NCBI GenBank assembly: GCA_029552245.1
Contig: JAKPDW010000084.1
Span: 124,001 to 188,000, forward strand
Source: Deltaproteobacteria bacterium
GTDB lineage: Bacteria > Desulfobacterota > Desulfomonilia > UBA1062
DNA length: 64,000 bases
Direction: 5' to 3'
In this document: one piece after another, positions 1 to 64,000 of the stretch
Numbering within the stretch: the stretch's first letter is position 1
Layout of the letters: the number at the start of each line of letters is the position of its first letter
Translations under genes and position numbers: made by a program
The notes under the pieces: model-generated
Seen by the model: the letters and a program-made list of their open reading frames with translations, nothing else
Database searches by the model: none
What the model was told of the DNA's origin: nothing

Positions 1-141
1 TGAGGCGCAGTCCTCGATCCCCGTCACCACGACGCCGAGCTGGTAGAGGAGGGGGAGTCGGTGTTCCTCCCTGAATCTCCCCGCTATCTTCGTCGCCTCG
101 ATGGTGAAGTTGTCTGCCTCGAGCAGATCTTCCAGATACAC
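1..141 (-). CDS. Hypothetical protein, N-terminal 47 codons only
   Basis: An open frame enters from the left window edge on the minus strand and ends at a GTG start preceded by AAGGGGGTGAG. The visible protein begins MYLEDLLEADNFTIEA and continues without a stop to base 1. It is hydrophilic at first, then shows a short hydrophobic stretch (LLYQLGVVVTGIEDCA). I do not recognise the family from 47 residues. It lies downstream of, and on the same strand as, the small Cys-rich gene at 312-503, so the two may be co-transcribed. The start choice rests only on the ribosome site and frame. Confidence 0.45.
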   Translation of the reverse strand, partial: MYLEDLLEADNFTIEATKIAGRFREEHRLPLLYQLGVVVTGIEDCAS

Positions 142-311
142 GTCTCACCCCCTTGAAGGTCTTTCTTGGTTTGTCTCCTTCCCCCTGCACGGTACGTGCG
201 CCCCTCTGTCCGCCCTGGGGCTTCGAGCCCCCGGCTCCCCGGCACGGGCGGATCCCCTCTCCGGCCCGCAGGCACACCACAGGTGCACGTCCGTGGGGCC
301 AGGCCGAGATC

Positions 312-503
312 TCACCCCTCGTGCGCCTTCCTGCCGTAGACCCGCTCGTAGGCCATGCAGAAGGGGCAGATCCTCGACTCGATGCCCCTGACGAAGGCGA
401 AGAGCGCCCCCTTTTGGGTCTTTCTGGCATAGGTGCACACCGGGCAATGCACGCAGACCCATGCGAGCGCCCGGTCCAGGGTGCCGGCCGTCCTGTTTCC
501 CAT
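312..503 (-). CDS. Small protein with two Cys pairs (63 aa)
   Basis: The product carries CVHCPVC near residue 17-23 and CPFC near residue 47-50, spacing typical of a zinc ribbon or a small metal-binding fold. The middle is basic (YARKTQKG). The ATG at 503 was chosen because a GGGGGGCG ribosome site sits 4 bases upstream; the frame stays open to 611 but that extension is Pro/Gly/Arg-rich and looks non-coding. No signal peptide or membrane segment is visible. The function is unknown; metal binding is inferred from the cysteines alone. Confidence 0.55.
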   Translation of the reverse strand: MGNRTAGTLDRALAWVCVHCPVCTYARKTQKGALFAFVRGIESRICPFCMAYERVYGRKAHEG

Positions 504-892
504 GGTTCGCCCCCCCACGACGGCCACTGCCCCAGGATACGGCGTCCCCTGCACAGGTGCTTGGCGGTCCGCCACTGCCTGGGGCCGTGGTCCGAGATCA
601 CGCTGCTCCATGAACCATCCTCAATAACTATAAGTATTCTCGGCGCGCGCGCAAGAGCGGGGTCGGCGCGGCGAGCGCCCCAAGCATGTCGAGGGGCCTC
701 GCAAACGGTCAGCCCCGCTCGACCGGTGCGGTGCAGGGGGCCAAGATCTTGGGCCATCAGCCCGCCGGGTTTTCAGACGCCCGAGCCTGTGAGGGGGTGA
801 CGCCTGGCCCGTAATGGTGTTCGACGAGGTCCCCTGACGCCCTAGCCTGAGAGGTGGTGATGCCGGGGTCCACGGCGGTCCCGGAGGCTGCA
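504..892. other. Intergenic stretch with short repeats
   Basis: This 390-base gap holds a pair of imperfect 29-base direct repeats and a near-copy of a purA segment, both listed separately. I see no convincing gene. Frames open here are rich in Pro, Arg and Gly and lack ribosome sites. Confidence 0.5.
776..864. repeat. Direct repeat pair flanking a purA-like fragment
   Basis: Two 29-base copies (776-804 and 836-864, 25 of 29 bases identical, offset 60) share the core GACGCCC-AGCCTG. Between them, 800-831 matches 2362-2393 inside purA at 30 of 32 positions and in the same orientation. In the purA frame the copy would still read TSSNTI-GQA on the minus strand, but there is no surrounding purA sequence. 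Confidence 0.75.
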
Positions 893-1408
893 TCACCGGT
901 TCTCGACTGCCGCGTAGACCCTCGTGACCTTCAAGGCCTTCTCCAGGTGGGCTGGGTCTATCTCCACCATGAAGCCGCGCTTGCCGCCGTTGATGAAGAT
1001 GCGGTCCATGTCGAAGATGCCCGCCTCTGCATAGACGGGCAGCTCCGTCTTCGTGCCGAAGGGGCTGATGCCCCCCACCAGGTAGCCGGTCAGGCGCTGG
1101 GCGTCACGCTCGCTGCACGGCTCGACGTGCCTGAGGCCGAGCTGGCGGGCGAGACTCCTGGTCGAGACCTCTCTATCCCCGTGCATGAGCACGATGAACG
1201 GTCTCGATTCCTCGTCCTTCATGACGAGCGTCTTGATCACGCGGTGCTCGGGTATGTGGAGGCTGAGCGCCACCTGGTGTGTGCCGCCGTTCTCCACGTA
1301 CGGGTAGGAATGGGGTGCGAAAGGGATCCCCTTCTCCCTGAGCACCCTCACCGCCGGTGTCACCGGGTAGACCTGCCTCTTCAAGCGGGCCCCCTCTCGC
1401 ACAGGCAT
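893..1408 (-). CDS. ybaK: YbaK/EbsC-type Cys-tRNA(Pro) deacylase
   Basis: The protein matches the YbaK family, which hydrolyses cysteine wrongly attached to tRNA-Pro in the cytoplasm. Family features seen are the N-terminal [14 protein letters not shown] segment, [20 protein letters not shown] with its conserved lysine, a [15 protein letters not shown] helix, and [12 protein letters not shown] near the middle followed by FINGGKRG. About 160 residues is the usual family length. The ATG at 1408 is given as start, but a TTG at 1384 has a stronger ribosome site (GAGAGGGGG, 5 bases away) and gives a length closer to the family. The gene is divergent from fmdB-like 1545-1754. Confidence 0.88.
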
Positions 1409-1544
1409 GCCCTGTCTCGCCCATGCCCGCGCACGAACCTCGAAGGCCCGTGCATGCCCCGGGGGTCTTGACACGGGGCGGGGGAGGTACTACGAAGATC
1501 CTTGGGCCGCCTCACGCGGCCTAGCGTCTGGCAAAGGAGTCGAC

Positions 1545-1754
1545 ATGCCCATCTATGAGTACAAGTGCAACGCATGCGGCCACGAGTTCGAGGCCCTCGT
1601 GCCCATGAGCGCGAAGAAGGCACCTTCCTGCCCGGGTTGCGGCAGCGCGAAGGTGAAGAAGCTGATATCCGTGATCGCTTCGAACACTTCGGGATGTTCC
1701 TCGTGCACGTCATCGTCGTGCTCTTCGTGTTCGCCCAAGGGTGGCTTTTCCTGA
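1545..1754 (+). CDS. FmdB-family zinc ribbon protein
   Basis: A 69-residue protein beginning [16 protein letters not shown], the signature of the FmdB/CxxC_CxxC regulatory family. Two Cys pairs (CNACG at residues 8-12 and CPGCG at about 30-34) should bind one zinc. The tail is Ser/Cys-rich ([12 protein letters not shown]), common in the family. The ATG is fixed by AAAGGAG 6 bases upstream. FmdB was first linked to amidase gene regulation, but most members have no proven role and nothing nearby assigns one. It is convergent with purA, 59 bases apart. Confidence 0.9.
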
Positions 1755-1813
1755 GGGTAGGCCTCCAGAGGCCCGGTCCGAGCCTTTCACACCCCTTTCG
1801 ATCGTGACTGCAG

Positions 1814-3100
1814 TCAGGAGGGGAAGATGTCCTCGAGCACGATCGTCTCTTCCCGTCTCGGCCCCACGGATACGATGGCGGTCTTGACGCCAAGACGGTC
1901 CTCCAGGTACGAGATGTAGTCCCTGCACCTCTTCGGCAGCGCGTCCAGGGACCTGATGTCGCTCAGGGGTTCCTCCCAGCCGGGAAGCTCGTCGTAGAGC
2001 ACCTCCACCTCGGGGTACATGTCGAGGTTCGCGGGCATGTCCTCTACGATGCGGCCGTCTATGCGATAGGCGGTGGCGACCCTCAGGGTCTCGAGGCCCG
2101 ACAGGACGTCGAGCTTGGTGATGGCGAGCCTGGAGATGCCGCTCAAGCGCATGGAGTTCCTCAAGGACACGAGGTCGAGCCAACCGCAGCGCCTGGGCCT
2201 GCCCGTGGTGGCGCCGTACTCGCCGCCGAACGCCCTGAGCCTCTCGCCGATCTCGTCCTTCAGCTCCGTGGGGAAGGGCCCGCCCCCGACCCGCGTGGTG
2301 TAGGCCTTGCAAATGCCCACGACCATGTCGATCGCCGTGGGGCCGATGCCGGTGCCCACGCACGCCTGGCCCGCGATGGTGTTCGACGAGGTCACGTAGG
2401 GGTACGTCCCGTGGTCCATGTCGAGGTTCGCGCCCTGGGCCCCCTCGAACAGGAGGTTGCGTCCCTTTGCCATCTCCTGTGCGACCAGCACGGCCACGTC
2501 CTTCACGAAGGGCTTGATCCTCGACCCCATGCCCGCGAGCCTGTCGAACATGCTCTCCTTGTCGAGGGGCTTGAGCTTGAGGATCCTGGTGATGTACTCC
2601 TGCTTCTCCTCGAAGGCCGCGTCCAGTTTCCTCCTGAGGAACGCCTCGTTGACGAGATCGATGACCCGTATGCCGAGCCTGCGTGCCTTGTCCTCGTATG
2701 CCGGGCCGATCCCCCTGCCGGTGGTGCCGATGCCCTGGGTGCAGTCGCGGGCGGTGTCGATGATCCTGTGGTACGGCATGATCACGTGGGCCCGGTCGCT
2801 GATGGCGATGGTGTTCTCGGAGATCTCGTAGCCCTTTTCCACCAGGGCGTCGATCTCCTCGAGGAGGATCTCGGGGTCGAGCACCACGCCCGGGCCGATC
2901 ACGCAGAGCTTGCCAGGGTGGAGGATACCGGACGGTATGAGGTGGAGAACGACCTTCCTGTCTCCCACCACCAGGGTGTGACCCGCGTTGTTCCCGCCTT
3001 GGAACCTGATGATGAGATCGGACTTCTCGGTCAGCAGATCGACGATCTTGCCCTTGCCCTCGTCACCCCACTGGGTACCTACCACCACGATGTTCGCCAT
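1814..3100 (-). CDS. purA: Adenylosuccinate synthetase
   Basis: PurA joins IMP and aspartate using GTP, the first committed step to AMP. At 428 residues it has the normal bacterial length. The phosphate loop GTQWGDEGKGKIVD lies at residues 8-21, with the catalytic Asp in WGDEGKG; GRGIGPAYEDKA follows near 128, the IMP-binding TSSNTIAGQ segment near 240, and TTRVGGGPFPTEL near 269, with the C-terminal guanine-binding SVGPRREE. The gene lies 33 bases downstream of serA on the same strand and is probably co-transcribed with it. A 30/32 copy of its 2362-2393 segment sits in the gap at 800-831. Confidence 0.97.
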   Translation of the reverse strand: MANIVVVGTQWGDEGKGKIVDLLTEKSDLIIRFQGGNNAGHTLVVGDRKVVLHLIPSGILHPGKLCVIGPGVVLDPEILLEEIDALVEKGYEISENTIAISDRAHVIMPYHRIIDTARDCTQGIGTTGRGIGPAYEDKARRLGIRVIDLVNEAFLRRKLDAAFEEKQEYITRILKLKPLDKESMFDRLAGMGSRIKPFVKDVAVLVAQEMAKGRNLLFEGAQGANLDMDHGTYPYVTSSNTIAGQACVGTGIGPTAIDMVVGICKAYTTRVGGGPFPTELKDEIGERLRAFGGEYGATTGRPRRCGWLDLVSLRNSMRLSGISRLAITKLDVLSGLETLRVATAYRIDGRIVEDMPANLDMYPEVEVLYDELPGWEEPLSDIRSLDALPKRCRDYISYLEDRLGVKTAIVSVGPRREETIVLEDIFPS

Positions 3101-3133
3101 GATCCTGGATCCTCCCGATGCGCCGCTGGGGGC

Positions 3134-4720
3134 CTAGATGACCACTTCCTGGACGGACAGGGCGTTCGGGACCTTGCGCAGCTTGTCCAGGACCTTCTTG
3201 GGGACCTCCGTGTCCACGTTGATAATGACGATGGCGGTCCCCTCCTGGCGGTCTCTGCCGAGGAAGAGTCGTGCGATGTTGATCCCGGCCTCTCCGAGGA
3301 TCGTGCCGAACTTCCCGACCGTGCCGGGGAGGTCCTTGTTGTAGATGACGAGCATGTAACCCTCGGGTATGACCTCGATCGAGTACTTGTCGATCCTGAC
3401 TATCCTCAGGTCGTTCTTGCCGAAGACCGAGCCGGTGAGAGACCTCGTGCCCTTGTCGAACTCGAGGGTCATCTCGATGGTGTTCGTGTAGACCTCTTCC
3501 TTGGAGGTGGAGGACTCGACGAGGTCAATGCCTCTCTCCTTGAGGAGGGCCGGTGCGTTCACGTAGTTCACCTCGTCGGCTATGGCCCCCAAGAGCCCCT
3601 TGATCGCGGAGACCGTGACCGGTTTCGTGTCGACCCCTGATGCCGCCCCGGTATAGACGATGGACACCTTCTTGAGCCTGTCCGAGATCACCTGTCCGAT
3701 GATCTGCCCCATGAACATGCCCATCTTCTCGGCGAGCTCGATGTAGGGCCGAACCTTCGGGAGCATCTCCGGGGACACAGAGGGTGCGTTGACCGCGTTC
3801 CGGATGACGCCGTTCTTGAGATAGTCCACCACCTGCTCGGCGATCGCGAGCGCCACGTTCTCCTGGGCCTCGAGGGTAGACGCCCCGAGGTGGGGGGTGG
3901 CCACCACCTTGGGGTGCTTGGCCAGGGTCCAGTCCTCAGGAGGTTCCTTGACGAACACGTCTATGGCGGCGCCTGCCACGATGCCCGCATCCAGCGCCTC
4001 GACGAGGGCCGCCTCGTCTATGATCCCGCCCCTGGCGCAGTTGATGATGAAGACGCCCTTCTTCATCTTCGAGAAGGCCTCCTTGCCGATGAGGCCGGTG
4101 GTTTCCTTCGTCTTGGGCGTGTGCACCGTGATGTAGTCGGACCGGGCGTAGATGTCGTCGAGGCTCACCAGCTCGATGCCCTGGCTCTCGGCGAGCTCCC
4201 TCGTGATGAACGGGTCGTACACGATGACGTTCATCTTGAGGCCCAGGGCCCTCGATGCGACAACGCTCCCCACGCGGCCCATGCCGATGATGCCCAGGGT
4301 CTTGCCCGTGACTTCCCTTCCCTCGAGGGCCTTCTTCTCCCACTTGCCCTCCTTCATGAAGGCGTCCGCCTTGGGGATGTTCCTGGTCAGCGACATCATG
4401 AGGGCTATGGCGTGTTCGCCGGTGGTCACCGTGTTGCCGCCCGGCGTGTTCATGACCACGATGCCGCGCTTGGTCGCCGCTGCGCTGTCTATGTTGTCGA
4501 CGCCTGCACCGGCCCGACCGATCACCTTGAGGTTCCTGCCCGCCTCGATGATGTCGGCCGTTGCCTTCGTGGCCGAACGGACGATGAGCGCGTCGTAGTC
4601 GCCGATGATGGCCTTGAGTTCTTCCGGTTTGAGGCCCGTCTTGACGTCTACTGTGAAACCGCCTTTCTTCAGGATGTCTACCCCAGCTTCCGACAGCTTG
4701 TCACTTACCAGGATCTTCAC
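3134..4720 (-). CDS. serA: D-3-phosphoglycerate dehydrogenase
   Basis: SerA oxidises 3-phosphoglycerate to 3-phosphohydroxypyruvate with NAD+, opening serine synthesis. The 528-residue length is the long type: catalytic/NAD domain, intervening substrate-binding domain and C-terminal ACT domain. The NAD motif GMGRVGSVVA is near residue 146, the conserved Arg in NCARGGIID near 230, Glu in KEPPE near 260 and the catalytic His in TPHLGAS near 278. The ACT domain (MLVIYNKDLPGTVGKFG onward, about 455-528) suggests serine feedback. The GTG start has AAAGGAGG upstream. purA follows 33 bases later. Confidence 0.97.
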   Translation of the reverse strand: MKILVSDKLSEAGVDILKKGGFTVDVKTGLKPEELKAIIGDYDALIVRSATKATADIIEAGRNLKVIGRAGAGVDNIDSAAATKRGIVVMNTPGGNTVTTGEHAIALMMSLTRNIPKADAFMKEGKWEKKALEGREVTGKTLGIIGMGRVGSVVASRALGLKMNVIVYDPFITRELAESQGIELVSLDDIYARSDYITVHTPKTKETTGLIGKEAFSKMKKGVFIINCARGGIIDEAALVEALDAGIVAGAAIDVFVKEPPEDWTLAKHPKVVATPHLGASTLEAQENVALAIAEQVVDYLKNGVIRNAVNAPSVSPEMLPKVRPYIELAEKMGMFMGQIIGQVISDRLKKVSIVYTGAASGVDTKPVTVSAIKGLLGAIADEVNYVNAPALLKERGIDLVESSTSKEEVYTNTIEMTLEFDKGTRSLTGSVFGKNDLRIVRIDKYSIEVIPEGYMLVIYNKDLPGTVGKFGTILGEAGINIARLFLGRDRQEGTAIVIINVDTEVPKKVLDKLRKVPNALSVQEVVI

Positions 4721-4762
4721 GGCCCCCTCCTTTGGCGGATGAATGGGAATGAACCCGGTGCC

Positions 4763-4791
4763 CTTCTACCAAAAGCCCCAGGAGGTGTCAA
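4763..4791 (-). promoter_or_regulatory. Sigma-70-type promoter for serA-purA
   Basis: Minus-strand TTGACA (4791-4786), 17-base spacer, TAGAAG (4768-4763). The predicted start lies about 35 bases before the serA GTG, leaving room for the AAAGGAGG site. The -35 is consensus and the -10 matches 4 of 6. Confidence 0.6.
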
Positions 4792-5003
4792 CACAAGACG
4801 GCACGGGCGTTCGTGGGCATCCCCCCTGGCTGCGTGCGAGGGACCGGTGGTCTGTGCACCCCTTGAGGCGTGAAGGGATGGCGGGGTCCCCCGGGTCGAC
4901 CCTGGGAACGGTGGGCCTTCCAGCACCTTCCGGGAGAAGTCCCGCTCGGGCGGGCGAACTCCTCGTTCCACCCCGTGGGAGGGGCGGGGTCTCCCGGCCC
5001 CTC

Positions 5004-6461
5004 TCAGCAGGCCTTGGCCGAAAGCCTCTCGAGGAGCGCCAGGAGGAAGTCCCAGAAACGCGCCACGCTCTCGATGTGGACCCGTTCGTCGGGCGAGTGG
5101 GCGCCCACGATGGTGGGGCCCAGCGAGATCATGTCCAGGCCCTTTATCTTCTCCCCGATGACGGCGCACTCGAGGCCGGCGTGGATCACCTTCACGTTCG
5201 GTTCCCTGCCGGTGATCTCCCGGTAGACATCGCGGCAGGTGGACAGGATGGCCGAGTTCCTGTCCGGCCGCCAGGCCGGGTAGGCGCCCAGGTGGGAGAC
5301 CGTGCACCCGGCGAGCTCCCCGATGGACGCCACCTGCGACGCCGCGTCGTGCAGGGAACTCGGTGTCGTGCTCCTCTGGCTCGTGACGACGAGGAACTCG
5401 TCTCCATCGAAGCGGCACACCGCGAGGTTCGTGGACGTGTCCACCACGCCTTCCCATTCCGGGTTGAACCTGAGGGGGCCGTGAGGGAGCGCCTGGACGA
5501 GCCTGATCACCGTCTTGGTGGACTCCGGCGTGAGGACGCGTGCCGCCTGCTCGGACGATTCCTCGAGGACCAGGGCCACGCGGTGGTCCGCGTGTTCGTA
5601 CTCGGTCTTGAGGATCCCGTTCCAGTGGGCCGCCTCGTTGTGCAGCGCGCCTATGTCGGCCGGGGATGCGTGGATGAGCGCACGGGCGTCCCTGGGGATG
5701 ACGTTGTGCCTCGTCCCGCCGGAGAGGTCGGCCAGGTGGATGCTGTATGCGGAATCGACGGCGTGGAGGAACCGGCCGATGAGCTTTATCGCGTTCGGCC
5801 TGCCGAGGTGGATGTCCACGCCCGAGTGACCCCCCGTGAGCCCCGACACGCTCACAAGCACCGCGGAGGTGTCCTCCGGGACCGACATGAAGTCGGGCTC
5901 GAGCCTCAGCTCGGTGTGGATGCCGCCCGCGCAGCCTATGCAGAACGTCCCTTCTTCCTCCGAATCGAGGTTGATGAGGGTGCGCGACGTTATGTCCTGC
6001 CTCTCGAGAGACTGTGCGCCCACAAGCCCCGCCTCCTCGTCGACGGTGAAGACGAGCTCGAGGTCGGGGTGGACGATGTCGTTCGACGTCATGATCGCCA
6101 GCATGGCAGCGACGCCTATCCCGTTGTCCGCGCCCAGGGTGGTGTCACGGGCCTTGATCCAGGGTCCATCCCTCACCAAGACCAGAGGGTCTTTCTCGAA
6201 GTCGTGGGGAGATCCCTCCCTCTTTTCGCACACCATGTCGAGGTGAGACTGCAGGGCCACCCCCGCGGGGCCCCTCGCGCCGCGCTTCTTCACGATGATG
6301 TTTCCCGCCCTGTCTATCCTGAAGGGCAGGCCCGCGGTGGAAGCGACCGTCGCGACGTAGGTGACCACCGCCCCTTCGTTCCCGGAGCCCCTGGGTATCC
6401 TCGAGACGGCGAGGAAATGTTCCCAGAGGGCCTCTGGAGACAATCCAGCGAGAGCGTTCAC
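5004..6461 (-). CDS. pepD: Cytosolic Xaa-His (non-specific) dipeptidase, M20C
   Basis: PepD hydrolyses dipeptides, including Xaa-His, with two metals in the cytoplasm. The 485-residue length fits the family. Metal-site motifs are SHLDMVCEK (about residue 71), GADNGIGVAAMLA (about 109), the catalytic Glu pair in DEEAGLVGA (about 140) and HSGVDIHLGRPNAIK (about 213), with HAGLECAVIGEKI near the C-terminus. The GTG start is preceded by GGGAGGTGA. It lies downstream of the serA promoter region on the same strand and seems to be its own unit. Confidence 0.95.
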   Translation of the reverse strand: MNALAGLSPEALWEHFLAVSRIPRGSGNEGAVVTYVATVASTAGLPFRIDRAGNIIVKKRGARGPAGVALQSHLDMVCEKREGSPHDFEKDPLVLVRDGPWIKARDTTLGADNGIGVAAMLAIMTSNDIVHPDLELVFTVDEEAGLVGAQSLERQDITSRTLINLDSEEEGTFCIGCAGGIHTELRLEPDFMSVPEDTSAVLVSVSGLTGGHSGVDIHLGRPNAIKLIGRFLHAVDSAYSIHLADLSGGTRHNVIPRDARALIHASPADIGALHNEAAHWNGILKTEYEHADHRVALVLEESSEQAARVLTPESTKTVIRLVQALPHGPLRFNPEWEGVVDTSTNLAVCRFDGDEFLVVTSQRSTTPSSLHDAASQVASIGELAGCTVSHLGAYPAWRPDRNSAILSTCRDVYREITGREPNVKVIHAGLECAVIGEKIKGLDMISLGPTIVGAHSPDERVHIESVARFWDFLLALLERLSAKAC

Positions 6462-6822
6462 AGCGATTCACCTCCCTCAGAACACGGCATCCACCTAGGG
6501 GATACCAGCTCGACGGTCCCCGGGCAAGCACGAAGTGCCTTCGGGAGGACGGGGCTCCGACTGGCGCGTCGCTCGGCGAGCGTGGCCTTTCCCTGAGGAC
6601 GCCGCGGCATGGGAACACGATCATGGACGCTCGATGAGGCTTGACAGAAAGCCGGATTTGACGATATAGACACGTATAGCCTGGATATGGACATTATCAT
6701 GCAAGCCTGCGGTAAAACCCTTCCTAAGTTTTCCCCGGTTTCTGGTAATACCCACGTTCCAGACTGCAACACCTGGTCCGCCCTCTCGCCAAGGGTCGTG
6801 TCCTGAAAAAACGGAGGTATGA
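6462..6822. other. cspA upstream region and leader
   Basis: No gene. It holds the divergent starts of pepD and cspA, the cspA promoter (6642-6671) and a leader of about 145 bases. Confidence 0.6.
6642..6671 (+). promoter_or_regulatory. Promoter of cspA with a long 5' leader
   Basis: TTGACA (6642-6647), 18 bases, TATAGA (6666-6671). Transcription should begin near 6678, giving a leader of about 145 bases before the cspA ATG. Long leaders acting as RNA thermosensors are known for E. coli cspA; that this one does the same is inference. The leader is AT-richer than its surroundings. Confidence 0.6.
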
Positions 6823-7023
6823 ATGGCTACAGGAACAGTCAAGTGGTTCAACGAGAAGAAGGGGTACGGTTTCATAACTCAGGATGGCGGCAACGATGTC
6901 TTCGTGCACTACTCCGCCATCAAGATGGACGGTTTCAAGACCCTTGCCGAGGGAGACAAGGTCAACTTCGAGGTGACCAACGGGCCGAAAGGTCCCCAGG
7001 CATCGAACGTAACCAAGGTGTAA
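6823..7023 (+). CDS. cspA: Cold-shock-domain RNA-binding protein
   Basis: A 66-residue single cold-shock domain. RNP-1 (KGYGFIT) and RNP-2 (DVFVHYSAI) are intact, so it should bind single-stranded RNA or DNA as an RNA chaperone. Length and sequence are those of the CspA/CspE group; which paralogue it is cannot be told. The start has CGGAGG 5 bases upstream. A long leader precedes it and a strong hairpin follows 10 bases after the stop, so it is a one-gene unit. Confidence 0.96.
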
Positions 7024-7033
7024 CTGCCGCCAG

Positions 7034-7066
7034 CCGGGGCGCGGCCTGCCACCGGCGGCGCCCCGG
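7034..7066 (+). terminator. Hairpin terminator after cspA
   Basis: Perfect 9-base arms CCGGGGCGC (7034-7042) and GCGCCCCGG (7058-7066) with a 15-base loop. Only TTCC follows, so the U-tract is weak; it may work as an intrinsic terminator or as a 3' stabilising stem. Confidence 0.6.
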
Positions 7067-7401
7067 TTCCTGAACACACCCGCAGCGACCGCGAGGCTGG
7101 AGACGGTCTCAAGGCCTGCGTTCTTCGAGTCCCCCCTGTCTTCGAGCGCCCTCTTTGCGCCTGCGCCGTATCGACACGAGTCCCGCCCCTTCGCCAGCGT
7201 CGCCCATGTGCCGTCCCATGCACCGGGTGGAGGAGCGTCCGTCCACAGGCGTCAAGGTGGCGGGCTCTGCCCCGTCGCGAGACATCCCCGGAGCGCTCGA
7301 GGGGTCCCTCCGGGCCCGTGACCGCGCGTGAGGACCGGTGCGTGAGGTCACAGGCCAGGGGTGAGGACGTGCACTCCAAGATGCGGCCTGGACACGGGCC
7401 A
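7067..7401. other. Convergent intergenic gap, no feature seen
   Basis: Between the cspA hairpin and the 3' end of trmFO. No ribosome site with a plausible frame, RNA gene or clear repeat was found. Confidence 0.4.
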
Positions 7402-8733
7402 TCAGGCCCGTTCCCCGAGTGCCCTCATCGTGTTCTCCATCCACCTCTCGAACGAGGAGAGCGCCCTCGAGCTCAAGAGCTCTGCCCGGCGTTTCCTGGG
7501 TGCGTCCAGGGCCGCCATGATGCCGAAGTTGATGTTCGATGGCTGGAAAGGTGCCTGGGTGGGGCTCGTGATGTAGGCGATCAGGGCGCCTATGGCGGTC
7601 TCCGGCCCGGGAGGCGAGAATGCGGCATCCTTGATACGCGCAAGGACCGACAGCCCGGCGACGATCCCCGTGGCGGACGACTCCACGTACCCCTCGACCC
7701 CCGTGATCTGCCCCGCCAGGTACACGTTGCCTGCGGCCTTGAGGCTCAAGTCCCTGTTCAGGACCTGGGGCGAGTCCACGTAGGTGTTCCTGTGGATGCT
7801 CCCGAAGCGGAAGAACTCGGCGTGCCTGAGCGCCGGGATCAGGGAGATGACCCGCTTCTGCTCGGGGTAGGTGAGCCTGGTCTGGAACCCCACCATGGTG
7901 TACGCGTCGCCGGCGAGGTTTTCCCTCCTCAGCTGCACGACGGCGAACGGTCTCCGCCCGGTCCTGGGGTCCAAAAGGCCGACGGGTCTCATGGGGCCGA
8001 ACCTGAGGGCGTCCGCCCCCCTGCCTGCGAGCACCTCCACGGGGAGGCAGGCCTCGAAGTAGCGGGCGTCCTCGAAGAGGTGGGCCTTTGCCCTGTCGGC
8101 CTTCAAGAGCTCGCTCACGAAGGCCCTGTAGGTGGTCTCGTCGAGGGGGCAGTTGAGGTAGTCCATGGACGGGGCGTCCCACCTGGAAGCGAAGAAGGCG
8201 TGCTCCATGTCTATGCTCTGCGCGTCCACGACGGGAGAGATCGCGTCGTAGAAATGCAGGCGCGGGGTGCCTGTCAGGGAGGCGATGCAACCCGCCATGG
8301 CGTCAGAGGTGAGCGGGCCGGTCGCGACGATGGTGAGCCTGTCGGGGTCGATCGAGGTGAGCTCCTCGCGCCTGATCGTGATGTTGGGATGCCGGGAGAC
8401 CGTCTCGGTGACGGCCTCGGCGAACGCGGTCCTGTCTACCGCGAGCGCCTTGCCCGCGGGTATCCTGCACCTCGATGCCGCGGAGAGGACCACCGAGCCC
8501 AGCGCCTCCATCTCCCGCTTGAGGATGCCGTGCGCCGTGAGGGGGTCCGTCCCCTTGAGGGAGTTGCTGCACACGAGCTCTGCGAGCAGGTCCGTGGTGT
8601 GCGCGGGGGTCGTCTTCGCCGGCCGCATCTCGTAGATGGTGACGGGCACGCCGTGCCTGGCCAGCGTGAGCGCGGCCTCCACGCCCGCGAGGCCTCCGCC
8701 TGCGACGATGACCTCACCCACGGCCTTCTTCAC
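7402..8733 (-). CDS. trmFO: tRNA m5U54 methyltransferase, folate/FAD type
   Basis: TrmFO puts the methyl group on U54 of tRNA using methylenetetrahydrofolate and FADH2. The FAD-binding motif VAGGGLAGVEAALTLARHG is at residues 9-27 followed by YEMRPA; the catalytic CSNSLKG is near 53. Family length is about 435-445 residues and this is 443. The GTG start lies inside the end of topA, a 20-base overlap, so translation is probably coupled. It is the last gene of dprA-topA-trmFO, an order seen in many deltaproteobacteria and Firmicutes. Confidence 0.96.
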   Translation of the reverse strand: MKKAVGEVIVAGGGLAGVEAALTLARHGVPVTIYEMRPAKTTPAHTTDLLAELVCSNSLKGTDPLTAHGILKREMEALGSVVLSAASRCRIPAGKALAVDRTAFAEAVTETVSRHPNITIRREELTSIDPDRLTIVATGPLTSDAMAGCIASLTGTPRLHFYDAISPVVDAQSIDMEHAFFASRWDAPSMDYLNCPLDETTYRAFVSELLKADRAKAHLFEDARYFEACLPVEVLAGRGADALRFGPMRPVGLLDPRTGRRPFAVVQLRRENLAGDAYTMVGFQTRLTYPEQKRVISLIPALRHAEFFRFGSIHRNTYVDSPQVLNRDLSLKAAGNVYLAGQITGVEGYVESSATGIVAGLSVLARIKDAAFSPPGPETAIGALIAYITSPTQAPFQPSNINFGIMAALDAPRKRRAELLSSRALSSFERWMENTMRALGERA

Positions 8734-11059
8734 GGTACGTGCAGGACGGGTTGGCGCAGGAGAGGACGCCGCCTTTTTTCACGAAGGTCTTGGACCCGCA
8801 CGTCGGGCAGGCGCCGGCGACCGGTTTCGTCCAGCTCACGAAGCCGCATTCCTTCCGGGAGCACGAGTAGAACGACTTGCCCTTCTTCGACCTCTGCTGG
8901 ACGATCTCCCCCGGGCAGCCGGGGACCGGGCACGGGAGACCGATGGGAGCAGGGGCGATGTTCTTGCATGCGGGGTAGGCGCTGCACGAGATGAAGGGCC
9001 CGTACCTCCCATGCCTCAACACCATGGGGGCGCCGCACTTGTCGCACACCCTGTCCGTGGGCTCCGGCGCCTTGGTGATGCGTTTGGTGTTCTTGCAGTC
9101 CGGGTAGTTGCTGCAGGCCAGGAACGGGCCGAACCTGCCGCGCTTTTCCACCATGGGTGAGCCGCACTTTTCGCACGTCTGGTCGGTGTGGGCCGTCTCT
9201 TCCTTCGGGGCGGGCACGATCCTGCCCGATGCGTCCCTCGTGAACTCCATGGTGTTCGTGCACTCGGGGTACCCCGAGCAGCCGAGGAAGTAGCCGTTCT
9301 TGCCCAGCTTGACCACCATGTCCCTGCCGCACGCCGGGCACGCTATGCCTGCAGGCCTCGCCTCGGCCCGCAGGTTCTCCATGTTCCTGCTCGCGGCCTC
9401 GTGCTCAGCGGAGTAGGTGCGGTAGAAGTCCCCCATGACATCGAGGTAGCCGGACCTGCCCTCCTCGATGAGATCGAGGGAATCCTCCATCCTCGCGGTG
9501 AACCCGATGTCGAGGATGTTCGGGTAGTGCTTCACGAGGAGCGAGTTCACGTCCCTGCCGAGTTCCGTGGGGACCAGGGTGCGGCCCTCCATGCTCACGT
9601 ACCCCCTCTCCACCAGCGTGGAGACGGTCGGCGCGTACGTCGAAGGCCTGCCGATGCCCTTGTCCTCCAGCTCCTTGATGAGGCTCGCCTCGGTGTACCT
9701 GGGCGGCGGCTGGGTGAAGTGCTGGATCGGCTCGATGCGTTCGCACGACAGGATGTCGCCCTCGGCGAGGGAGTCGGGCAGCGTGTCCTGTTCGTCCTCG
9801 CCGTTGGTGTCGTACAGCCTCAGGAACCCGTCGAAGGTCATGACCGATCCCGTGGCGCGCAGGCCGATGTCGCCGGCGCTGATGTCCACGGTGGTCTGGT
9901 CGAATGACGCGCTCGACATCTGGGAGGCGACGAACCTCTTCCATATGAGGTCGTAGAGCGCGAGTTGGTCTTTGTTGAGGTGAGGGCCCAGCGTCTCGGG
10001 GGTGAGCCTCACGTCCGTGGGCCTGATCGCCTCGTGGGCCTCCTGGGCGGTCTTCTTTGCCTTGTACCTGCGGGGTTTTTCGGGAAGGTACGCCTCGCCG
10101 TAGGTCTCGGGGATGTAGTCCCTGACCGCCCGCAACGCCTCTTCGGAGACGACCGGCGAGTCCGTCCGCATGTAGGTGATGAGCCCCGTGATCTCCTCGC
10201 CGCCGATGGGAAGGCCCTCGTAGAGTTGCTGGGCTATGCGCATGGTCTTGCTGGCGGAGAACCTGAGCCTGCTGGATGCCGCCTGCTGCAGGGTCGAGGT
10301 GATGAAGGGCGGCAGGGGGTGTTTCGACCTGACCTGCCTGGTGACCGACTCGACCCTTATGGCCGCGGCCCGCTCGATGGCCTCCGAGACCTTGCGCGCG
10401 GCCTGTTCGTCGGGGATCTCCTTGGGGTCGACGACCTTGGCCTTGAAGGTCGCCTGCGCAGGCGTCCTGAGGAAGACCTCCACGGTCCAGTATTCCCTGG
10501 GCACGAAGGACTCGATCTCTTCCTGGCGCATGCACACGAGCCTCAGGGCAACGGATTGCACCCTGCCCGCCGACAGCCCCCTGCGGACCTTCTTCCAGAG
10601 GAGCGGGCTCATGGTGTACCCCACGATCCGGTCCATGGAGCGTCTCGCCATCTGCGCGTCGTAGAGGGACCGGTTGAGCTCCTTCGGGCTCTTGATGGCC
10701 TCCTCCACGGCCCTCTTGGTGATCTCGTGGAAGGTGATGCGGCGGACGGATTCCGGGGGTTTGCCGATCTCCTCCGCGACGTGCCAGGCGATGGCCTCGC
10801 CCTCCCGGTCGGGGTCCGACGCGAGGTAGACCAGGTCCGCGGACTTCGCCCGGGCCTTGATCTTCTTCACCACGTCCTTCTTGTCCGCGATGATCCTGTA
10901 CGACGGGATGAAGCCGTTCTCCAGGTCTATGCCCATGGTGCTCTTCGGCAGGTCCTTGATGTGGCCCATGGTGGCTTCCACGTCGAACCTGTTTCCCAGG
11001 TAGCGTTTGATCGTGCGTGCCTTTGCGGGCGACTCCACGATGAGCAGCGTCTTAGCCAT
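8714..11059 (-). CDS. topA: DNA topoisomerase I
   Basis: Type IA topoisomerase relaxing negative supercoils through a 5'-phosphotyrosine. The toprim domain opens the protein (LLIVESPAKARTIKRYL, then SDPDREGEAIAWH near residue 80). The catalytic Tyr lies in GLITYMRTDSP near residue 290, and GRPSTYAP is near 475. The C-terminus has five Cys4-type zinc ribbons between about 570 and 775 (CPACG, CEKCG, CDKCG, CPVPGC, CPTCG), more than many homologues. 781 residues is within range. It overlaps dprA by 8 bases upstream and trmFO by 20 downstream. Confidence 0.97.
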   Translation of the reverse strand: MAKTLLIVESPAKARTIKRYLGNRFDVEATMGHIKDLPKSTMGIDLENGFIPSYRIIADKKDVVKKIKARAKSADLVYLASDPDREGEAIAWHVAEEIGKPPESVRRITFHEITKRAVEEAIKSPKELNRSLYDAQMARRSMDRIVGYTMSPLLWKKVRRGLSAGRVQSVALRLVCMRQEEIESFVPREYWTVEVFLRTPAQATFKAKVVDPKEIPDEQAARKVSEAIERAAAIRVESVTRQVRSKHPLPPFITSTLQQAASSRLRFSASKTMRIAQQLYEGLPIGGEEITGLITYMRTDSPVVSEEALRAVRDYIPETYGEAYLPEKPRRYKAKKTAQEAHEAIRPTDVRLTPETLGPHLNKDQLALYDLIWKRFVASQMSSASFDQTTVDISAGDIGLRATGSVMTFDGFLRLYDTNGEDEQDTLPDSLAEGDILSCERIEPIQHFTQPPPRYTEASLIKELEDKGIGRPSTYAPTVSTLVERGYVSMEGRTLVPTELGRDVNSLLVKHYPNILDIGFTARMEDSLDLIEEGRSGYLDVMGDFYRTYSAEHEAASRNMENLRAEARPAGIACPACGRDMVVKLGKNGYFLGCSGYPECTNTMEFTRDASGRIVPAPKEETAHTDQTCEKCGSPMVEKRGRFGPFLACSNYPDCKNTKRITKAPEPTDRVCDKCGAPMVLRHGRYGPFISCSAYPACKNIAPAPIGLPCPVPGCPGEIVQQRSKKGKSFYSCSRKECGFVSWTKPVAGACPTCGSKTFVKKGGVLSCANPSCTYREEGRG

Positions 11060-12140
11060 GAACGTCCCTCGCGATGAAGCGGTTCGGTGTCACCCTCTCG
11101 AGCGACCCCTCGATCTCGAGCGTGCTCACCCTCCGGGTCGCCTCGCTCACGTCTATGCCCAGGTGTTGTGCGATCTCTTCTATGGTGACCGGCGAGGACG
11201 ATGCCATGTTGAGGATTTCATCGGTCCTGGAACCAGGTTGCTTGAGTGGCTGGCGGGACAGGGTCGAGGCGATGGAGGGTGCTATCTCGGCGATGACATC
11301 TGCGGCCCTCTCGACGAGGACCGCCCCCTGCCGTATGAGGTGGTGGGGCCCCTGCGACCTCAGGTTCGTCACGTTCCCGGGCACGGCCATGACCACCTTC
11401 CCCTGCTCGAGGCCGAGGCGCGCGGTGATCATGGCCCCGGACCTCGTCGTCGCCTCGACCACGACAACGGCCTGGGCCAGGGCGGAGATGATGCGGTTCC
11501 TCCTGGGGAAGTTCCCGGCCTCCGGCTTCGTGCCCGGGGGCAACTCCGAGACGACGGCGCCTGCCCGCTCGATCCTCGAGGCGAGATCCTCGTGCTCCTT
11601 CGGGTAGACGGTATCGATGCCGGAGCCCAGCACGGCCACCGTCTTTGCTATCCCTTCGAGCGCACCCAGATGGGCCTCCCGGTCGATCCCCCTGGCGAGG
11701 CCCGAGACCACCGAGACGCCGCTCAGGCTCAGGTCCCTGGCGAGGAAGAAGGCCGTGCGCTTTCCGTACACCGAGGGTGAACGGGTACCCACCACCGCAA
11801 CGGCCGGCTCGATGTCCTCGAGACTACCCCTGACGTACAAGACCGCGGGGGGGGCATCTATCGCCCTCAGGGCGGCCGGATACTCGCGGTCCATGAGGGA
11901 TACCGCCCGTGCGCGCACCTTCTCGAGCGCCCGCACCACCTCGTCGACGCGCGCCTCGTCCGGTCCCACAAGGATCGACCTGATCTGCGAGGGCCTGAGG
12001 AACTCCGTGGAGCGCAGTTCCGTCTCGGCGGCCCGGAATATCGACTCCGGCGAACCGAAGACCGCAAGGAGCCTCTGCACGGTCTTCGGACCGACCTCGG
12101 GCAACAAGTCCAGTGCGATCCAGGATCGAGTCGAGCTCAT
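11052..12140 (-). CDS. dprA: DNA-processing protein DprA
   Basis: DprA loads RecA onto incoming single-stranded DNA in natural transformation and is found far beyond competent species. An N-terminal helix-hairpin-helix region (LDLLPEVGPKTVQRLL) precedes the Rossmann-like core: VAVVGTRSPSVYGKR near 114, SGLARGIDREAHLGAL near 140, GSGIDTVYPKEHEDL near 172, and GNFPRRNRIISALA near 207. A C-terminal winged helix (TRTDEILNMASSSPVTIEEIAQ region) completes it. The ATG has AAGGA upstream. First gene of the operon with topA and trmFO; no comEC or pilus genes lie in the window. Confidence 0.96.
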   Translation of the reverse strand: MSSTRSWIALDLLPEVGPKTVQRLLAVFGSPESIFRAAETELRSTEFLRPSQIRSILVGPDEARVDEVVRALEKVRARAVSLMDREYPAALRAIDAPPAVLYVRGSLEDIEPAVAVVGTRSPSVYGKRTAFFLARDLSLSGVSVVSGLARGIDREAHLGALEGIAKTVAVLGSGIDTVYPKEHEDLASRIERAGAVVSELPPGTKPEAGNFPRRNRIISALAQAVVVVEATTRSGAMITARLGLEQGKVVMAVPGNVTNLRSQGPHHLIRQGAVLVERAADVIAEIAPSIASTLSRQPLKQPGSRTDEILNMASSSPVTIEEIAQHLGIDVSEATRRVSTLEIEGSLERVTPNRFIARDVHG

Positions 12141-12171
12141 GGGGATCCTTTACATCTCCCGGACATGGGAG

Positions 12172-12199
12172 GCTATCGGAATTGCATCAGGGGTGTCAA
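12172..12199 (-). promoter_or_regulatory. Possible promoter of dprA-topA-trmFO
   Basis: Minus-strand TTGACA (12199-12194), 16 bases, GATAGC (12177-12172), about 30 bases before the dprA ATG. The -35 is perfect; the -10 is weak. Confidence 0.45.
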
Positions 12200-12223
12200 G
12201 CCATGAATGCGGCCGTGCGCACA

Positions 12224-12303
12224 GCCGCATTCCCGCGGGACGGGAGAAGTCGTATGTGACCTTGGAAGAAGGTCGAGGCCCACCGCCGCATTCCCGCGGG
12301 ACG
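12224..12303. repeat. 19-base exact direct repeat, offset 61
   Basis: GCCGCATTCCCGCGGGACG occurs at 12224-12242 and 12285-12303. Each copy contains the palindrome CCCGCGGG, so each could also bind a dimeric protein. No function is assigned. Confidence 0.7.
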
Positions 12304-12590
12304 AAAACCCCGGCGTGGCCGCCGGCCACGACGCCGTCTGACGTCCATCCATGGGATGAGAGCGCCCCCGGGAGATCACAAGCGGTGACCCTCGGAAACA
12401 TTCTTCCCAGGACATGCCCCAAGGTATGAAAAAGTTTGCCGTCGACCATGGGCGAGAAGCGGAGACCCTTCGTCATTTCGGTCGGATGCGTGGGGATCTG
12501 CGGGGGCATGCCTGTTGCTAGGGCTTGGGTGTTCGTGACGAGGTCCCGCGCAAGCCCGGGCGGGAAAGCAAGGATCAGGGTGAGGAGACC

Positions 12591-12689
12591 ATGAAGAGGG
12601 TGTTCATGAAGAGGCTGTTGGTGTTCGCGGCGCTTGCAGAGCTCGTGATCATCCCGGAATACCTCTGGGACATGCCCCTCCTCTGGTGA
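12591..12689 (+). CDS. Possible 32-residue membrane microprotein
   Basis: An ATG with an ideal TGAGGAG ribosome site 3 bases upstream opens a 32-codon frame. The peptide starts MKRVFMKRLLVFAALAELVI and ends in a Trp/Leu-rich tail, so it looks like a short basic N-terminus followed by one hydrophobic segment. It could be a membrane microprotein or a decayed signal-peptide remnant. No neighbour explains it and no terminator or promoter is obvious. Support is the ribosome site and composition only. Confidence 0.35.
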   Translation: MKRVFMKRLLVFAALAELVIIPEYLWDMPLLW

Positions 12690-13280
12690 AGACGAGCCCG
12701 GACAGGCTTGCGGGAGGGCCTGGACGTTCCGCCGAAGAGCGCCTGCCGCCGTGTGCCTGGATCCTTGAAGCCTTGGGGGCGATGCCGAAGACCCGTTTCC
12801 CCTGCAAGCACCCTGTAGCCGCTCCCCCAGGGGGGCGAGTGCGGACGGGCGGCCTGGTGCATCCATGCGGGCAATGGGCTTGACGACCGGGCGATCGCCG
12901 GCCGAAGAGGTCCCGGTGTCCGGGCAAGCCGCTCACCGGTGGTCTGTTGCGGCCGCACGGTCTCCCACCGGGAGGTCGGGACGTGCCTGAGGCGCTCTAC
13001 GTCGGCCCGCGCACCCGGCTCACGCGGGGGGAGTCGCCCGAGGGGGGAAGGGGGCGTTCGGTGTGCCCACCATCGAGTCCCACGCCTAAAGCGTCATGCG
13101 GGGCGCGGGGCCGCATGCCACGATACGGTTCCATTCCATGACACCGCCCGCAGACGACACCGCGACCCGCCGAAAGGTGCGGAGAACCCTCAGGGAAAGA
13201 AACGGCGCCACTGGGCGGCTTCCCCGGGTGAATCCTCACTGGGGAGCATATTGAGCCAGTCGACCGAGAAGAAACGGGCG
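12690..13280. other. Repeat-containing intergenic stretch
   Basis: Holds one copy of a dispersed 22-base repeat (13028-13049) and a degenerate copy of the downstream Sel1 gene 3' end (13197-13225). Open frames here lack ribosome sites and have repeat-like composition; I see no gene. Confidence 0.45.
13028..13049. repeat. Dispersed intergenic repeat, copy 1
   Basis: GGGGAGTCGCCCGAGGGGGG plus AA, matching 30997-31018 at 21 of 22 positions. Both lie between genes, 18 kb apart, and both are soon followed by GTTC-GG. Confidence 0.55.
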
Positions 13281-13305
13281 CTACTGGGCGGCTTCCCTGA
13301 GGGTT
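13185..13305. repeat. Sel1-gene 3' end duplication within an inverted repeat
   Basis: 13197-13225 is a near copy of 13269-13298, which spans the Sel1 gene stop codon (one 1-base gap, two substitutions, offset 72). The outer edges form a 13-base perfect inverted repeat, AACCCTCAGGGAA (13185-13197) against TTCCCTGAGGGTT (13293-13305). The duplicated block reads GAAGCCGCCCAGT on the minus strand. Confidence 0.7.
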
Positions 13306-14507
13306 TTCGCCATCTCCTTGGCCTGGGTTATCTGGCTCTGGCTCATCTCGTTCGCCATCACGTCGAGGTAGACGGCCGCGTGCTGGATGCCCTGTTCCGC
13401 CGCGAGCTGGAAGCAGAGGTACGCCTGCGTGAAGTCCTTCGGGACCCCGAGCCCCTTGCTGTAGAGGATCCCCAGGTTGTAGAGGGCCTTGTCGTACCCC
13501 TGTTCCGCGGACTTCTGGTACCACCTCGCGGCCTCCTCGTAGCTCTGCTGAACGCCGAGGCCCTTGGCATACATGAGCCCGAGGTTGAACTGGATCACCG
13601 CGTCTCCCTGATCGGCCGCGAGCCGATACCAGCGTGCCGCCTCCGCATGGTCCTGCGGCAGGCCCAGCCCTTGCTCATAGAAGTACCCGAGGAAACCCTG
13701 GGCCTGGCTGTTGCCCTGCTCGGCTGCCATGCGGAACCAGTAGGCGGCCTCGGTGAAGTCCTGTGGGACGCCCTCGCCGTTGAGGTAGATGGTCCCCAGG
13801 CTGGTCTGGGCGTGGGCGTTTCCCTGCATGGCCGCGACCTTGTACCAGGTGACCGCCTCTTGGTAGTCCTTCTCGACGCCGAGACCCCTGTAGTACATGT
13901 CGGCGAGGTTGGTCTGGGCCGTGACGTCGCCCTGGTTCGCAGCCTTCTGGAACCAGGCGGCAGCCTCCTTGAAATCCTGCCGGAATCCCTTGCCGTGGTA
14001 ATAGATGTTCCCTAGCCTTTTCTGGGACTCGACGTCGCCCTTGCTCGCCGCCTTCCTGTACCACTTCTCCGCCTCGGCATAGTCCTGGGGTATGCCTATG
14101 CCCTTGTAGTACATGAAGGCGATGTTGCTCTGCGCCTTCACGTAGCCTGAAGCGGCGGAGGCGAGAAACCACCTGGCCGCCTCGTTGTGGTCCCTGTTCA
14201 CCCCGAGGCCCTTGTAGTACATCACGCCGAGGTTGAACTGGGCTTCCTCGTTGCCGTTCTCCGCGGCCTTGCGGAACCACCTGGCGGCCTTCGCGTAATC
14301 CTTCTCCACACCCCAGCCGTTGCAGTGGATCAGGCCCACGTTGAACTGCGCCTGGGAATCACCGCTTTCGGCCTGTCTCAAGAGCTCGATGAGCGCATGC
14401 GAGGAGTCCTTGCCGCGCAAGAGACCCGTGGTGGACGAGGTGCTGCAGGCGCTCATGACGAGCGAGGCGATGGCCGCAAACGTGAACGTCAGGATCAAGC
14501 GTCTCAT
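13281..14507 (-). CDS. Sel1-repeat lipoprotein
   Basis: A 408-residue secreted lipoprotein. The signal peptide starts MRRLILTFTFAAI and ends at lipobox VMSAC (Cys about 21). Nine full 36-residue Sel1/TPR-like repeats (pattern A-WFRKAAEQGNAEAQ-NLG-MY-KGLGV-KD) and a partial tenth fill residues 55-385, forming a helical solenoid for protein-protein contacts in the envelope. The ATG at 14507 is preferred over one 33 bases upstream because GGGAGGG precedes it and it puts the signal peptide at the N-terminus. The partner is unknown. The stop region is duplicated downstream. Confidence 0.88.
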   Translation of the reverse strand: MRRLILTFTFAAIASLVMSACSTSSTTGLLRGKDSSHALIELLRQAESGDSQAQFNVGLIHCNGWGVEKDYAKAARWFRKAAENGNEEAQFNLGVMYYKGLGVNRDHNEAARWFLASAASGYVKAQSNIAFMYYKGIGIPQDYAEAEKWYRKAASKGDVESQKRLGNIYYHGKGFRQDFKEAAAWFQKAANQGDVTAQTNLADMYYRGLGVEKDYQEAVTWYKVAAMQGNAHAQTSLGTIYLNGEGVPQDFTEAAYWFRMAAEQGNSQAQGFLGYFYEQGLGLPQDHAEAARWYRLAADQGDAVIQFNLGLMYAKGLGVQQSYEEAARWYQKSAEQGYDKALYNLGILYSKGLGVPKDFTQAYLCFQLAAEQGIQHAAVYLDVMANEMSQSQITQAKEMAKTLREAAQ

Positions 14508-15114
14508 GGGTATCCCTCCCGTCAAGCCATTGAACTCCATGTTCTCCTCGATTCATCCGTATAAGCAAGAATCGGAAATTACATAGTACCACATAAACAT
14601 CCATTGTTCAAGAACCCAAGTGTTCGTTATGCACGGTAAACGTAATAAGCGAGTCGTCTCTCGGGTGGGTTCGCTCTGACCGGGCACCTCGTCTCCTTCC
14701 CGGCGGCGCCGTGGCGCTGGTACCCCGGGCCCGCAGGTCTTGGGGCCTGCGACCGAGGGCCTTAAGGCATGAAAAGGAAGAGGGTTGCACCGATGAACGT
14801 CCTCCTCACGGCTGGGCCATGCCTCGCGGGCCTGCCCCCCTGGCGACGCGCACGGCACCTCACGTGCACCAGGCGCCCGGCGGCCACATCCTGCACCCGT
14901 CTCCCCCGGGGCGACTCCGGGGGGATGTCTCCGGCTCCGTGGTCGCATCGCGGGCACACGCGGTTTGGACCCAGGGTCGCAGGCATCGCCGTTACGTGCG
15001 AGGCGTCGTCCCTCGACGGCGCGTCTCTGGCCCCATGTGGGTGGGTGTGCGCGAGGGGGGCTTCTTGCACCGTGGTGGTACCCGCGTGCCTCGGAGGTGA
15101 GCGCCAGAAATGCC
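14508..15114. other. Long intergenic gap, no gene seen
   Basis: About 600 bases between the Sel1 gene start and the ior leader. Only the AT-rich first 130 bases, upstream of the Sel1 gene, look regulatory; no clear promoter was chosen. Confidence 0.4.
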
Positions 15115-15144
15115 TTGACAGGATGTCCGCATTCACGGGATATT
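15115..15144 (+). promoter_or_regulatory. Promoter upstream of the ior leader RNA
   Basis: TTGACA (15115-15120), 18 bases, GATATT (15139-15144). It points into the structured segment at 15152-15285 and then iorA. The -35 is perfect and the -10 matches 4 of 6. Confidence 0.5.
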
Positions 15145-15151
15145 AGGCGGC

Positions 15152-15285
15152 GATGGAGCGAGAAACGCCCAGGACCTGCGGGTACGGCTATTATTACAGC
15201 AGACTGTATCGCTGCGCCTGCCCGTAGTCCCGGGTGCGTGCGGGAAAGGACACGGGGCCATGGGCAGAAACCCATGGCCCTTTTT
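15152..15285 (+). ncRNA. Structured leader RNA or small RNA before iorA
   Basis: Between the promoter and iorA lies a foldable RNA of about 130 bases with no gene in it. A long stem pairs 15176-15188 with 15216-15227 (12 pairs, one bulge, two G-U), extended by 15165-15173 with 15229-15239. It is followed by a perfect terminator hairpin with five Us. The order promoter, structured domain, terminator, ribosome site and start codon is that of a riboswitch or attenuator, but a free-standing small RNA is equally possible. I could not match it to a known riboswitch class. Confidence 0.5.
15255..15285 (+). terminator. Intrinsic terminator just upstream of iorA
   Basis: Perfect 10-base arms GGGCCATGGG (15255-15264) and CCCATGGCCC (15271-15280), loop CAGAAA, then TTTTT. 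It is the clearest intrinsic terminator in the window, and there is no upstream plus-strand gene for it to end. Confidence 0.85.
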
Positions 15286-15330
15286 CCTTAGGAGTATAAC
15301 TACGTTCGAACAGGGGCGAGGATACACGTG

Positions 15331-17058
15331 ATGAAGAAGATCCTCAGCGGCAACGAGGCGGTGGCGCGCGGGGCGTTCGAGGCGGGGGTGTCCTTCGCGG
15401 CGGCGTACCCCGGCACACCCAGTACCGAGATCCTCGAGACCATCTCGGAGCTCTACAAGGACATACACGCCGAGTGGGCCCCGAACGAGAAGGTCGCTCT
15501 CGAGGCGGCTGTTGGTGCCTCCTACACCGGGGCGAGGGCGCTCGCGGTGATGAAGCACGTGGGGGTCAACGTGGCCGCCGACCCGCTCATGACCCTGCCC
15601 TACACGCTCGTCAGGGGGGGTATCGTGCTCGTGAGCGCCGACGACCCGGAGCTCTTCTCCTCCCAGAACGAGCAGGACAACAGGCACTATGCGCGCTTCG
15701 CGAAGATCGCCCTGCTCGAGCCCTCGAGTTCGCAGGAGGCGAAGGACTTCACGGTCGAGGCGTTCAAGATCAGCGAGGAGTTCGGTACCCCGGTGATGCT
15801 CAGGACCACCACGCGGATCTCGCACTCCATGGGCGTGGTCGAACTCGGGGAGGCGTCGCCGATGAAGGCGCCGACCCTGGAGAGGCACCCCGCCGAGTGG
15901 GTGATGCTTCCCGCAAACGCCAGGCGGAGACACCCGGTCATAGAGGAGCGTATCCTGGCCCTCAAGAAGTTCGCGGAGACGACCCCGCTCAACCGTATCG
16001 AGATGAGCGACGCCTCGCTGGGCATCATAGCCTCGGGGGTGGCCTACCAGTACGCCAAGGAGGCGTTCCCGAACGCATCCTTCCTGAAGCTCGGCATGCC
16101 GTACCCCCTGCCCGAGAGGCTCGTCCGCGACTTTGCGTCCAGGGTGAAGGACCTGTGGATCATAGAGGAGCTGGACCCGTTTGTGGAGGAGATGGTCAAG
16201 GCCCTGGGCATACCGTGCAGGGGAAAGGAGAGGGTCCCTCTCTGCGGCGAGCTGAACCCTGACATCGTGAAGGCTGCGGTCTTGGGCTTGGAGATCCCCA
16301 GGCCCGCCCCGCAGGCCCTGCCTCCCAGGCCGCCTTCCATGTGCCCGGGGTGTCCCCACAGGGCCATGCTGTACGCGCTGAAGAGGAACAAGTGCTTCAT
16401 CGCCGGCGACATCGGCTGCTACACCCTCGGCTTTCTGCCGCCGCTCGACGCCATAGACACCTGCCTGTGCATGGGCGCGGGCATCAACCACGCGCACGGC
16501 ATGTCCAAGGTCTTCGGGCCGGGCGAACAGAAGATAGCCGCGGTCATCGGCGACTCCACCTTCTTCCACTCGGGCATCACGGGGCTGGCCAACCTCGCCT
16601 ACAACAGCGGGTGCGCCCTGGTGGTGATCCTGGACAACCGTACCACGGCGATGACCGGGTCGCAGAACCATCCTGGGACGGGCGTCACCATCTCGGGCGA
16701 AAAGACGACGGACATAGACCTCGAATCCCTGGTGAAGGCTCTGGGGATCCCGTGGGTCCGCACCGTCAACCCGTACGCCGTGAACGAGACCCGGCAGGCG
16801 GTGAAGGAGGCGCTCGACTCGAAGGGCCCGGCGGTGATCATATCCCGCGCGCCGTGCGTCCTCCTCAAGACCAGGGCTGTGCCCGGGACCGTGCTCGAGG
16901 TGGACCCTGAGACCTGCACCGGGTGCAAGGTCTGCATCTCGCTCGGGTGCCCGGCACTTGAATTCGACGGTGAGAAGGCGCATATTAACGGGGTCTGCGT
17001 GGGGTGCAACGTGTGCGCCGAGATCTGCCCTGCAGGGGCAATCGGAGGTGGGTCATGA
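15331..17058 (+). CDS. iorA: Indolepyruvate:ferredoxin oxidoreductase, alpha subunit
   Basis: IorA carries thiamine diphosphate and Fe-S clusters and, with IorB, oxidatively decarboxylates aryl-pyruvates to aryl-acetyl-CoA while reducing ferredoxin. Seen: N-terminal pyrimidine-binding domain (GNEAVARGAFEAGVSFAAAYPGTP), MCPGCPHRAMLYAL near residue 336, GDIGCYTLG, the diphosphate motif GDSTFFHSGITGLANLAYN near 410, and two C-terminal [4Fe-4S] motifs, CTGCKVCISLGCP (about 529) and CVGCNVCAEICP (about 557). In-frame GTG at 15328 is an alternative start. It sits behind a structured leader and overlaps iorB. Confidence 0.95.
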   Translation: MKKILSGNEAVARGAFEAGVSFAAAYPGTPSTEILETISELYKDIHAEWAPNEKVALEAAVGASYTGARALAVMKHVGVNVAADPLMTLPYTLVRGGIVLVSADDPELFSSQNEQDNRHYARFAKIALLEPSSSQEAKDFTVEAFKISEEFGTPVMLRTTTRISHSMGVVELGEASPMKAPTLERHPAEWVMLPANARRRHPVIEERILALKKFAETTPLNRIEMSDASLGIIASGVAYQYAKEAFPNASFLKLGMPYPLPERLVRDFASRVKDLWIIEELDPFVEEMVKALGIPCRGKERVPLCGELNPDIVKAAVLGLEIPRPAPQALPPRPPSMCPGCPHRAMLYALKRNKCFIAGDIGCYTLGFLPPLDAIDTCLCMGAGINHAHGMSKVFGPGEQKIAAVIGDSTFFHSGITGLANLAYNSGCALVVILDNRTTAMTGSQNHPGTGVTISGEKTTDIDLESLVKALGIPWVRTVNPYAVNETRQAVKEALDSKGPAVIISRAPCVLLKTRAVPGTVLEVDPETCTGCKVCISLGCPALEFDGEKAHINGVCVGCNVCAEICPAGAIGGGS

Positions 17059-17630
17059 ACGTTCTCATGACGGGCGTGGGCGGCCAGGGCATCATCCTGG
17101 CTTCCGACATCCTCTCCGAGGTCGTGATGCGCGCAGGTTTCGATGTCAAGAAGTCGGAGATTCACGGCATGGCCCAGAGGGGGGGGAGCGTGATGTCACA
17201 CGTGCGCTTCGCCGGGGAAGTGGCCTCCCCGCTCATCCCCTACGGATGCTGCGACATCCTCGTCTCGTTCGAGGAACTCGAGGCCGCCAGGTACCCCCCT
17301 TACATGAACGGAGGTACCACCGTGATCGTCAACCGGTTCAGGCTGGCTCCCCCTTCGGTCATAGCAGGGAAGGAACCCTACCCGGACGTGGTGCCGATCC
17401 TGAAGGGGTGTTCGGGAAACGTCTACCTGGCCGACGGAACGGCCGTGGCCCAGGCCCTCGGCGAGCGCCGGGCGCTCAACCTGGTGCTCATGGGAGTTCT
17501 CTCGAAGTTCATCGAGATACCGGAGACCCTCTGGGCGGAGGTGATAGCGGACATGGTGCCGGAGCGCATCCGCGAGGTGAATCTCGAGGCGTTCAAGAGG
17601 GGCAGGACGATCGACCTCGTCCGCACATGA
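17055..17630 (+). CDS. iorB: Indolepyruvate:ferredoxin oxidoreductase, beta subunit
   Basis: The 191-residue gamma/beta-type subunit of the 2-oxoacid:ferredoxin oxidoreductase. The opening [20 protein letters not shown] is the family signature, followed by [22 protein letters not shown]-like sequence typical of IorB. The ATG overlaps the iorA stop as ATGA and has GGAGGTGG just upstream, so the two subunits are translationally coupled. A longer in-frame extension inside iorA is not used. Substrate choice among indole-, phenyl- and hydroxyphenyl-pyruvate cannot be read from the sequence. Confidence 0.95.
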
Positions 17631-17652
17631 ACAGGACAGGAGGTTCTTCGCG

Positions 17653-18954
17653 ATGATCTTCAACGAGGAGTTCGAGACCCTGCCGAGGGAGGCCCTGGCA
17701 TCCCTCCAGCTGAAGAGGCTCAAGCAGGTCGTCGAGAGGGTGTACCACACCGTGGGGTTCTACCGGAAGAAGTTCGACGAGGCGGGGGTGAAGCCCGAAG
17801 ACATCAGGTCCCTCGAAGACCTCGGCCGCCTGCCCTTCACCACCAAGCAGGACCTCAGGGACAACTACCCGTTCGGCCTCTTCAGCGTGCCCATGAGCAA
17901 CATCGTCCGCCTCCACGCTTCGTCCGGGACAACGGGCAAGCCCACGGTGGTGGGCTACACCAGGAGGGACATCGAGACCTGGGCCGAGCTCATGGCCAGG
18001 TCTCTGGCGGCCGCCGGCCTCACGAAGAACGACATCGTCCACAACGCCTACGGGTACGGCCTGTTCACGGGCGGCCTCGGGGTGCATTACGGCGCCGAGC
18101 GTCTCGGCGCGAGCGTGATCCCCATGTCCGGCGGGAACACCAAGAAGCAGATCCTGATCCTGCAGGATTTTGGGCCGACCGCCATCTGCTGCACGCCCTC
18201 CTACACCCTCTACCTGGCGGAGGTGGGAGAGGAGATGGGTGTCGACATGCGCTCTCTCAGGCTCAGGGTGGGGATCCTCGGGGCCGAGCCCTGGGGAGAG
18301 CGCATGAGGAAGGAGATCGAGTCCCGGCTCGACATCACCGCGCTGGACATCTACGGGCTGTCCGAGATCATGGGACCGGGCGTGGCCATGGAGTGCATCG
18401 AGGGGAAAAACGGGCTGCACATCTTCGAGGACAACTTCATCGTGGAGGTCATCGACCCGTCCACCGGAGAGGTGTTGCCGGACGGCCAGGCAGGCGAGCT
18501 CGTCTTCACCACGCTCACCAAGGAGGCCTTCCCTCTCGTCCGCTACCGCACCAAGGACCTCTCGAGGCTCATGAGGGAGGTGTGCCGCTGCGGGAGGACC
18601 TTCGTGCGCATGGAACGCGTCATGGGCAGGAGCGACGACATGTTCATCATTCGGGGCGTGAACGTCTTCCCGTCCCAGATCGAGAGCGTCCTCATGGAGA
18701 TCGAGGGCCTCGAACCCCACTATATGCTCATCATAGACCGGGAAGGAGCGCTGGACACCCTCGAGATCCAGGTGGAGGTGAGCGAGCGGATCTTCTCGGA
18801 CGAGATCAGGAGGCTCCAGAACCTCGAGCGGCGCATAGCGAAGGACATCAAGGACTACATCGGCATCACCGCGAAGGTGAAGCTCGTGGAACCCAAGACC
18901 CTGCAGCGCACCGAGGGTAAGGCGCAGCGGGTGGTGGACAAGAGACCCAGATAA
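17653..18954 (+). CDS. paaK: Phenylacetate-CoA ligase
   Basis: An AMP-forming ligase of the PaaK group, making aryl-acetyl-CoA from the acid, CoA and ATP. The P-loop-like [14 protein letters not shown] is near residue 92, [12 protein letters not shown] near 233, and the RTKDLSRL hinge region near 300, with the short C-terminal domain typical of PaaK. Length 433 is normal. Following iorAB by 22 bases, it may either reactivate free aryl acetate or, running in reverse, conserve ATP from the aryl-acetyl-CoA made by IorAB, as proposed for some anaerobes and archaea. Confidence 0.95.
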
Positions 18955-18965
18955 GGGGGTGTCCC

Positions 18966-19397
18966 ATGAAGGTCGAACAGATTTCCATCTTCCTCGAGAA
19001 CAAGCCCGGCGGCCTGTCAGGCGTGACAAGGGTCCTCAAGGACGCGGGCATCAACATCAGGGCCCTGTCGCTCGCCGACACGAGCGATTTCGGGATCCTG
19101 AGGTTGATCGTGGACGACGTGAACAAGGCGAAGAAGGTCCTGAACGACAACGGGTTCGCGGTGGGACGCACCCACGTGATCGCGGTCGAGGTGCCGGACA
19201 GGCCCGGCGGGCTCCACAGCATCCTCGATCTCCTCACGCGCCACAACATCAACGTGGAGTACATGTACGCCTTCGTGGAAAGGAGCGGCGAGAACGCGGT
19301 GATCATCTTCCGCTTCGACGACATAGACCAGGCGATCCAGGTGCTCCTTGACGGCGGGTTCACGGTGCTCAGGGGAGAACAGGTCTACAGCCTGTAG
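18966..19397 (+). CDS. Double-ACT-domain protein of the ior-paaK cluster
   Basis: A 143-residue protein with two ACT domains in tandem (residues 4-68 and 72-140), each with the glycine turn KPGG-G or RPGGLHS between strand and helix. ACT domains bind amino acids or similar ligands. No enzyme domain is present. It starts 11 bases after paaK with GGGGGTG upstream, so it belongs to the operon. Small ACT proteins often accompany phenylacetate-CoA ligase genes; ligand sensing for aromatic amino acids is an inference. A second such protein is encoded at 23023-23478. Confidence 0.9.
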
Positions 19398-19441
19398 GCC
19401 CGGCTTCCCCAGCCGTGATCAAGGCGCACACGGGAGAAGGC

Positions 19442-19846
19442 ATGGCCCGCATAGTCAGGCACGAGGTGAGAGACGGTTTCGGGAGGGAGAACGCCCTCGG
19501 CATGATCGGCAGGGTCTATCTCGTGCTCGGGATCGCCGGGGCGTTGTTCTCCGTCGTCCTGTCGGCGGCGCTCGGCCAGCTCTTTTGGATCGCGGCAGGG
19601 GTCCTCTTCCTCGCGTTCGGCGTCGCCTTCCACGTGCTCTTCGGGGCCTTCGGGGAGGTCATCGCGCTGCTCAAGAGGTCGTGGGGGGTAAAGACGGATT
19701 TCAAGGTCTCCGGCGAGGCCTCGGGCACGATCTTCTTGTGCTCCGAGTGCGGGGCCATGGTGTACGAGTCGAGCGAACGATGTCCGAGGTGTTCCGAGGA
19801 GTTCGTTCCCGGCGGTGAGGGGGCAGCAAGGGATACGGGATCCTAG
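19442..19846 (+). CDS. Membrane protein with C-terminal zinc ribbon
   Basis: A 134-residue protein with two hydrophobic segments (about 22-42 and 45-70) and a cytoplasmic C-terminal zinc ribbon: CSEC near 104 and CPRC near 118. I do not recognise a named family. The ATG at 19442 is preferred over one at 19415 because GGGAGAAGG precedes it directly. It sits between the ACT gene and the TRAP lipoprotein gene on the same strand, 34 bases before dctP, and could be co-transcribed with both. Confidence 0.7.
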   Translation: MARIVRHEVRDGFGRENALGMIGRVYLVLGIAGALFSVVLSAALGQLFWIAAGVLFLAFGVAFHVLFGAFGEVIALLKRSWGVKTDFKVSGEASGTIFLCSECGAMVYESSERCPRCSEEFVPGGEGAARDTGS

Positions 19847-19880
19847 AAGCATATTCATTACCATGAAGGGGGGAGGTTCG

Positions 19881-20930
19881 ATGAAGAGACTGGTTATCGT
19901 TGCAGTGTGCATGTTCGTCGTCGTGGCGCTGTCGGCGTCCTGCTCGAAGAAGGAGGAGCAGGCGCAGCAGCCGGCACAGGAGGTCAAGGCCGAGCCCGTC
20001 AAGCTCACCTACAGCATCTTCTTCCCGCCCACCCACCCGCAGTGCAAGGCGGCCCAGGACTGGGCGAGCGAGATCGAGAAGCGCAGCGGCGGGGCGGTCA
20101 AGATAGACGTCTTCCCGGGCGGTACGCTCACGAGCGCCAACGACTGCTACGACGGGGTGGTCAAGGGGATCTCCGACATCGGGATGTCCTGCTTCGCCTA
20201 CTCGAGGGGGCGGTTCCCGGTCATGGAGGCGGTCGACCTCCCGCTCGGCTACCCGTCGGGGACGGCCGCCACGAAGACGGCGAACGACTACTACAACGAG
20301 ATGAAGCCCGCCGAGCTCGAGGACGTGCACGTACTCTACCTGCACGCTCACGGGCCGGGGCTGCTCCACACCAAGAAGCCGGTCAAGACCTTGAAGGACA
20401 TCAAGGGCATGAAGATCCGTTCCACGGGCCTGTCTGCGAAGGTGGTCGAGGCCCTCGGCGGCGTGCCGGTGGCCATGCCCCAGCCCGGGACGTACGAGGC
20501 GCTCCAGAAAGGGGTCGTTGACGGCACGTTCGCGCCCATGGAGACCATGAAGGGCTGGAAGCAGGGCGAGGTGGTCAAGGCCACCACCGACTGCAGGACG
20601 ATCGGGTACACCACCGCCATGTTCGTGGTCATGAACAAGGACAAGTGGAACCAGCTCCCGCCCGAGGTCCAGAAGGTCTTCACCGATGTCAGCAACGAGT
20701 GGATAGCCGTCCACGGAAAGGCATGGGACGACGCCGACGTCGAGGCCAAGGCCTACGTCGAGGGGCTCGGCAACACCTACATCGTGCTGGATCCCGCAGA
20801 GGCCAAGAAGTGGGAGAAGGCGGTCGAGAACGTGTTGAAGTCCTATGTCGAGGAGACCAAGGCCAAGAACATAGACGGCGAGAAGGCGGTCTCGCTCCTT
20901 CGGGAGCTCATCAAGAAGAACGCGCAGTAG
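19881..20930 (+). CDS. dctP: TRAP transporter substrate-binding lipoprotein, DctP family
   Basis: Periplasmic solute receptor of a tripartite ATP-independent transporter. The signal peptide MKRLVIVAVCMFVVVALSAS ends at a lipobox Cys (residue 21), so the receptor is membrane-anchored rather than free as in classic DctP. The mature domain has the family features: LTYSIFFPPTHP, the conserved KIRSTG with the carboxylate-binding Arg (residue about 178), and MNKDKWNQLPPEVQKVF. The ATG has GGGGAGG upstream. It is followed by dctQ and dctM. The ligand is unknown; proximity to iorAB-paaK suggests an aromatic or keto acid. Confidence 0.93.
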   Translation: MKRLVIVAVCMFVVVALSASCSKKEEQAQQPAQEVKAEPVKLTYSIFFPPTHPQCKAAQDWASEIEKRSGGAVKIDVFPGGTLTSANDCYDGVVKGISDIGMSCFAYSRGRFPVMEAVDLPLGYPSGTAATKTANDYYNEMKPAELEDVHVLYLHAHGPGLLHTKKPVKTLKDIKGMKIRSTGLSAKVVEALGGVPVAMPQPGTYEALQKGVVDGTFAPMETMKGWKQGEVVKATTDCRTIGYTTAMFVVMNKDKWNQLPPEVQKVFTDVSNEWIAVHGKAWDDADVEAKAYVEGLGNTYIVLDPAEAKKWEKAVENVLKSYVEETKAKNIDGEKAVSLLRELIKKNAQ

Positions 20931-20999
20931 GAAGAGCGGCGCATGCGCGGCCCCTCCCGATGGAGGCGGCCGCGCATGCAGCCCGGGGTGGTACCCTGC

Positions 21000-21494
21000 A
21001 TGATTTCGTTCATCAGGATAGAGAAATTCACAGCCCGCCTCTCCGAGAGGGTCAACTGGGCGGGGGCCGCCGCCCTCGTGTTCATGATGCTGATCACGGT
21101 GGCGGACGTCGCGGGCAGGCTGTTCAAGTCCCCCATCCCGGGGACCTACGAGCTCGTGGGCTTCACCGGCGGGGCGGTCATCGCCATGGCCTTGCCGTAC
21201 ACGAGCGTGATGAAGGGGCACATCGCGGTGGAGATCCTCGTCCAGAGGCTGCCCTGGCGGGCGAGGGTGGCTGTCAACGCCCTGAACGCACTGGTGTCCA
21301 TGCTCCTCTTCGCCGTGATCGCCTGGCAGTGCGTGAGGCTCGCACAGAGCATGGAGGCGAGCAGCGAGGTGTCGCTGACGCTCCAGCTGCCGGTCTACCC
21401 GTTCGTCTACGGCATCGCCGCGGGGTGCGCCCTCTTGAGCGTGGTGCTCGGTGTGGAGTTCATAAGGCAGCTCAGGGGAGCGGAGGCCGAATGA
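21000..21494 (+). CDS. dctQ: TRAP transporter small membrane subunit, DctQ family
   Basis: A 164-residue protein with four membrane helices and the DctQ motif near helix 1-2 (MMLITVADVAGRLF, then PIPGTYELVGF). It couples the receptor to the large permease. In-frame ATGs at 20943 and 20976 are also possible; 21000 was preferred because the extension is Arg/Pro-rich and not DctQ-like, although its ribosome site is weaker. Its stop overlaps the dctM start as ATGA. Confidence 0.9.
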   Translation: MISFIRIEKFTARLSERVNWAGAAALVFMMLITVADVAGRLFKSPIPGTYELVGFTGGAVIAMALPYTSVMKGHIAVEILVQRLPWRARVAVNALNALVSMLLFAVIAWQCVRLAQSMEASSEVSLTLQLPVYPFVYGIAAGCALLSVVLGVEFIRQLRGAEAE

Positions 21495-22792
21495 CACCCA
21501 CCCAAACAGGGATCGTCGGGCTCGTTGCGCTCGTCGTGCTGCTCTTCTCCCGCATGCCCGTCGCGTTCATCATGGCGCTCGTCGGGTTCTGGGGGTTCGC
21601 GTCGATCGTGTCGACGGACGCCGCGTTGAACCTCCTCGCCAAGGACGTCTTCTCGACGTTTACCTCCTACAGCCTCACCGTGATACCGCTCTTCGTGCTC
21701 ATGGGCCAGGTCGCGTTCCATTCAGGCATCAGCAGGCGCCTCTTCGACACGGCCCACAAGTTCATGGGCCACCTGCCGGGCGGCCTGGCCATCGCGACCA
21801 TCGGGGCATGCGCCTTCTTCGCGTCCATATGCGGCTCCACCAACGCCACCGCGGCCACCATGGGCTCGGCCACGCTGCCCGAGATGAAACGCTACGATTA
21901 CCACCCCGAGCTGGCCACGGGCGTGGTGGCCTCTGCCGGCAGCCTCGGCATCCTCATCCCGCCGAGCGTGATCTTCATCGTGTACGGCATCCTGACCGAA
22001 CAGTCCATCGGCAAGCTCTTCATATCGGGGATCCTCCCGGGGGTGATCCTGGCCCTCCTGTTCGTCTTGACGGTCCTTGTCTGGGTGAAGCTCAGGCCCG
22101 AACTGGGTCCCAGGGGGCCGAGGTTTCCCCTGAGGGAGAGGATGGCGTCTTTGGCGGGCGTGTCGGAGACGCTCGTCATCTTCGTCCTCGTCATGGGCGG
22201 GCTCTTCGCCGGGGTCTTCACCCCCACGGAAGCGGGGGCCATGGGCGCCTTCTTCACCATCGTCGTCGCCGTGGCCAGGGGCCAGCTTTCCTGGAAGGGC
22301 TTCCTCCAGGCCCTGTCCGAGACCACCCGCATCACGTGCATGATCATGGTGATCGTCGCCGGGGCCACCGTGTTCGGGCACTTCCTCGCCGTGTCACGGA
22401 TCCCCTACGACATCGCGGGCTGGATCTCCGGGTTCGACCTGCCGGCCTGGGTCATCATGGGCCTGATCATCCTCGGGTACGTGGTGGGCGGGTGCTTCAT
22501 GGACGCCCTGGCGCTCATCATGCTCACCATACCCATCTTCTACCCCGTGGTGCTGAAGCTCGGCTTCGACCCCATATGGTTCGGGGTGATCATCGTCCTC
22601 GTCACGCAGATAGGCGTGGTGACCCCGCCCGTGGGGGTGAACGCCTACGTGGTCAGCGGCGTGGCCCGCGACGTCCCGCTGCAGGTGATCTTCAAGGGCT
22701 GCATCCCCTTTATCGCGGCCATGGTCATCCTGACCTTCCTGCTCATACCCTTCCCCCAGATCGCCACGTTCCTGCCGGGTCTCATCAGGTAG
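21491..22792 (+). CDS. dctM: TRAP transporter large permease, DctM family
   Basis: A 433-residue integral membrane protein of about 12 helices, driving solute uptake with a sodium or proton gradient. Family motifs are ICGSTNATAATMGSATLPEMKRYDYHPELATG near residues 116-147, the GSLGILIPPS segment near 154, and MDALALIMLTIPIFYPV near 337, with TPPVGVNAYV near 380. Translation is coupled to dctQ. It ends the plus-strand block; a GC-rich hairpin follows. Confidence 0.95.
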   Translation: MTPTQTGIVGLVALVVLLFSRMPVAFIMALVGFWGFASIVSTDAALNLLAKDVFSTFTSYSLTVIPLFVLMGQVAFHSGISRRLFDTAHKFMGHLPGGLAIATIGACAFFASICGSTNATAATMGSATLPEMKRYDYHPELATGVVASAGSLGILIPPSVIFIVYGILTEQSIGKLFISGILPGVILALLFVLTVLVWVKLRPELGPRGPRFPLRERMASLAGVSETLVIFVLVMGGLFAGVFTPTEAGAMGAFFTIVVAVARGQLSWKGFLQALSETTRITCMIMVIVAGATVFGHFLAVSRIPYDIAGWISGFDLPAWVIMGLIILGYVVGGCFMDALALIMLTIPIFYPVVLKLGFDPIWFGVIIVLVTQIGVVTPPVGVNAYVVSGVARDVPLQVIFKGCIPFIAAMVILTFLLIPFPQIATFLPGLIR

Positions 22793-22805
22793 ATACGCAC
22801 CCAGG

Positions 22806-22821
22806 CCCGGCCGCAGCCGGG
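22806..22821 (+). terminator. GC-rich hairpin after dctM
   Basis: CCCGGC (22806-22811), loop CGCA, GCCGGG (22816-22821), 14 bases after the dctM stop. No U-tract, so intrinsic termination is doubtful. Confidence 0.35.
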
Positions 22822-23022
22822 GGTGTCCACGCGATCGTCGCATATGCCCGATGGAGGGCTGGGGCATGACCGTTGCAGGCATGGGGCAAGCGCTTTGAGC
22901 GGATGCTCGGAACCGGGCTTCGATCCCCAAGCGCCTTTGAGTCGGTGAGGGACCCGCCCGTTTCCCTCCAGGCCGATGGTTCCAAAACGTTCGAGAGGGT
23001 GGGGCGCCTACCGAAGGCGTCT

Positions 23023-23478
23023 TCAGTACCTCATGTAGTGGAACGGCTCTATGGCGGCAAGGGCTTCCGGCGAGAGCGTCTTGAACCCGTGGTCCCTCAG
23101 GATCCGCTGGGTGCCTTCGAGGTCGGATACGTCGATGACGAAGACCGCCGTCTTGTTGCTCTCGAGCACGAACCCGTAGGCGTTCTCTATGTTGATCCCC
23201 TGCCTGGCCAGGATCTGGGCGAGGCTGTCCATGCCGCCCGGTTTGTCGTCGATGAGGACCGCGATGATCTCCTTGAGCTCCGCCTCGATGCCCTCTTTCT
23301 TCAAGGCCTTCAGGGCGAGCTTCGGGTCGTCGACGAGGATGTTGAAAAATCCCTTGTCGCCGAACGACGAGATGGTGATGGCGCGGATGTTGATCTTCTC
23401 CCTGGCAAGGACGCCGGAGACCTGGGCAAGCCTGCCCGGCCTGTTCTCGACTGGCACCGTGAGCTGGTATGCGGTCAT
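23023..23478 (-). CDS. Stand-alone double-ACT-domain protein
   Basis: A 151-residue protein of two ACT domains (about 3-68 and 70-137). The first has ENRPGRLAQV and the second DDKPGGMDSL at the ligand-binding turn. It is a paralogue of the ACT protein at 18966-19397 but is transcribed alone on the other strand. No catalytic domain is present. A sensor or regulatory subunit role in amino acid metabolism is the family expectation. It ends 230 bases from dctM, convergent. Confidence 0.88.
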   Translation of the reverse strand: MTAYQLTVPVENRPGRLAQVSGVLAREKINIRAITISSFGDKGFFNILVDDPKLALKALKKEGIEAELKEIIAVLIDDKPGGMDSLAQILARQGINIENAYGFVLESNKTAVFVIDVSDLEGTQRILRDHGFKTLSPEALAAIEPFHYMRY

Positions 23479-23877
23479 GGTTCACCCCGTGGCGTGTGTG
23501 TCGTCTTCCTGTCCTGTCGTCTCAGGAATGTAGTGTACGTCCCGGACGCGACATGTCAAGGCCAATGTCCGGGCCTCGGGAAGGGACGGCCGGGTGGGGC
23601 TCCCTGTCCGGTCCCGGGGGCGTTCCCCCTTTCAGGTGTTCCCGGCACTGCACGCCCGTCCCGTGCATCCTGGACGAGGCGGCCTTCCCGCTCGGCACGT
23701 TGCGGTCCCGGTCGGTGAAGGGGCGGCCCTCTTCGCGTAGGCCCCAAGGACGCATCCACCTCGATCCCTGTGCGCGGCGATGGAGAGCGGCGGCCCTGGC
23801 CCCGCCCGGCACGATGGTGGTCCTCGACGACGAAGGGGCTGCCGTCACCCCTGGGGCACCCCGAAGGGTACGTGACC
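23479..23877. other. Intergenic gap, only the ACT promoter seen
   Basis: Apart from the promoter at 23532-23559, no feature is supported. Confidence 0.4.
23532..23559 (-). promoter_or_regulatory. Promoter of the stand-alone ACT gene
   Basis: Minus-strand TTGACA (23559-23554), 16 bases, TACACT (23537-23532), about 50 bases before the ATG at 23478. Confidence 0.55.
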
Positions 23878-24804
23878 TCAATGCCTGGATGCGGTGATGA
23901 AGCAGTGGTCGTCGACCCACTCCTCCCAGTACGCGTCTTCCCCGTCGTGGGCGTCCGGTCTCCTGCCGTCATGCGAGAACCCGTTGACGGACCCGTCCCA
24001 GTCGCATGCGTGGGCGGAAATCCCGCTCCCTGACACCAGGTATTCCCTCAAGGGGCCGGGGTAGTCGAACGGGAAATCGTCGCGGAGGATGACCATGGCC
24101 CTGCCGGACCCGTTGTCGGACGTGACCTTCACCACGGTGCCGCAGAAGACCTCCTGGCCTTCTTCAGGGTCGGAGGGATACAAGAGCGTGGTGCGGCCTG
24201 CGGGGAGGTCGTCCACGTCCCATGACAGGGTGGTGTTCTCGGCGTCGTCCAGGGAGATGAACATGTCGAGGATGTGGATGTTGTCGTCGATGTCTCTCGC
24301 CAGATAGAAGTAGGCCGTGCAGAAGACGAACGAGAACGACGTGGAACCGTCATGGGCGTCGAAGACCGGGATGTAGCCCTGTTCCATCACCACCGCACAC
24401 TGGACGCCTTTGACCGTGAACGTCTGGCGGTAGGAAAAGGTGTTGTCCTTCCCCGCGAACGAACCGTACCCGTAGAGGGTGAAGACGAGGTCCACCAGGC
24501 GCGGGTAATCGGCGAAGAAAGGGCTCGACCCGAGCATGGCGCTGTCCTCCACGAAGGGCGGGTCCGCCACGTCCGTGGAAAAGGTGTAGCCGTTTATCGT
24601 GACCGTGCCGGCGGATACGGCCGAGGCGTGCGCCAGGACCAACAAGAACGATGCCGCGGCCGCGATCATGGCCTTTGCGGCCGTCTGCCGGGCGGTCACG
24701 TGGTCGTTGCGGGCCTGTCCGAACAAGCGGCCCCGGGGTGCGGCCGGGATCGCTCGGGCCAAGGGCGCCTCTGTCGCCGCTTTCTCTCCGTGGTTTCTCT
24801 TCAC
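23878..24804 (-). CDS. Secreted protein of unknown function with long N-terminal extension
   Basis: A 308-residue protein. A hydrophobic signal-type segment (MIAAAASFLLVLAHASAVSA, residues 46-65) is followed by a likely AxA cleavage site, but it is preceded by 45 basic, hydrophilic residues, unusually long for a signal peptide. The GTG start is well supported by AAGGAGG 8 bases upstream. The mature part (about 243 residues) is acidic, rich in Asp, Tyr and Phe, with paired aromatic/Asp stretches; it has three cysteines in the centre and two near the end. I recognise no domain. An alternative start at the ATG of residue 46 lacks a ribosome site. Confidence 0.6.
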   Translation of the reverse strand: MKRNHGEKAATEAPLARAIPAAPRGRLFGQARNDHVTARQTAAKAMIAAAASFLLVLAHASAVSAGTVTINGYTFSTDVADPPFVEDSAMLGSSPFFADYPRLVDLVFTLYGYGSFAGKDNTFSYRQTFTVKGVQCAVVMEQGYIPVFDAHDGSTSFSFVFCTAYFYLARDIDDNIHILDMFISLDDAENTTLSWDVDDLPAGRTTLLYPSDPEEGQEVFCGTVVKVTSDNGSGRAMVILRDDFPFDYPGPLREYLVSGSGISAHACDWDGSVNGFSHDGRRPDAHDGEDAYWEEWVDDHCFITASRH

Positions 24805-25020
24805 GGGCTAAGCCTCCTTACGCTGCCTCTTTGTTCGGTATGGACTGTCATGTACCACGGCGCCGCCCTCCACGCAAACGCTATCCCCATTAGCGGGCCC
24901 TGCGGGCGCCCACTCGAGTGGGTACGCGGGGTGAGCTTCTCCTGGCCGGGATCATCGGGCGTCGACGCCCCACTTGCCGTCGGCGTGGTTGAAGACTGAG
25001 GTTGCTCCTATGTCCGGCCA

Positions 25021-25050
25021 TTGACACGGATTCTCCATGTGGGATAGATT
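25021..25050 (+). promoter_or_regulatory. Promoter of ileS
   Basis: TTGACA (25021-25026), 18 bases, TAGATT (25045-25050). Transcription would begin near 25057, downstream of the ATG at 25037, which supports the start at 25082. Confidence 0.55.
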
Positions 25051-25081
25051 CACGAGGCTTCGATATCCCTTGGAGGACGGC

Positions 25082-27871
25082 ATGGATTACAAAGAGACCC
25101 TCTGTCTGCCGCGCACGGACTTCCCCATGAAGGCGCAGCTCGTCCAGAAGGAGCCCGAGATCCTCAGGCGATGGGAGGAAGGCGGGATCTACCACAAGAT
25201 CATCGAGGCGTCCCAGGGCAGGAGGAAGTTCATACTGCACGACGGACCGCCGTACGCGAACGGCCACATTCACCTCGGAACGGCGCTCAACAAGATCCTC
25301 AAGGACATCATCGTGAAGTCCCTGTTCATGATGGGCTACGACACGTTCTACCTTCCCGGGTGGGACTGCCACGGGCTGCCCATCGAGCACCAGGTGGAGA
25401 TCTCCCTGGGCGAGAAGATCGCGGGCATGAGCAAGGCGGAGGTGCGCAGGCACTGCCGCGAGTACGCGGAGCGGTTCCTGTCCATCCAGAGGGACGAGTT
25501 CAAGCGCCTGGGCGTCTTCGGGCTCTGGGAAGAGCCGTACGTGACCATGTCGTACGACTACGAGGCGACCATCGTCCGGGAACTGGGCAGGTTCATCGAC
25601 CAGGGCTCGATCTACAGGGCCCGCAAGCCCGTGTACTGGTGTGCGACCTGCCAGACCGCGCTCGCCGAGGCGGAGGTGGAGTACCACGACCAGACCACAC
25701 CCGCCATCTTCGTGCGCTTCAGGTTGACCTCGGACGTGTCCGGCCGCGTGCCCGAGCTCGCGCCCTTCAAGGACGACACCCACGTGGTGATATGGACCAC
25801 CACCCCCTGGACCATCCCCGCGAACCTGGCCGTGGCCTTCCACCCGGACTTCACCTACGCCGCGGTCAGGACGAAACCCTACGGCGTGCTCATCATGGCC
25901 GAGGACCTCGTCCCCTCGTGCATGTCGACCTTCGGCGTCACGGACTACGAGGTCCTGGCCGTCTTCAAGGGCACGGCCATGGAACACCTCAAGGCGCGTC
26001 ACCCGCTCTACGACAGGGAGTCTCTCTTCATCCTGGCCCCATTCGTGACGCTGGACGCCGGTTCGGGCTGCGTGCACATCGCGCCCGGTCACGGCGAGGA
26101 AGACTACGAGATCGGCAAGGCGTACGGCCTCGAGATTTACGCCCCGGTCGACAACGAGGGCAGGTTCACCTCCGAGGTGGAGGGGTTCGAGGGCAGATAC
26201 GTGTTCGAGGCCAACGACGACGTGAACCGGGCCCTGAAAGACAGGGGCGCCCTCCTGCACCTGTCGGACTACGATCACTCGTACCCGTACTGCTGGCGGT
26301 GCAAGAACGCCATCATCTTCCGCTCGACAAACCAGTGGTTCATCTCCCTGGAGCACGCCGACCTCAGGAAGAAGGCGCTGGAAGCGATCACGAAGGTCAG
26401 GTGGATACCCTCCTGGGGAAAGGACCGCATCTACTCCATGATCGAGAACAGGCCTGACTGGTGCATCTCGCGCCAGAGGGCATGGGGGGTCCCGATCCCC
26501 GTGTTCTACTGCCGCAATTGCGGGGAGATCCTCGCGAGCGGCGATGTGGCGAGGCACGTGGCCGAACTCTTCGAGAAGGAGGGTGCGGACGCCTGGTTCG
26601 TGCACCCCGAGAAGGATCTCCTGCCCGAGGGGACGAGGTGCGCGAAGTGCTCGGGGGATGACCTCGCCAAGGAAGAGGATATCGTGGACGTGTGGTTCGA
26701 CTCGGGCGTGAGCTACGCCGCGGTGTGCGAGAAAGACCCGAGGCTCGGGGTGCCGGTTGACATGTACCTCGAGGGTTCGGACCAGCACCGCGGGTGGTTC
26801 CACAGCACCCTGCTCGCCTCCGTGGGGACGCGGGGGGAGGCGCCGTACAGGACGGTCCTCACCCACGGGTTCGTCGTGGACGGCGAGGGCAGGAAGATGT
26901 CGAAGTCGCTCGGCAACACCATAGCCCCCCAGGAGATCATCGACAGGTACGGGGCCGAGATCCTGAGGCTCTGGGTGAGCGCCCAGGACTTCAGGAACGA
27001 CATCCGCATCTCGCAGGAGATCGTCGAGCGCCTGGTGGAGACGTATCGCAGGATCCGCAACACGGCGCGCTTCATGCTCGGCAACCTCTGGGGGTTCGAC
27101 CCGTCCCGCGACATGGTGCCCTACGGCGACATGCTCGAGATGGACCGTTACGCGCTCCACGTCACGCAGGAGCTCATATCGCGGGTGAGAAGGGCGTACG
27201 AGGAGTTCGAGCCCTACGTCATCTACCAGCTCGTGCACAACTTCTGCGTGGTGGACATGAGCGCCTTCTACCTGGACGTCCTCAAGGACCGCCTGTACGT
27301 GTTCAAGAAGGACTCGCTCGCCAGGAGGTCGGCCCAGACGGCCCTCTTCAGGATCGTGAAGGACCTCACGAGGTTGATCGCGCCCATCCTCGCGTTCACC
27401 GCCGAGGAGATCTGGGACCACATCCCCGGCTTCGAGCACAAGGCGGAAAGCGTCCACCTCTCCGACATGCCGGAGCCCGACCCTCACCTGATGGACGACG
27501 GGTTGAAGCAGCGCTGGGAACGCATCCTGGCGCTCAGGCAGGAGGTATCGAAGGTCCTCGAGGGCCTGCGCAAGGACAAGACCATCGGCCACTCGCTGGA
27601 CGCCTGCGTGAAGCTGAGGGCCTCGGGCGAGACCCTGTCCTTCCTTCAGGACGTCCAAGGGCTGCTCGCGGATGTGTTCATCTGCTCCAAGGTCGAGGTG
27701 GAAGAAGGGGAGGGCCCCTGGATCCAGAGCGAGGTCTTGGGCGCTGTCGCCGTCGAGGCGCACAGGGCGCCCGGGGTCAAGTGCCCGCGGTGCTGGCGCT
27801 ATGCAGAGGACATTGGGACAAGCGCCTCGCACCCCGAGATCTGCGGGAGATGCGCCTCGCAGATCGGGTGA
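25082..27871 (+). CDS. ileS: Isoleucyl-tRNA synthetase
   Basis: Class I synthetase charging tRNA-Ile. The HIGH motif is GHIHLG within GPPYANGHIHLGTALNK (about residue 55), the editing domain spans roughly 190-400 (TTTPWTIPANLAV, GSGCVHIAPGHGEEDY), and KMSKS is intact in GRKMSKSLGN (about 605). A C-terminal zinc ribbon CPRCW/CGRC closes the protein. 929 residues is the bacterial type 1 size. The ATG at 25082 has TTGGAGG 5 bases upstream; an earlier in-frame ATG at 25037 lies upstream of the predicted transcript start. Confidence 0.97.
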   Translation: MDYKETLCLPRTDFPMKAQLVQKEPEILRRWEEGGIYHKIIEASQGRRKFILHDGPPYANGHIHLGTALNKILKDIIVKSLFMMGYDTFYLPGWDCHGLPIEHQVEISLGEKIAGMSKAEVRRHCREYAERFLSIQRDEFKRLGVFGLWEEPYVTMSYDYEATIVRELGRFIDQGSIYRARKPVYWCATCQTALAEAEVEYHDQTTPAIFVRFRLTSDVSGRVPELAPFKDDTHVVIWTTTPWTIPANLAVAFHPDFTYAAVRTKPYGVLIMAEDLVPSCMSTFGVTDYEVLAVFKGTAMEHLKARHPLYDRESLFILAPFVTLDAGSGCVHIAPGHGEEDYEIGKAYGLEIYAPVDNEGRFTSEVEGFEGRYVFEANDDVNRALKDRGALLHLSDYDHSYPYCWRCKNAIIFRSTNQWFISLEHADLRKKALEAITKVRWIPSWGKDRIYSMIENRPDWCISRQRAWGVPIPVFYCRNCGEILASGDVARHVAELFEKEGADAWFVHPEKDLLPEGTRCAKCSGDDLAKEEDIVDVWFDSGVSYAAVCEKDPRLGVPVDMYLEGSDQHRGWFHSTLLASVGTRGEAPYRTVLTHGFVVDGEGRKMSKSLGNTIAPQEIIDRYGAEILRLWVSAQDFRNDIRISQEIVERLVETYRRIRNTARFMLGNLWGFDPSRDMVPYGDMLEMDRYALHVTQELISRVRRAYEEFEPYVIYQLVHNFCVVDMSAFYLDVLKDRLYVFKKDSLARRSAQTALFRIVKDLTRLIAPILAFTAEEIWDHIPGFEHKAESVHLSDMPEPDPHLMDDGLKQRWERILALRQEVSKVLEGLRKDKTIGHSLDACVKLRASGETLSFLQDVQGLLADVFICSKVEVEEGEGPWIQSEVLGAVAVEAHRAPGVKCPRCWRYAEDIGTSASHPEICGRCASQIG

Positions 27872-28211
27872 CCAGGAAAGAGACGCCGGGCTCGATGGGC
27901 ACCCGCAAACGCCCCCGGGGGGACGGGGCCCCAGGTCCCCGGCCTGAAACGAGATGGCGGAGACGGGATCTTCCGGCCCTCGTCGTGTCCTCTCCCGCCT
28001 CGGCGCGCTCCTCGGTACCTCAGGGATCCCGGGTGCACGTGGAGGGGAGGTTCGCATCCCGAACGCAGGGGTTCGACCCGTCCCGGCCCCTCGGCGGGCC
28101 GGTTTCTCAGCGCCCTGACAAGAGACGTGTCCCGCTGCCCGTGGGAGGTTCGGGACCTGACACAAGACCAGCCGGTGCACACAGGCCGGCGCGTTCGGGA
28201 GGTGCACTCTC
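27872..28211. other. Intergenic gap, no gene seen
   Basis: 340 bases between ileS and the UbiA gene, same strand. It contains an 18-base exact match to an ileS segment (28068-28085 against 27091-27108), possibly by chance. Nothing else is supported. Confidence 0.4.
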
Positions 28212-29102
28212 ATGAGCCTGTATACAGACTGGTTCCTGGCCAGCAGACCGTGGTCTTTCACCATGACCGCCATCTCGGTGGGCGTCGGGGCGGCCGTGGG
28301 GGCGATCGACGGGCCCTTCTCGTGGCCGCTCTTTCTGGCCACGCTCGCAGGCGCGGTCTGCATGCACGCCTCTGCAAACCTGTTCAACGACTACTTCGAC
28401 GTAAAGTACGGGGTGGACACCGCCGAGGCGGCAACGGCCAAGTACCGCCCCCACCCCCTCGTCCAGGGCGCGATCAGCCCCCGCCAGGTCTTCGTTGCGG
28501 CAGCCTCCCTCCTCGGCCTCGGGGCGGCCGTAGGCGTCGCGCTCGCCCTCCACGCGGGCTGGACGGTGATCTGGATAGGTCTCGCAGGGGCGCTCGCGGC
28601 CGTCGGCTACACGGCCCCGCCCTTGAAGTACAAGTACCTCGCCCTGGGCGAGGTGTCGGTGTTCCTCATGTGGGGTCCTCTCATGGTCGAGGGGGCCTAC
28701 GTCGTGCAGCGGGGCCATGCGAGCCTGCAGGCGCTCCTCGTGTCCGTTCCCTTCGGGATCCTCGTGGCGCTCGTCTTGCTCGCGAACAATATCAGGGACA
28801 TCAACCACGACAGGGGCCGGGGGGTGAAGACGCTTGCCAACGTCCTGGGCGGCCGGTCGAGCCTGGTGCTGTACGCAGGGCTCATGGTCGCGGCCTTTTG
28901 CTGCATCCCCCTGTTCGTCCTCACGGAAACCCTTCCCGTGTGGGGTTTCGTCACATTCTTGAGCCTGCCGGTCGCTGTCGGCCTCCTGCGCCTGATGGCG
29001 ACGGAGGTGCCCGAGGACGCGGACGCCCGGACCGCGAAGCTGGACACCGCCTTCGGTGTGCTGCTGCTCGCCTCGCTCGTCATCCAGAGGTTCTTCGGAT
29101 GA
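28212..29102 (+). CDS. menA: UbiA-family prenyltransferase, MenA-like
   Basis: A 296-residue intramembrane prenyltransferase with about eight helices. Both Asp-rich magnesium motifs are present: NDYFDVKYGVD (residues about 57-67) and NIRDINHDRGRG (about 195-206). NDYFDxxxGVD is typical of MenA, which prenylates 1,4-dihydroxy-2-naphthoate for menaquinone; other UbiA branches cannot be excluded without the rest of the pathway. YTAPPLKYKYLALGE is also MenA-like. The ATG has GGAGGTG upstream. Its stop overlaps the next gene's ATG. Confidence 0.82.
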   Translation: MSLYTDWFLASRPWSFTMTAISVGVGAAVGAIDGPFSWPLFLATLAGAVCMHASANLFNDYFDVKYGVDTAEAATAKYRPHPLVQGAISPRQVFVAAASLLGLGAAVGVALALHAGWTVIWIGLAGALAAVGYTAPPLKYKYLALGEVSVFLMWGPLMVEGAYVVQRGHASLQALLVSVPFGILVALVLLANNIRDINHDRGRGVKTLANVLGGRSSLVLYAGLMVAAFCCIPLFVLTETLPVWGFVTFLSLPVAVGLLRLMATEVPEDADARTAKLDTAFGVLLLASLVIQRFFG

Positions 29103-29728
29103 GGACAAGTGCCGACAAACCCCCGGTACACGAAGTGTCGGGCGCGGCCCTGGCGTTCTTCCTCTGGTTCGTGACCTTCTACCTGGGCGGGCCGAACTTC
29201 TGGCTGAAGATAACGCTCTCGTCCCTGGCTCTCGCGGTCTATGCATCCTGGAGGGGTGCGCTCGAGCAGAACGTCCTCTCCTTCGACCTGAAGGCGATCG
29301 GCCAGGGCGTCGTCGCGGCCGCAGCGCTGTACGCGATCTTCTGGGCGGGGGGGGAGATCTCCTCGTTCGTCCTGCCCTTCGCCGGGTCACAGATCGCGGA
29401 CATCTACGGCAAGGGGCCAGGCTTTCCGAGGCCCGTGGTCTTCTTCCTCCTCCTCGTGGTGACCGGGCCCTGCGAGGAGCTGTTCTGGCGGGGGTTCCTG
29501 CAGAAGGGGCTCATGGACAGGTACGGGAGATGGGCCGGGTTCGTGCTCACGACGGCCGTCTACTCCCTGGTCCACCTCTGGTCGTTCAACTTCATGCTCG
29601 TCTGCGCGGCCCTCGTGGCCGGCGCCTTCTGGGGTTTCCTCTACATGAGGCTCGGCAGGCTCGATGTGGTGATCGTCTCCCACGCCCTCTGGAGCTCGGT
29701 GATCTTCGCGGTCTTTCCCGTGGCCTGA
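29099..29728 (+). CDS. CPBP-family intramembrane glutamic protease
   Basis: A 209-residue membrane protein of the CAAX protease/bacteriocin-processing (Abi) family. The catalytic EExxxR motif is EELFWRGF near residue 123, with conserved His in SLVHLW (about 158) and SHALW (about 198). The fold is 6-7 helices. Substrates of bacterial members are mostly unknown. It is translationally coupled to the UbiA gene through ATGA. The mrtX-type subfamily that accompanies prenyl or sorting systems is possible but not provable here. Confidence 0.88.
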   Translation: MRTSADKPPVHEVSGAALAFFLWFVTFYLGGPNFWLKITLSSLALAVYASWRGALEQNVLSFDLKAIGQGVVAAAALYAIFWAGGEISSFVLPFAGSQIADIYGKGPGFPRPVVFFLLLVVTGPCEELFWRGFLQKGLMDRYGRWAGFVLTTAVYSLVHLWSFNFMLVCAALVAGAFWGFLYMRLGRLDVVIVSHALWSSVIFAVFPVA

Positions 29729-29773
29729 AGCGGGAAAGACGCCCATGCGGCCGCCCTGCGGCGACGAGCCGAA

Positions 29774-29790
29774 GGCCGCCTGTCGCGGCC
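29774..29790. terminator. Hairpin in a convergent gap
   Basis: GGCCGC, loop CTGTC, GCGGCC, between the CPBP gene and the convergent NYN gene. It has no U-tract on either side. Confidence 0.35.
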
Positions 29791-29807
29791 TGCGCGGGCC
29801 TGGTGCC

Positions 29808-30635
29808 TCACTCGTCGTGGATCACGTTCTTGATGATGTAACTCCCCGACTTCTCGTCCAGTTCGAGCTCGAGCAGCCCCCTGTCCCTCGCCTCCTCCAG
29901 CAGCCTGCTGAAGGACCTGAACCCGTAGTAGCTCTCGTTGAAACCGGGCATGCGGCGCCTGAGGGCCTGCTTGACCATGGACCCCCAGAGCTTGTCCTCT
30001 TCGCCGCGCTCGTCGAACAGGGCTTCCACGGTCTCGACCACGAGGTCGATCGCCTTCTGCCTCTTGTCTTCCTCGCCGTTCTCTCTGTGTTCGGCCTTTG
30101 TCTGCGCCGCAGCCTGCCTGGATGCCTGCTTCCTGGTCTTCTTCCTCTTGGCCTCGCTCTCGCGGACGAGGTCATCGTAGAAGATGAACTCGTCGCAGTT
30201 CGCGATGAGGAGCTCGGATGACGAGTTCTTCACGCCGACGCCGATGACGATCTTGTTGTTCTCCCTCAGCTTGCTCACCAGGGGGGAGAAGTCCGAATCC
30301 CCGCTGATGATGACGAAGGTGTCCACGTGGGACTTCGTGTAGCAGAGGTCCAGCGCGTCCACGACGAGCCTGATGTCTGCCGAGTTCTTGCCCGACTGCC
30401 TGAGGTGCGGGATCTCGATGAGCTCGAAGGACGCCTCGTGCATGACCGGCTTGTAGTCGCGGTACCTTTCCCAGTCGCAGTACGCCTTCTTGACGATGAT
30501 GCTGCCCTTGAGCAGCAGTCGATCGAGCACCTTCTTCATGTCGAACTGGGCGTACTTGGCGTCCCTCACGCCCAGGGCTATGTTCTCGAAATCGCAAAAC
30601 AGCGCCATGTTCAGTGTCTTTTCCTGTACGGCCAT
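29808..30635 (-). CDS. NYN (LabA-like) RNase-fold protein with LOTUS/OST-HTH domain
   Basis: A 275-residue two-domain protein. The N-terminal NYN/PIN-like domain (about 8-155) has the acidic catalytic set: ALFCDFENIAL (Asp 15), SADIRLVVDALDL (about 86) and VIISGDSDFSPLV (about 110). A charged linker with many Lys/Arg/Gln (155-190) leads to a C-terminal OST-HTH/LOTUS-type winged helix (about 195-270, ending GSYIIKN), which in other proteins binds RNA. It is probably an RNA-processing nuclease; the target is unknown. The start is preceded by GAGGGATGG. Confidence 0.9.
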   Translation of the reverse strand: MAVQEKTLNMALFCDFENIALGVRDAKYAQFDMKKVLDRLLLKGSIIVKKAYCDWERYRDYKPVMHEASFELIEIPHLRQSGKNSADIRLVVDALDLCYTKSHVDTFVIISGDSDFSPLVSKLRENNKIVIGVGVKNSSSELLIANCDEFIFYDDLVRESEAKRKKTRKQASRQAAAQTKAEHRENGEEDKRQKAIDLVVETVEALFDERGEEDKLWGSMVKQALRRRMPGFNESYYGFRSFSRLLEEARDRGLLELELDEKSGSYIIKNVIHDE

Positions 30636-31163
30636 GAACCATCCCTCGCGTTTTTTTCAGGGTACCGGCAACGCTCCCGGCCGCCGCCCGGGGTGCACGT
30701 CCCGGTGCGCTCCCACACGGGCTTGACGGGTCCCGCCCGTATCCACACAGGTGCCGAAGCCATGCGCCGACTTCTCAGCTTTCCTCGTGTGGCAAGACTT
30801 GGCGGCCTTCACCATTCATCCGTTCTTTCACCCGTCCTGTCAAGGAGATCTGTTGCCAAGGCGCGCAGGCGACCTGGGATGGACAGGCCCCGAGGGCGGT
30901 GGGAAGGGGTGCCCGCAAACCGGGCGCCGCCAGAGGTGGGGAACGTTCAGGTATGGCCTGCCTGTACAGGCCATGGACTTCTTTCGATCTGCAAACGGGG
31001 AGTCGCCTGAGGGGGGAACGTTCAGGACAGTCAGGGCTGCGCTGGTGTGCGAACGGGCGCCTGCACACCGTGCGTCGCCCGAGGCCCGCGGGGTCCGCCG
31101 AATCCTCCCCCGACGGCCCGATGCCGAAGGGTCGGGCATGGCCGCGCCATGACGGACGGCGGG
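30636..31163. other. Intergenic gap with direct repeats
   Basis: Holds two copies of a 36-base repeat (30915-30951 and 30991-31026) and perhaps a third, degenerate one near 31050. No gene is supported. Confidence 0.45.
30915..31026. repeat. Tandem-spaced direct repeats, dispersed repeat copies 2 and 3
   Basis: Two related blocks start GCAAAC and end GGGGAACGTTCAGG, offset 76 (30915-30951 and 30991-31026). The second contains GGGGAGTCGCCTGAGGGGGG (from 30997), matching 13028-13049 at 21 of 22 bases counting the AA that follows in both. This identifies a dispersed intergenic repeat rather than a simple local duplication. Confidence 0.6.
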
Positions 31164-32711
31164 TCACGCCCCTTTCCGGAGATCCTGCCTGCGTCTCTCC
31201 ATGAGGAAGAATGGCGCGTGGTTCGAGGTGAACACGGGAGGCGAGTTTCTCAGGATCTTGCCCACGGCCTCGTTCCTCCTGAACTCCCTGTCGAGGAACC
31301 GCCTCACGCGCCTCCTATCCCACCCCTTGGGGTGGACGAACCCAGTGTACAGGGAAAGATCGCCCTCGAAGAAGTCGTACGTCTCGAGCTCGAGGGCCTC
31401 CCTCGAGCCGCGCGGGAGGTTGAATATGGAGAGGTTGAGGAAGTCTATGAGGTGTGCGTGCGCCTCGATGAAGGCGAGGGTTTTCCGCGCGGAGTCCTCG
31501 TCTTCCTGGGGCGTGCCGAACAGGAGGTACACGTAGGTGCCGATGCCCGACTCCTTCAGGGCCACCAGCGAGCGTGCGGCGGTCTGGAGGGAGATCCCCT
31601 TGTCCAGGGAATCGAGCACGTCCTGGTCGCCTGACTCCAGGCCGAGCTGGAGCATGACGCAGCCCGAGCGCGACAGGGCCCTGCAGAAGTCGGCATCCGC
31701 GAGGTGCGGGGTGAACCGCGCGAAACCGTACCAGGAGAACGTCCGCCCTGAGCGGGCGACGTGCTCGAGCAGGGAAGGGCTCATGGCGTTGTCGGTGAAG
31801 TGGACAAGCGGCGTTTCCCTGCCGCGAGCCAGGACGTCGACCTGTCCCAGTACCTCTTGAGGCGCGTTCGGCCTGTACCGATGCCCTTCGGCCCGTTCCG
31901 GGCAGAACGAGCACCTGTTCCAGTAGCATCCCGTCGAACAGCTCACGGGGATGACCGGGCGGGGCGAGAGGTTCGCTTCGTCGTTGAACGGGCTGAAGTC
32001 GTACCTCAGCGGCACTGACCCCTTCCCGAGACCCGCGAGCTCGAGGAGTCGCGCCTCGCCCGGCCCCTCGACCACCTCGTCGACCAGCCCCGAGAAGGCG
32101 CTGGCCGTACCTGGCCCTCGTGCCCACGAGGTGACCAGGGACCCGCCGAGCACGATCCTTAAGCCGGGCGCGTGGCGTCTCACGATGCCGATGGATGCGA
32201 AGGCGCACAGGGCCTGGCTCAAGAACGACAGGGACACGCCGAAGACATCCGGCTTCACCTCGTCGAGCGCATGCAGGATCCGCTCCTCGAGGAAGGGATA
32301 AAAGACGTTCTCCTCGGGATGGTCTGCGGCATGGACGAGGTCGCTGCTCCTCAAGGGGGACAGGGCGTCGTGCCTCAGATCGGCGAGGCCGACCGTATAC
32401 CCGGCCCGCCGACCGGCCAGTTCGAGGACGTGATCGATGTCCAAGACCGTCTTTATGTACCTGCCGATGCTCCCGAAGGCGCCCCCGTTTCTCATCAGGC
32501 CCAGGTTCTTCCCGAGGCCTGCGAGTGCGCGGGCCGAACGGGCGCCGCACGGGGAAGGCGCCCTGCGCATGAGCCAGAGGAGACCCTCCGCGTTGGCGTC
32601 TATCACCTTGCACCGGATCCCTTCGCCCCTGAGTGTCCCGACGATCCTGGCGAGCCCGGGAGGGGGCTCGCATGGTTTCACCACCGGCGGGTTCAGGAAC
32701 AGGAAGGTCAT
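31164..32711 (-). CDS. B12-binding-type radical SAM protein
   Basis: A 515-residue protein with an N-terminal B12-binding-like region (MTFLFLNPPVVKPCEPP, then DVFGVSLSFLS) and a radical SAM core. The cluster motif is GCYWNRCSFC, i.e. CX4CX2C rather than the usual CX3CX2C. Later motifs LQLGLESGDQDVLDSLDKG and YLLFGTPQEDEDSARKTLAFI are typical of the B12-dependent SAM group, which includes methylases and ring-forming enzymes. No substrate clue exists: the gene stands alone. The ATG at 32711 is preferred to a TTG 36 bases earlier; neither has a clear ribosome site. Confidence 0.82.
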   Translation of the reverse strand: MTFLFLNPPVVKPCEPPPGLARIVGTLRGEGIRCKVIDANAEGLLWLMRRAPSPCGARSARALAGLGKNLGLMRNGGAFGSIGRYIKTVLDIDHVLELAGRRAGYTVGLADLRHDALSPLRSSDLVHAADHPEENVFYPFLEERILHALDEVKPDVFGVSLSFLSQALCAFASIGIVRRHAPGLRIVLGGSLVTSWARGPGTASAFSGLVDEVVEGPGEARLLELAGLGKGSVPLRYDFSPFNDEANLSPRPVIPVSCSTGCYWNRCSFCPERAEGHRYRPNAPQEVLGQVDVLARGRETPLVHFTDNAMSPSLLEHVARSGRTFSWYGFARFTPHLADADFCRALSRSGCVMLQLGLESGDQDVLDSLDKGISLQTAARSLVALKESGIGTYVYLLFGTPQEDEDSARKTLAFIEAHAHLIDFLNLSIFNLPRGSREALELETYDFFEGDLSLYTGFVHPKGWDRRRVRRFLDREFRRNEAVGKILRNSPPVFTSNHAPFFLMERRRQDLRKGA

Positions 32712-32944
32712 GGGGGAGCTTGAATCAGGAGCCTGGGGGAAAGTCAAGAAGAAGGAAGATGCCCCCGGCCGCAGGGCTTCTCTGGCCCTGTGCGGCTGCG
32801 AGCCCCGGCCCGCGGGACGGACGCATCGATGGTGCGTGCATTGACCCCAGCGTGCCCCGGGAGTTCAGAGGGACCTGGGTGCCGCCGGGCATCTCCAGGG
32901 TTCTCTCTCAGGCATGACGCAACCGTGGCGGGGTCATGGAAAAG

Positions 32945-33021
32945 TGGCGGGAGCGACGGGACTCGAACCCGCGACCTCCGGCGTGACAGGCCGGCGTTAT
33001 TACCGACTTAACTACGCCCCC
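32945..33021 (-). tRNA. tRNA-Asp (anticodon GTC)
   Basis: 77 bases fold as a full cloverleaf on the minus strand: acceptor GGGGGCG/CGCTCCC, D-stem GTTA/TAAC, anticodon stem CCGGC/GCCGG with loop CTGTCAC, T-arm GCGGG-TTCGAGT-CCCGT, discriminator G and an encoded CCA. The anticodon GTC reads Asp codons. Confidence 0.97.
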
Positions 33022-33076
33022 GCACCGTCTGGTTCTTCCGCCCGAGCGCCTCAAGGGCGAGGCCTTTCCTCTCTAT

Positions 33077-33104
33077 ATAATATGCCACGCCTCGGCGAAC
33101 ACAA
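33077..33104 (-). promoter_or_regulatory. Promoter of tRNA-Asp
   Basis: Minus-strand TTGTGT (33104-33099), 16 bases, TATTAT (33082-33077), about 55 bases before the tRNA 5' end, in a notably AT-rich patch. Confidence 0.5.
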
Positions 33105-33135
33105 GGGCGACATAGCTATACACGCACCTTCGTGC

Positions 33136-33241
33136 CCTTGGCAAGGGGGATGTCGCCCTCCTCGATCACCCCGTCACCGACTCCCCGCGACCTGAGTCCT
33201 TCACTCGCCTTGTCAAGGGGATGTCGCCTTCCTCGATCACC
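33136..33241. repeat. Duplicated 3' end of the ferredoxin-like gene
   Basis: 33136-33170 repeats 33207-33241 (offset 71). The second block lies in the coding sequence (VIEEGDIPL on the minus strand); the first runs past the stop, where the minus strand reads VIEEGDIPLAKGTKVRV then stop in another frame. This is a tandem duplication with a frame change at the gene's end. Confidence 0.75.
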
Positions 33242-34023
33242 TCCCCCGTGCGTCCTATCACCATGCGGCGCATGGGGACGGACGTGCCCGAGAGCTCTGC
33301 AGCCCTTACGGCGATGCGCTCGAGCCCCCCGCAGCAGGGCACCTCCATGCGCACCACGGTGAGGCTCGAGGGCGGTGAGGTCCTGAGGATCTCCGAGAGC
33401 CTCACCGCATGCCGGTCGGCGTCGTCCAGCTTCGGGCAGGCCATGGCCACGGTCCTGCCGCTCAGGATCCGGGTGTGGAGGTCGTACAGGGCAGCGGCCG
33501 AACAGTCGGCGATGAGGACCATGTGCGAACCCCTGAGAAAGGGTGCCGACGGGTTCAAGAGGGCCAGCTTCACCGGCCAGTGCGCCAGGTGGGAACGATG
33601 CGCACCCGCATGTTCACGGGCAAGCGCGCCCGGCTGAAGGGTCACGGCCGTGGATGAAGGGCAGCCGCACGCAAGGACGCCCGGACGGGCTTCGTCGAGG
33701 TGTTCCCGACGCCGCTCGCTGACCGGCTGGATCCCATCGGTCGGCGACATCTGCGGGCGTCGAGCAGCATCGCCGTGCACCGGGCCTCCCGGTGTCCTGG
33801 CAGCCTCCCTGTCGAACGCCTCCGACTCCCTCACCACGATCCTGAGGGCGCCTCTCGGGCATTCACCGATACAGGCGCCGAGACCGTCGCACAGAAACTC
33901 ACCCGTGAGCCTCGCCTTGCCGTCGACGATCTCGAGTGCGCCCTCGGCGCAGGAGATCACGCACCTGCCGCACCCGTCGCATTTCTCCCGGTCTATCTCC
34001 ACGATGGGTCTGTTGATCTTCAT
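33166..34023 (-). CDS. Ferredoxin-like protein with two [4Fe-4S] motifs
   Basis: A 285-residue protein. The N-terminus has two cluster motifs, CDGCGRCVISC (residues about 15-25) and CDGLGACIGEC (about 45-55), then a low-complexity linker (about 70-130) and a C-terminal domain with CGC, ADCS, CPKLDD and PCCGGL cysteine sites (about 115-245) that may hold another metal. This layout is common in anaerobes next to a Crp/Fnr gene and is thought to be redox-linked, with no proven function. The ATG has GGGAGGG upstream. It is divergent from the regulator with a shared operator; its C-terminus shows a recent tandem duplication. Confidence 0.85.
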   Translation of the reverse strand: MKINRPIVEIDREKCDGCGRCVISCAEGALEIVDGKARLTGEFLCDGLGACIGECPRGALRIVVRESEAFDREAARTPGGPVHGDAARRPQMSPTDGIQPVSERRREHLDEARPGVLACGCPSSTAVTLQPGALAREHAGAHRSHLAHWPVKLALLNPSAPFLRGSHMVLIADCSAAALYDLHTRILSGRTVAMACPKLDDADRHAVRLSEILRTSPPSSLTVVRMEVPCCGGLERIAVRAAELSGTSVPMRRMVIGRTGEVIEEGDIPLTRRVKDSGRGESVTG

Positions 34024-34078
34024 GCATCCCTCCCGGTTCGTTCATTTGCATCATGGATACCACGTACGCGCGCGGCGT

Positions 34079-34096
34079 CCTTGACGTGAGTCAAGG
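34079..34096. promoter_or_regulatory. Crp/Fnr-type operator between divergent genes
   Basis: Perfect dyad CCTTGACGTGAGTCAAGG: TTGAC-N4-GTCAA. Its centre is 40-41 bases upstream of the start point predicted for the ferredoxin-like gene from minus-strand TATCCA (34059-34054), the class II activator position. It also lies 53 bases before the regulator ATG at 34140, so autoregulation is likely. Confidence 0.75.
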
Positions 34097-34139
34097 GGAA
34101 GCGCTTGCAAGGACCAGAAAGAACCCCTACCATTGCGTC

Positions 34140-34799
34140 ATGGATCTCCAGCGGGTCTTGGGCGCATCGGAGCTCTTCGGGGGCATGGGCGGCAGGAGCC
34201 TCGAGAGGCTCCTCGCCATGGGCAGGCAAAAGGACTACGCGCGAGGCGACATCCTGTTCATGGAGGGCACCCCCGGCAACGAGTTCTTTCTCCTCCTCGA
34301 GGGCGAGGTGCGCCTGTACAAGACCACCCCCGGCGGGCAGGATGTCTCCTTGAGGATCGTCAGGCCCGCAGAGGTGTTCGCGGAGGTGATCCTCTTCGAG
34401 GAGCACGCCTACCCCGTGAACGCCCAGGCCCTGGGACCGGTCCGGGTCTTTGCCGTGCCGCGCGACGGCTTCCTGGAACTCATGGACGAGAAGGCCTTCA
34501 GGGACGAGTTCATCGCCATGCTCATGCGAAGGCAGCGTTACCTTGCGGGTCGCATCCTCTACCTGGCCGGCTTCGACGTGGAGGAACGGTTCTTCAGGTT
34601 CCTCATCGAGCACTATGGGACTGGCCCGGTCTACCGGGTGGACATGGCGAAGAAGGACCTCGCAGCGGCCATAGGCACGATCCCCGAGACCCTCTCGCGC
34701 CTCGTCAACCGCCTGAAAGACGTGGGCGTGATCTCGTGGGAGGGAAAGACCCTCGAGGTCGACGAGCACTACCTCGGTCATTTCCTTGACACGCCCTGA
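34140..34799 (+). CDS. Crp/Fnr-family transcription regulator
   Basis: A 219-residue regulator: cyclic-nucleotide-type sensory barrel (about 15-115, with RGDILFMEGTPGNEFFLLLEGEVRLYK), dimer helix and C-terminal winged helix (about 150-205; recognition helix in TIPETLSRLVNRL). The four Fnr-type N-terminal cysteines are absent, so it should not carry an Fnr [4Fe-4S] cluster; a haem, NO or small-molecule ligand is possible. IPETLSR is the E-SR motif that reads TTGA-type half sites, agreeing with the TTGAC dyad upstream. The longer frame from 34053 would run through that operator and is rejected. No ribosome site precedes the ATG. Confidence 0.9.
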   Translation: MDLQRVLGASELFGGMGGRSLERLLAMGRQKDYARGDILFMEGTPGNEFFLLLEGEVRLYKTTPGGQDVSLRIVRPAEVFAEVILFEEHAYPVNAQALGPVRVFAVPRDGFLELMDEKAFRDEFIAMLMRRQRYLAGRILYLAGFDVEERFFRFLIEHYGTGPVYRVDMAKKDLAAAIGTIPETLSRLVNRLKDVGVISWEGKTLEVDEHYLGHFLDTP

Positions 34800-34832
34800 G
34801 GCCTTCGGCTTGTCCCAAGCCCCGAGGCCCTC
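34798..34832 (+). terminator. Hairpin overlapping the stop of the Crp/Fnr gene
   Basis: GAGGCC-TTCGGCTTG pairs with CAAGCCCCGA-GGCC around loop TCCC, then TCTTCT. A strong but bulged stem with a short pyrimidine tail; likely terminator. Confidence 0.5.
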
Positions 34833-35092
34833 TTCTGCGGGCGGCGAGGGAAGGCGGCCAGGGCCCTTCGGCGTCCAGTTCCCCGGATAAAGCCTGGCAG
34901 ACGGGTATGATGCACATGCATTCCCCGTAGCCGGGCGCCGCTGTCGGGCTCGCCTGTACGGCTTTTCCCAGGACACAGGCGCGTGGGGACGCCTCGCCGG
35001 CCCCTGTGTGAGCCTGCACTCGGGCCGCCCTTATCCCCCTCACCGTAACACGCCGGTCCATGGGTCTGCGCTGGGCCGTCTCGAGGCTGGGT

Positions 35093-36007
35093 TCAGGCCC
35101 CCTTGTCCTCGGCGGCGTTCATGAGCTGAGAGGAGAGCATGCCCGCGAACATGAGCGCGCAGCCCGCAAGGCCCTTTCCCGTGAGGGTCTCACCGAGGAG
35201 CACCCACCCGCCGAGGGCCGCGAACACGGCCTCGAGGCACAGGATGACGGCCGCGTGCGAGGGCTTCGCCTTCTTCTGTGCCACCACCTGGAGGGTGTAC
35301 GCCACGCCCACCGACATGACGCCGCCGTACAGGATGGGGACGGCTGCGCCGAGGTACCCGTCGAGGGTGTTCGCCTCGAGGAGGAACGACACCGCAAGGC
35401 TCAGGCAGGCGCACACCGTGTACTGGATGAACGAGACGGCGAGCGCGTCGGTCTTCGGGGAGAGGTACCCGATGATGTGCACGTGGCACGCCCAGAAGAC
35501 CGCCCCCACGAGGACGAGCATGTCGCCGTAGGCGAACTCGAGCGGGCCCGAGACGCTCAGGAGGTACATGCCCACCGCCGCGAGCACCGCCCCCACCCAC
35601 GTCCCTGCATTCGTCCTGTGGCCGATCAGGATGCCGATGACGGGCACGATGACCACGTACAGGCCCGTGATGAAACCGGCGTTGGCCGCCTGCGTGTAGA
35701 CCATGGCGACCTGCTGGAACGAGGCGCCGGCGAACAGGACGAGCCCTGCAGCCAACCCGCCTCCCACCGGGACCCTCCATCGCGGGTCTTCACCCTGACC
35801 CTGCTCCCGCCGCGACGCGGACCTCCTCGCCAGAAGGGGCAGGAGCACCATCGCGCCCAGCATGAAACGGACGCCGTTGAAGCCGAAGGGCCCCACGTGC
35901 TCCATGCCCGCGCGCTGCGCCACGAAGGCGAGGCCCCAGATGGCCGCGGTGGTCAGGAGGAGGAGGTCGGAAGTGAAGGTCCTGCCTGTCGATGTCTGCC
36001 TTTCCAT
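35093..36007 (-). CDS. EamA/DMT-family exporter
   Basis: A 304-residue membrane protein with ten predicted helices arranged as two EamA repeats (about 15-145 and 155-290). Motifs include LLLTTAAIWGLAFVAQRAGM at the start of repeat 1 and ALGGWVLLGETLTGKGLAGCALMFAGM in repeat 2. Family members export amino acids, nucleotides or metabolites; the substrate cannot be read. The ATG at 36007 is used, with GAGG upstream; the open frame extends 143 codons further but is Arg/Pro-rich and not transporter-like. The gene is divergent from the rhomboid gene. Confidence 0.9.
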   Translation of the reverse strand: MERQTSTGRTFTSDLLLLTTAAIWGLAFVAQRAGMEHVGPFGFNGVRFMLGAMVLLPLLARRSASRREQGQGEDPRWRVPVGGGLAAGLVLFAGASFQQVAMVYTQAANAGFITGLYVVIVPVIGILIGHRTNAGTWVGAVLAAVGMYLLSVSGPLEFAYGDMLVLVGAVFWACHVHIIGYLSPKTDALAVSFIQYTVCACLSLAVSFLLEANTLDGYLGAAVPILYGGVMSVGVAYTLQVVAQKKAKPSHAAVILCLEAVFAALGGWVLLGETLTGKGLAGCALMFAGMLSSQLMNAAEDKGA

Positions 36008-36407
36008 GGTGTCGCGCCTCGTCTCCCCGCCTCGGCGGGGGTTCGCCTCGTCGTGTTCCCTGCGGATTACCCGGCCGGGCTCGGCCGAGTCAAGGACAAA
36101 GGCGCGTGCTCGTGCCGCGGGCATACCCGTGGAAGCGACCGTCCGCGGGTGGACACCCTCCCTTTCTCCCCGACGAGTGAAGGCGGTGGACGAGATGAGG
36201 GGCGGCATGGGCGGGGCCTTGGCGCCGTGGGGGCGGGCTCTCGGTGCGCTCTTGCCGCGCGGGCAACCCCTCGGCAGGTGCCCGTCGCCTGGGATGCGGC
36301 TTGAGGATGCCGCCTGGTGGAGGGCGGACAATCCGGTTTCACGCCAGGGCCCCCTATGGTATGATGCGCCAACTCGAGGCGCACGCGCCGATGGAGAGAG
36401 AGACTCC

Positions 36408-37172
36408 ATGATACCCATTCGAGACGACAACCCCACCGTTCACCCGACCGTCATCGTCTACGGGCTGATCGCCCTGAACGCCGCGGCATGGGTCTTCGTG
36501 CAGGGGCTCGGCACGTACCCGAGGATCATAGAGTCTGTGTTCGAGTTCGGCGTCATCCCAGGGGAGCTCTTGGGGCTCGTTCCCCCGGGCACCAGGGTCC
36601 CGGCAGGACCGGGCATGGAGTACGTGTTCGAAGCCGTCCCCAACTATTTCTCGGTGGTCACCCACATGTTCATGCACGGCGGCTGGCTTCACCTCATAGG
36701 CAACATGTGGTTCCTCTACGTGTTCGGCGACAACATAGAGGACGCCCTGGGTTCGGTGAGGTTCGCCTTGTTCTACCTTGCCTGCGGGCTCGCGGCGCTC
36801 GTGCTCCAGACGGTCACCCACCCCGCGAGCACGGTGCCCATGGTAGGGGCCTCCGGCGCCATCAGCGGCGTCATGGGCGCATACATCGTGCTCTTCCCCA
36901 GGGCGCCCGTGCACATGCTGGTCTTCTTCGGGTTCTTCTTCACCAGGGTGGTGGTCCCGGCCTTCTTCATGCTCGGCTACTGGTTCCTGCTGCAGCTCCT
37001 CGGGGGTTTCTTCTCCATGGCGGGCCCGGGCGGCGGGGTGGCCTTCTGGGCGCACGTGGGCGGTTTCGTGGCGGGCATGCTGCTCGTGAGGCCCTTCTGC
37101 GACCCCGAGAGGACCATGGCGTGCAAGCAGCGCCGCGGTGTGTTCACCGGGGTGGTGAGGAGGATCAGGTAG
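36408..37172 (+). CDS. Rhomboid-family intramembrane serine protease
   Basis: A 254-residue six- or seven-helix protease. The catalytic Ser is in VGASGAISGVMGAY (about residue 148) and the His in FWAHVGGFVAGM (about 215); the oxyanion-loop HMFMHGGWLHLIGNMWFLYVFGDNIED is present near 85-110. It cuts membrane proteins within the bilayer. Its substrate is unknown. The ATG at 36408 has GGAGAG upstream; the frame extends upstream without rhomboid features. Confidence 0.93.
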   Translation: MIPIRDDNPTVHPTVIVYGLIALNAAAWVFVQGLGTYPRIIESVFEFGVIPGELLGLVPPGTRVPAGPGMEYVFEAVPNYFSVVTHMFMHGGWLHLIGNMWFLYVFGDNIEDALGSVRFALFYLACGLAALVLQTVTHPASTVPMVGASGAISGVMGAYIVLFPRAPVHMLVFFGFFFTRVVVPAFFMLGYWFLLQLLGGFFSMAGPGGGVAFWAHVGGFVAGMLLVRPFCDPERTMACKQRRGVFTGVVRRIR

Positions 37173-37749
37173 CCTGCAGGGGGCGTGCGGCGGGGCCGCC
37201 CGAGGGGGCCTTCCGGCACGACGATGCAGGAGGACCTCCAGCCTGAGATCCCATGATCCGGGAGGCGTAAGGGTTGAAGGGGCCCCCCTCACATCCGGCC
37301 TTCGACCACGGCTGCCCCTGGAAGCGTCTTTCGGCCGCGGACACTCCCGCGCCTTCGTCGTGCCGCCTTGCGGGCACGAGAGCGAGCTGCCCTGCGGTGG
37401 AGGGCCTTCGTGCGCCTGCACGACGAAGGTCGGGTCCCCTGAATGCACGACGATCCGGGATGCCGCCAGGCGGTGCGTCGCCGCCTAGACGCCGCAGGCA
37501 AGACCGGTGTCCACGGGTGATCCTTGAAGGCGGGAACTGCGGGTCCCTGTGCATGGCGCACTCTCTCCCCGGTTCGAAGCGCCAGGCACCCGCAAGGCGG
37601 GTGATGACCTGTCCCTGGCGGCAGGGGAATGCATCGCCCGTTGAAGGGGTGCATGGACGAGGAACCCGAGCCCGGCCGCTCGTGGCGGGCTCTCACTGAT
37701 GCAGGCCCGGACCGGTGGACCCATGAGCGCGATGCCGGGCGGATGCCCC
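37173..37749. other. Intergenic gap with an inverted repeat
   Basis: CCTTCGTCGTGC (37352-37363) is mirrored by GCACGACGAAGG (37418-37429), a 12-base perfect inverted repeat with a 54-base loop. No gene is supported. The pckG promoter follows at 37750. Confidence 0.45.
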
Positions 37750-37778
37750 TTGATCGGAAAGGGCGATTCTTATATAGT
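37750..37778 (+). promoter_or_regulatory. Promoter of pckG
   Basis: TTGATC (37750-37755), 17 bases, TATAGT (37773-37778), about 40 bases before the pckG ATG. The stretch around the -10 is AT-rich against a GC-rich background. Confidence 0.65.
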
Positions 37779-37817
37779 CTTCCGTTACATTACCCGGACC
37801 GACACGAGGAGGAAGAG

Positions 37818-39608
37818 ATGAACATGGATTCCTGCAGGCACGAGGGTCTGAAGGCCTGGGTGAGAGAGGTGGCGGCCATGTGCCGTCCCGATTCCGTCTA
37901 CCTCTGCGACGGGAGCAGAGAAGAGTACGACCGTCTCATGGCGACGATGGTCGCAAGCGGTTCGGCCATCCCCCTGAACAAGAGGCCCGGCAGCTTCCTG
38001 TTCAGGTCGCACCCGAGCGACGTGGCGAGGGTCGAGGACCGGACCTACATCAGCACCCCCGACCCCATGGATGCTGGCCCTACGAACAACTGGATAGACC
38101 CTGTCGAGCTCAAGGAAACCATGAGGAGGCTCTACGACGGGTGCATGAGGGGAAGGACCCTCTACGTCATCCCGTTTTCCATGGGCCCCATAGGCTCCCC
38201 CATCAGCAAGATCGGCGTCGAGATAACCGACAGCCCCTACGTGGTCTGCAACATGCACATCATGACGAGGGTGGGGACGAGGGTCATCGACGAGCTCGGA
38301 AAGGACGGCGAGTTCATCCCGTGCCTCCACTCGGTGGGCGCGCCGCTTCAGCCGGGGCAGAAAGACGCCTTATGGCCCTGCGCGCCGATGGAGCAGAAGT
38401 ACATCAGCCACTTCCCGGAGGAGAACCTCATCTGGTCGTACGGCTCGGGCTACGGCGGGAACGCGCTGTTGGGGAAGAAGTGCCTGGCGCTGCGCATCGC
38501 GTCCGCCATGGCGAGAAGAGAGGGCTGGATGGCCGAGCACATGCTCATCCTGAGGCTCACGAGCCCTTCGGGCAGGAGGTACCACATCGCGGCCGCCTTC
38601 CCATCGGCCTGCGGGAAGACCAACCTGGCGATGCTCCAGCCCACGGTCGAGGGGTGGCGGTGCGAGACCATAGGCGACGACATCGCGTGGATGAAGATCG
38701 GGCCCGACGGGAGGCTGTACGCCATCAACCCTGAGGCCGGGTTCTTCGGCGTGGCGCCGGGGACATCCTACAGCTCCAACCCCATGGCCATGGAGACCGT
38801 CAGGGAGAACACCATCTTCACGAACTGCCTTCTCACCGACGACGGCGACATATGGTGGGAAGGGATGGACGGCGATCCGCCAGCCCACGGGATTGACTGG
38901 AAGGGCAGGGACTGGACACCGTCTTCCCCCGAGCCGGGCGCCCACGCGAACGCCAGGTTCACGACCCCGGCCAGGCAGTGCCCGTGCATCTGCCCTGACT
39001 GGGAGAACCCCGAGGGCGTGCCCATAGACATCTTCATCTTCGGCGGCCGCAGGGCGTCCGTGGTGCCGCTCGTGCACGAGGCCCTGAGCTGGGACCACGG
39101 CGTCTTCCTCGGGGCGACGGCCTCCTCCGAGACCACGGCGGCCAACATCGGCGACATAGGCGCCCTCAGGAGGGACCCGTTCGCCATGAAGCCCTTCTGC
39201 GGGTACAACATGGGAGACTACTTCCAGCACTGGCTCGACATGGGCGACCGCCTCGGGAGCAAGGCCCCCCGCATCTTCTACGTGAACTGGTTCAGGAAGG
39301 ACGACGCAGGAAGGTTCATGTGGCCCGGCTTCGGCGAGAACAGCAGGGTCCTCAAGTGGATGTGCGAGCGTGTCGACGGGGCCGTGGGCGCTCAGGAGAC
39401 CACCATCGGCCTCATGCCCCTGGAGAAGGATCTCGACCTGCAGGGCCTCGCCCTGGCGCCCGAGACCCTGAGGGAACTCCTCAGGGTGGATGACGACGCC
39501 TACCGGGCGGAGGCATCGAGCATCGAGAAGCACCTCGAGCAGTTCGGGTCAAGGCTTCCCGAGCGCCTGCGCGCGCAGCTCCTCGCCCTGAGGGAAAGGC
39601 TCGGCTGA
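37818..39608 (+). CDS. pckG: Phosphoenolpyruvate carboxykinase (GTP)
   Basis: The GTP-dependent type, converting oxaloacetate to PEP or running toward oxaloacetate in fermenters and syntrophs. The 596-residue length and [13 protein letters not shown] kinase-1 loop with the reactive Cys (about residue 270) are diagnostic, with [12 protein letters not shown] (metal) near 290, [22 protein letters not shown] near 130 and [15 protein letters not shown] near 410. The ATG has AGGAGGAAGAG upstream and a near-consensus promoter. It stands alone. A large hairpin follows the stop. Confidence 0.97.
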
Positions 39609-39614
39609 CCATTC

Positions 39615-39660
39615 TCCTGCAAGGGGAACAGGGCGCCGCCTGTCGGTGCCCGTTGCAGGA
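39615..39660. terminator. Long hairpin after pckG
   Basis: TCCTGCAA (39615-39622) pairs with TTGCAGGA (39653-39660), enclosing a second stem ACAGG/CCTGT. No U-tract; it may protect the 3' end or act in both directions. Confidence 0.45.
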
Positions 39661-40155
39661 AGGATGCCGCCTGGGCGTTGCGGTATGCGGGCATGTGTGT
39701 TGCCCCTGTTGCCACTGGGTGTTCTTCGGGACGGGAAGGTCTCGGCCGTTGGGCTTACCCGAACCGTGGGGGCCGGGCGGGAGGCCGTCACCACCGTGTC
39801 GCGCGCAGGAGTGTCGGCATACGGCGCGGCGCACTCTTTCAGAGTGACCATGGATTCAGGGGGATTCGAGTGTCGGCGCGATGACGCCGCCCCCCTGCAA
39901 GCAGGGGACGGGGCCCTACATCTGGAAGGAGGGCGTGGCGTTTGACGCATCCCCCATGCAACCAGCGGGCGGGGTCGGATTTTCCCTCCCGGGCCGCGCC
40001 TGTACCGTGGCTGAAGATGCGCCCGGCTGGGGTGCCACCGGCCCGAGCGGCCGCCTCGAGACCGTGGCGGCCGTGCCTGCCTCGACGGTGGGGCACCCTC
40101 GTCCCTCGCCTGTTCATACCCTGTCGTCCATCGCGCCACCGCAAGGGCTCGAGCG
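39661..40155. other. Intergenic gap with one small palindrome
   Basis: CCCCTGC-AA-GCAGGGG lies at 39892-39907. Otherwise nothing is supported before the promoter at 40156. Confidence 0.4.
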
Positions 40156-40184
40156 TTGACGCACCCGGCTTTATGTTGTAATAC
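40156..40184 (+). promoter_or_regulatory. Promoter abutting the dehydratase start codon
   Basis: TTGACG (40156-40161), 17 bases, TAATAC (40179-40184), close to consensus. The start point would fall at 40190-40193, at or next to the ATG (40193), and no ribosome site fits between them. This predicts a leaderless message. Confidence 0.65.
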
Positions 40185-40192
40185 AATCATAC

Positions 40193-41326
40193 ATGATGAA
40201 CAGGCATGATGGATGCTCGCCGTTGGTGGCGCCTTTCGTGGAGGCAGTGGACAACAGGGAGGAAAGACTCCGGGAATGGGCGTCTCTGGGCGCGCGCCCG
40301 ATGGGCTACCTGTGCACGTACACGCCCGTGGAGCTCATCCATGCGTGCGGTTTCCTCCCGGTAAGGCTGTGGGGTGGAGCGGGGCAGGTGAGAAAGGCCT
40401 ATTCCCACGTGCCGCCGTTTGTCTGCCCGTACCTGAGGCTCGTGGTCGAGCGTGCCGCATGCTCCACGTTCGACTTCCTCGTGGGCATCGTCCAGGGCTA
40501 CACCTGCGACGCGGCCTGCGGGGTCGTGAACGTCTGGAAGAACACCTTCGGAGGCGGTATCTGCATGAACCTGCCGCTGCCCTACAACGAGTCCGCCTCT
40601 GCCAGGACCTTCTTCGCCTCGTGCGCACACGACCTCGCCTCCAGGCTCGAGGCCCTGGGAGGGTGCTTTTCCGAGGAGAGGCTGGGGCGTTCGGTGGGCC
40701 TCTACGAGAGGATCAGGGAGTCTCTGGCCAGGGTGGGCGAGATGTGCAGCGGCGAGAGCGCCTGCCTGAGCGCGATGGACATAAGCGTCGTGGTGCAGGC
40801 GTTCTTCTCCACCCCGCCCGAGACCTACCTTGCCATGCTGCAGGAGCTTGAAGCCCTTCTCCAGGGCGCGCCGCGCGTGAGGCGGGAAGGGGTCCCGGTT
40901 CTCGTCTCGGGCAGCGTCCTGGAGGATGCAGGCGTGATCGGGCTCATCGAGGAAACGGGGTTCAGGGTGGTGGCCTGCGACCTGTGCACCGGGATACGCG
41001 CCTACACGCCCCATGCCGGGACAGGGTCGACGCCCATGGAAAGGCTCGCTTCCAGGCACGCGGCGCGCTTTCCCTGCCCTTCCAGGTCGAGGCCCCAGGA
41101 TCGCGTCCCGCTGCTGGCCGGGCTCGCGAGGGACTCGGGCGCAGCCGGGGTGATCTTCCTGATCCAGAAGTTCTGTACGCCGCACCTGGCAGACCACCCC
41201 CTGGTGGAGCGCGGCCTCAGGGATGCCGGCATCCCGTCCATCCTCATCGAGCTGGACGTGGAGGATACGATCGACGCCCGAACGGCCAACCGGCTCGAGA
41301 CGTTCGCGGCGCTCGTGGGGGGCTGA
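40193..41326 (+). CDS. 2-hydroxyacyl-CoA dehydratase/benzoyl-CoA reductase family, HgdB/BcrC-type subunit
   Basis: A 377-residue subunit of the family that removes water from 2-hydroxyacyl-CoA, or reduces benzoyl-CoA, by ketyl-radical chemistry. The family opening GARPMGYLCTYTPVELIHACGFLPVRL (residues about 34-60) carries a cluster-ligand Cys, with others in YTCDAACGVVNVW (about 103-115) and VIFLIQKFCTPHLADHPLV (about 325). It is followed one base later by the partner subunit. No ATP-dependent activator (HgdC type) or CoA-transferase is nearby, so the reaction cannot be fixed. The first ATG is used because the promoter ends there. Confidence 0.87.
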   Translation: MMNRHDGCSPLVAPFVEAVDNREERLREWASLGARPMGYLCTYTPVELIHACGFLPVRLWGGAGQVRKAYSHVPPFVCPYLRLVVERAACSTFDFLVGIVQGYTCDAACGVVNVWKNTFGGGICMNLPLPYNESASARTFFASCAHDLASRLEALGGCFSEERLGRSVGLYERIRESLARVGEMCSGESACLSAMDISVVVQAFFSTPPETYLAMLQELEALLQGAPRVRREGVPVLVSGSVLEDAGVIGLIEETGFRVVACDLCTGIRAYTPHAGTGSTPMERLASRHAARFPCPSRSRPQDRVPLLAGLARDSGAAGVIFLIQKFCTPHLADHPLVERGLRDAGIPSILIELDVEDTIDARTANRLETFAALVGG

Positions 41327-41327
41327 C

Positions 41328-42584
41328 ATGGCGAAGACGGGCAAGTCGGTCAAGAGGCTGGCCAGCGCAAGGGAACTGGCGACGCTCGTCGCCGGGTACT
41401 ACGAGGAATGTCACCGGGCGAAGGCCGAGGGGGTGCCCGTGGGGTGGATGCCCCCCATGAACGGCGGGATAGAGATCTTCTACGCCATGGGCCTGCAGCC
41501 GGTGTTCCCCGAGAACTTCTCTCCCGTGTGCGCGGCCTTCGGCGCAGCCTTGTCGCATTTCGAGGCGGCTGAGGCCATGGGGTACTCGAGCGACCTGTGC
41601 GGGTACCTCCGCAATATCGTGGGGTACGTTCATTCGGACATGCACGGGCCGGGTGTCCCCCTGCAGGGGCTCCCCGAGCCCGACATGATCATGTCCTTCG
41701 GCGGCGGGTGCGTCCCGGCGATGAAGATCTTCCACATCCTGGAACACAGGTTCCAAGGCGCCGCCGTGTTCAGGGCCGACATGCCGCAGGTGGCGGTGGA
41801 AGAGATCCGTGAGCACCACGTGGAGTACGCCACGAGCGAGATGCACCGCTTCATCGACTTCCTCGAGCGCACCACCGGAAGGAAGCTCGACATGGAGAGG
41901 CTCCGTGAGGTCGTTGCCCTGTCGGACGAGGCCTGCAGGCTCTGGGACGAGATCATGTCGTACCGGAGGTTCTCTCCGGCGCCGATCACGGCCTCCGAGA
42001 TCGGCATCATGTTCGTCATGGTGACCAGGCAGGGTACCAAAACCGCCGTGGAATTCCTCGAGAGGGTTCGCGACGAGGTGGCCCAGAGGGCGCACAAGGG
42101 CATGGGCGCCGTGGAAGACGAACGCGTGAGGCTCTTTTGGGACAACATCCCCCTGTGGCACAACATGGGTATCTTTAACTACTTCGAGAGCTCGGGAGGG
42201 GTGTTCGTGGCCGAGACCTACTCGGCTGCCTGGTCTCTCAGGCTCGACCCCGACGACCCGGTGAGGTCCCTAGCGCTCAAGAGCCTCATGTCGTACCCCC
42301 TCGTGTCCTGTGTCTCCATCGACCGCCGGAAGGAGATGGTCCTGAAGGCATGCCGCGACTACGCCATCGACGGGGCGGTGTTCCACAGGAACAGGTCGTG
42401 CGTGCCCATCTCGCTGGGCCAGGAGGACATCGCCCGGGCGCTCGACGAGGAGCTGGGCATACCATCGGTGTTCATCGACGCCGACCACATGGACAGCAGG
42501 TCCTTCTCCATGGCCCAGTTCCAGGCGAGGGCGGACGCGTTCATGGAGATCATCCTCGAGCGAAAGCGGGCAGGCCGCGCGTAG
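41328..42584 (+). CDS. 2-hydroxyacyl-CoA dehydratase family, HgdA/BcrB-type subunit
   Basis: A 418-residue partner of the preceding subunit. The C-terminal block NRSCVPISLGQEDIARALDEELGIPSVFIDADHMDSRSFSMAQFQARADAF (about 358-405) is the family hallmark, with further Cys in VCAAFG, DLCGYLRN and GGGCVPAMK. The position of the first cluster Cys in HgdA-like proteins reads PPMNGGIEIFYAMG here, without Cys, so cluster ligation may differ. It begins one base after the upstream stop (TGACATG). Substrate unknown; lactoyl-, phenyllactoyl-, hydroxyglutaryl-CoA and aryl-CoA are all candidates. Confidence 0.85.
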   Translation: MAKTGKSVKRLASARELATLVAGYYEECHRAKAEGVPVGWMPPMNGGIEIFYAMGLQPVFPENFSPVCAAFGAALSHFEAAEAMGYSSDLCGYLRNIVGYVHSDMHGPGVPLQGLPEPDMIMSFGGGCVPAMKIFHILEHRFQGAAVFRADMPQVAVEEIREHHVEYATSEMHRFIDFLERTTGRKLDMERLREVVALSDEACRLWDEIMSYRRFSPAPITASEIGIMFVMVTRQGTKTAVEFLERVRDEVAQRAHKGMGAVEDERVRLFWDNIPLWHNMGIFNYFESSGGVFVAETYSAAWSLRLDPDDPVRSLALKSLMSYPLVSCVSIDRRKEMVLKACRDYAIDGAVFHRNRSCVPISLGQEDIARALDEELGIPSVFIDADHMDSRSFSMAQFQARADAFMEIILERKRAGRA

Positions 42585-43013
42585 CCCCTTCGGGTAGAAT
42601 GCCGCAAGGCCCGCAGGCGCGCTTGGCCCTTCGGTGGGGCGCCCGTTTCGCGCGCGGCCTTCGCACCCTCCTTTTGGGTCTCGAGCCTTCTACGCGCCCA
42701 CCTGCCGTGTCATGGGGCGTAAAGCCGGCAGTACTCCCGGCACCGGGTGTGTCCGTCGTGTGCCGGGTTGGGCCCCGGGGTGCCTGCGCCGGCAAGGCGC
42801 ACACCCATCTCGTCGCCCCTGGAGCGGCCTTGGAACCTTGCCAGGGGAACCCCCTTGCCGGCAGGATACCGTCCTGACGCACCTGGACACCTGTGCCGCA
42901 GGGCGGAGACGCCCGTAAGTCTTTGACATTCCGTGCCGTGCAGGGGACCGGGAGACACCAGGCCGGGCATATCTGACCACCCGACAGGGATGCAGGACAT
43001 GGGGTGTTCTCGA
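42585..43013. other. Intergenic gap, nothing seen
   Basis: About 430 bases between the dehydratase pair and the GRE control region, same strand. No terminator or gene is supported. Confidence 0.4.
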
Positions 43014-43026
43014 ATTACCGCGTAAT
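43014..43026. promoter_or_regulatory. 13-base palindrome upstream of the sigma-54 promoter
   Basis: ATTAC-CGC-GTAAT, a perfect dyad centred about 61 bases before the predicted start point. It is a candidate binding site for a dimeric regulator of the GRE operon. Confidence 0.45.
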
Positions 43027-43054
43027 AACATAATGTTGGAGGGTATGCGTCCCT

Positions 43055-43069
43055 TGGCACCATCCTTGC
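43055..43069 (+). promoter_or_regulatory. Sigma-54 (-24/-12) promoter of the glycyl radical operon
   Basis: TGGCACCATCCTTGC matches TGGCAC-N5-TTGC, with GG and GC exactly 12 bases apart. The start point would be near 43081, about 100 bases before the GRE ATG. The motif overlaps the left arm of an inverted repeat GGCACCATCC (43056-43065)/GGATGGTGCC (43094-43103). Sigma-54 use implies an NtrC-type activator, which is not encoded in the window. Confidence 0.75.
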
Positions 43070-43183
43070 CTGGATGCGTCGGAGAAACCATGCGGATGGT
43101 GCCAGGCAGAGTCCGGTTGACGCCTGCGTGGTCGTGTCTTCAGGCCTGGACGCCGTGAAGAACCGGGAGAGGGGGGTCGTTCG

Positions 43184-45577
43184 ATGTCCTGTACTGCAAG
43201 GAACAAGGTGCTCAGAGACGAGACGTGCATCAAGTCGCTCGGGAGGGTTGCGGACAAGAGGACGGTGCGTGAAGGTCTCACCATATGCCTGGAGCGCGCC
43301 AGGATCATGACCGACGTGTTCAGGAAAACCGAGGGGGAGCCCATGTGTATCCGCAGGGCGAAGGCCCTTGCCGCGGTCCTGGACACCATGACCCTCTTCA
43401 CGAGGCCGGGGGAGCTGATCGTCGGGTGCTACGCGAGCAGCGACAAGGGTCTTCCCACGTACCCCGAGCTCTACTGGCGCTGGCTCGAGAAGGCGGTGAC
43501 GAAGCTTCCCGACTATGCCGCCATGCTCGACGAGGAGGGGAGGAAGGAACTCTTCGAGATCCACGAGTACTGGAAGCCCTTCTCGATCCACGGCAGGGAA
43601 CGCGACTACATACCGCCCGGCAGGGCGTGGAGGATCGGTGACTTCATCACCGGGGGCTGGATGTGGCAGTGGGAGATATCGACGCCGAACTACGAGAAGA
43701 TCCTCTCCGTTGGTCTTGACGGCATCGTCTCCGAGATCGACAGGATCCTGGAGAGGTTCCTCTCGGACGTCTCCCTGCCGACGGAAAGACGCATGCGGGC
43801 CCTGGACGAGCTGAGGGCGATGAAGATAGCCACGGAGGCCGCCGCGCGGTGGGGCAGGCGGTACGCCTCCATGCTCCAGGAGCACAAGAAGTCGGTGACC
43901 GACCCCGAGAGGGTCCGAGAGCTCGAACGGATGATCGAGGTCTGCCGCCAGGTACCCGCCGGGCCTGCGAGGAACCTGCACGAGGCGCTCCAGTTCTTCA
44001 TCTTCATCACGTTCATCGTCAACTACATAGACCAGCCGCAGGTGGGCAACGGCATCCGGTTCGACAAGGTCATGGGCCCGTTCTTGGAGAAGGACCTCCA
44101 GGACGGGGCCCTCGACAGGGCGAGGGCGAAGGAGCTCGTCGAGGCGGTCTGGGTGAAGATGCAGGAGGGGGGGTACGTGCAGCCTCCGCAATGGGTGAAC
44201 AACGGCGGCGGAGGGCTCGGCTTCCAGACCATCACCCTGGGCGGCACGGACGAGCTGGGAAACGACATCACCAACGAGATGACCTATCTCGCCCTCGAGG
44301 TCACCGGGGAGCTGCAGACCATAGCGCCCCAGATCGCCGTGCGCATCCATGACGGGACCCCGGCGGGGCTCTACCGTGCAATCCTCAAGTGCGCACGGAC
44401 GGGGTGCGCCCAGCCCGCCGTGTTCAACGACAAGGTGAACGTGCCGAGGCTCGTGGAGCTCGGCTGCCCCCTGGAGGAGGCGAGGCTCTACTCGATCAAC
44501 AACTGCATGCAGCCCGTCATCCCGGGCAAGAACTGCCACTACCGCGCCGGCCACAGCGGCGGTCTCGTTCTCCCCATGTGCCTGAACCTGGCGCTCGACG
44601 AGGGGAGGTTCAACGGCAAGGTCGTCGGCGCCCCGACGCCGCCCGTCTCCTCCATGAGGAGCTTCGAGGACGTGTGGAGGGCCTTCTCGGCCCAGGTGGA
44701 GTTCGCCGCGGAGACCCTGGGCATCATATCCAACATCGCGGACGTGCTCATGAAGGAGTACATCCCGAGGCCGTTCCTCTCGGCCGTCCTGGACGGGAAC
44801 ATAGAGCACGGCAGGGACATGCGCGACTGGGAATACCTCGGCCTCAGGCACCACCTGGTCTTCGGGTGCAACAACGCGGCCGACGGGCTCGCCGCGATCA
44901 AGAAACTCGTCTTCGAGGAGGGGAAACTGACCCTCGAGGAGTTCGTGGAGGCTGTCCGGAACAATTACGAGGGGAAGCACGAGAGGGTGCGCCTCATGAT
45001 CGAGCGCGACGCCCCGAAGTTCGGCAACGACGACGACTACGTGGATCTCATCAGCAGGGATATCATGCGCCTGGTGCGCGCCCAGTGCGATAGGTGGACG
45101 GACATCTACGGCAAGCCGTACATCCTCGACGGCACCACGGCATCCGCGCCCATCGGCGCCGGCATGATCCTGCCCGCGACCTTCGACGGACGGAAGGCAG
45201 GGGAACCCTTCCACGACGGCAGCATATCGCCCGTCCAGGGCAGGGACACCTCGGGCCCGACCGCAACCATACGATCCGTCGCCAAGGTGAAGCCGCTCGA
45301 GACGGGCAACTTCCTGCTCAACCAGAAGTTCATGCCGGCATTCTTCGACCCGGAGCACTACGATGTCATGGAGGGCTACCTGAAGACGCTCAAGGACCTG
45401 GGCATCCACCACGTCCAGTTCAACTGCGTCGACGCGAGGACGCTCATCGATGCGAGGGAGAACCCGGAAAAGTACCGCGATCTCATCGTGCGTGTCGCCG
45501 GCTACTCCGCGTACTTCATCGACCTCGACAGGGCCATGCAGGACGAGATCATCAGGCGCACCGAGCAGGCGTTCTGA
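43184..45577 (+). CDS. Glycyl radical enzyme of unassigned specificity
   Basis: A 797-residue pyruvate formate-lyase-like protein. The glycyl radical loop VRVAGYSAYF sits at the C-terminus with Gly 773, 25 residues from the end. The thiyl Cys is 441 in INNCMQPVIPG. Here CMQP replaces the GCVE of eliminases and several decarboxylases (diol, choline, isethionate, hydroxyproline), so the usual general-base Glu is Gln. CxxP loops without Glu are closer to pyruvate formate-lyase and, from memory, the X-succinate synthases. The small subunits of benzylsuccinate synthase are absent. It is controlled by a sigma-54 promoter and followed by its activase; the substrate is unknown. Confidence 0.9.
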   Translation: MSCTARNKVLRDETCIKSLGRVADKRTVREGLTICLERARIMTDVFRKTEGEPMCIRRAKALAAVLDTMTLFTRPGELIVGCYASSDKGLPTYPELYWRWLEKAVTKLPDYAAMLDEEGRKELFEIHEYWKPFSIHGRERDYIPPGRAWRIGDFITGGWMWQWEISTPNYEKILSVGLDGIVSEIDRILERFLSDVSLPTERRMRALDELRAMKIATEAAARWGRRYASMLQEHKKSVTDPERVRELERMIEVCRQVPAGPARNLHEALQFFIFITFIVNYIDQPQVGNGIRFDKVMGPFLEKDLQDGALDRARAKELVEAVWVKMQEGGYVQPPQWVNNGGGGLGFQTITLGGTDELGNDITNEMTYLALEVTGELQTIAPQIAVRIHDGTPAGLYRAILKCARTGCAQPAVFNDKVNVPRLVELGCPLEEARLYSINNCMQPVIPGKNCHYRAGHSGGLVLPMCLNLALDEGRFNGKVVGAPTPPVSSMRSFEDVWRAFSAQVEFAAETLGIISNIADVLMKEYIPRPFLSAVLDGNIEHGRDMRDWEYLGLRHHLVFGCNNAADGLAAIKKLVFEEGKLTLEEFVEAVRNNYEGKHERVRLMIERDAPKFGNDDDYVDLISRDIMRLVRAQCDRWTDIYGKPYILDGTTASAPIGAGMILPATFDGRKAGEPFHDGSISPVQGRDTSGPTATIRSVAKVKPLETGNFLLNQKFMPAFFDPEHYDVMEGYLKTLKDLGIHHVQFNCVDARTLIDARENPEKYRDLIVRVAGYSAYFIDLDRAMQDEIIRRTEQAF

Positions 45578-45619
45578 AGCGACCCGCGCCCGGAGACCGG
45601 GCGCGGGGGAAAGCCGGCC

Positions 45620-46540
45620 ATGGACATGAACCCGCGCGAGGCGAAGGGGACGATTTTCAACATACAGCATTTCAGCATCCACGACGGCCCGGGCATACGC
45701 ACCACCGTCTTCCTCAAGGGCTGTCCCTTGAGGTGCGCCTGGTGCTCCAACCCCGAGTCGATCTCCAGCGCCGTCCAGATACGGGTAACGCCTCATCGGT
45801 GTGAAGGCTGCGGCCGTTGCGTGGCGGCATGCCCGAGGGGGGCCCTGAGCCTGGTGGGCGGCCGCGTGAGGTTCGACCGCAGGGGGTGCGACGATTGCCT
45901 GGTGTGCGTGGACGCGTGCGTCAACGGCTGCATATCGACGGTCGGCACCGTGATAGACGCCCAAAGCCTCGTGGAGAGGCTCGTCAAAGACCGTCCCTTC
46001 TACGAGCACACCGGCGGGGGTGTGACGGTGTCGGGCGGGGAGCCGCTCTCCCAGCCCGCGTTCACCCGTTGTGTGCTCGAGGGGCTCCACCGGCTCGGCA
46101 TAGAGACCGCGCTCGACACGTCCGGATGCTCGCCGTGGGAGGCGTTCGAGGAGGTGCTCCCGCACGTGGACCTCGTGCTGTTCGACATCAAGCACCCGGA
46201 CCCGGCGAGGCATGTGGAGGCCACACATGCCGACAACGCGCTCATCCTGGAGAACCTCCGCAGGCTCGCCGGGCAGGTCGCCATTTGGACCCGGACGCCG
46301 CTGGTCCCCGGGTACAACGACGGCCCCGAGGTCACCGACGAGATCGTCTCGATGGCCCGCGAGGTCGGCGCAAAGCGGTGCTGGTTCCTCCCCCTGCACC
46401 GGTGGGGAGAGCACAAGTACGAGTGCCTCGGCATGCCCAACCCGTATCCGGCGTTCGAGGACGTGTCCCCCGAGATGCTCGAAGCGCTCAGGAGGCGCTA
46501 CCTCCACATGGACGGCTTCGTCCTCATCGAGAAGTCCTGA
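45620..46540 (+). CDS. Glycyl radical enzyme activase (radical SAM)
   Basis: A 306-residue activase installing the glycyl radical on the enzyme encoded 42 bases upstream. IFNIQHFSIHDGPGIRTTVFLKGCPLRCAWCSNPES carries the CX3CX2C motif (about 35-42). The inserted ferredoxin-like domain has two [4Fe-4S] motifs: CEGCGRCVAAC and CDDCLVCVDAC (about 61-100). The VSGGEPL and DTSGC SAM/substrate loops follow. The two-cluster insert is shared by activases of dehydratases, decarboxylases and succinate synthases but not of pyruvate formate-lyase, and so argues against simple PFL. Confidence 0.95.
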   Translation: MDMNPREAKGTIFNIQHFSIHDGPGIRTTVFLKGCPLRCAWCSNPESISSAVQIRVTPHRCEGCGRCVAACPRGALSLVGGRVRFDRRGCDDCLVCVDACVNGCISTVGTVIDAQSLVERLVKDRPFYEHTGGGVTVSGGEPLSQPAFTRCVLEGLHRLGIETALDTSGCSPWEAFEEVLPHVDLVLFDIKHPDPARHVEATHADNALILENLRRLAGQVAIWTRTPLVPGYNDGPEVTDEIVSMAREVGAKRCWFLPLHRWGEHKYECLGMPNPYPAFEDVSPEMLEALRRRYLHMDGFVLIEKS

Positions 46541-47092
46541 GGCCGCCCGTTGTTCATGCGGGGCGCAGGGATACCCCCGGGAATCGCGGTTCATGCACGG
46601 CCGCCCAGGGGTGTCCCCCGTGTCGTGGGCCTCGTGACTCCCGCGCTCTGCCGGCAAGGGCCGACGCACCGTCTTCCTCGGGGCGCCAAGGGCCGAGCCC
46701 GAGCCCCGCTCCGGCCGGAGACACCCATCGGATAGGCTGGTCACCGTTTCTTGAAGGGATCGACACGTGCATGGGCGAGAGCGTCTTCCCGGCTTGGCGT
46801 GGGGGCTCGAAGATGCTCATGCCCGACGGGCTCGCGCATGCACGGGCCTCGGGGGTGATCGCAGCTCGAACCCGCCCAAGATGCGTCCGCCTGCCCGGTC
46901 GCGTACCGATCACCCGCCCGTCACAGAGGGATTGTATCATCGAGGCTGCCGACCCTGGATGCAAACCTCGCCGCCTCCGGTCACCCCCGGCACGTCCCCG
47001 CCCGCGCCCGGGTCGCCACGCCGGCTTTACCGAGTCGCCCCCATGGTGTATGACACGTGAGTCTGTCATCACGTTCACCAAGGGGGTATGCC
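46541..47092. other. Intergenic gap, nothing seen
   Basis: About 550 bases between the activase and the sensor gene. No terminator, promoter or gene is supported. Confidence 0.4.
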
Positions 47093-48112
47093 GTGAGCGA
47101 GAAGGGCCAGGGGAGACACCTCGCCTACGGGATCGCCAGCCTCTGCCTGTATGCGGCGTGCGTCGTCGCCTACGCGGTGTGGGCGAACCACGAGCGGGTC
47201 ACACAATTCCAGGGGGAGATCGACAGGCGTCTTCTCATGGCGGCCCGGGGCCTGAAGTACATGCTCGCGCCCGACTTCCACGACAGGGCCGTGGATGCGG
47301 GATCGATTCCCTTCGACGAGGAGCTGCGCAACCGGAGGGCGGTCAACGGCTTCTGCCGCGACGCCGACTTCAAGTGGATCTACACGCTCGTCGAGAAAGA
47401 CGGCAGGTTCTTCTTCGCGGCGCCGACGGTGAGCGAGGAGGAGGCGAGGCAGAGGCGTTCCTGGTACTTCTACCCCTATGAGGACATCCCCCGCGAGTTC
47501 GTCGAGGCGTACGCGAGCGGCAAGGTCGCATACGTGAACTACTCGGACCGGTGGGGTACCTTCAGGTCCGTGGCCGTGCCCGAGACCTCCCCCGGCAAGA
47601 GGCGCTACCTCGCCTGCGCGGACTACGAGATGAGCCGCATCGCGGCCATCGAGCGCGCCACCCTCGTCGAATCCGCCCTCACGGCGGTGTTCTTCTTCCT
47701 CTGCTCGCTGCCGTTCGTGTTCGTGTCCTGGAGGTTCTTCGGCCAGACCGCCGCCCGCCTGAGGGTCATGAACGAGGAGATCGCCCGCCACAGGGATCGT
47801 CTCGAGGAGCTGGTGCACGTGAGGACCATGGAGCTCGAGGAGGCGAACGAAAGGCTCAAGCACGAGCTTGGCGAGCGCAAGAGGGCGGAGGAGTCGCTCT
47901 CCGTCCAGAAACGCGAGCTCGAGGACGCGCTCGCGCAGGTGAGGGTGTTGAGCGGGCTCATCCCCATCTGCTCCTCGTGCAAGAAGATCCGGGACGACAA
48001 GGGATACTGGAACCAGATCGAGCGCTACATCCAGGAGCACTCCGACGCACAGTTCTCGCACAGCATCTGCCCGGAGTGCCTCAGGCGCCTCTATCCGGAC
48101 ATCAAGACGTGA
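47093..48112 (+). CDS. Membrane sensor protein with C-terminal CxxC module, no kinase domain
   Basis: A 339-residue protein: one membrane helix (about 10-30), an outside sensory region of about 150 residues (with FKWIYTLVEKDGRFFF), a second helix (about 190-210), a coiled coil (about 220-285, EELVHVRTMELEEANERLKHELGERKRAEESL) and a C-terminal module GLIPICSSCKKIRDDKGYWNQIERYIQ ... ICPECLRRLYPD. That module, with CSSC and CPEC, ends many signalling proteins of deltaproteobacteria in place of a kinase; its role is not established. The GTG start has AAGGGGG upstream. A radical SAM gene follows 70 bases later. Confidence 0.82.
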   Translation: MSEKGQGRHLAYGIASLCLYAACVVAYAVWANHERVTQFQGEIDRRLLMAARGLKYMLAPDFHDRAVDAGSIPFDEELRNRRAVNGFCRDADFKWIYTLVEKDGRFFFAAPTVSEEEARQRRSWYFYPYEDIPREFVEAYASGKVAYVNYSDRWGTFRSVAVPETSPGKRRYLACADYEMSRIAAIERATLVESALTAVFFFLCSLPFVFVSWRFFGQTAARLRVMNEEIARHRDRLEELVHVRTMELEEANERLKHELGERKRAEESLSVQKRELEDALAQVRVLSGLIPICSSCKKIRDDKGYWNQIERYIQEHSDAQFSHSICPECLRRLYPDIKT

Positions 48113-48182
48113 CGTGCATGAGGGTTCGATACAGGTATCCCGTCTACGGCGCAGGTCAAACCCCGGCCGGGGGGCAAGGGCG

Positions 48183-50051
48183 ATGAGGGTCGCGCTCGTC
48201 CAGCTTCCTCTCCAGTCGCACGACTACGCCTACTCCCTCGAGAACGTCCCGCTCGCATCCGGTTACCTCGCCTCTCGGCTGGCAAGGTGCGGCGCAGCGA
48301 AGATCCATGTGGAGATCTGTCCCATGGAGGTCGCGAACCTCGGGGGGGATGCCGCCATAGAGGAATGGATCGTCCAGACGCGGCCTGACGTGGTGGGCAT
48401 GAGTTGTTCCGTGTGGAACGTCGAGCGCTCCCTGCATATCTGCGCGAGGACGGCGAGGCGCTTGGGCGGCGTCACCTTCGTGATGGGGGGGCCTGAGGTG
48501 GCCGTCGACAACCACCTCCTCCTTCGCCACGAGGCCTTCTCCCTGGGAGTGACAGGGGAGGGCGAGGATACCTTCCTGGAACTCGTGGAGTCTCTCCGCG
48601 AGGGGGCCGAGGTGCCGGGCGGGATCCCCGGGCTCCTTGCGAAGCGGGAGGGACGCATCCAGTGGACCGGCCCCAGGCCTTTGGTGGGGAGGCTCGACGA
48701 CATAGCCTCTCCGTACCTCTCGGGGCTCCTCCAGGTATCGTTCGCAGGCACGATGCTCATGGAGACCCTCAGGGGGTGCCCCATGCGCTGCACGTACTGC
48801 CACTACCACAAGAGCGCGCCCTTCGTCCGCGCCTTCTCCCTCGAGAGGGTGGCAAGGGAGGTGGCCTGGGGGAGAGAGAGGGGTGTGGGCGAGATCACGC
48901 TGGTGGACCCGTGCTTCGCGAAGAGGCCGGGGGTGTTGGAACTGCTCGAGGCCGTGGTCCGGGAGGGGTCGGACGAGCTTGCCCTGAGCCTGGAGCTCAA
49001 CGCCGAGGACGTGAGTCCAGGCCTCGTGGACGCCCTCGCGAAAGCCCGCCTCGTTCACGTGGAGGTCGGGCTCCAGAGCGTGAACGAGGCGACGCTCGCC
49101 ACCGTGGGCCGCAAGTTCGACAGGGACGCCTTCACCAGGGGTGTCAGGGCCCTCAGGTCGGCCCGTGCGAAGGTGACCACGGACGTCATGGTGGGCCTGC
49201 CGGGCGACGGCCCGGGCGACGTGATGCGAGCCGTGCGTTTCGTGCTCGACAACGGCCTGTGCGACGAGTTGGCCATGCACCCCTTGTGCGTGCTGCCGGG
49301 CACGGTGCTCAGGTCTCAGGCCGAGGCGCTCGGCATCGAGTACATGGAGGATCCGCCCTACCTTCTGACGCGCACCCCGACCATGAGCGCCGCGGACGTG
49401 CGAGAGGTGATCTCGTGGTGCGAGGACGCGCTGTGCACCGATCTCTTCCCCGTGGAGATGCCGCTCATGGCGGGCGGCGCCCCCGTGCGAGGGGACAGGC
49501 GGGGGTGTTTCGTGCAGAGGATCGTGCTCGCCGGCGCGGGAGAGGGGGTGACCTGCGAGCCATCGCGCATAGGCCAGGCCCTGTGCATCGAGCTGAGAGA
49601 GGCTGCTTGGCTCGAGCGGGAAGACCTCTCCTGCTCGCTGAAAACCCTGCTCTCCGAGAACCCCTACACCCTGGTGAGCTGGATCGTGCCCGAGCGCCTG
49701 TTCGTGCCGGGGAAGACCCTGGAACGGATAAAGGCCCTGAGCCACAGGGCGCCTCACCCCATAGACCGGGACTACATGTCCACCTACACGCCCGTGCGTT
49801 CCCTCCAGGTCTTTCTCGAGGTCGAGACGCGACCGGGAGGCCCGTCCTACGTCATGGTGCCGCTCGAGCGCGACCCCTCGCGTCCCCTGTGGGCGGGACT
49901 CCCACGAGACGCAGGCGGCGACGAGGAAGAGAGGGTGCAGGGGATCGTCTCCTCGCTCGTGGGCGAAGGCCTCACCGTGCGCTTCCATGACCTCGAACCC
50001 CGAGAGCCCGGCCCCATCGCCGAGCGGCTCTGCACCCTGGTGGTCGGATGA
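48183..50051 (+). CDS. B12-binding radical SAM protein
   Basis: A 622-residue protein with an N-terminal cobalamin-binding-type domain (MRVALVQLPLQSHDYAYSLE, VVGMSCSVWNVE near 72, FVMGGPEV near 100) and a radical SAM core with RGCPMRCTYCHYHKS (Cys at about 201, 205, 208), LELNAEDVSPGLVDAL and HVEVGLQSVNEATLATVGRKF, followed by a C-terminal extension of about 200 residues (430-622) that I do not recognise. Members of this fold act as methylases, methylthiolases or rearranging enzymes. It is convergent with another radical SAM gene, and both could act in one pathway; that is inference. Confidence 0.87.
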   Translation: MRVALVQLPLQSHDYAYSLENVPLASGYLASRLARCGAAKIHVEICPMEVANLGGDAAIEEWIVQTRPDVVGMSCSVWNVERSLHICARTARRLGGVTFVMGGPEVAVDNHLLLRHEAFSLGVTGEGEDTFLELVESLREGAEVPGGIPGLLAKREGRIQWTGPRPLVGRLDDIASPYLSGLLQVSFAGTMLMETLRGCPMRCTYCHYHKSAPFVRAFSLERVAREVAWGRERGVGEITLVDPCFAKRPGVLELLEAVVREGSDELALSLELNAEDVSPGLVDALAKARLVHVEVGLQSVNEATLATVGRKFDRDAFTRGVRALRSARAKVTTDVMVGLPGDGPGDVMRAVRFVLDNGLCDELAMHPLCVLPGTVLRSQAEALGIEYMEDPPYLLTRTPTMSAADVREVISWCEDALCTDLFPVEMPLMAGGAPVRGDRRGCFVQRIVLAGAGEGVTCEPSRIGQALCIELREAAWLEREDLSCSLKTLLSENPYTLVSWIVPERLFVPGKTLERIKALSHRAPHPIDRDYMSTYTPVRSLQVFLEVETRPGGPSYVMVPLERDPSRPLWAGLPRDAGGDEEERVQGIVSSLVGEGLTVRFHDLEPREPGPIAERLCTLVVG

Positions 50052-50374
50052 GGGCGCAGGCGGCCGTGGGGTGCCAGGACTTAAGTCCGGCTCGGCACGC
50101 TCACCATCGCGGAGAAAACCGCTTGGCACCCCGACATGTGACGCCCGGGCACAGGGCCGGGTCGGTTCGTGGGGGGCGGCGAGCCGGTTGTGCGGGTGTC
50201 AGGCAGGCCCAAGGACCATCCCTGGGGCCTGACCCGGCGGGGGGAGGACCGAGCCGGGCACGACGACGGGCCGACCGGGCTCTTTCCCCGCTCGAGGACG
50301 TATGCTTCCTCGTCCACGACAACCGGGCCCGGTGGGTGCGGTCGGCCGGTGAATGGGCGGCATGAGGAGCGCGG
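50052..50374. other. Convergent gap, no feature seen
   Basis: Between two convergent radical SAM genes. No clear terminator was found. Confidence 0.35.
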
Positions 50375-51832
50375 TCAGTAGTACTCGAGGAGGCCGCTCC
50401 TGATGGACTCCGCCTGGATGATCCTCTTCCAGGCCGCGACCCGCGAAGGGTCCCCGGAGATCCGTGCGGCCCTTTCGTACACGAGGTCCGCCTCCATTGC
50501 GGCCGCGCCCCCGCCAGGGAAGCTCTCGGTGAAGAGCCGGAGCTCACCTGCGTCCAGCGCTGTCGCGCCCAGGCACGTGGCCCTCTCGATGACGAGCGTC
50601 CTGCCGGAAGAGAGGGTGATCTCGGTGAAGGGGTGCAGGTACGAGTGGGTCGGCCGTATCGTGGCCAGGCTGTAGGCGACCTTGACCTCCAAGCCGTCGG
50701 TGTGGATGAGGCCCAGGAGATCGGCGTCGATGCTCATGCGTCTCCCCTTGTTGGAGACATCCCACCGGCGGCCATCTGTCCCGCCGGCGCGTAGAGACTC
50801 CTGGACCGAGGAGAGGACGCGGCCTTCCCCCTCGAGGTGCACGGTGCGGATCAGCCCCGCCTCGGTCACGGTCTCGAAGGGCTTGGCAACGTACCGCGCC
50901 CAGCGCCTCCTCGATGCCCGCGCCTGGAACCTGTGCCTATAGATCGCGCTGCAGTAGTTGACCGGGATCGCCAGGCCCGTGTCCTGTGCGTACGCCAAGA
51001 ACGACAGGGCCGCGAGCTCCGACTCGAGGACCGCTGAGAGCGGTCCGTGGAGGAAGGTGTATCCCCTCTTCGCGAGCCTGTCCTTGTTGAACCTCGTGCA
51101 CCTGATCTGGTGGAGGTTGAGGTGCCTGACGCCGAGGTCTGAAAGCGTCCGGGAGATCTTCTCGAGGGTCTCGAGGTCCTCCGGCACGGCAGGTATCTCG
51201 ACCGTCACCGTTGGGATGATCTTTAGAGCTGTCCGCACGGCCTCGAGGTCGTAGCCCGAGGCCGCGATGTTGAAGCGGATCTCGTCGAGACCCGCGTCCC
51301 TCAGGCGGGAGGCGAGTTCCCTGCTGAGCAGCTTCCCGTTGGTGTACATCCACAGGTACACATCGCCCCCGAGCCTTCGCCTCACGGCCTCTATGAAGGA
51401 GAGGGTCCTCTCGGGGTGCACCAGCGGCTCTCCCCCGCTGATGCTCACGCCCCTGAACCCGAACCGCTCGACGTATTCGGCGTATTCCAGGGGGTCTGAG
51501 AAGGTGAGGGTCGAGGTGCCCGGCATGTCCGCGTCGTCCTGGGGGGCGGGGCAGAAGAAGCACGAGGCGTTGCACAGGTTGTTGACGAAGAGGCACGACC
51601 ACGACCCCTCTCCGCAGAGCGTGCACCCGGGTGAAAGCGGCCCCAGGTGGGGCTTCGAACCCTTGAAGGAGTACGATACGCCCCGGCCGAGCCTTGCCAG
51701 GAGTCCCTTCCTCGTCTCCTCGCTCCTGCGGGCGCCTTCTGCCGAGACCCACGGGATGCCGTCGGATGCGGACCCGAGTTCTTCTGTGTTGAGCCGTACG
51801 ATCGCTTCGTGGTCGAGTTCGGGAACCGTCAT
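50375..51832 (-). CDS. Radical SAM protein with N-terminal Cys cluster
   Basis: A 485-residue radical SAM protein. Before the core, GCTLCGEGSWSCLFVNNLCNASCFFCPAP (about 69-97) contains the CX3CX2C motif (CNASCFFC) preceded by three more cysteines, as in PflA-like proteins with an extra Fe-S or Zn site. VSISGGEPLVHPERTLSFIE and LDEIRFNIAASGYDLE follow in the barrel. The C-terminal 200 residues are not recognised. ATG at 51832 is preferred to GTG at 51847, with GAGGGTG upstream. No substrate clue. Confidence 0.85.
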   Translation of the reverse strand: MTVPELDHEAIVRLNTEELGSASDGIPWVSAEGARRSEETRKGLLARLGRGVSYSFKGSKPHLGPLSPGCTLCGEGSWSCLFVNNLCNASCFFCPAPQDDADMPGTSTLTFSDPLEYAEYVERFGFRGVSISGGEPLVHPERTLSFIEAVRRRLGGDVYLWMYTNGKLLSRELASRLRDAGLDEIRFNIAASGYDLEAVRTALKIIPTVTVEIPAVPEDLETLEKISRTLSDLGVRHLNLHQIRCTRFNKDRLAKRGYTFLHGPLSAVLESELAALSFLAYAQDTGLAIPVNYCSAIYRHRFQARASRRRWARYVAKPFETVTEAGLIRTVHLEGEGRVLSSVQESLRAGGTDGRRWDVSNKGRRMSIDADLLGLIHTDGLEVKVAYSLATIRPTHSYLHPFTEITLSSGRTLVIERATCLGATALDAGELRLFTESFPGGGAAAMEADLVYERAARISGDPSRVAAWKRIIQAESIRSGLLEYY

Positions 51833-52234
51833 GAGAGACACCCTCACATCGGCGTTCCTTCTCGTGTCTTCCGGACACCCCCTATAGGGAAAAAACCGGC
51901 CCTGGTCAACAGGATGCAGCCCTTCAGGGCGCTCCGGCGACGCTCGACCCTGGCCGCGGGAGGAACCGCCCGCTTGTGGGGTTTTCGGCTGCAGGATGTC
52001 TTTGTCAAGACTCCCTCACCCGAAAACGCGAACGGATCCACAGCGTGCCTGGGGCGAGGGGGGTTCCCGCTTCGCCGGGCGCTCGAGAGCCAGGCTCGAC
52101 GTCCCGGGAAAATCCAGTGTGACCCCGGTGTCTCGAGTGCGCCGGTCTTCCTGCCGAAATACCAGTTGAACGAGGCCGGGGACTTCTGGTAGAGGGTCGG
52201 CCGGGAAACACACTGCAACGGGAGATATCTCATC
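51833..52234. other. Divergent gap, no promoter assigned
   Basis: Separates the radical SAM gene from the DUF486 gene. It must hold two promoters, but none stands out. Confidence 0.35.
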
Positions 52235-52576
52235 ATGCCCATCGTGTTCAAGACCACGGCGCTGCTGGTGCTCTCGAACGTCTTCATGACCTTCGCATGG
52301 TACGGGCACCTCAGAAACCTGAGCACGGCCCAGTGGTACGTTGCGGCCATTGCGAGCTGGGGCATCGCCCTGTTCGAGTACATGCTCCAGGTCCCCGCGA
52401 ACCGCATCGGCTTCACCCAGATGAGCCTCCCGCAGCTCAAGGTCCTCCAGGAGGTGGTCACGCTCGGGGTCTTCGTGCCGTTCTCGATGTTCTACATGCG
52501 CCAGCCCCTGAAGCTCGACTACCTGTGGGCGGGCCTGTGCCTGGTGGGCGCCGTGTACTTCATCTTCAGGAACTAG
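52235..52576 (+). CDS. DUF486 (DMT-superfamily) small membrane protein
   Basis: A 113-residue four-helix protein of the DUF486/COG3169 family, related to small drug/metabolite transporters. Family features are FMTFAWYGHL near residue 18-27, EYMLQVPANRIG near 48 and LKVLQEVVTLGVFVPFS near 68. No function has been shown that I know of. It is a single-gene unit between a divergent radical SAM gene and the convergent yihY-like gene. Confidence 0.93.
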   Translation: MPIVFKTTALLVLSNVFMTFAWYGHLRNLSTAQWYVAAIASWGIALFEYMLQVPANRIGFTQMSLPQLKVLQEVVTLGVFVPFSMFYMRQPLKLDYLWAGLCLVGAVYFIFRN

Positions 52577-52634
52577 TCGAACCGGGCCGTCCTGTGCGCA
52601 TGCGCGCGAGTGTGGAAGGACGGCCGTCCACCCC

Positions 52635-54050
52635 CTACCCTGCGCTCCCGCCGCCTGGATCGCCGGGCTCGGGCTCGGCGGCCTGGTTCGCCGTCCTGGA
52701 GACGCCCTCGATGTCGAGGTCCTTCAGCGGCCTCGCCGCCTCAGAGTGCTCGAGATCACGCGCAAGGCCCAGAAGGATGGATGCGGGCGCCGTGTCCCTG
52801 AGTTTCGAGGAGGCATGCGGGGCCGTCTGCGGCAGCAGGCCGCAGACGGCCTCGATGACGTGACAGGCGGTGATGCCGCACGGGTCGCGGCCCGGCACGT
52901 AGCGTCTTCCCGAGGGTTCGTCGCAAGAGACTCCCAGGAGTATCCCCGAGGCTTCAAGGCGGACCAAGATCTCCTCGAGGACCTCGCCCGGGATCATCGC
53001 CGTCTTTTTCATCTCGTCTTTGGTCGTCGAGTCGCCCCGGTTCGAGTAGTTCGTCACCACCCGGTGCACGACGGCCAACGCCGCCACGTTGGCGTCGAAC
53101 GGGTCCAGGGGCCCTAAGGACGCGAACCCTCCGGCATCGTGCATGGCGTGGCAGAGCTCGGCGCCGAAGAGCACGATGATCCATCCCAGCTGGGTGAAGG
53201 TCAAGAACAGGGGCACGGCGGCGAAGCTCCCGTAGATGGCGTTGTAGTGCGACACGCCTATCTGGAATCCCAGGTAGACCCTCTGCAGCGCGATGAACGA
53301 GATCGACGCGGCGAGCCCGGAGACGATGGCGGGCTTGAGCGGCACCTTCCTGTTGGGGATGAAGACGTATATGAAGGTGAACAGCGCCCACATGAGCACC
53401 AGGGGTACGGCCTTCAGCGACAGGGCGACGAGCGGGCCCACGATCCCGCCGACGCCTTCTCGGCCGCCGATGTCGCCAAGGCGCGTGATCGCGAGAATGG
53501 CGATGCTGCTCGAGGACGCGAGAAGGACGGGGCCCACCAGCATGACCGAGAGGTAGTCGCTGAACTTCCTCGCGAGGCTTCGCGGCCGCTTCACGTTCCA
53601 GATGTGGTTGAACGATTCCTCCATGTTGCCGAGCATCATGAGGACGGTCCACAGGAGCACCAGGACGCCCACCCCCGCGAGAACGCCGCCTTTGACGTTC
53701 TCCAGGAGCCTTTCCGAGAAGGAGATGATGTAGGTGAGCACCTCCTCTTGGCCGTAGAGGTTGTCCCTCAACTGGCGCTCGAGGATCGACCTGAACCCGA
53801 GTCCCTTGGCGAAGGAGAACATGACGGCGAAGACGGGCACGACCGACATGACGGTGTAGAAGGTGAGGGAGGCCGCCCGCAGCAGGCACGCGTCTTTCGA
53901 AAACGCCCTGTACGCCCTCGCGAGGGTGTAGGAGGCGCGCGAGACCGACCACGCCGGGTGGGGACGGCCTGTGACGGCCGACGGGAAACGCCCTTTGGGG
54001 CCGCCCTCTTTCTTCGTGCTCTGTCCGCTCTCTTTGGTGTTCGCGTCCAT
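52635..54050 (-). CDS. YihY/BrkB-family membrane protein
   Basis: A 471-residue protein. Residues about 40-330 form the YihY/BrkB (formerly RNase BN) membrane domain with six helices: SLTFYTVMSVVPVFAVMFSFAKGLG, the WNVKRPRSLARKF loop and FTQLGWIIVLFGAELCHA. A C-terminal cytoplasmic part (330-471) resembles a winged-helix-like segment (IPGEVLEEILVRLEASGILLG) followed by a low-complexity tail. RNase activity attributed to this family was later reassigned; the true role is unclear. Confidence 0.9.
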   Translation of the reverse strand: MDANTKESGQSTKKEGGPKGRFPSAVTGRPHPAWSVSRASYTLARAYRAFSKDACLLRAASLTFYTVMSVVPVFAVMFSFAKGLGFRSILERQLRDNLYGQEEVLTYIISFSERLLENVKGGVLAGVGVLVLLWTVLMMLGNMEESFNHIWNVKRPRSLARKFSDYLSVMLVGPVLLASSSSIAILAITRLGDIGGREGVGGIVGPLVALSLKAVPLVLMWALFTFIYVFIPNRKVPLKPAIVSGLAASISFIALQRVYLGFQIGVSHYNAIYGSFAAVPLFLTFTQLGWIIVLFGAELCHAMHDAGGFASLGPLDPFDANVAALAVVHRVVTNYSNRGDSTTKDEMKKTAMIPGEVLEEILVRLEASGILLGVSCDEPSGRRYVPGRDPCGITACHVIEAVCGLLPQTAPHASSKLRDTAPASILLGLARDLEHSEAARPLKDLDIEGVSRTANQAAEPEPGDPGGGSAG

Positions 54051-54551
54051 GGGCCCGTCTCCACAAGAGGTGGGGGTATCGAGGGAAGCTCATGGCGCAC
54101 GGGTTTCAGGCGTGGGTGTCTCGGTCCCTCGGTCCGCCATCTTCTTACCACGCCCGCCCCGGGTTTGGTAGCCCCAAGAGGTCCAGGGCCTCCTGAATAC
54201 ACGACCAGCCTGGTGTTCGGACGACGAGAGCCCCCAGGGGGATAGGCTCCGTTCTTCCCTACAGGAGAGGAACGCCTGGCCAGGGGTCTGACCCTCTGTG
54301 TCGTGGCATCAGGTCGCGATCATGGTGTCTGGTCAAGGCAAGCGGAAGCCTCGCGGTCGGCCTTTACTAAGTGGTTTGCCGGTCTCAATCGGTATCCCGG
54401 GGCCCGGCGGGACACCCGGGGTCGGGTGATAAGATGACACGGGACACGGTTTCTTTGCGTCCCCCGAGGTGGCGCCCCCACCGCGGACGTCTGCGGATCA
54501 TCGGTATTGCAAGGCTTGCCCGCCCGAGGAGGGCTTGCCGGAGCGGCCCTC
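54051..54551. other. Intergenic gap, nothing seen
   Basis: 500 bases between the cheX-like and yihY-like genes. No gene or strong hairpin is supported. Confidence 0.35.
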
Positions 54552-55028
54552 TCACCCGGGCTGGGACTTCTCCTCTATGCAGACCTCGATGGTGAAGTGG
54601 CCGTTGTCGGTGTCGAAGGGGATGGCGATGATCGGCTGTTTCGTGATGTGACTGATGGTGTGGTTCTTGCCCGTGATCACCGTGGGGATGGCGCCCTTGA
54701 GCGAGCGTCCCATGGACTCGAGCTTCTGTCGTGCCTGCCCCGAGACGATGTTGAGGATCTCGCCCACCGCGTCCTTGACCTCGTCGTTGATCTCGTGGAC
54801 CGGTTCGCCGAACATGTTGCTCACGATGGAGAGGATGCTCCGCTCGGAGAAGCTCACCGACAGGGTCCCCCTGGCCTCGCCAGACAGGCCCACGATGCCC
54901 GAGACGTCCCCCCTGGCCATCTGGTCCTTTTTCAGGTAGGGCTTCCCGGCCTTCGCCTGGGTGAAGGCCAGCGACGACAGGACATGAAGCGTCGCCTCGA
55001 TGAACGGGTTGATGAGATTCACGTCCAT
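54552..55028 (-). CDS. cheX: CheX-type CheY-P phosphatase
   Basis: A 158-residue CheC/CheX-family protein, which dephosphorylates CheY or acts on other response regulators. The single ExxN active motif is present in VGEILNIVSGQARQKLE (Glu and Asn at about 95 and 98), which fits CheX, unlike CheC with two. IINPFIEATLHVLSS-type helix 1 opens the protein. The ATG at 55028 has TGGAGC upstream; the longer frame beyond it is not CheX-like. No other chemotaxis genes are in the window, so an orphan role is likely. Confidence 0.9.
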   Translation of the reverse strand: MDVNLINPFIEATLHVLSSLAFTQAKAGKPYLKKDQMARGDVSGIVGLSGEARGTLSVSFSERSILSIVSNMFGEPVHEINDEVKDAVGEILNIVSGQARQKLESMGRSLKGAIPTVITGKNHTISHITKQPIIAIPFDTDNGHFTIEVCIEEKSQPG

Positions 55029-55455
55029 ACGTGCTCCATTGTTTGGTATAGGTGCGCTACAGGGGGTATCGGCACCTCCGTCGCCAAAGTAAAGGGGAAT
55101 GTGGATGCCGGCGATGGACGGGACCTCTGGTCTTGTGCCGCGGGACGACCCTGAGGGGTGAGAGGACGTGCAAGCCGGCCCACCGGTTTCCCCGCCTTGC
55201 CGAACCCAACCGGGGCCTGCCCGGGCGACTTCTCCTCGGCCTTGTTGAGCGCAAGCGCCAGGGGTCCCGATGTCCCAAGGCCGCGCCCGGTCGCCGCGAA
55301 AGGGGCGGGAGATCGTCGTCCGCACGGACCATGTCGGGAAGGGGCGCCCTTGCCGCTCGTTCTCGCTTCACGGAGGCGGGACAGGGAACAGGCGACCGGC
55401 GGGGCACCCAGGGGGTGGAATGCAGGTGTGCCGGGCTCGACAGCGCCCGGGTTCA
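55029..55455. other. Intergenic gap, nothing seen
   Basis: Between the cheX-like gene and the 3' end of the kamA operon, same strand. No feature is supported. Confidence 0.35.
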
Positions 55456-55953
55456 TCACAGTCGCTTGACGTAGATGATCTTGCCGTCTCCCCTGGAGTA
55501 GAAGTCTGCAAGCATGGCCTCGGGGACGTAGCCGCACCTCTCGTAGAAGAGCCGCGTCGGCCGGTAGAGCGCCCGGGATGCGGTCTCGATGTAGATGCGC
55601 TCACCGCCCATGCCGCGGATGACCTCCTCGGTTGCGCCCATGAGCGCCTTGCCGATGCCCCTGCCCTGGCACGCGGGCGTGACCGCGATCCAGTAGAGGT
55701 CGAAGGATGACGCCGTGCAGGGGATCCTGCCGAAACAGGTGTAGCCCACGACCCCTTCGGGCTCGGTCTCTGCGAACAGGAATCGGTAGGGCGAGGACGC
55801 CTGGTCCGAGAGGGCCGTCTCCACGAGCTCCATGGCGACGGCGATCTCCTCTTCCGTGAAGAAGCCGGTCGCGCTCACGATGCATCTCACCGACTCAATG
55901 TCGCCGCTTCTCACTTCGTGCCTGAAGCCCGGGGTGAGTCCGCCTACCTGCAT
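55456..55953 (-). CDS. GNAT-family N-acetyltransferase
   Basis: A 165-residue GCN5-type acetyltransferase. The acetyl-CoA motif A is IAVTPACQGRGIGKALMGA (about 88-107), and FYERCGYVPEAML gives motif B. The gene's ATG overlaps the end of the ATP-grasp gene upstream by 10 bases, so it belongs to kamA-ligase-ligase-GNAT. AblB, which acetylates beta-lysine beside KamA (AblA) in methanogens and some bacteria, is also a GNAT, so acetylation of a beta-lysine product is a reasonable guess; the sequence does not show the substrate. Confidence 0.88.
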   Translation of the reverse strand: MQVGGLTPGFRHEVRSGDIESVRCIVSATGFFTEEEIAVAMELVETALSDQASSPYRFLFAETEPEGVVGYTCFGRIPCTASSFDLYWIAVTPACQGRGIGKALMGATEEVIRGMGGERIYIETASRALYRPTRLFYERCGYVPEAMLADFYSRGDGKIIYVKRL

Positions 55954-56963
55954 GGCTCCAGCCGCCCTTGGACGGGGGGTCTCGCCGCGGCCTGGACGAT
56001 GCGCTCCACGATGTCCCTGAAGGCGAGGCCGGCCTTGGAGGCCGCCGCGCAGAACCCGCTGTCCGGGGAGATGCACGGGTTCGCGTTGATCTCGAGGACG
56101 AACGGCCTGCCTTCCCTGTCGACGCGCATGTCCACCCGGGCGTACCCCCTGAGATCGAAGAGGTCCCAGCACGCAAGGGCTGTCCGCCTCAGCCGCTCCA
56201 AGAGCGCCGAGTCCTCGCCGGGAAAGTCGGTCACCCTCACGGTCCCCTTGAACTCGACGCTCTCCTCCGCCCACTTGGCCCTATAGCCCACGATCCGGGG
56301 CATGCCCTCGGGCAGGTCGAAGACGATCTCGCAAACGGGCAGCACCTCGACGCTATCCCCGCATGCGAGCAACGCGAGGTTGAACTCGCGGCCGTCTATG
56401 AAACGCTCCGCGAAGCACGGCTTATGGATCGAGCGCTCGAGATCGTGCAGGGCCTTGACGAGAGCGCTCGTCTCTTCGGCCTCGATCACGCACCCTGCCT
56501 CGATCCCCACGGAAGCGTCCTCCCAGACCGGCTTCAGGATGTATGTCGCGGGGAAGGGCGGCGCACCTTCCGAGGGACGCCCAGGCTCGAACCACTCGGG
56601 CGTGGGGATGCCCCAGGGACCCATCCACCGCTTCGCCATGGTCTTGTTCGTGGTGAGGAGCATGGCCTGCGCCCCTGAGCCCGTGTACGGGATCCCCAGG
56701 TGATCGAGGAAAGAACAGACCAGGGGTGCGAGCCTGCCGTCGCCCATGACCGTCTCCACGAGGTTGAACGCCAGCGCGGGATGGAGCTTGTGGATCCGCC
56801 TCGCGAGATTTCTCAGGTCCAGGTCGAAGGGCAGGGTGCGGACCCTGTACCCCATGTCCCTGAGCTCCCGTTCCACGCACTCCACCTGGTCGAGGACGTC
56901 GAGCTCGTCCGCCGGGGCCTCGGGGCCCACCTCCTGGTGGAGGATCACCACCGTGTCTCTCAC
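55944..56963 (-). CDS. ATP-grasp ligase, D-Ala-D-Ala ligase-like (second of pair)
   Basis: A 339-residue ATP-grasp enzyme. YILKPVWEDASVGIEAG (about 152) is the ATP-binding lysine/glycine loop, and DMRVDREGRPFVLEINANPCISP (about 280-302) carries the magnesium-binding Asp, Glu and Asn. These ligases form amide bonds through an acyl phosphate. It lacks the D-Ala specificity context of true Ddl (no mur genes), and a second copy adjoins it, so peptide or amide synthesis outside the cell wall is likely. The GTG start is in the overlap with the upstream gene's stop, with GGAGGG upstream. Confidence 0.88.
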   Translation of the reverse strand: MRDTVVILHQEVGPEAPADELDVLDQVECVERELRDMGYRVRTLPFDLDLRNLARRIHKLHPALAFNLVETVMGDGRLAPLVCSFLDHLGIPYTGSGAQAMLLTTNKTMAKRWMGPWGIPTPEWFEPGRPSEGAPPFPATYILKPVWEDASVGIEAGCVIEAEETSALVKALHDLERSIHKPCFAERFIDGREFNLALLACGDSVEVLPVCEIVFDLPEGMPRIVGYRAKWAEESVEFKGTVRVTDFPGEDSALLERLRRTALACWDLFDLRGYARVDMRVDREGRPFVLEINANPCISPDSGFCAAASKAGLAFRDIVERIVQAAARPPVQGRLEPCR

Positions 56964-57949
56964 CCGGACCCGCCCTCCATGCGCATCACCGCGCTCTCCA
57001 GGATGCGGCCGATGAGCTCCCGGTAATCCATGCCCGCGAGCCTGCACACGATCGGCAGGTCGGAGTGCACCGGGTTGAGTCCCGCGAGCGGGTTGACCTC
57101 GATGAAACAGGGTCGGCCGTTTTCGTCCATGCGCACGTCCACCCGACCCCCGTCTCTGCACCCGAGCGACCTCCACGCCCCGAGGGCCACCTCTTCGCAC
57201 GCCTTGGCCGCGTCGCGGTCGGCCAGCCTGTAGTCGACCAGCTCCTCGTAGTGTTTCTTGGTATGGAACGAGTAGATCCGCTCCGGTGCCTTTTCGGGCC
57301 TGAAGCCCACCTCCATGACACCGACCACCCAGGCCCTCGTGCCCGTTCCCAGGATGCCGGCGGTGAACTCTCTCCCCGGGAGGAACTCCTCCACGAGCAC
57401 GGCCTGCCCGAACTGGGCCAAGAGCCTCGTGCAGACGGTGCGCAGCTCCTCCATGGAGCAGACCTTGGAGGCGGGGCCGATCCCCTTGCCCGTGCCCTCG
57501 GCTACCGGTTTCGCAAAGAGGGGGAAGGGGATGCCCACGCTCTCGACGTGGGCCGGGTCTTCCACCACCGCGAAGTCCGCGGTCGGGACCCCTGCAGCCC
57601 TCACCACGGTCTTCGCGATGCCCTTGTGGAGCGTCACTGCCATGACGAGGGGGTCGGAAAAGGTGTACGGAATCCCGTACGAGTCGAGGAGGGCGGGGAC
57701 GAGGGCTTCCCTCCCGTAGCCGTGGGCGCCCTCCGCAATGTTGAAGACCATGTCCCAGCGCTCACCCCTGGCGAGCCTTCGAACCAAGGCCTGTGCGTTG
57801 CCGATGCGGTCAACCTCGTGCCCCAGGGAGCAGAGGGCGTTCTCGATACCCTCGATGGTGTCCGTCCCGTCGAACTCGGCGGCCTGCTCTTCCGAGAAGC
57901 CCTCCCGCAGGTAGTCGTCCTTGAGGTCGTATGTGAAGCCGATCTTCAT
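56960..57949 (-). CDS. ATP-grasp ligase, D-Ala-D-Ala ligase-like (first of pair)
   Basis: A 329-residue ATP-grasp ligase. Opening MKIGFTYDLKDDYLREGFSEEQAAEFD is followed by LFAKPVAEGTGKGIGPASKV (about 144, ATP loop), VEEFLPGREFTAGILG (about 187) and DVRMDENGRPCFIEVNPLAGLNPVHSDLP (about 265-293, metal ligands). It shares only the fold-level motifs with its neighbour, so the two probably add different groups. It lies 16 bases after kamA and overlaps the next ligase by 4 bases. Confidence 0.88.
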   Translation of the reverse strand: MKIGFTYDLKDDYLREGFSEEQAAEFDGTDTIEGIENALCSLGHEVDRIGNAQALVRRLARGERWDMVFNIAEGAHGYGREALVPALLDSYGIPYTFSDPLVMAVTLHKGIAKTVVRAAGVPTADFAVVEDPAHVESVGIPFPLFAKPVAEGTGKGIGPASKVCSMEELRTVCTRLLAQFGQAVLVEEFLPGREFTAGILGTGTRAWVVGVMEVGFRPEKAPERIYSFHTKKHYEELVDYRLADRDAAKACEEVALGAWRSLGCRDGGRVDVRMDENGRPCFIEVNPLAGLNPVHSDLPIVCRLAGMDYRELIGRILESAVMRMEGGSG

Positions 57950-57965
57950 GCGGGCAGTTGATGGT

Positions 57966-59258
57966 TCACCGCGTGCTCGGGCATTGGGGGTACCTGTAGG
58001 TCTTGCCCTCGTAGTTCCTGAGCAGCACACCGCCCTCGTCGCGGCCGACGAAGTAATCCGGCAGGAGGGGTATCTTCCCCCCCCCGCCCGGGGCGTCCAC
58101 CACGTAGTGAGGCACGGCGTATCCCGACGTGTGCCCCCTGAGGCCTTCGATCATCTCGAGGCCCTTCTCGACTGGGGTGCGGAAGTGGGAGGATCCCGAG
58201 ATGGGATCGCACTGGTAGAGGTAGTAGGGCCGGACCCGCACGGTCATGAGACCCTGGTAGAGCGTGCGGAGCGTGCCCACGTCGTCGTTGATGCCCTTGA
58301 GGAGGACCGTCTGGCTGCCCAGGGGGATGCCCGCGTCCGCCAGGAGGTTGCATGCGGCGCGCGTCTCCGGGGTGAGCTCGTCCGGGTGAGTGAAGTGTAC
58401 GCTCATCCACAGCGGGTGGTACTTCTTCAGGATGTTCAGCAGGCGCGAGGTGATGCGCTGCGGGAGCACGACCGGCACCTTGGTGCCGATGCGGATGATT
58501 TCCACGTGGGGTATCCGCCTGAGGCTCGACAGGAGGTATTCCAGGTGACCGTCAGGCAGGGTGAGCGGGTCTCCGCCCGACAGGAGGACGTCCCGTATCC
58601 GGGGTGTCTTCTCGATGTACGAGATGGCCTGCTGCCACTGGTTGAAGCCGCCCTTGAAGCGTTCGTGGTTCCCCACCATGCGAGAGCGCGTGCAGTACCT
58701 GCAGTAGGTCGAGCAGAAGCCCGTGGCGAGGAACAGCACCCGGTCGGGGTATCGGTGGACGATGCCGGGCACCGGGCTCTGTTGCTCCTCGGACAGGGGG
58801 TCCGCCTCCTCTCCGTCGGATACGAGGTACTCGTCTTCCACCGGGATCACCGCCCTGCGAATCGGCTGGTCGGGGTCGAGCCCGCTCAGGAGGCTCGCGT
58901 AGTAGGGCGTTATCCTCAGCGGGAGACCCGAGGAGCGCCTCACGATGCCCTTGTACTCGCCGTGGGTGAGGCTCACGATGCGCCTGACCTGCTCCAGGCT
59001 CGTGATGCTGTTTCGGACCTGCCAGTTCCAGTTCGACCACTCGGCCTCGCTCGTGCGGGGGAAGAACTCGTGGAGAAAGGCCCTGGATCGCCTGCTGACG
59101 GGTATTCGCGCCGGTGTGAGCCTCCTGGTCGCGCTCTCTTCGAAGAGCAGGTCCTGTACGGGGGAGGGTGATATCGATGGGGGTTCTTCTGGTGTCTCCG
59201 CGGTCATGGCCTCGGAGTCTCTTGCCGGCGAGGGAACCAGACGGCCGCTGATCTTCAT
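57966..59258 (-). CDS. kamA: Lysine 2,3-aminomutase family protein
   Basis: A 430-residue radical SAM/PLP mutase. FCSTYCRYCTRSRMVG holds the cluster Cys 182, 186 and 189; the PLP Lys is 395 in DAPGGGGKIP. Asp 351 (QCDPISGSSHFRTP) and Asp 388 (VVDAPGGGG) correspond, from memory, to the two Asp of Clostridium KAM that hold the lysine side-chain ammonium, so lysine is the likely substrate rather than glutamate. The product would be beta-lysine. The length fits KAM rather than the shorter EpmB. The ATG has AAAAGGAG upstream. First gene of the operon with two ligases and a GNAT. Confidence 0.92.
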   Translation of the reverse strand: MKISGRLVPSPARDSEAMTAETPEEPPSISPSPVQDLLFEESATRRLTPARIPVSRRSRAFLHEFFPRTSEAEWSNWNWQVRNSITSLEQVRRIVSLTHGEYKGIVRRSSGLPLRITPYYASLLSGLDPDQPIRRAVIPVEDEYLVSDGEEADPLSEEQQSPVPGIVHRYPDRVLFLATGFCSTYCRYCTRSRMVGNHERFKGGFNQWQQAISYIEKTPRIRDVLLSGGDPLTLPDGHLEYLLSSLRRIPHVEIIRIGTKVPVVLPQRITSRLLNILKKYHPLWMSVHFTHPDELTPETRAACNLLADAGIPLGSQTVLLKGINDDVGTLRTLYQGLMTVRVRPYYLYQCDPISGSSHFRTPVEKGLEMIEGLRGHTSGYAVPHYVVDAPGGGGKIPLLPDYFVGRDEGGVLLRNYEGKTYRYPQCPSTR

Positions 59259-59821
59259 CGCACACTCCTTTTACGGTGGGATATCGGCTGTGAGACTGAC
59301 GATGATAACGACGAAAGGAGAATGACGGTGACGTTGTGCGGTGAGGCCTCGAACCTTCGCGCAACCGGCTTCATGGTCGGTTGTCAATGCCTGGCGGCAT
59401 GGTCCGTGGGGCATGCCGACCCCAGTTCTGAATGCCGTCGCATGGTCGCGACCACCTCGGCCCGATCGCTGTACACCCGCCTGCACCAACCTTTCGGCAA
59501 GATATGCTCGATTTGTTCTTTTCACCATTCGATCGAAAAATGCAAGAGAGAAAATGCGCCTATGCGAAATTTCCCTCCGCCGTTCCACCAAGCGGGAGGA
59601 GGTGAGGCGGCCGACCCCTCGTGGCCGGGGACGTGCTCCCCGGCTCCATGACTGGCCTGCATCGTTTGTCGAGGACGAAAGGGGCCGCCTTCCCCTGTGT
59701 TCACGAGATGCGGGGTGCGGGAGGGCGTGTGGGATGACGGCACACGGAGAGAACGGGGGGAAGGCCTTGCCGCCTGCCTGCATGAGAATGCGAATGCGGG
59801 AGGGAGGGGGTCTGTGATAGG
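59259..59821. other. Divergent gap, nothing firmly assigned
   Basis: Between kamA and the adaptor gene. A minus-strand TTGACA (59387-59382) lacks a good -10. A plus-strand frame from 59322 has AAAGGAG only one or two bases before the ATG and looks non-coding. An AT-rich patch lies at 59510-59570. Confidence 0.4.
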
Positions 59822-61072
59822 ATGGTGCGGCAGGCACGAACGGGGAGAAGCCCAGGGGTGGAGAAGAAGGATCTTCAGAGGCTTTCACTGGAGAAACCCT
59901 CCGGAGGCGCGACACGGCCCGCGGGGAGGACCCTGCTCGCCGCTCTCGCGGCCGGTGCGGCGTGCGTCGCCGCCGCGGCGCTCGTATGGTACTTCTCCAC
60001 GAGGAGCACGGAGGTCAAGGTCGCCTCGGTCGCCCGCATGTACCCATCCCAGCTCGTATCGGAACTGGAGGCGAGCGGCTACGTGGTCGCCCAGCGCAAG
60101 GCCGACGTGGCGGCCAAGGTCACCGGCCGCATCACCGAGATGCTGGTCCGCGAAGGGAGCGTCGTCAGGCAGGGGGACCTCATCGCGCGCTTGGAGGGGG
60201 ACGACGCGAAGGCGCTCTTCAGAGAGGCCTTGGCCAACCTCGAGCTCTCCAAGGCCCGCCTCGAACAGGCGCGTTCCGAGTACGAGAACGCACGCTTGGA
60301 CTTCGGCCGCAGGAAGGCCCTCGTGGAGTCCGGCTCGATATCCGCCTCGGAGTTCGACGCGGTGAGTGCGAGGTACGAAGCCGCCTCGGCCGCCCTGGAT
60401 GCGGGAAGGGCGGAGGTCCTGGCCCGTCAGGCGGCGCTCGAGAACGCGAGGGTCGCAGTCGCATACACCGAGATCAGGGCGCCCTTTGCGGGTGTGGTCC
60501 TCACGAAGAACGCGGATGTCGGCGACATCGTCACCCCCATCGGCGCGGCGGCCAACGCGAAGGCGGCCGTGGTGACGATCGCCGATCTGGACTCGCTCCA
60601 GGTGGAGGCAGACGTGTCCGAGTCGAACATCACCCTCGTGGGGACGGGCAAGCCCTGCGACATCGAGCTCGACGCGCTGCCGGGCGAGAGATTCGCGGGG
60701 GTGGTGGACGCCGTCGTGCCGACGGTGGACAGGGCGAAGGCCACGGTGCTCGTGAAGGTGCGGTTCACCGGCATCGACCGTCGCATCCTTCCCGGCATGA
60801 GCGCGAAGGTCTCGTTCCTCCCGAGGGATGTCAGGGCAGAGGACAGAAGGGCCAGGCCCATGGTCGACGCCCGCTCGGTCAAGGCGACGGGCGGGAGGCA
60901 CGTGGTCTTCGTGGTGGAGGGCGGCAGGGCGCACCTTCGCGAAGTCACCCTGGGCAGGCGTCTGAAGGACTGGGTGGAGATACCGTCCGGTCCGGCCCCG
61001 GGCAGCCTCGTGGTGGTGGATCCTCCCGAGGGCCTGAGAGACGGCTCGCGGGTGAAGATCGGTGCGCCGTGA
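59822..61072 (+). CDS. Periplasmic adaptor of a MacAB-type exporter (HlyD/RND family)
   Basis: A 416-residue membrane-fusion protein. One N-terminal membrane helix (about 37-58) is followed by a lipoyl/barrel-hybrid domain (YVVAQRKADVAAKVTGRI), a helical hairpin (about 125-205, ALANLELSKARLEQARSEYENA), a second lipoyl half with TEIRAPFAGVVLTKNADVGDIV near 219, and beta-barrel and membrane-proximal domains. It should bridge the inner-membrane ABC unit to an outer-membrane channel. A GTG at 59858 (EKKDLQRL start) is an alternative start. ATPase and permease genes follow. Confidence 0.9.
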   Translation: MVRQARTGRSPGVEKKDLQRLSLEKPSGGATRPAGRTLLAALAAGAACVAAAALVWYFSTRSTEVKVASVARMYPSQLVSELEASGYVVAQRKADVAAKVTGRITEMLVREGSVVRQGDLIARLEGDDAKALFREALANLELSKARLEQARSEYENARLDFGRRKALVESGSISASEFDAVSARYEAASAALDAGRAEVLARQAALENARVAVAYTEIRAPFAGVVLTKNADVGDIVTPIGAAANAKAAVVTIADLDSLQVEADVSESNITLVGTGKPCDIELDALPGERFAGVVDAVVPTVDRAKATVLVKVRFTGIDRRILPGMSAKVSFLPRDVRAEDRRARPMVDARSVKATGGRHVVFVVEGGRAHLREVTLGRRLKDWVEIPSGPAPGSLVVVDPPEGLRDGSRVKIGAP

Positions 61073-61294
61073 GGCAGGGGCTCGAGACACCGGTCCAAGC
61101 GCCCGGGCGTTCGGGTGCCGCGGGCGAGGACGGGGTATTCCGGTGGGCGTGACCCAAGGGCCCGAGCGGCCACGGGGCGCCTCGAGCGAGGCTGCTCCCC
61201 CCGTGCGGGGGATCACGCCGGGGGGCTGAAGGGCCGGTGACACGGCCAGAAATGCCGCGTGTCGAAATGATCAGTACCGGGAGGAAGATCCGGC

Positions 61295-61990
61295 GTGACA
61301 GGGGCCCAGGACCACCAGCCGCTCGTAAGAGTCGAGCACGTGTCCAAGTCGTATAGGCGGGGAGACATCGTCGTCCGGGTCCTCAGGGACATACACCTCG
61401 AGATAGCGCAAGGCGAGTTCCTCGCTATCATGGGGCCCTCGGGGTCGGGAAAGAGCACGCTCCTCAACCTGATCGCGGGCATCGACCGCGTGGACGAGGG
61501 GACCATCACCGTGGGCGGCCGCGTGGTCACGTCCATGAACGAGACCGAGCTCGCGCGGTGGCGCTCCAGAAACGTCGGTTTCGTGTTCCAGTTCTACAAC
61601 CTCATCCCGGTGCTCACGGCCTTCGAGAACGTGGAGCTCCCGTTGAGCCTGACCGCCCTCCCGAGGAAGGAACGCATCGAGCACGTCGAGGCCGCGCTGT
61701 CCCTGGTGGGGCTTTCGGACAGGATGGACCACTACCCGGCGCAGCTCTCCGGCGGGGAACAGCAGCGGGTGGCCATAGCGAGGGCCATCGTGACCGACCC
61801 CGTGATCATCGTCGCCGACGAACCCACGGGCGACCTCGACAGGGCTTCCGCCGAGGAGGTGCTCGACCTCATGACGCGGTTGAACGAGGACATGGGCAAG
61901 ACCATCGTGATGGTGACGCACGACCCCCACGCATCCGGCCGTGCGCACGTGGTGAGGCACCTGGACAAGGGCGAGTTCGACAGCCGATGA
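61295..61990 (+). CDS. ABC transporter ATPase, MacB/LolD type
   Basis: A 231-residue ATPase. Walker A is GPSGSGKST (about 48), the signature LSGGEQQRVAIARA (about 150), Walker B VIIVADEPTGDLD (about 170) and the H-loop His is in VTHDPHAS. The MacB/LolD group drives mechanical transfer across the envelope rather than import. GTG start with GGGAGG upstream. The next gene overlaps by ATGA. Confidence 0.96.
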   Translation: MTGAQDHQPLVRVEHVSKSYRRGDIVVRVLRDIHLEIAQGEFLAIMGPSGSGKSTLLNLIAGIDRVDEGTITVGGRVVTSMNETELARWRSRNVGFVFQFYNLIPVLTAFENVELPLSLTALPRKERIEHVEAALSLVGLSDRMDHYPAQLSGGEQQRVAIARAIVTDPVIIVADEPTGDLDRASAEEVLDLMTRLNEDMGKTIVMVTHDPHASGRAHVVRHLDKGEFDSR

Positions 61991-63144
61991 TCCTGCTCAA
62001 GATGATCGTGAGGAACGCGCTGAGGCGCCCCTTGCGGACCGCCCTCACCGTCGCGGCCGTGGCGGTCGCGATCCTCGCCTTCACCTTGCTGAGAGCCCTG
62101 CTCGCTGCCTGGTATTCGGCCGTGGACGCCTCTTCCGCCTCCCGGTTGGTCGCGCGGAACGCGGTCTCCATCATGTTCCCGCTGCCGATATCCTACGCGG
62201 ACAGGATGAGGCACGTCGAAGGGGTGGCGCGCGTCTCGTACGGGAGCTGGTTCGGGGGCATCTACGTGAGCGAGAAGAACTTCTTCGCGAATTTCGCCGT
62301 GGATGCCCAGAGCTACCTGGACCTCTACCCCGAGCTCGTCCTGCCGGCCAAGGAGAAGGCGGACTTCCTCAGGGACCGCCGCGGGTTCGTCGCCGGGAGG
62401 AAGCTCGTCGAGCGCTTCGGGTGGCATATCGGCGACATCGTCACCCTGAAGGGGACGCTCTACCCTGGAGAGTGGGATTTCGTGCTGAGGGGCGTCTACG
62501 AGGGGAAGACCCGTACCGTCGACGAGACCCAGTTCTTCTTCCACTGGCAATACCTGAACGAGAGGCTCAAGGACTCGTTCCCCTCCATGGCCGACACCGT
62601 GGGCTTCTTCATGATCGGGGTGAAGGACCCCCAGTCCGCCGCAGCGGTCGCCCGCTCCATAGACAGCGCCTTCAAAAACTCGAGGGCTGAGACGCTCACC
62701 GAGAGCGAGCGCGCGTTCGTCTTGAGCTTCATCTCCATGAGCGAGGCCATCGTGAAGATCGTGAAGGTGGTCTCTCTCGTGGTGATCGCGATCATCATGG
62801 TGGTGGTCGCGAACACCATGGCCATGACGACACGCGAACGCACGGGCGAGTACGCGGTGCTCAAGACGCTCGGCTTCTCGTGGCTGAGCATCGTGATGGT
62901 GATCGCGGGGGAGTCCTGGTTCATCTCAGCTGCAGGGTGCCTCACCGGCGTGATCGCCGCCTTCCCGGCCGTGGGCTTCCTCACCACGAAGCTGAGCGCG
63001 TACTTCCCCGTGTTCTTCATAGACGCCGAGACCGTGGCGCTCGACGTGGTGGTCGCGTTCCTCGTGGGCACGGTCTCCATGGTCATCCCCTCGTGGCAGA
63101 CGTGCTGCATCAGGGTGGCGGACGCCCTCAAGAAGGTGGGATAG
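61987..63144 (+). CDS. ABC exporter permease, FtsX/MacB-type
   Basis: A 385-residue permease. One N-terminal helix (about 17-40), a large periplasmic domain (about 42-255) and three C-terminal helices (about 258-282, 310-335, 345-370) give the FtsX topology. TTRERTGEYAVLKTLGFS (about 280-297) is the cytoplasmic coupling motif. It is coupled to the ATPase gene by ATGA. Two permease genes (this and the next) suggest a heterodimer. Confidence 0.93.
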   Translation: MILLKMIVRNALRRPLRTALTVAAVAVAILAFTLLRALLAAWYSAVDASSASRLVARNAVSIMFPLPISYADRMRHVEGVARVSYGSWFGGIYVSEKNFFANFAVDAQSYLDLYPELVLPAKEKADFLRDRRGFVAGRKLVERFGWHIGDIVTLKGTLYPGEWDFVLRGVYEGKTRTVDETQFFFHWQYLNERLKDSFPSMADTVGFFMIGVKDPQSAAAVARSIDSAFKNSRAETLTESERAFVLSFISMSEAIVKIVKVVSLVVIAIIMVVVANTMAMTTRERTGEYAVLKTLGFSWLSIVMVIAGESWFISAAGCLTGVIAAFPAVGFLTTKLSAYFPVFFIDAETVALDVVVAFLVGTVSMVIPSWQTCCIRVADALKKVG

Positions 63145-64000
63145 ATGGCGCTTCCCCTTGCCTACAACCTGCGCAACCTGTGGACACGCAAGGTGGCCAC
63201 GGTGCTCACCGCCTCGGGCATGGCGCTCGTGGTCTTCGTTTTCGCGTCGTCGTCCATGCTGTCGGAAGGCCTCAAGAAGACCCTGGTGGAGACGGGCTCA
63301 CCCGACAACGTGGTGGTGGTCAGGAAGGGGGCGACCTCGGAGGTGGACAGCTCCGTGGAGAGGTGGCAGGCCCACGTCGTGGAAGCGCTCGGCCAAGCGG
63401 CCCCCTCCGACGACGGCTCGCCCCTGTCCGCCAGGGAGGTGCTCGTCCTGGTGACGCTTCCCAGGGTGTCCGGTGGGGTATCGAACGTCGCGGTCAGGGG
63501 GATCGGGAGACACTCGGCCGGGCTCAGGCCCCAGGTGAGGATCGTCCAGGGCCGTATGCCCCGCTTCGGGGCGAGAGAGGTCGCCGTGGGCTCCAGCATC
63601 GCGAGACGGTTCGCGGGCATCGTCCCGGGCGGCACGGTGAGGCTCGCCCTGGACGAGTACCGGATCGTGGGGATCATGGACGCATCCGGAACGGCGTTCT
63701 CATCGGAGGTCTGGGCCGATGCGGACCAGATCATGCAGACCTTCCGCCGCCCCGTGTACTCCTCCCTCGTGTTCAGGCTGTCGAGGCCCGAGAGGTTCAA
63801 GGAGGTACAGGCCGCCATCGAGGGCGACCCGAGGCTCACCCTCAAGGCCGAGCCCGAGTCGTCCTACTGGCGCAAGCAATCGGAGCTCATGGCGATGTTC
63901 CTCGAGATCCTCGGCATGTCGCTCGCCCTCCTCTTCTCGATCGGGGCGGTCATCGGCGGCATGGTCACCATGCACGCGGCGGTCGCGGGCAGGACGAGCG
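63145..64000 (+). CDS. ABC exporter permease, FtsX/MacB-type, cut by window end
   Basis: The N-terminal 285 residues of a second permease, starting MALPLAYNLRNLWTRKVATVL, immediately after the first permease stop. One N-terminal helix (about 17-37), a periplasmic domain rich in beta structure (about 40-250) and the beginning of the next helix (LEILGMSLALLFSIGAVIG) are visible. It runs off the end, so the rest is unknown. Confidence 0.88.
   Translation, partial: MALPLAYNLRNLWTRKVATVLTASGMALVVFVFASSSMLSEGLKKTLVETGSPDNVVVVRKGATSEVDSSVERWQAHVVEALGQAAPSDDGSPLSAREVLVLVTLPRVSGGVSNVAVRGIGRHSAGLRPQVRIVQGRMPRFGAREVAVGSSIARRFAGIVPGGTVRLALDEYRIVGIMDASGTAFSSEVWADADQIMQTFRRPVYSSLVFRLSRPERFKEVQAAIEGDPRLTLKAEPESSYWRKQSELMAMFLEILGMSLALLFSIGAVIGGMVTMHAAVAGRTS

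Follow-up and report, generated by a model that had tools for sequence, protein, structure and literature searches.

A putative tyrosine-reading, ribosome-mediated attenuator upstream of the iorAB-paaK operon in a family of Desulfobacterota

The classical trp, his and pheA/pheST leaders of gamma-proteobacteria combine a leader peptide whose ORF carries a run of regulatory codons and stops within arm 2, hairpins 1:2/3:4 and 2:3 that exclude each other, and a U-tract terminator in front of the first structural gene. Attenuators of Trp and branched-chain amino acid operons in Actinobacteria likewise have a leader peptide, a terminator/antiterminator pair and GGCC-type complementary triples (PMC1262725). 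The same survey of Actinobacteria detected no RNA element at operons for Phe or Tyr, and for tyrosine genes in other bacteria it gives T-boxes rather than leader peptides as the means of RNA control (PMC1262725). The tyrosine T-box riboswitches of Firmicutes are switched on by uncharged tRNA-Tyr through an intrinsic terminator and bind the tRNA directly, without translation. In methanogens, indolepyruvate ferredoxin oxidoreductase (IOR) and phenylacetyl-CoA ligase (PaaK) are proposed to assimilate indoleacetate and phenylacetate, which is reported as a route of aromatic amino acid biosynthesis by reductive carboxylation; no attenuator is described there (PMC6737245).

The region in front of iorA in a 64,000-nucleotide stretch of DNA, here called the window, has the same arrangement of parts as the gamma-proteobacterial and actinobacterial leaders, and it shares the GGCC-type triples of the latter (Table 1). 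Unlike the classical leaders, it reads mainly Tyr (only Tyr in the host, Tyr and Phe in relatives, and also Trp in the leaders of DAHP synthase), it precedes the genes for IOR and PaaK, its leader ORF begins almost at the predicted transcript start, and it matches no leader family in Rfam. The two enzymes are those of the methanogens, but here they stand behind a Tyr-reading attenuator in Desulfobacterota-type bacteria. The element is best explained as a ribosome-mediated attenuator of the trp/phe/his-leader type that would sense Tyr-tRNA and switch on an operon of most likely biosynthetic role when tyrosine is short; the probability of this reading, judged from sequence, is put at roughly 0.92.

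Table 1. Positions, in the window, of the iorA leader element and the genes around it
Feature	Positions	Strand	Remarks
Sel1-repeat protein, nearest upstream gene	13281-14540	-	divergent
Sigma-70-type promoter	15115-15144	+	TTGACA 15115-15120, 18-nt spacer, GATATT 15139-15144
Leader peptide ORF, MERETPRTCGYGYYYSRLYRCACP	15153-15227	+	ATG 15153, stop TAG 15225-15227; Tyr codons starting at 15183, 15189, 15192, 15195 and 15207; 17 orthologous full leaders
Arm 1 (protector strand)	15165-15188	+	from the MFE fold; the first Tyr codon overlaps it
Arm 2	15216-15239	+	core CTGCCCGT 15218-15225, then TAG stop; partner is arm 1 or arm 3
Arm 3, GGGGCCATGGGCAG	15254-15267	+	ATGGGCAG 15260-15267 pairs with the arm 2 core (antiterminator) and overlaps GGGCCATGGG 15255-15264, the 5' arm of the terminator
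Arm 4 and U5 tract, intrinsic terminator 3:4	15271-15285	+	arm 4 is CCCATGGCCC 15271-15280; perfect 10-bp arms 15255-15264/15271-15280, T5 at 15281-15285
iorA, indolepyruvate ferredoxin oxidoreductase alpha	15328-17058	+	TIGR03336, above cut-off
iorB, indolepyruvate oxidoreductase beta	17052-17630	+	
paaK-type phenylacetate-CoA ligase	17653-18954	+	TIGR02155, 643 bits vs cut-off 646
ACT domain pair protein	18966-19397	+	PF19571

The promoter scored 10 out of 12 and outranked every other promoter-like site within the window's first 20 kb, and transcription is predicted to start at about 15150-15153. An earlier note on this DNA had placed a TTGACA promoter before iorA, followed by a compound stem and by the strongest intrinsic terminator of the window, with 10-base arms and U5, 46 bases before iorA and with no upstream gene to end; all of these statements held. 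The terminator stem has 11 counted pairs, the longest among the terminator-like sites in the 64-kb window (the runner-up has 9), and ends about 46 nt before iorA, whose start is GTG 15328 or ATG 15331. As the nearest upstream gene lies on the minus strand, the terminator ends no upstream gene. The segment 15150-15292 folded with -68.9 kcal/mol, compared with -52.1 +/- 4.5 kcal/mol for shuffled sequences (z = -3.8, 0 of 200), and the compound stem of 15165-15188 with 15216-15239 was found in its minimum free energy fold.

The genes for both IOR subunits and the arylacetate-CoA ligase share one operon, and the gene order iorA-iorB-paaK-ACT was kept in those loci of the family whose contigs are long enough. 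The ACT gene is followed, at 19415-22792, by a gene for a 143-aa protein without a match in Pfam or NCBIfam and by a TRAP transporter (DctP, DctQ and the large permease). The first two remain linked in most related loci on sufficiently long contigs, and this may therefore be the aryl-acid uptake system.

A short ORF overlooked in the earlier note sits inside the compound stem. It encodes a peptide of 24 amino acids, MERETPRTCGYGYYYSRLYRCACP, with five Tyr codons and the run YGYYY at codons 15183-15197. Dinucleotide shuffling of the region produced a comparable aromatic ORF in just 4 of 2000 sequences, and among ORFs of 15-40 amino acids on both strands of the window there is one other of such aromatic kind. 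The ORF has no clear Shine-Dalgarno sequence and an unusually short 5' untranslated region, and its efficient translation is an assumption.

The following course of events is proposed. RNA polymerase would start at about 15150, and a ribosome would load very near the 5' end of the transcript to read the 24 codons of the leader. With ample Tyr-tRNA the ribosome would reach the TAG codon inside arm 2 and mask this arm, while in an untranslated leader arm 1 would pair with arm 2. In both cases arm 3 would be available to arm 4, and the hairpin of the two would terminate transcription at 15281-15285. With scarce Tyr-tRNA the ribosome would stall on the YGYYY codons and cover arm 1, so that arm 2 could pair with arm 3, the terminator would not form, and iorA-iorB-paaK-ACT would be transcribed. 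The parts needed for this are in place: the Tyr codons are in arm 1, the stop codon is in arm 2, and the 1:2 and 2:3 pairings are mutually exclusive. The cognate 1:2 duplex of the host has an energy of -29.2 kcal/mol. When only the RNA 3' of a ribosome halted on the first Tyr codons was folded, with arm 4 not yet made, the 2:3 antiterminator was obtained.

The comparison covered 20 genomes from the taxonomic family of the window that share this iorA. The element was present before iorA in 18 of them, with 17 full leaders and one cut by a contig end; two family genomes of this set (G006 and G010) have the iorA ortholog without the leader. The 17 peptides are 20-24 amino acids long and rich in Tyr and Phe, with runs such as AYYYRFYF, AYYFFTFF and AYYFYFYY in the relatives, and all end with Pro-stop; the host leader is the only one free of both Phe and Trp. 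In the leader frame 110 of 387 residues are aromatic; reading in the two alternative frames gives 55 and 40. A TTGACA box was found 5' of the leader ATG in 17/17 full leaders, and the distance from the chosen -10 box to the ATG is 5-11 nt, which makes the leader ORF nearly leaderless. An intrinsic terminator between the ORF and the first gene was kept in all leaders. A scan for a leader with terminator upstream of iorA at about 68 more distant loci showed no such design, so that the attenuator at iorA appears to be confined to the window's family.

With arm 1 masked, the 2:3 antiterminator was predicted in silico in 16/16 aligned leaders, and 98% of its pair cells were kept, compared with 18-44% for controls with a slid partner. 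The terminator 3:4 kept 99% of its pair cells, with no double changes. The covariation check suggested earlier showed that the pairings are kept in homologous regions, although genuine double changes are rare: a single 2:3 pair has one, from C-G to U-A (G022 and G023). Arms 2, 3 and 4 are highly conserved, hence the small number of double changes, and the case therefore rests on the conservation of the reading frame, the alternative fold and the target genes. The sequence of arm 1 varies freely between genera. Duplexes of arm 1 with its cognate arm 2 (-17.4 kcal/mol) were more stable than duplexes with the arm of a relative (-14.9 kcal/mol; p = 6e-4 in a permutation that ignores kinship). The protector stem 1:2 is strong in the host and most other leaders and weak in G012, G015, G009 and G008.

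A covariance model was built from the iorA leaders including that of the host, whose own match is by construction. Within the family the model also matched upstream of DAHP synthase, whose gene is the first one for making aromatic amino acids, and where a leader (e.g. RYYGYYFWF...PPVG-stop) with a terminator was found in 18/18 genes with the full upstream region read. The host DAHP synthase leader, MMNASAHMFYGYYFWFTGVWPPVG, is located on the minus strand of contig C53 at about 137.6-137.8 kb (L165/L237); it has Tyr, Phe and Trp codons (FYGYYFWF), and its antiterminator fold matches. At E <= 0.001 per genome, matches were obtained in 55 of 395 genomes of the phylum, with about 0.4 expected by chance; these E-values are rough. 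The model leans to aromatic codons by construction, but the downstream genes serve as an independent check.

The downstream gene was inspected at 48 sites outside the family (E <= 0.001). It encodes a PLP aminotransferase of family NF005305 at 22 sites, shikimate kinase (AroK) at 7, DAHP synthase at 6, chorismate synthase (AroC) at one, and ADH synthase, an alternative entry enzyme of the shikimate pathway, at 3 in other families (L196, L199, L221). Further sites precede metallo-beta-lactamase-fold proteins (2, with aromatic leaders; L190, L220), ADP-forming CoA ligases (2), a LivK-type binding protein (1) and a putative 2-isopropylmalate synthase (2); 2 others have no assignment.

Across the phylum, aromatic leaders stand most often before the gene for the NF005305 protein (L182-L184, L188, L192, L193, L195, L197 and others), which is probably the aromatic aminotransferase. 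The ADP-forming acyl-CoA ligase genes are preceded by Tyr/Phe-rich leaders such as SYYYYYYWRGSP and a terminator (L189, L202), and their products possibly activate aryl acids. On contig C405 of genome G013 (L130, L235), which contains no close iorA ortholog, the Tyr leader MTTHACIRAYRYGYYYREGRCP and a terminator precede the gene for the LivK-type binding protein and two permease-like genes; this system probably takes up tyrosine or aryl acids. The leaders before the putative 2-isopropylmalate synthase (L198, L218) are Leu-rich, e.g. MRLFQLLTLCLKLLVPG, and have similar terminators.

It seems reasonably probable that Tyr/Phe(/Trp) attenuators constitute a phylum-wide regulon of the Desulfobacterota, which would make IOR-PaaK biosynthetic, and that the leader ORF in the window's family is read from a nearly leaderless transcript. 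Besides IOR-PaaK, such a regulon would take in shikimate-pathway enzymes, the aminotransferase, transporters and CoA ligases.

The presence of genes for IOR and PaaK does not by itself prove the direction of the pathway, and IOR has been characterised in archaea as an enzyme of peptide fermentation (PMC6737245). The enzymes could accordingly be oxidative and degrade tyrosine, with the attenuator as described and the Tyr leader restraining expression for another reason. This is unlikely, as a switch that opens when Tyr runs short would make no sense for tyrosine degradation and the host DAHP synthase bears the same device. Because the operon would open on Tyr shortage, as would DAHP synthase of the host, its most probable purpose is the synthesis of aromatic amino acids and not their degradation; aryl acetates would be activated by PaaK and then carboxylated reductively by IOR. 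The host genome encodes PheA and TyrA as well, and the IOR-PaaK route would therefore be a supplement to these enzymes and no replacement.

Among the possibilities raised in the earlier note, a riboswitch or attenuator of an aryl-pyruvate operon or a small RNA, the attenuator stood up, while the other two did not. The assignment as an attenuator is based on the run of relevant codons in a short ORF (the host peptide and the 17 leaders as a set), a terminator between this ORF and the first gene (15254-15285), an antiterminator that excludes the terminator on stalling (in silico, 16/16 folds and 98% of cells), and target genes that belong to the metabolism of the codon amino acid (IOR-PaaK, DAHP synthase, AroK, AroC, ADH synthase and the aminotransferase).

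A promoter, a compact fold (z = -3.8) and a terminator ahead of a metabolic operon would also be expected of a riboswitch that binds an aryl acid, an aromatic amino acid or a similar ligand and uses the intrinsic terminator as its expression platform. This reading is very improbable. The conserved part upstream of the terminator consists of the aromatic-codon ORF and the switching arms, with variable arm 1 and no aptamer-like core. Searches of the element against Rfam 15 at gathering and relaxed thresholds gave nothing credible; of the Rfam amino acid leader families (Trp, Phe, His, Leu and Thr) none was listed up to E = 5. The element is expected to respond to charged Tyr-tRNA through a translating ribosome and not to a free ligand, so that the in-line probing with aryl acids suggested earlier would be unsuited.

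A free-standing small RNA with its own terminator, unconnected to iorA control, would agree with the complete promoter-to-terminator unit and the absence of an upstream gene, but is just as improbable as the riboswitch, since the element lies directly 5' of iorA in 18 genomes, carries its aromatic codons in frame and recurs with the same architecture ahead of other aromatic biosynthesis genes. A direct sensor of uncharged tRNA-Tyr of the T-box type, as known for tyrosine genes of other bacteria (PMC1262725), has a negligible probability, since neither the gathering nor the relaxed Rfam search found a T-box in the element, 15 more distant iorA loci, mainly from Firmicutes, had none in Rfam either, and the leader looks like a translated ORF in 17 genomes.

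The mechanism class of the Tyr-reading attenuator is classical and known; its target, its Tyr specificity, the nearly leaderless ORF and the phylum-wide set appear to be new. Searches of the open literature, as distinct from subscription journals, brought up no earlier account of IOR-PaaK behind a Tyr leader attenuator, nor of such an attenuator in this phylum, and the main text of a broad terminator-based survey (PMC2965389) mentions neither aromatic leaders nor these bacteria. The Tyr-shortage switch common to IOR-PaaK and DAHP synthase would be regulatory evidence for biosynthesis, and the direction of the pathway becomes testable. The leader codons predict the amino acid to which each target answers, and this would aid the annotation of the NF005305 aminotransferase, the LivK-type transporter and the ADP-forming CoA ligases. 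The findings suggest that the control of aromatic amino acid metabolism in a large, mostly uncultured group of anaerobes rests on translation-coupled attenuators outside Rfam.

Follow-up and report, generated by a model that had tools for sequence, protein, structure and literature searches.

The stretch of DNA analyzed here, 64,000 nucleotides in length (hereafter, the window), encodes a glycyl radical enzyme (GRE) in which the residue two positions downstream of the thiyl-radical Cys (Cys+2) is a Gln, in the place held by the general-base Glu in eliminases. Which reaction could such an active site support, and in which pathway would it take part?

An intact GRE with Gln in place of the eliminase Glu

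The GRE gene is intact, with zero internal stops (Table 1), and displays the hallmarks of the superfamily, namely, an RV[AS]GYSA Gly loop near the C-terminus (VRVAGYSAYF around Gly773 in the window GRE), a thiyl Cys, and a radical SAM activase encoded nearby. The initial annotation had placed the radical Gly at residue 773 and the thiyl Cys at residue 441, with N-N before and M-Q-P after the latter; both residues were located in the 797-aa translation, in which Cys441 is surrounded by SINNCMQPVIPGK, and the loop is conserved in the orthologues described below. The proposed substitution of the eliminase Glu was borne out as well: codon 443 specifies Gln (the CMQP class, residues 441 to 444), whereas Cys+2 is Glu in the seven aligned eliminases (glycerol dehydratase, propanediol dehydratase, CutC, trans-4-hydroxyproline dehydratase, HplG, IseG, and 9rco) and Ser in BssA/TutD and MasD. 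Judged from its sequence, the window GRE is an intact, uncharacterized enzyme with an active site devoid of the Cys+2 acid of known lyases and decarboxylases.

Table 1. Coordinates of the GRE and associated features in the window.
Feature	Position	Strand	Description
2-hydroxyacyl-CoA dehydratase-type subunit (HadC/HgdB-like)	40193..41326	+	upstream neighbor; functional tie to GRE unproven
Second dehydratase-type subunit (HadB-like)	41328..42584	+	upstream neighbor; start not fixed, longest ORF from 41223
Sigma54 -24/-12 type promoter	43055..43069	+	TGGCAC-N5-TTGC; sole exact match in 64 kb
GRE, CMQP class	43184..45577	+	797 aa; profile searches, alignment, and tree
Thiyl-radical Cys441 codon	44504..44506	+	loop N439-N440-C441-M442-Q443-P444
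Gln443 codon	44510..44512	+	aligned with the Glu position of eliminases and decarboxylases
Radical Gly773 codon	45500..45502	+	RVAGYSA
Radical SAM activase	45620..46540	+	306 aa; CxxxCxxC and two four-Cys ferredoxin-like motifs

The activase passes TIGR02494 (PFLE_PFLC subfamily; 312.6 versus a cut-off of 174.35 bits) and carries the CxxxCxxC motif at residues 35-42, followed by four-Cys clusters at residues 61-71 and 90-100, in agreement with the two-cluster insert previously ascribed to it. Two more radical SAM proteins are encoded at 48114-50051 (plus strand) and 50375-51847 (minus strand), both scoring below equivalog cut-offs; one of them is B12-binding methyltransferase-like (best NCBIfam match KedN5, 105.8 bits, below cut-off) and the other is MoaA-like in its N-terminal part only. 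The dehydratase-type genes upstream of the GRE were not relied on as its partners; beside a CMQP GRE, they are kept only in the same-genus locus L001.

CMQP orthologues and a wider Glu-less clade

A scan of GTDB-species contigs uncovered 13 CMQP loci, 64-84% identical to the window GRE by best segment, in MAGs labelled Smithella, Syntrophaceae, Desulfobacterales, Desulfobacteraceae, or Deltaproteobacteria. The motif INNCMQP[VI]IPG[KR]N.HYRAGH is present in all 14 sequences (the window GRE and the 13 loci). Genome searches contributed three more CMQP genes from two further genomes (one in G393 and two in G375), which brings the count to 17 genes in 14 genomes; outside the window, genes were delimited by simple ORF calling, and G420, G421, G423, G424, and G426 were taken as G024, G023, G341, G168, and G036, respectively, based on identical match coordinates. 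The replacement of the catalytic Glu by Gln might be expected of a catalytically dead or structural relic, but we consider such decay very improbable, given that Cys, Gly, and loop are invariant in 14/14 sequences, that an activase gene adjoins that of the GRE both in the window and at the loci of several relatives, and that dN/dS between the window GRE and its L001 orthologue (84% identical) is 0.14. The same low dN/dS, together with the sameness of the essential residues in the 14 sequences and the three further copies, places the CMQP loop beyond chance.

More distant relatives (38-47% identical) have Y, F, L, V, R, or S, and never E, at Cys+2, and mostly an [IV]PGK loop. At least 24 of the 395 genomes in the phylum sample have a relative at E<=1e-150, counts from the phylum searches being lower bounds because at most 2 first-look candidates per genome were scored. 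In an IQ-TREE phylogeny of 46 sequences, all distant relatives but L067 join the CMQP genes (UFBoot 93), with CMQP and INNCMxP GREs grouping at UFBoot 100; the X-succinate synthases (XSS) form a separate group (UFBoot 100), and the order of XSS, the CMQP-containing clade, and the Glu eliminases is poorly supported (38). By alignment, the wider clade is broad and un-named, with Cys+2 never being Glu among the members aligned. This clade-wide loss of the Cys+2 acid speaks against both standard elimination and PCET decarboxylation; the best remaining precedent is radical addition. Addition is further favored by the Met at Cys+1, as in XSS, and by an Arg at Cys+13, which occurs in every CMQP sequence aligned and in 18 of the 22 other clade members.

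The genomic surroundings of the wider clade are varied. Some relatives adjoin ABC transporters with Peripla_BP_6 binding proteins. In L099 (3957-8586), an MCM-like mutase and a B12-binding subunit are encoded immediately after a 47%-identical Glu-less GRE (CMYP), the match to which has one in-frame TAG. In L098 (1128-16068), a CMRW-type GRE lies amid biotin carboxyltransferases, four acyl-CoA dehydrogenase-type ORFs, a thiolase, an HMG-CoA-synthase-like protein, and an HGD-D pair that resembles the dehydratase-type pair at 40193-42584 of the window, even though this GRE is only a distant relative. Finally, G246, an unusually GRE-rich genome of 2.8 Mb, has 34 first-look GRE candidates, at least 11 AssA matches (some partial), and at least 2 GREs of the Glu-less clade.

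Comparison with characterized GREs

The best NCBIfam match of the window GRE was the subfamily model TIGR01774 (485.7 bits, below the cut-off of 678.2); this and several lyase equivalog models were matched strongly, all under cut-off, and none of the equivalog cut-offs (including those of HypD, CutC, HpsG, and HpfG) was reached. The active site of PFL contains two adjacent Cys; the window GRE has a single one and scores 97.7 bits to pyr_form_ly_1 against a cut-off of 994.2. Scores to the arylacetate decarboxylase models were 319.8 (IAD) and 229.9 (HPAD) bits, with cut-offs of 1100 and 1150. Among solved chains, glycerol dehydratase scored best (405 bits, 1r8w), followed by propanediol dehydratase and TutD, the closest chains being ~27-30% identical to the window GRE; 9rco, for which the sequence search gave just the name 'Glycyl radical protein', proved to be a propanediol dehydratase of the Glu type. 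The Foldseek matches listed for the AlphaFold model were all GREs, with propanediol and glycerol dehydratases first and BSS from rank 8, a ranking that cannot separate GRE classes because the active site is poorly modeled (mean pLDDT 66.9). The scores, the identities, and the placement in the tree apart from XSS and Glu eliminases sustain the claim of the initial annotation that no characterized class fits, and no high identity to a characterized decarboxylase or succinate synthase was found; its suggestion of aryl substrates received no support in the present analysis. Among the papers listed by searches of the open-licence PMC literature, we recognized none placing a CMQP GRE beside ass genes, and a literature search found none on a Gln mutant of CutC.

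The PFL2-type eliminases (glycerol and 1,2-propanediol dehydratases, CutC, HypD, HplG, and IseG) are the closest solved structures by score and share the TIGR02494-type activase with the window GRE, which nevertheless falls under every equivalog cut-off and differs from them in catalytic residues. In glycerol dehydratase, D447, H281, and H164 have catalytic roles; their equivalents in the window GRE are A455, Q286, and a gap. The Glu general base itself, which in IseG deprotonates the substrate OH according to an excerpt of the source (PMC6453916), is replaced by Gln. The solved-structure matches, with glycerol and propanediol dehydratases at the top, and the ABC transporters beside some wider-clade relatives would suit a lyase or dehydratase that lacks the Glu and acts on a polar metabolite, the link to alkanes then reflecting nothing but shared syntrophic or oil-associated hosts. 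With the Cys+2 Glu and the equivalents of all three glycerol dehydratase residues missing, we find this unlikely, and the genomic context described below also bears on it. The arylacetate decarboxylases (HPAD and IAD) are likewise GREs with a thiyl loop but, in the excerpted account of PMC6181972, keep the Cys+2 Glu as a partner of the thiyl Cys, whereas the window GRE has Gln.

XSS (BssA/TutD and MasD/AssA) resemble the CMQP GREs in the GRE fold, in a single thiyl Cys followed by Met, which is absent from eliminases, and in a Cys+2 other than Glu; moreover, AssA and the CMQP GRE share genomes, gene islands, and the type of sigma54 site (see below). As described in part of PMC12358834, XSS accommodate one carboxylate of fumarate in the oxyanion hole of the Cys loop and the other on Arg508/Arg492, Gln707/Glu690 being close by. 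The CMQP GREs fall in a clade separate from XSS, have Gln rather than Ser at Cys+2, and lack the other BSS/MASS fumarate contacts, with G456 at the position of R508/R492, T651 at Q707/E690, H556 at W613, and L558 at N615/T598 in the window GRE. The nearest Arg is R454 at Cys+13, compared with Cys+15 in XSS, the GRE loop being two residues shorter. Succinate-synthase small subunits, reported from the outset to be missing, did not surface either: in the window, a scan for short Cys-rich ORFs found none within 2.5 kb, apart from those inside the GRE itself, whereas in the positive controls it recovered ORFs up- and downstream of AssA (G000, G024, and G033). Across 15 CMQP loci, such ORFs are scattered and unrelated, bar a similar 68-aa Cys-rich ORF at L005:7856-8062 and L012:8436-8642, which in these two loci alone precedes the CMQP GRE by ~1.4-2 kb. 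Membership in XSS was therefore rejected on account of the separate clade, the missing fumarate-contact side chains, and the missing small subunits. Since the residues of the Glu eliminases and the fumarate contacts of XSS are both missing, neither known mechanism is simply transferable. The CMQP GREs have the invariant polar residues H452, Y453, R454, H457, H556, and H557, along with a near-invariant E164.

Association with alkane degradation genes

Fumarate addition by AssA/Mas is viewed as the principal known route by which n-alkanes enter anaerobic metabolism. The genome from which the window derives has five Gly_radical matches, one of which is a MasD/AssA-type GRE on contig C58 (1256.8 bits to MasD 9o8u). 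The C58 operon, with gene names assigned by Pfam on orthologues and by reading of the sequences, encodes a B12-binding protein, an MCM-like mutase, MeaB, MmgE/PrpD, an activase, small Cys-rich proteins, a MoxR-type ATPase, a VWA protein, and an AMP ligase. In the class sample of 42 genomes, AssA was found in 9 and the CMQP GRE in 5, all five with AssA (Fisher 1.5e-4; here and below, Fisher values overstate independence, as MAGs share ancestry). In the phylum sample, AssA is present in at least 18 of the 395 genomes, the CMQP GRE in at least 7, and both in at least 6, with the seventh CMQP genome, G168, having AssA fragments 77-79% identical. Overall, an AssA/MasD-type (1-methylalkyl)succinate synthase occurs in 12 of the 14 CMQP genomes (>=59% identity, fragments counted); the same search did not find AssA in G428 and G429, which is what a polar-metabolite lyase independent of alkanes would predict. 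A Glu-type GRE of the window organism, used as a control, was detected in 25 of the 42 class genomes (7/9 with AssA and 18/33 without). The lack of a comparable pattern for this enzyme favors a place for the CMQP GRE in the alkane pathway and speaks against the polar-metabolite lyase.

No alkane genes adjoin the GRE in the window. In five other genomes, the CMQP GRE and AssA lie on the same contig, separated by 13.4 (G024), 8.9 (G036), 9.3 (G033), 19.0 (G422), and 13.7 kb (G425). In G024, the GRE and activase face a PYC_OADA/carboxyltransferase pair of the transcarboxylase type, a sigma54 activator, and the mutase-AssA operon. In G425, a single strand encodes the mutase, AssA, ECH, NMO, bioBFDA, and the CMQP GRE, the latter being co-directional with AssA. 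In the Smithella-type loci L007, L008, and L113, the GRE and activase are followed by a sigma54 activator and bio genes.

A conserved branched-chain acyl-CoA cluster accompanies two other Smithella-type CMQP GREs (L006:282-9857 and L114:12471-19899); in L006, the carboxyltransferase, biotin carboxylase, and AtuA were recognized by Pfam, and the L114 genes partly by similarity and partly by size and position. Separately, the MCM-like mutase of the alkane island in L002 (6685-8487) and its orthologues have P[YF]TAGN.PF.[FY]W in place of what we take to be the usual MCM substrate-loop sequence, and keep the Arg before the YIFPP motif.

A putative sigma54 promoter site common to the GRE and the AssA operon

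Promoters were sought with TGGCAY-N5-TTGC, the sigma54 -24/-12 consensus, as an exact pattern, so that the counts are independent of any consensus weights. The window contains one match (0.06 expected in 64 kb), 115-129 nt upstream of the GRE start, and the whole genome has 29 sites, compared with 4 for a control pattern. The exact 15-mer TGGCACCATCCTTGC occurs at only two sites in the genome, one before the GRE and the other before the mutase-AssA operon of C58. A site within 400 bp upstream was found for 10 of 16 CMQP genes as opposed to 5 of 177 neighboring control genes (Fisher 1.3e-9), and 4 of these 5 control sites head B12-binding/mutase or PYC_OADA operons, which belong to the same pathway. 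L013 stands outside the 16 loci, with its N-terminal part masked, and has a site at 181-196. By the exact pattern within 400 bp, sites were absent upstream of the CMQP GREs of L005, L006, L011, L012, L109, and L114; among other GREs tested, 10 of 11 lacked a site. Beyond the sigma54 core, no upstream activator site shared by the GRE and AssA operons was found. A perfect palindrome, ATTAC-CGC-GTAAT, lies at 43014-43026, ~40 bp upstream of the sigma54 site, and is confined to the window among the loci checked.

The assignment of the CMQP GRE to a putative sigma54-controlled alkane regulon is well supported, and it is strong for Syntrophaceae-type and Smithella genomes; in related bacteria, the enzyme appears to be switched on together with the anaerobic alkane genes. 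Because the GRE and AssA of the window organism are on different contigs, the predicted regulon membership of the window GRE itself rests on its promoter and its orthologues. An island and a sigma54 site shared with alkane operons in several genera count against a polar-metabolite lyase that merely cohabits with alkane degraders.

Proposed reaction

Our best reading, to which we assign a probability of somewhat less than two in five, is that of a functional GRE that represents a new class of active site devoid of the Glu, acts inside or beside the alkane fumarate-addition pathway, and performs a radical addition to an acceptor. The chemistry would probably be non-eliminating, a C-C bond-forming addition, on a carboxylate-bearing substrate. 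By analogy with the family mechanism, the activase would install the radical on Gly773, and Cys441 would abstract a hydrogen from the substrate. Lacking an acid or base at Cys+2, the enzyme would not drive the substrate radical to lose water, ammonia, sulfite, or CO2, and the radical may instead add to the acceptor. An unsaturated dicarboxylate, for instance fumarate, is the most likely acceptor and would be bound by the Cys loop together with Arg454, the putative carboxylate-binding residue. Expression would be sigma54-driven, together with the mutase-AssA and transcarboxylase operons. Placement in the alkane pathway is favored by the co-occurrence with AssA, the shared contigs in five genomes, the sigma54 sites of 10/16 genes, and the L099 relative, encoded directly before a B12 mutase and B12-binding subunit. 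Against addition, however, stand the missing fumarate-contact residues and small subunits, the poorly modeled active site, the invariant H452, Y453, H457, H556, and H557, which are unlike a hydrocarbon pocket, and the transporters beside some relatives, which suggest polar substrates in the wider clade; the alkane connection itself is weakened by G428 and G429 and by the position of the window GRE away from any alkane gene.

The polar invariant residues and the transporters render it nearly as likely that the enzyme is part of the same regulon and yet converts a carboxylic acid arising as an intermediate or by-product of the pathway (by rearrangement, isomerization, C-C cleavage, or decarboxylation), with His or Glu164 replacing the usual Glu. 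Besides these residues, including R454, such a role would match the acyl-CoA dehydrogenases, enoyl-CoA hydratases, biotin carboxyltransferases, and bio genes at several loci, the Smithella copies in L006 and L114 with their acyl-CoA dehydrogenase, carboxylase, enoyl-CoA hydratase, and AtuA-type gene, and the HadBC-like genes upstream of the window GRE. Nevertheless, the accepted alkylsuccinate route has no obvious need for a second radical enzyme, and the known GRE decarboxylases, as far as the excerpt of PMC6181972 extends, keep the Cys+2 Glu.

What is new here is the link of the CMQP GRE to anaerobic alkane degradation, as suggested by co-occurrence, gene islands, and sigma54 sites. Carried further, the radical addition reading would amount to a second, structurally distinct route by which alkanes or other compounds with unactivated C-H bonds are joined to a dicarboxylate, through a single-subunit GRE class without Fe-S small subunits. 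Oil degraders, both methanogenic and sulfate-dependent, would use this class beside AssA, and it would supply the first member of a broad Glu-less clade to be studied, an extension that we regard as doubtful. The Cys+2 residue provides a simple sequence test for metagenomes, distinguishing eliminating and decarboxylating GREs from the un-named Glu-less clade. If true, a second radical enzyme in the AssA islands and in their apparent sigma54 regulon would represent an activating enzyme that has been overlooked or else a pathway step not yet known.
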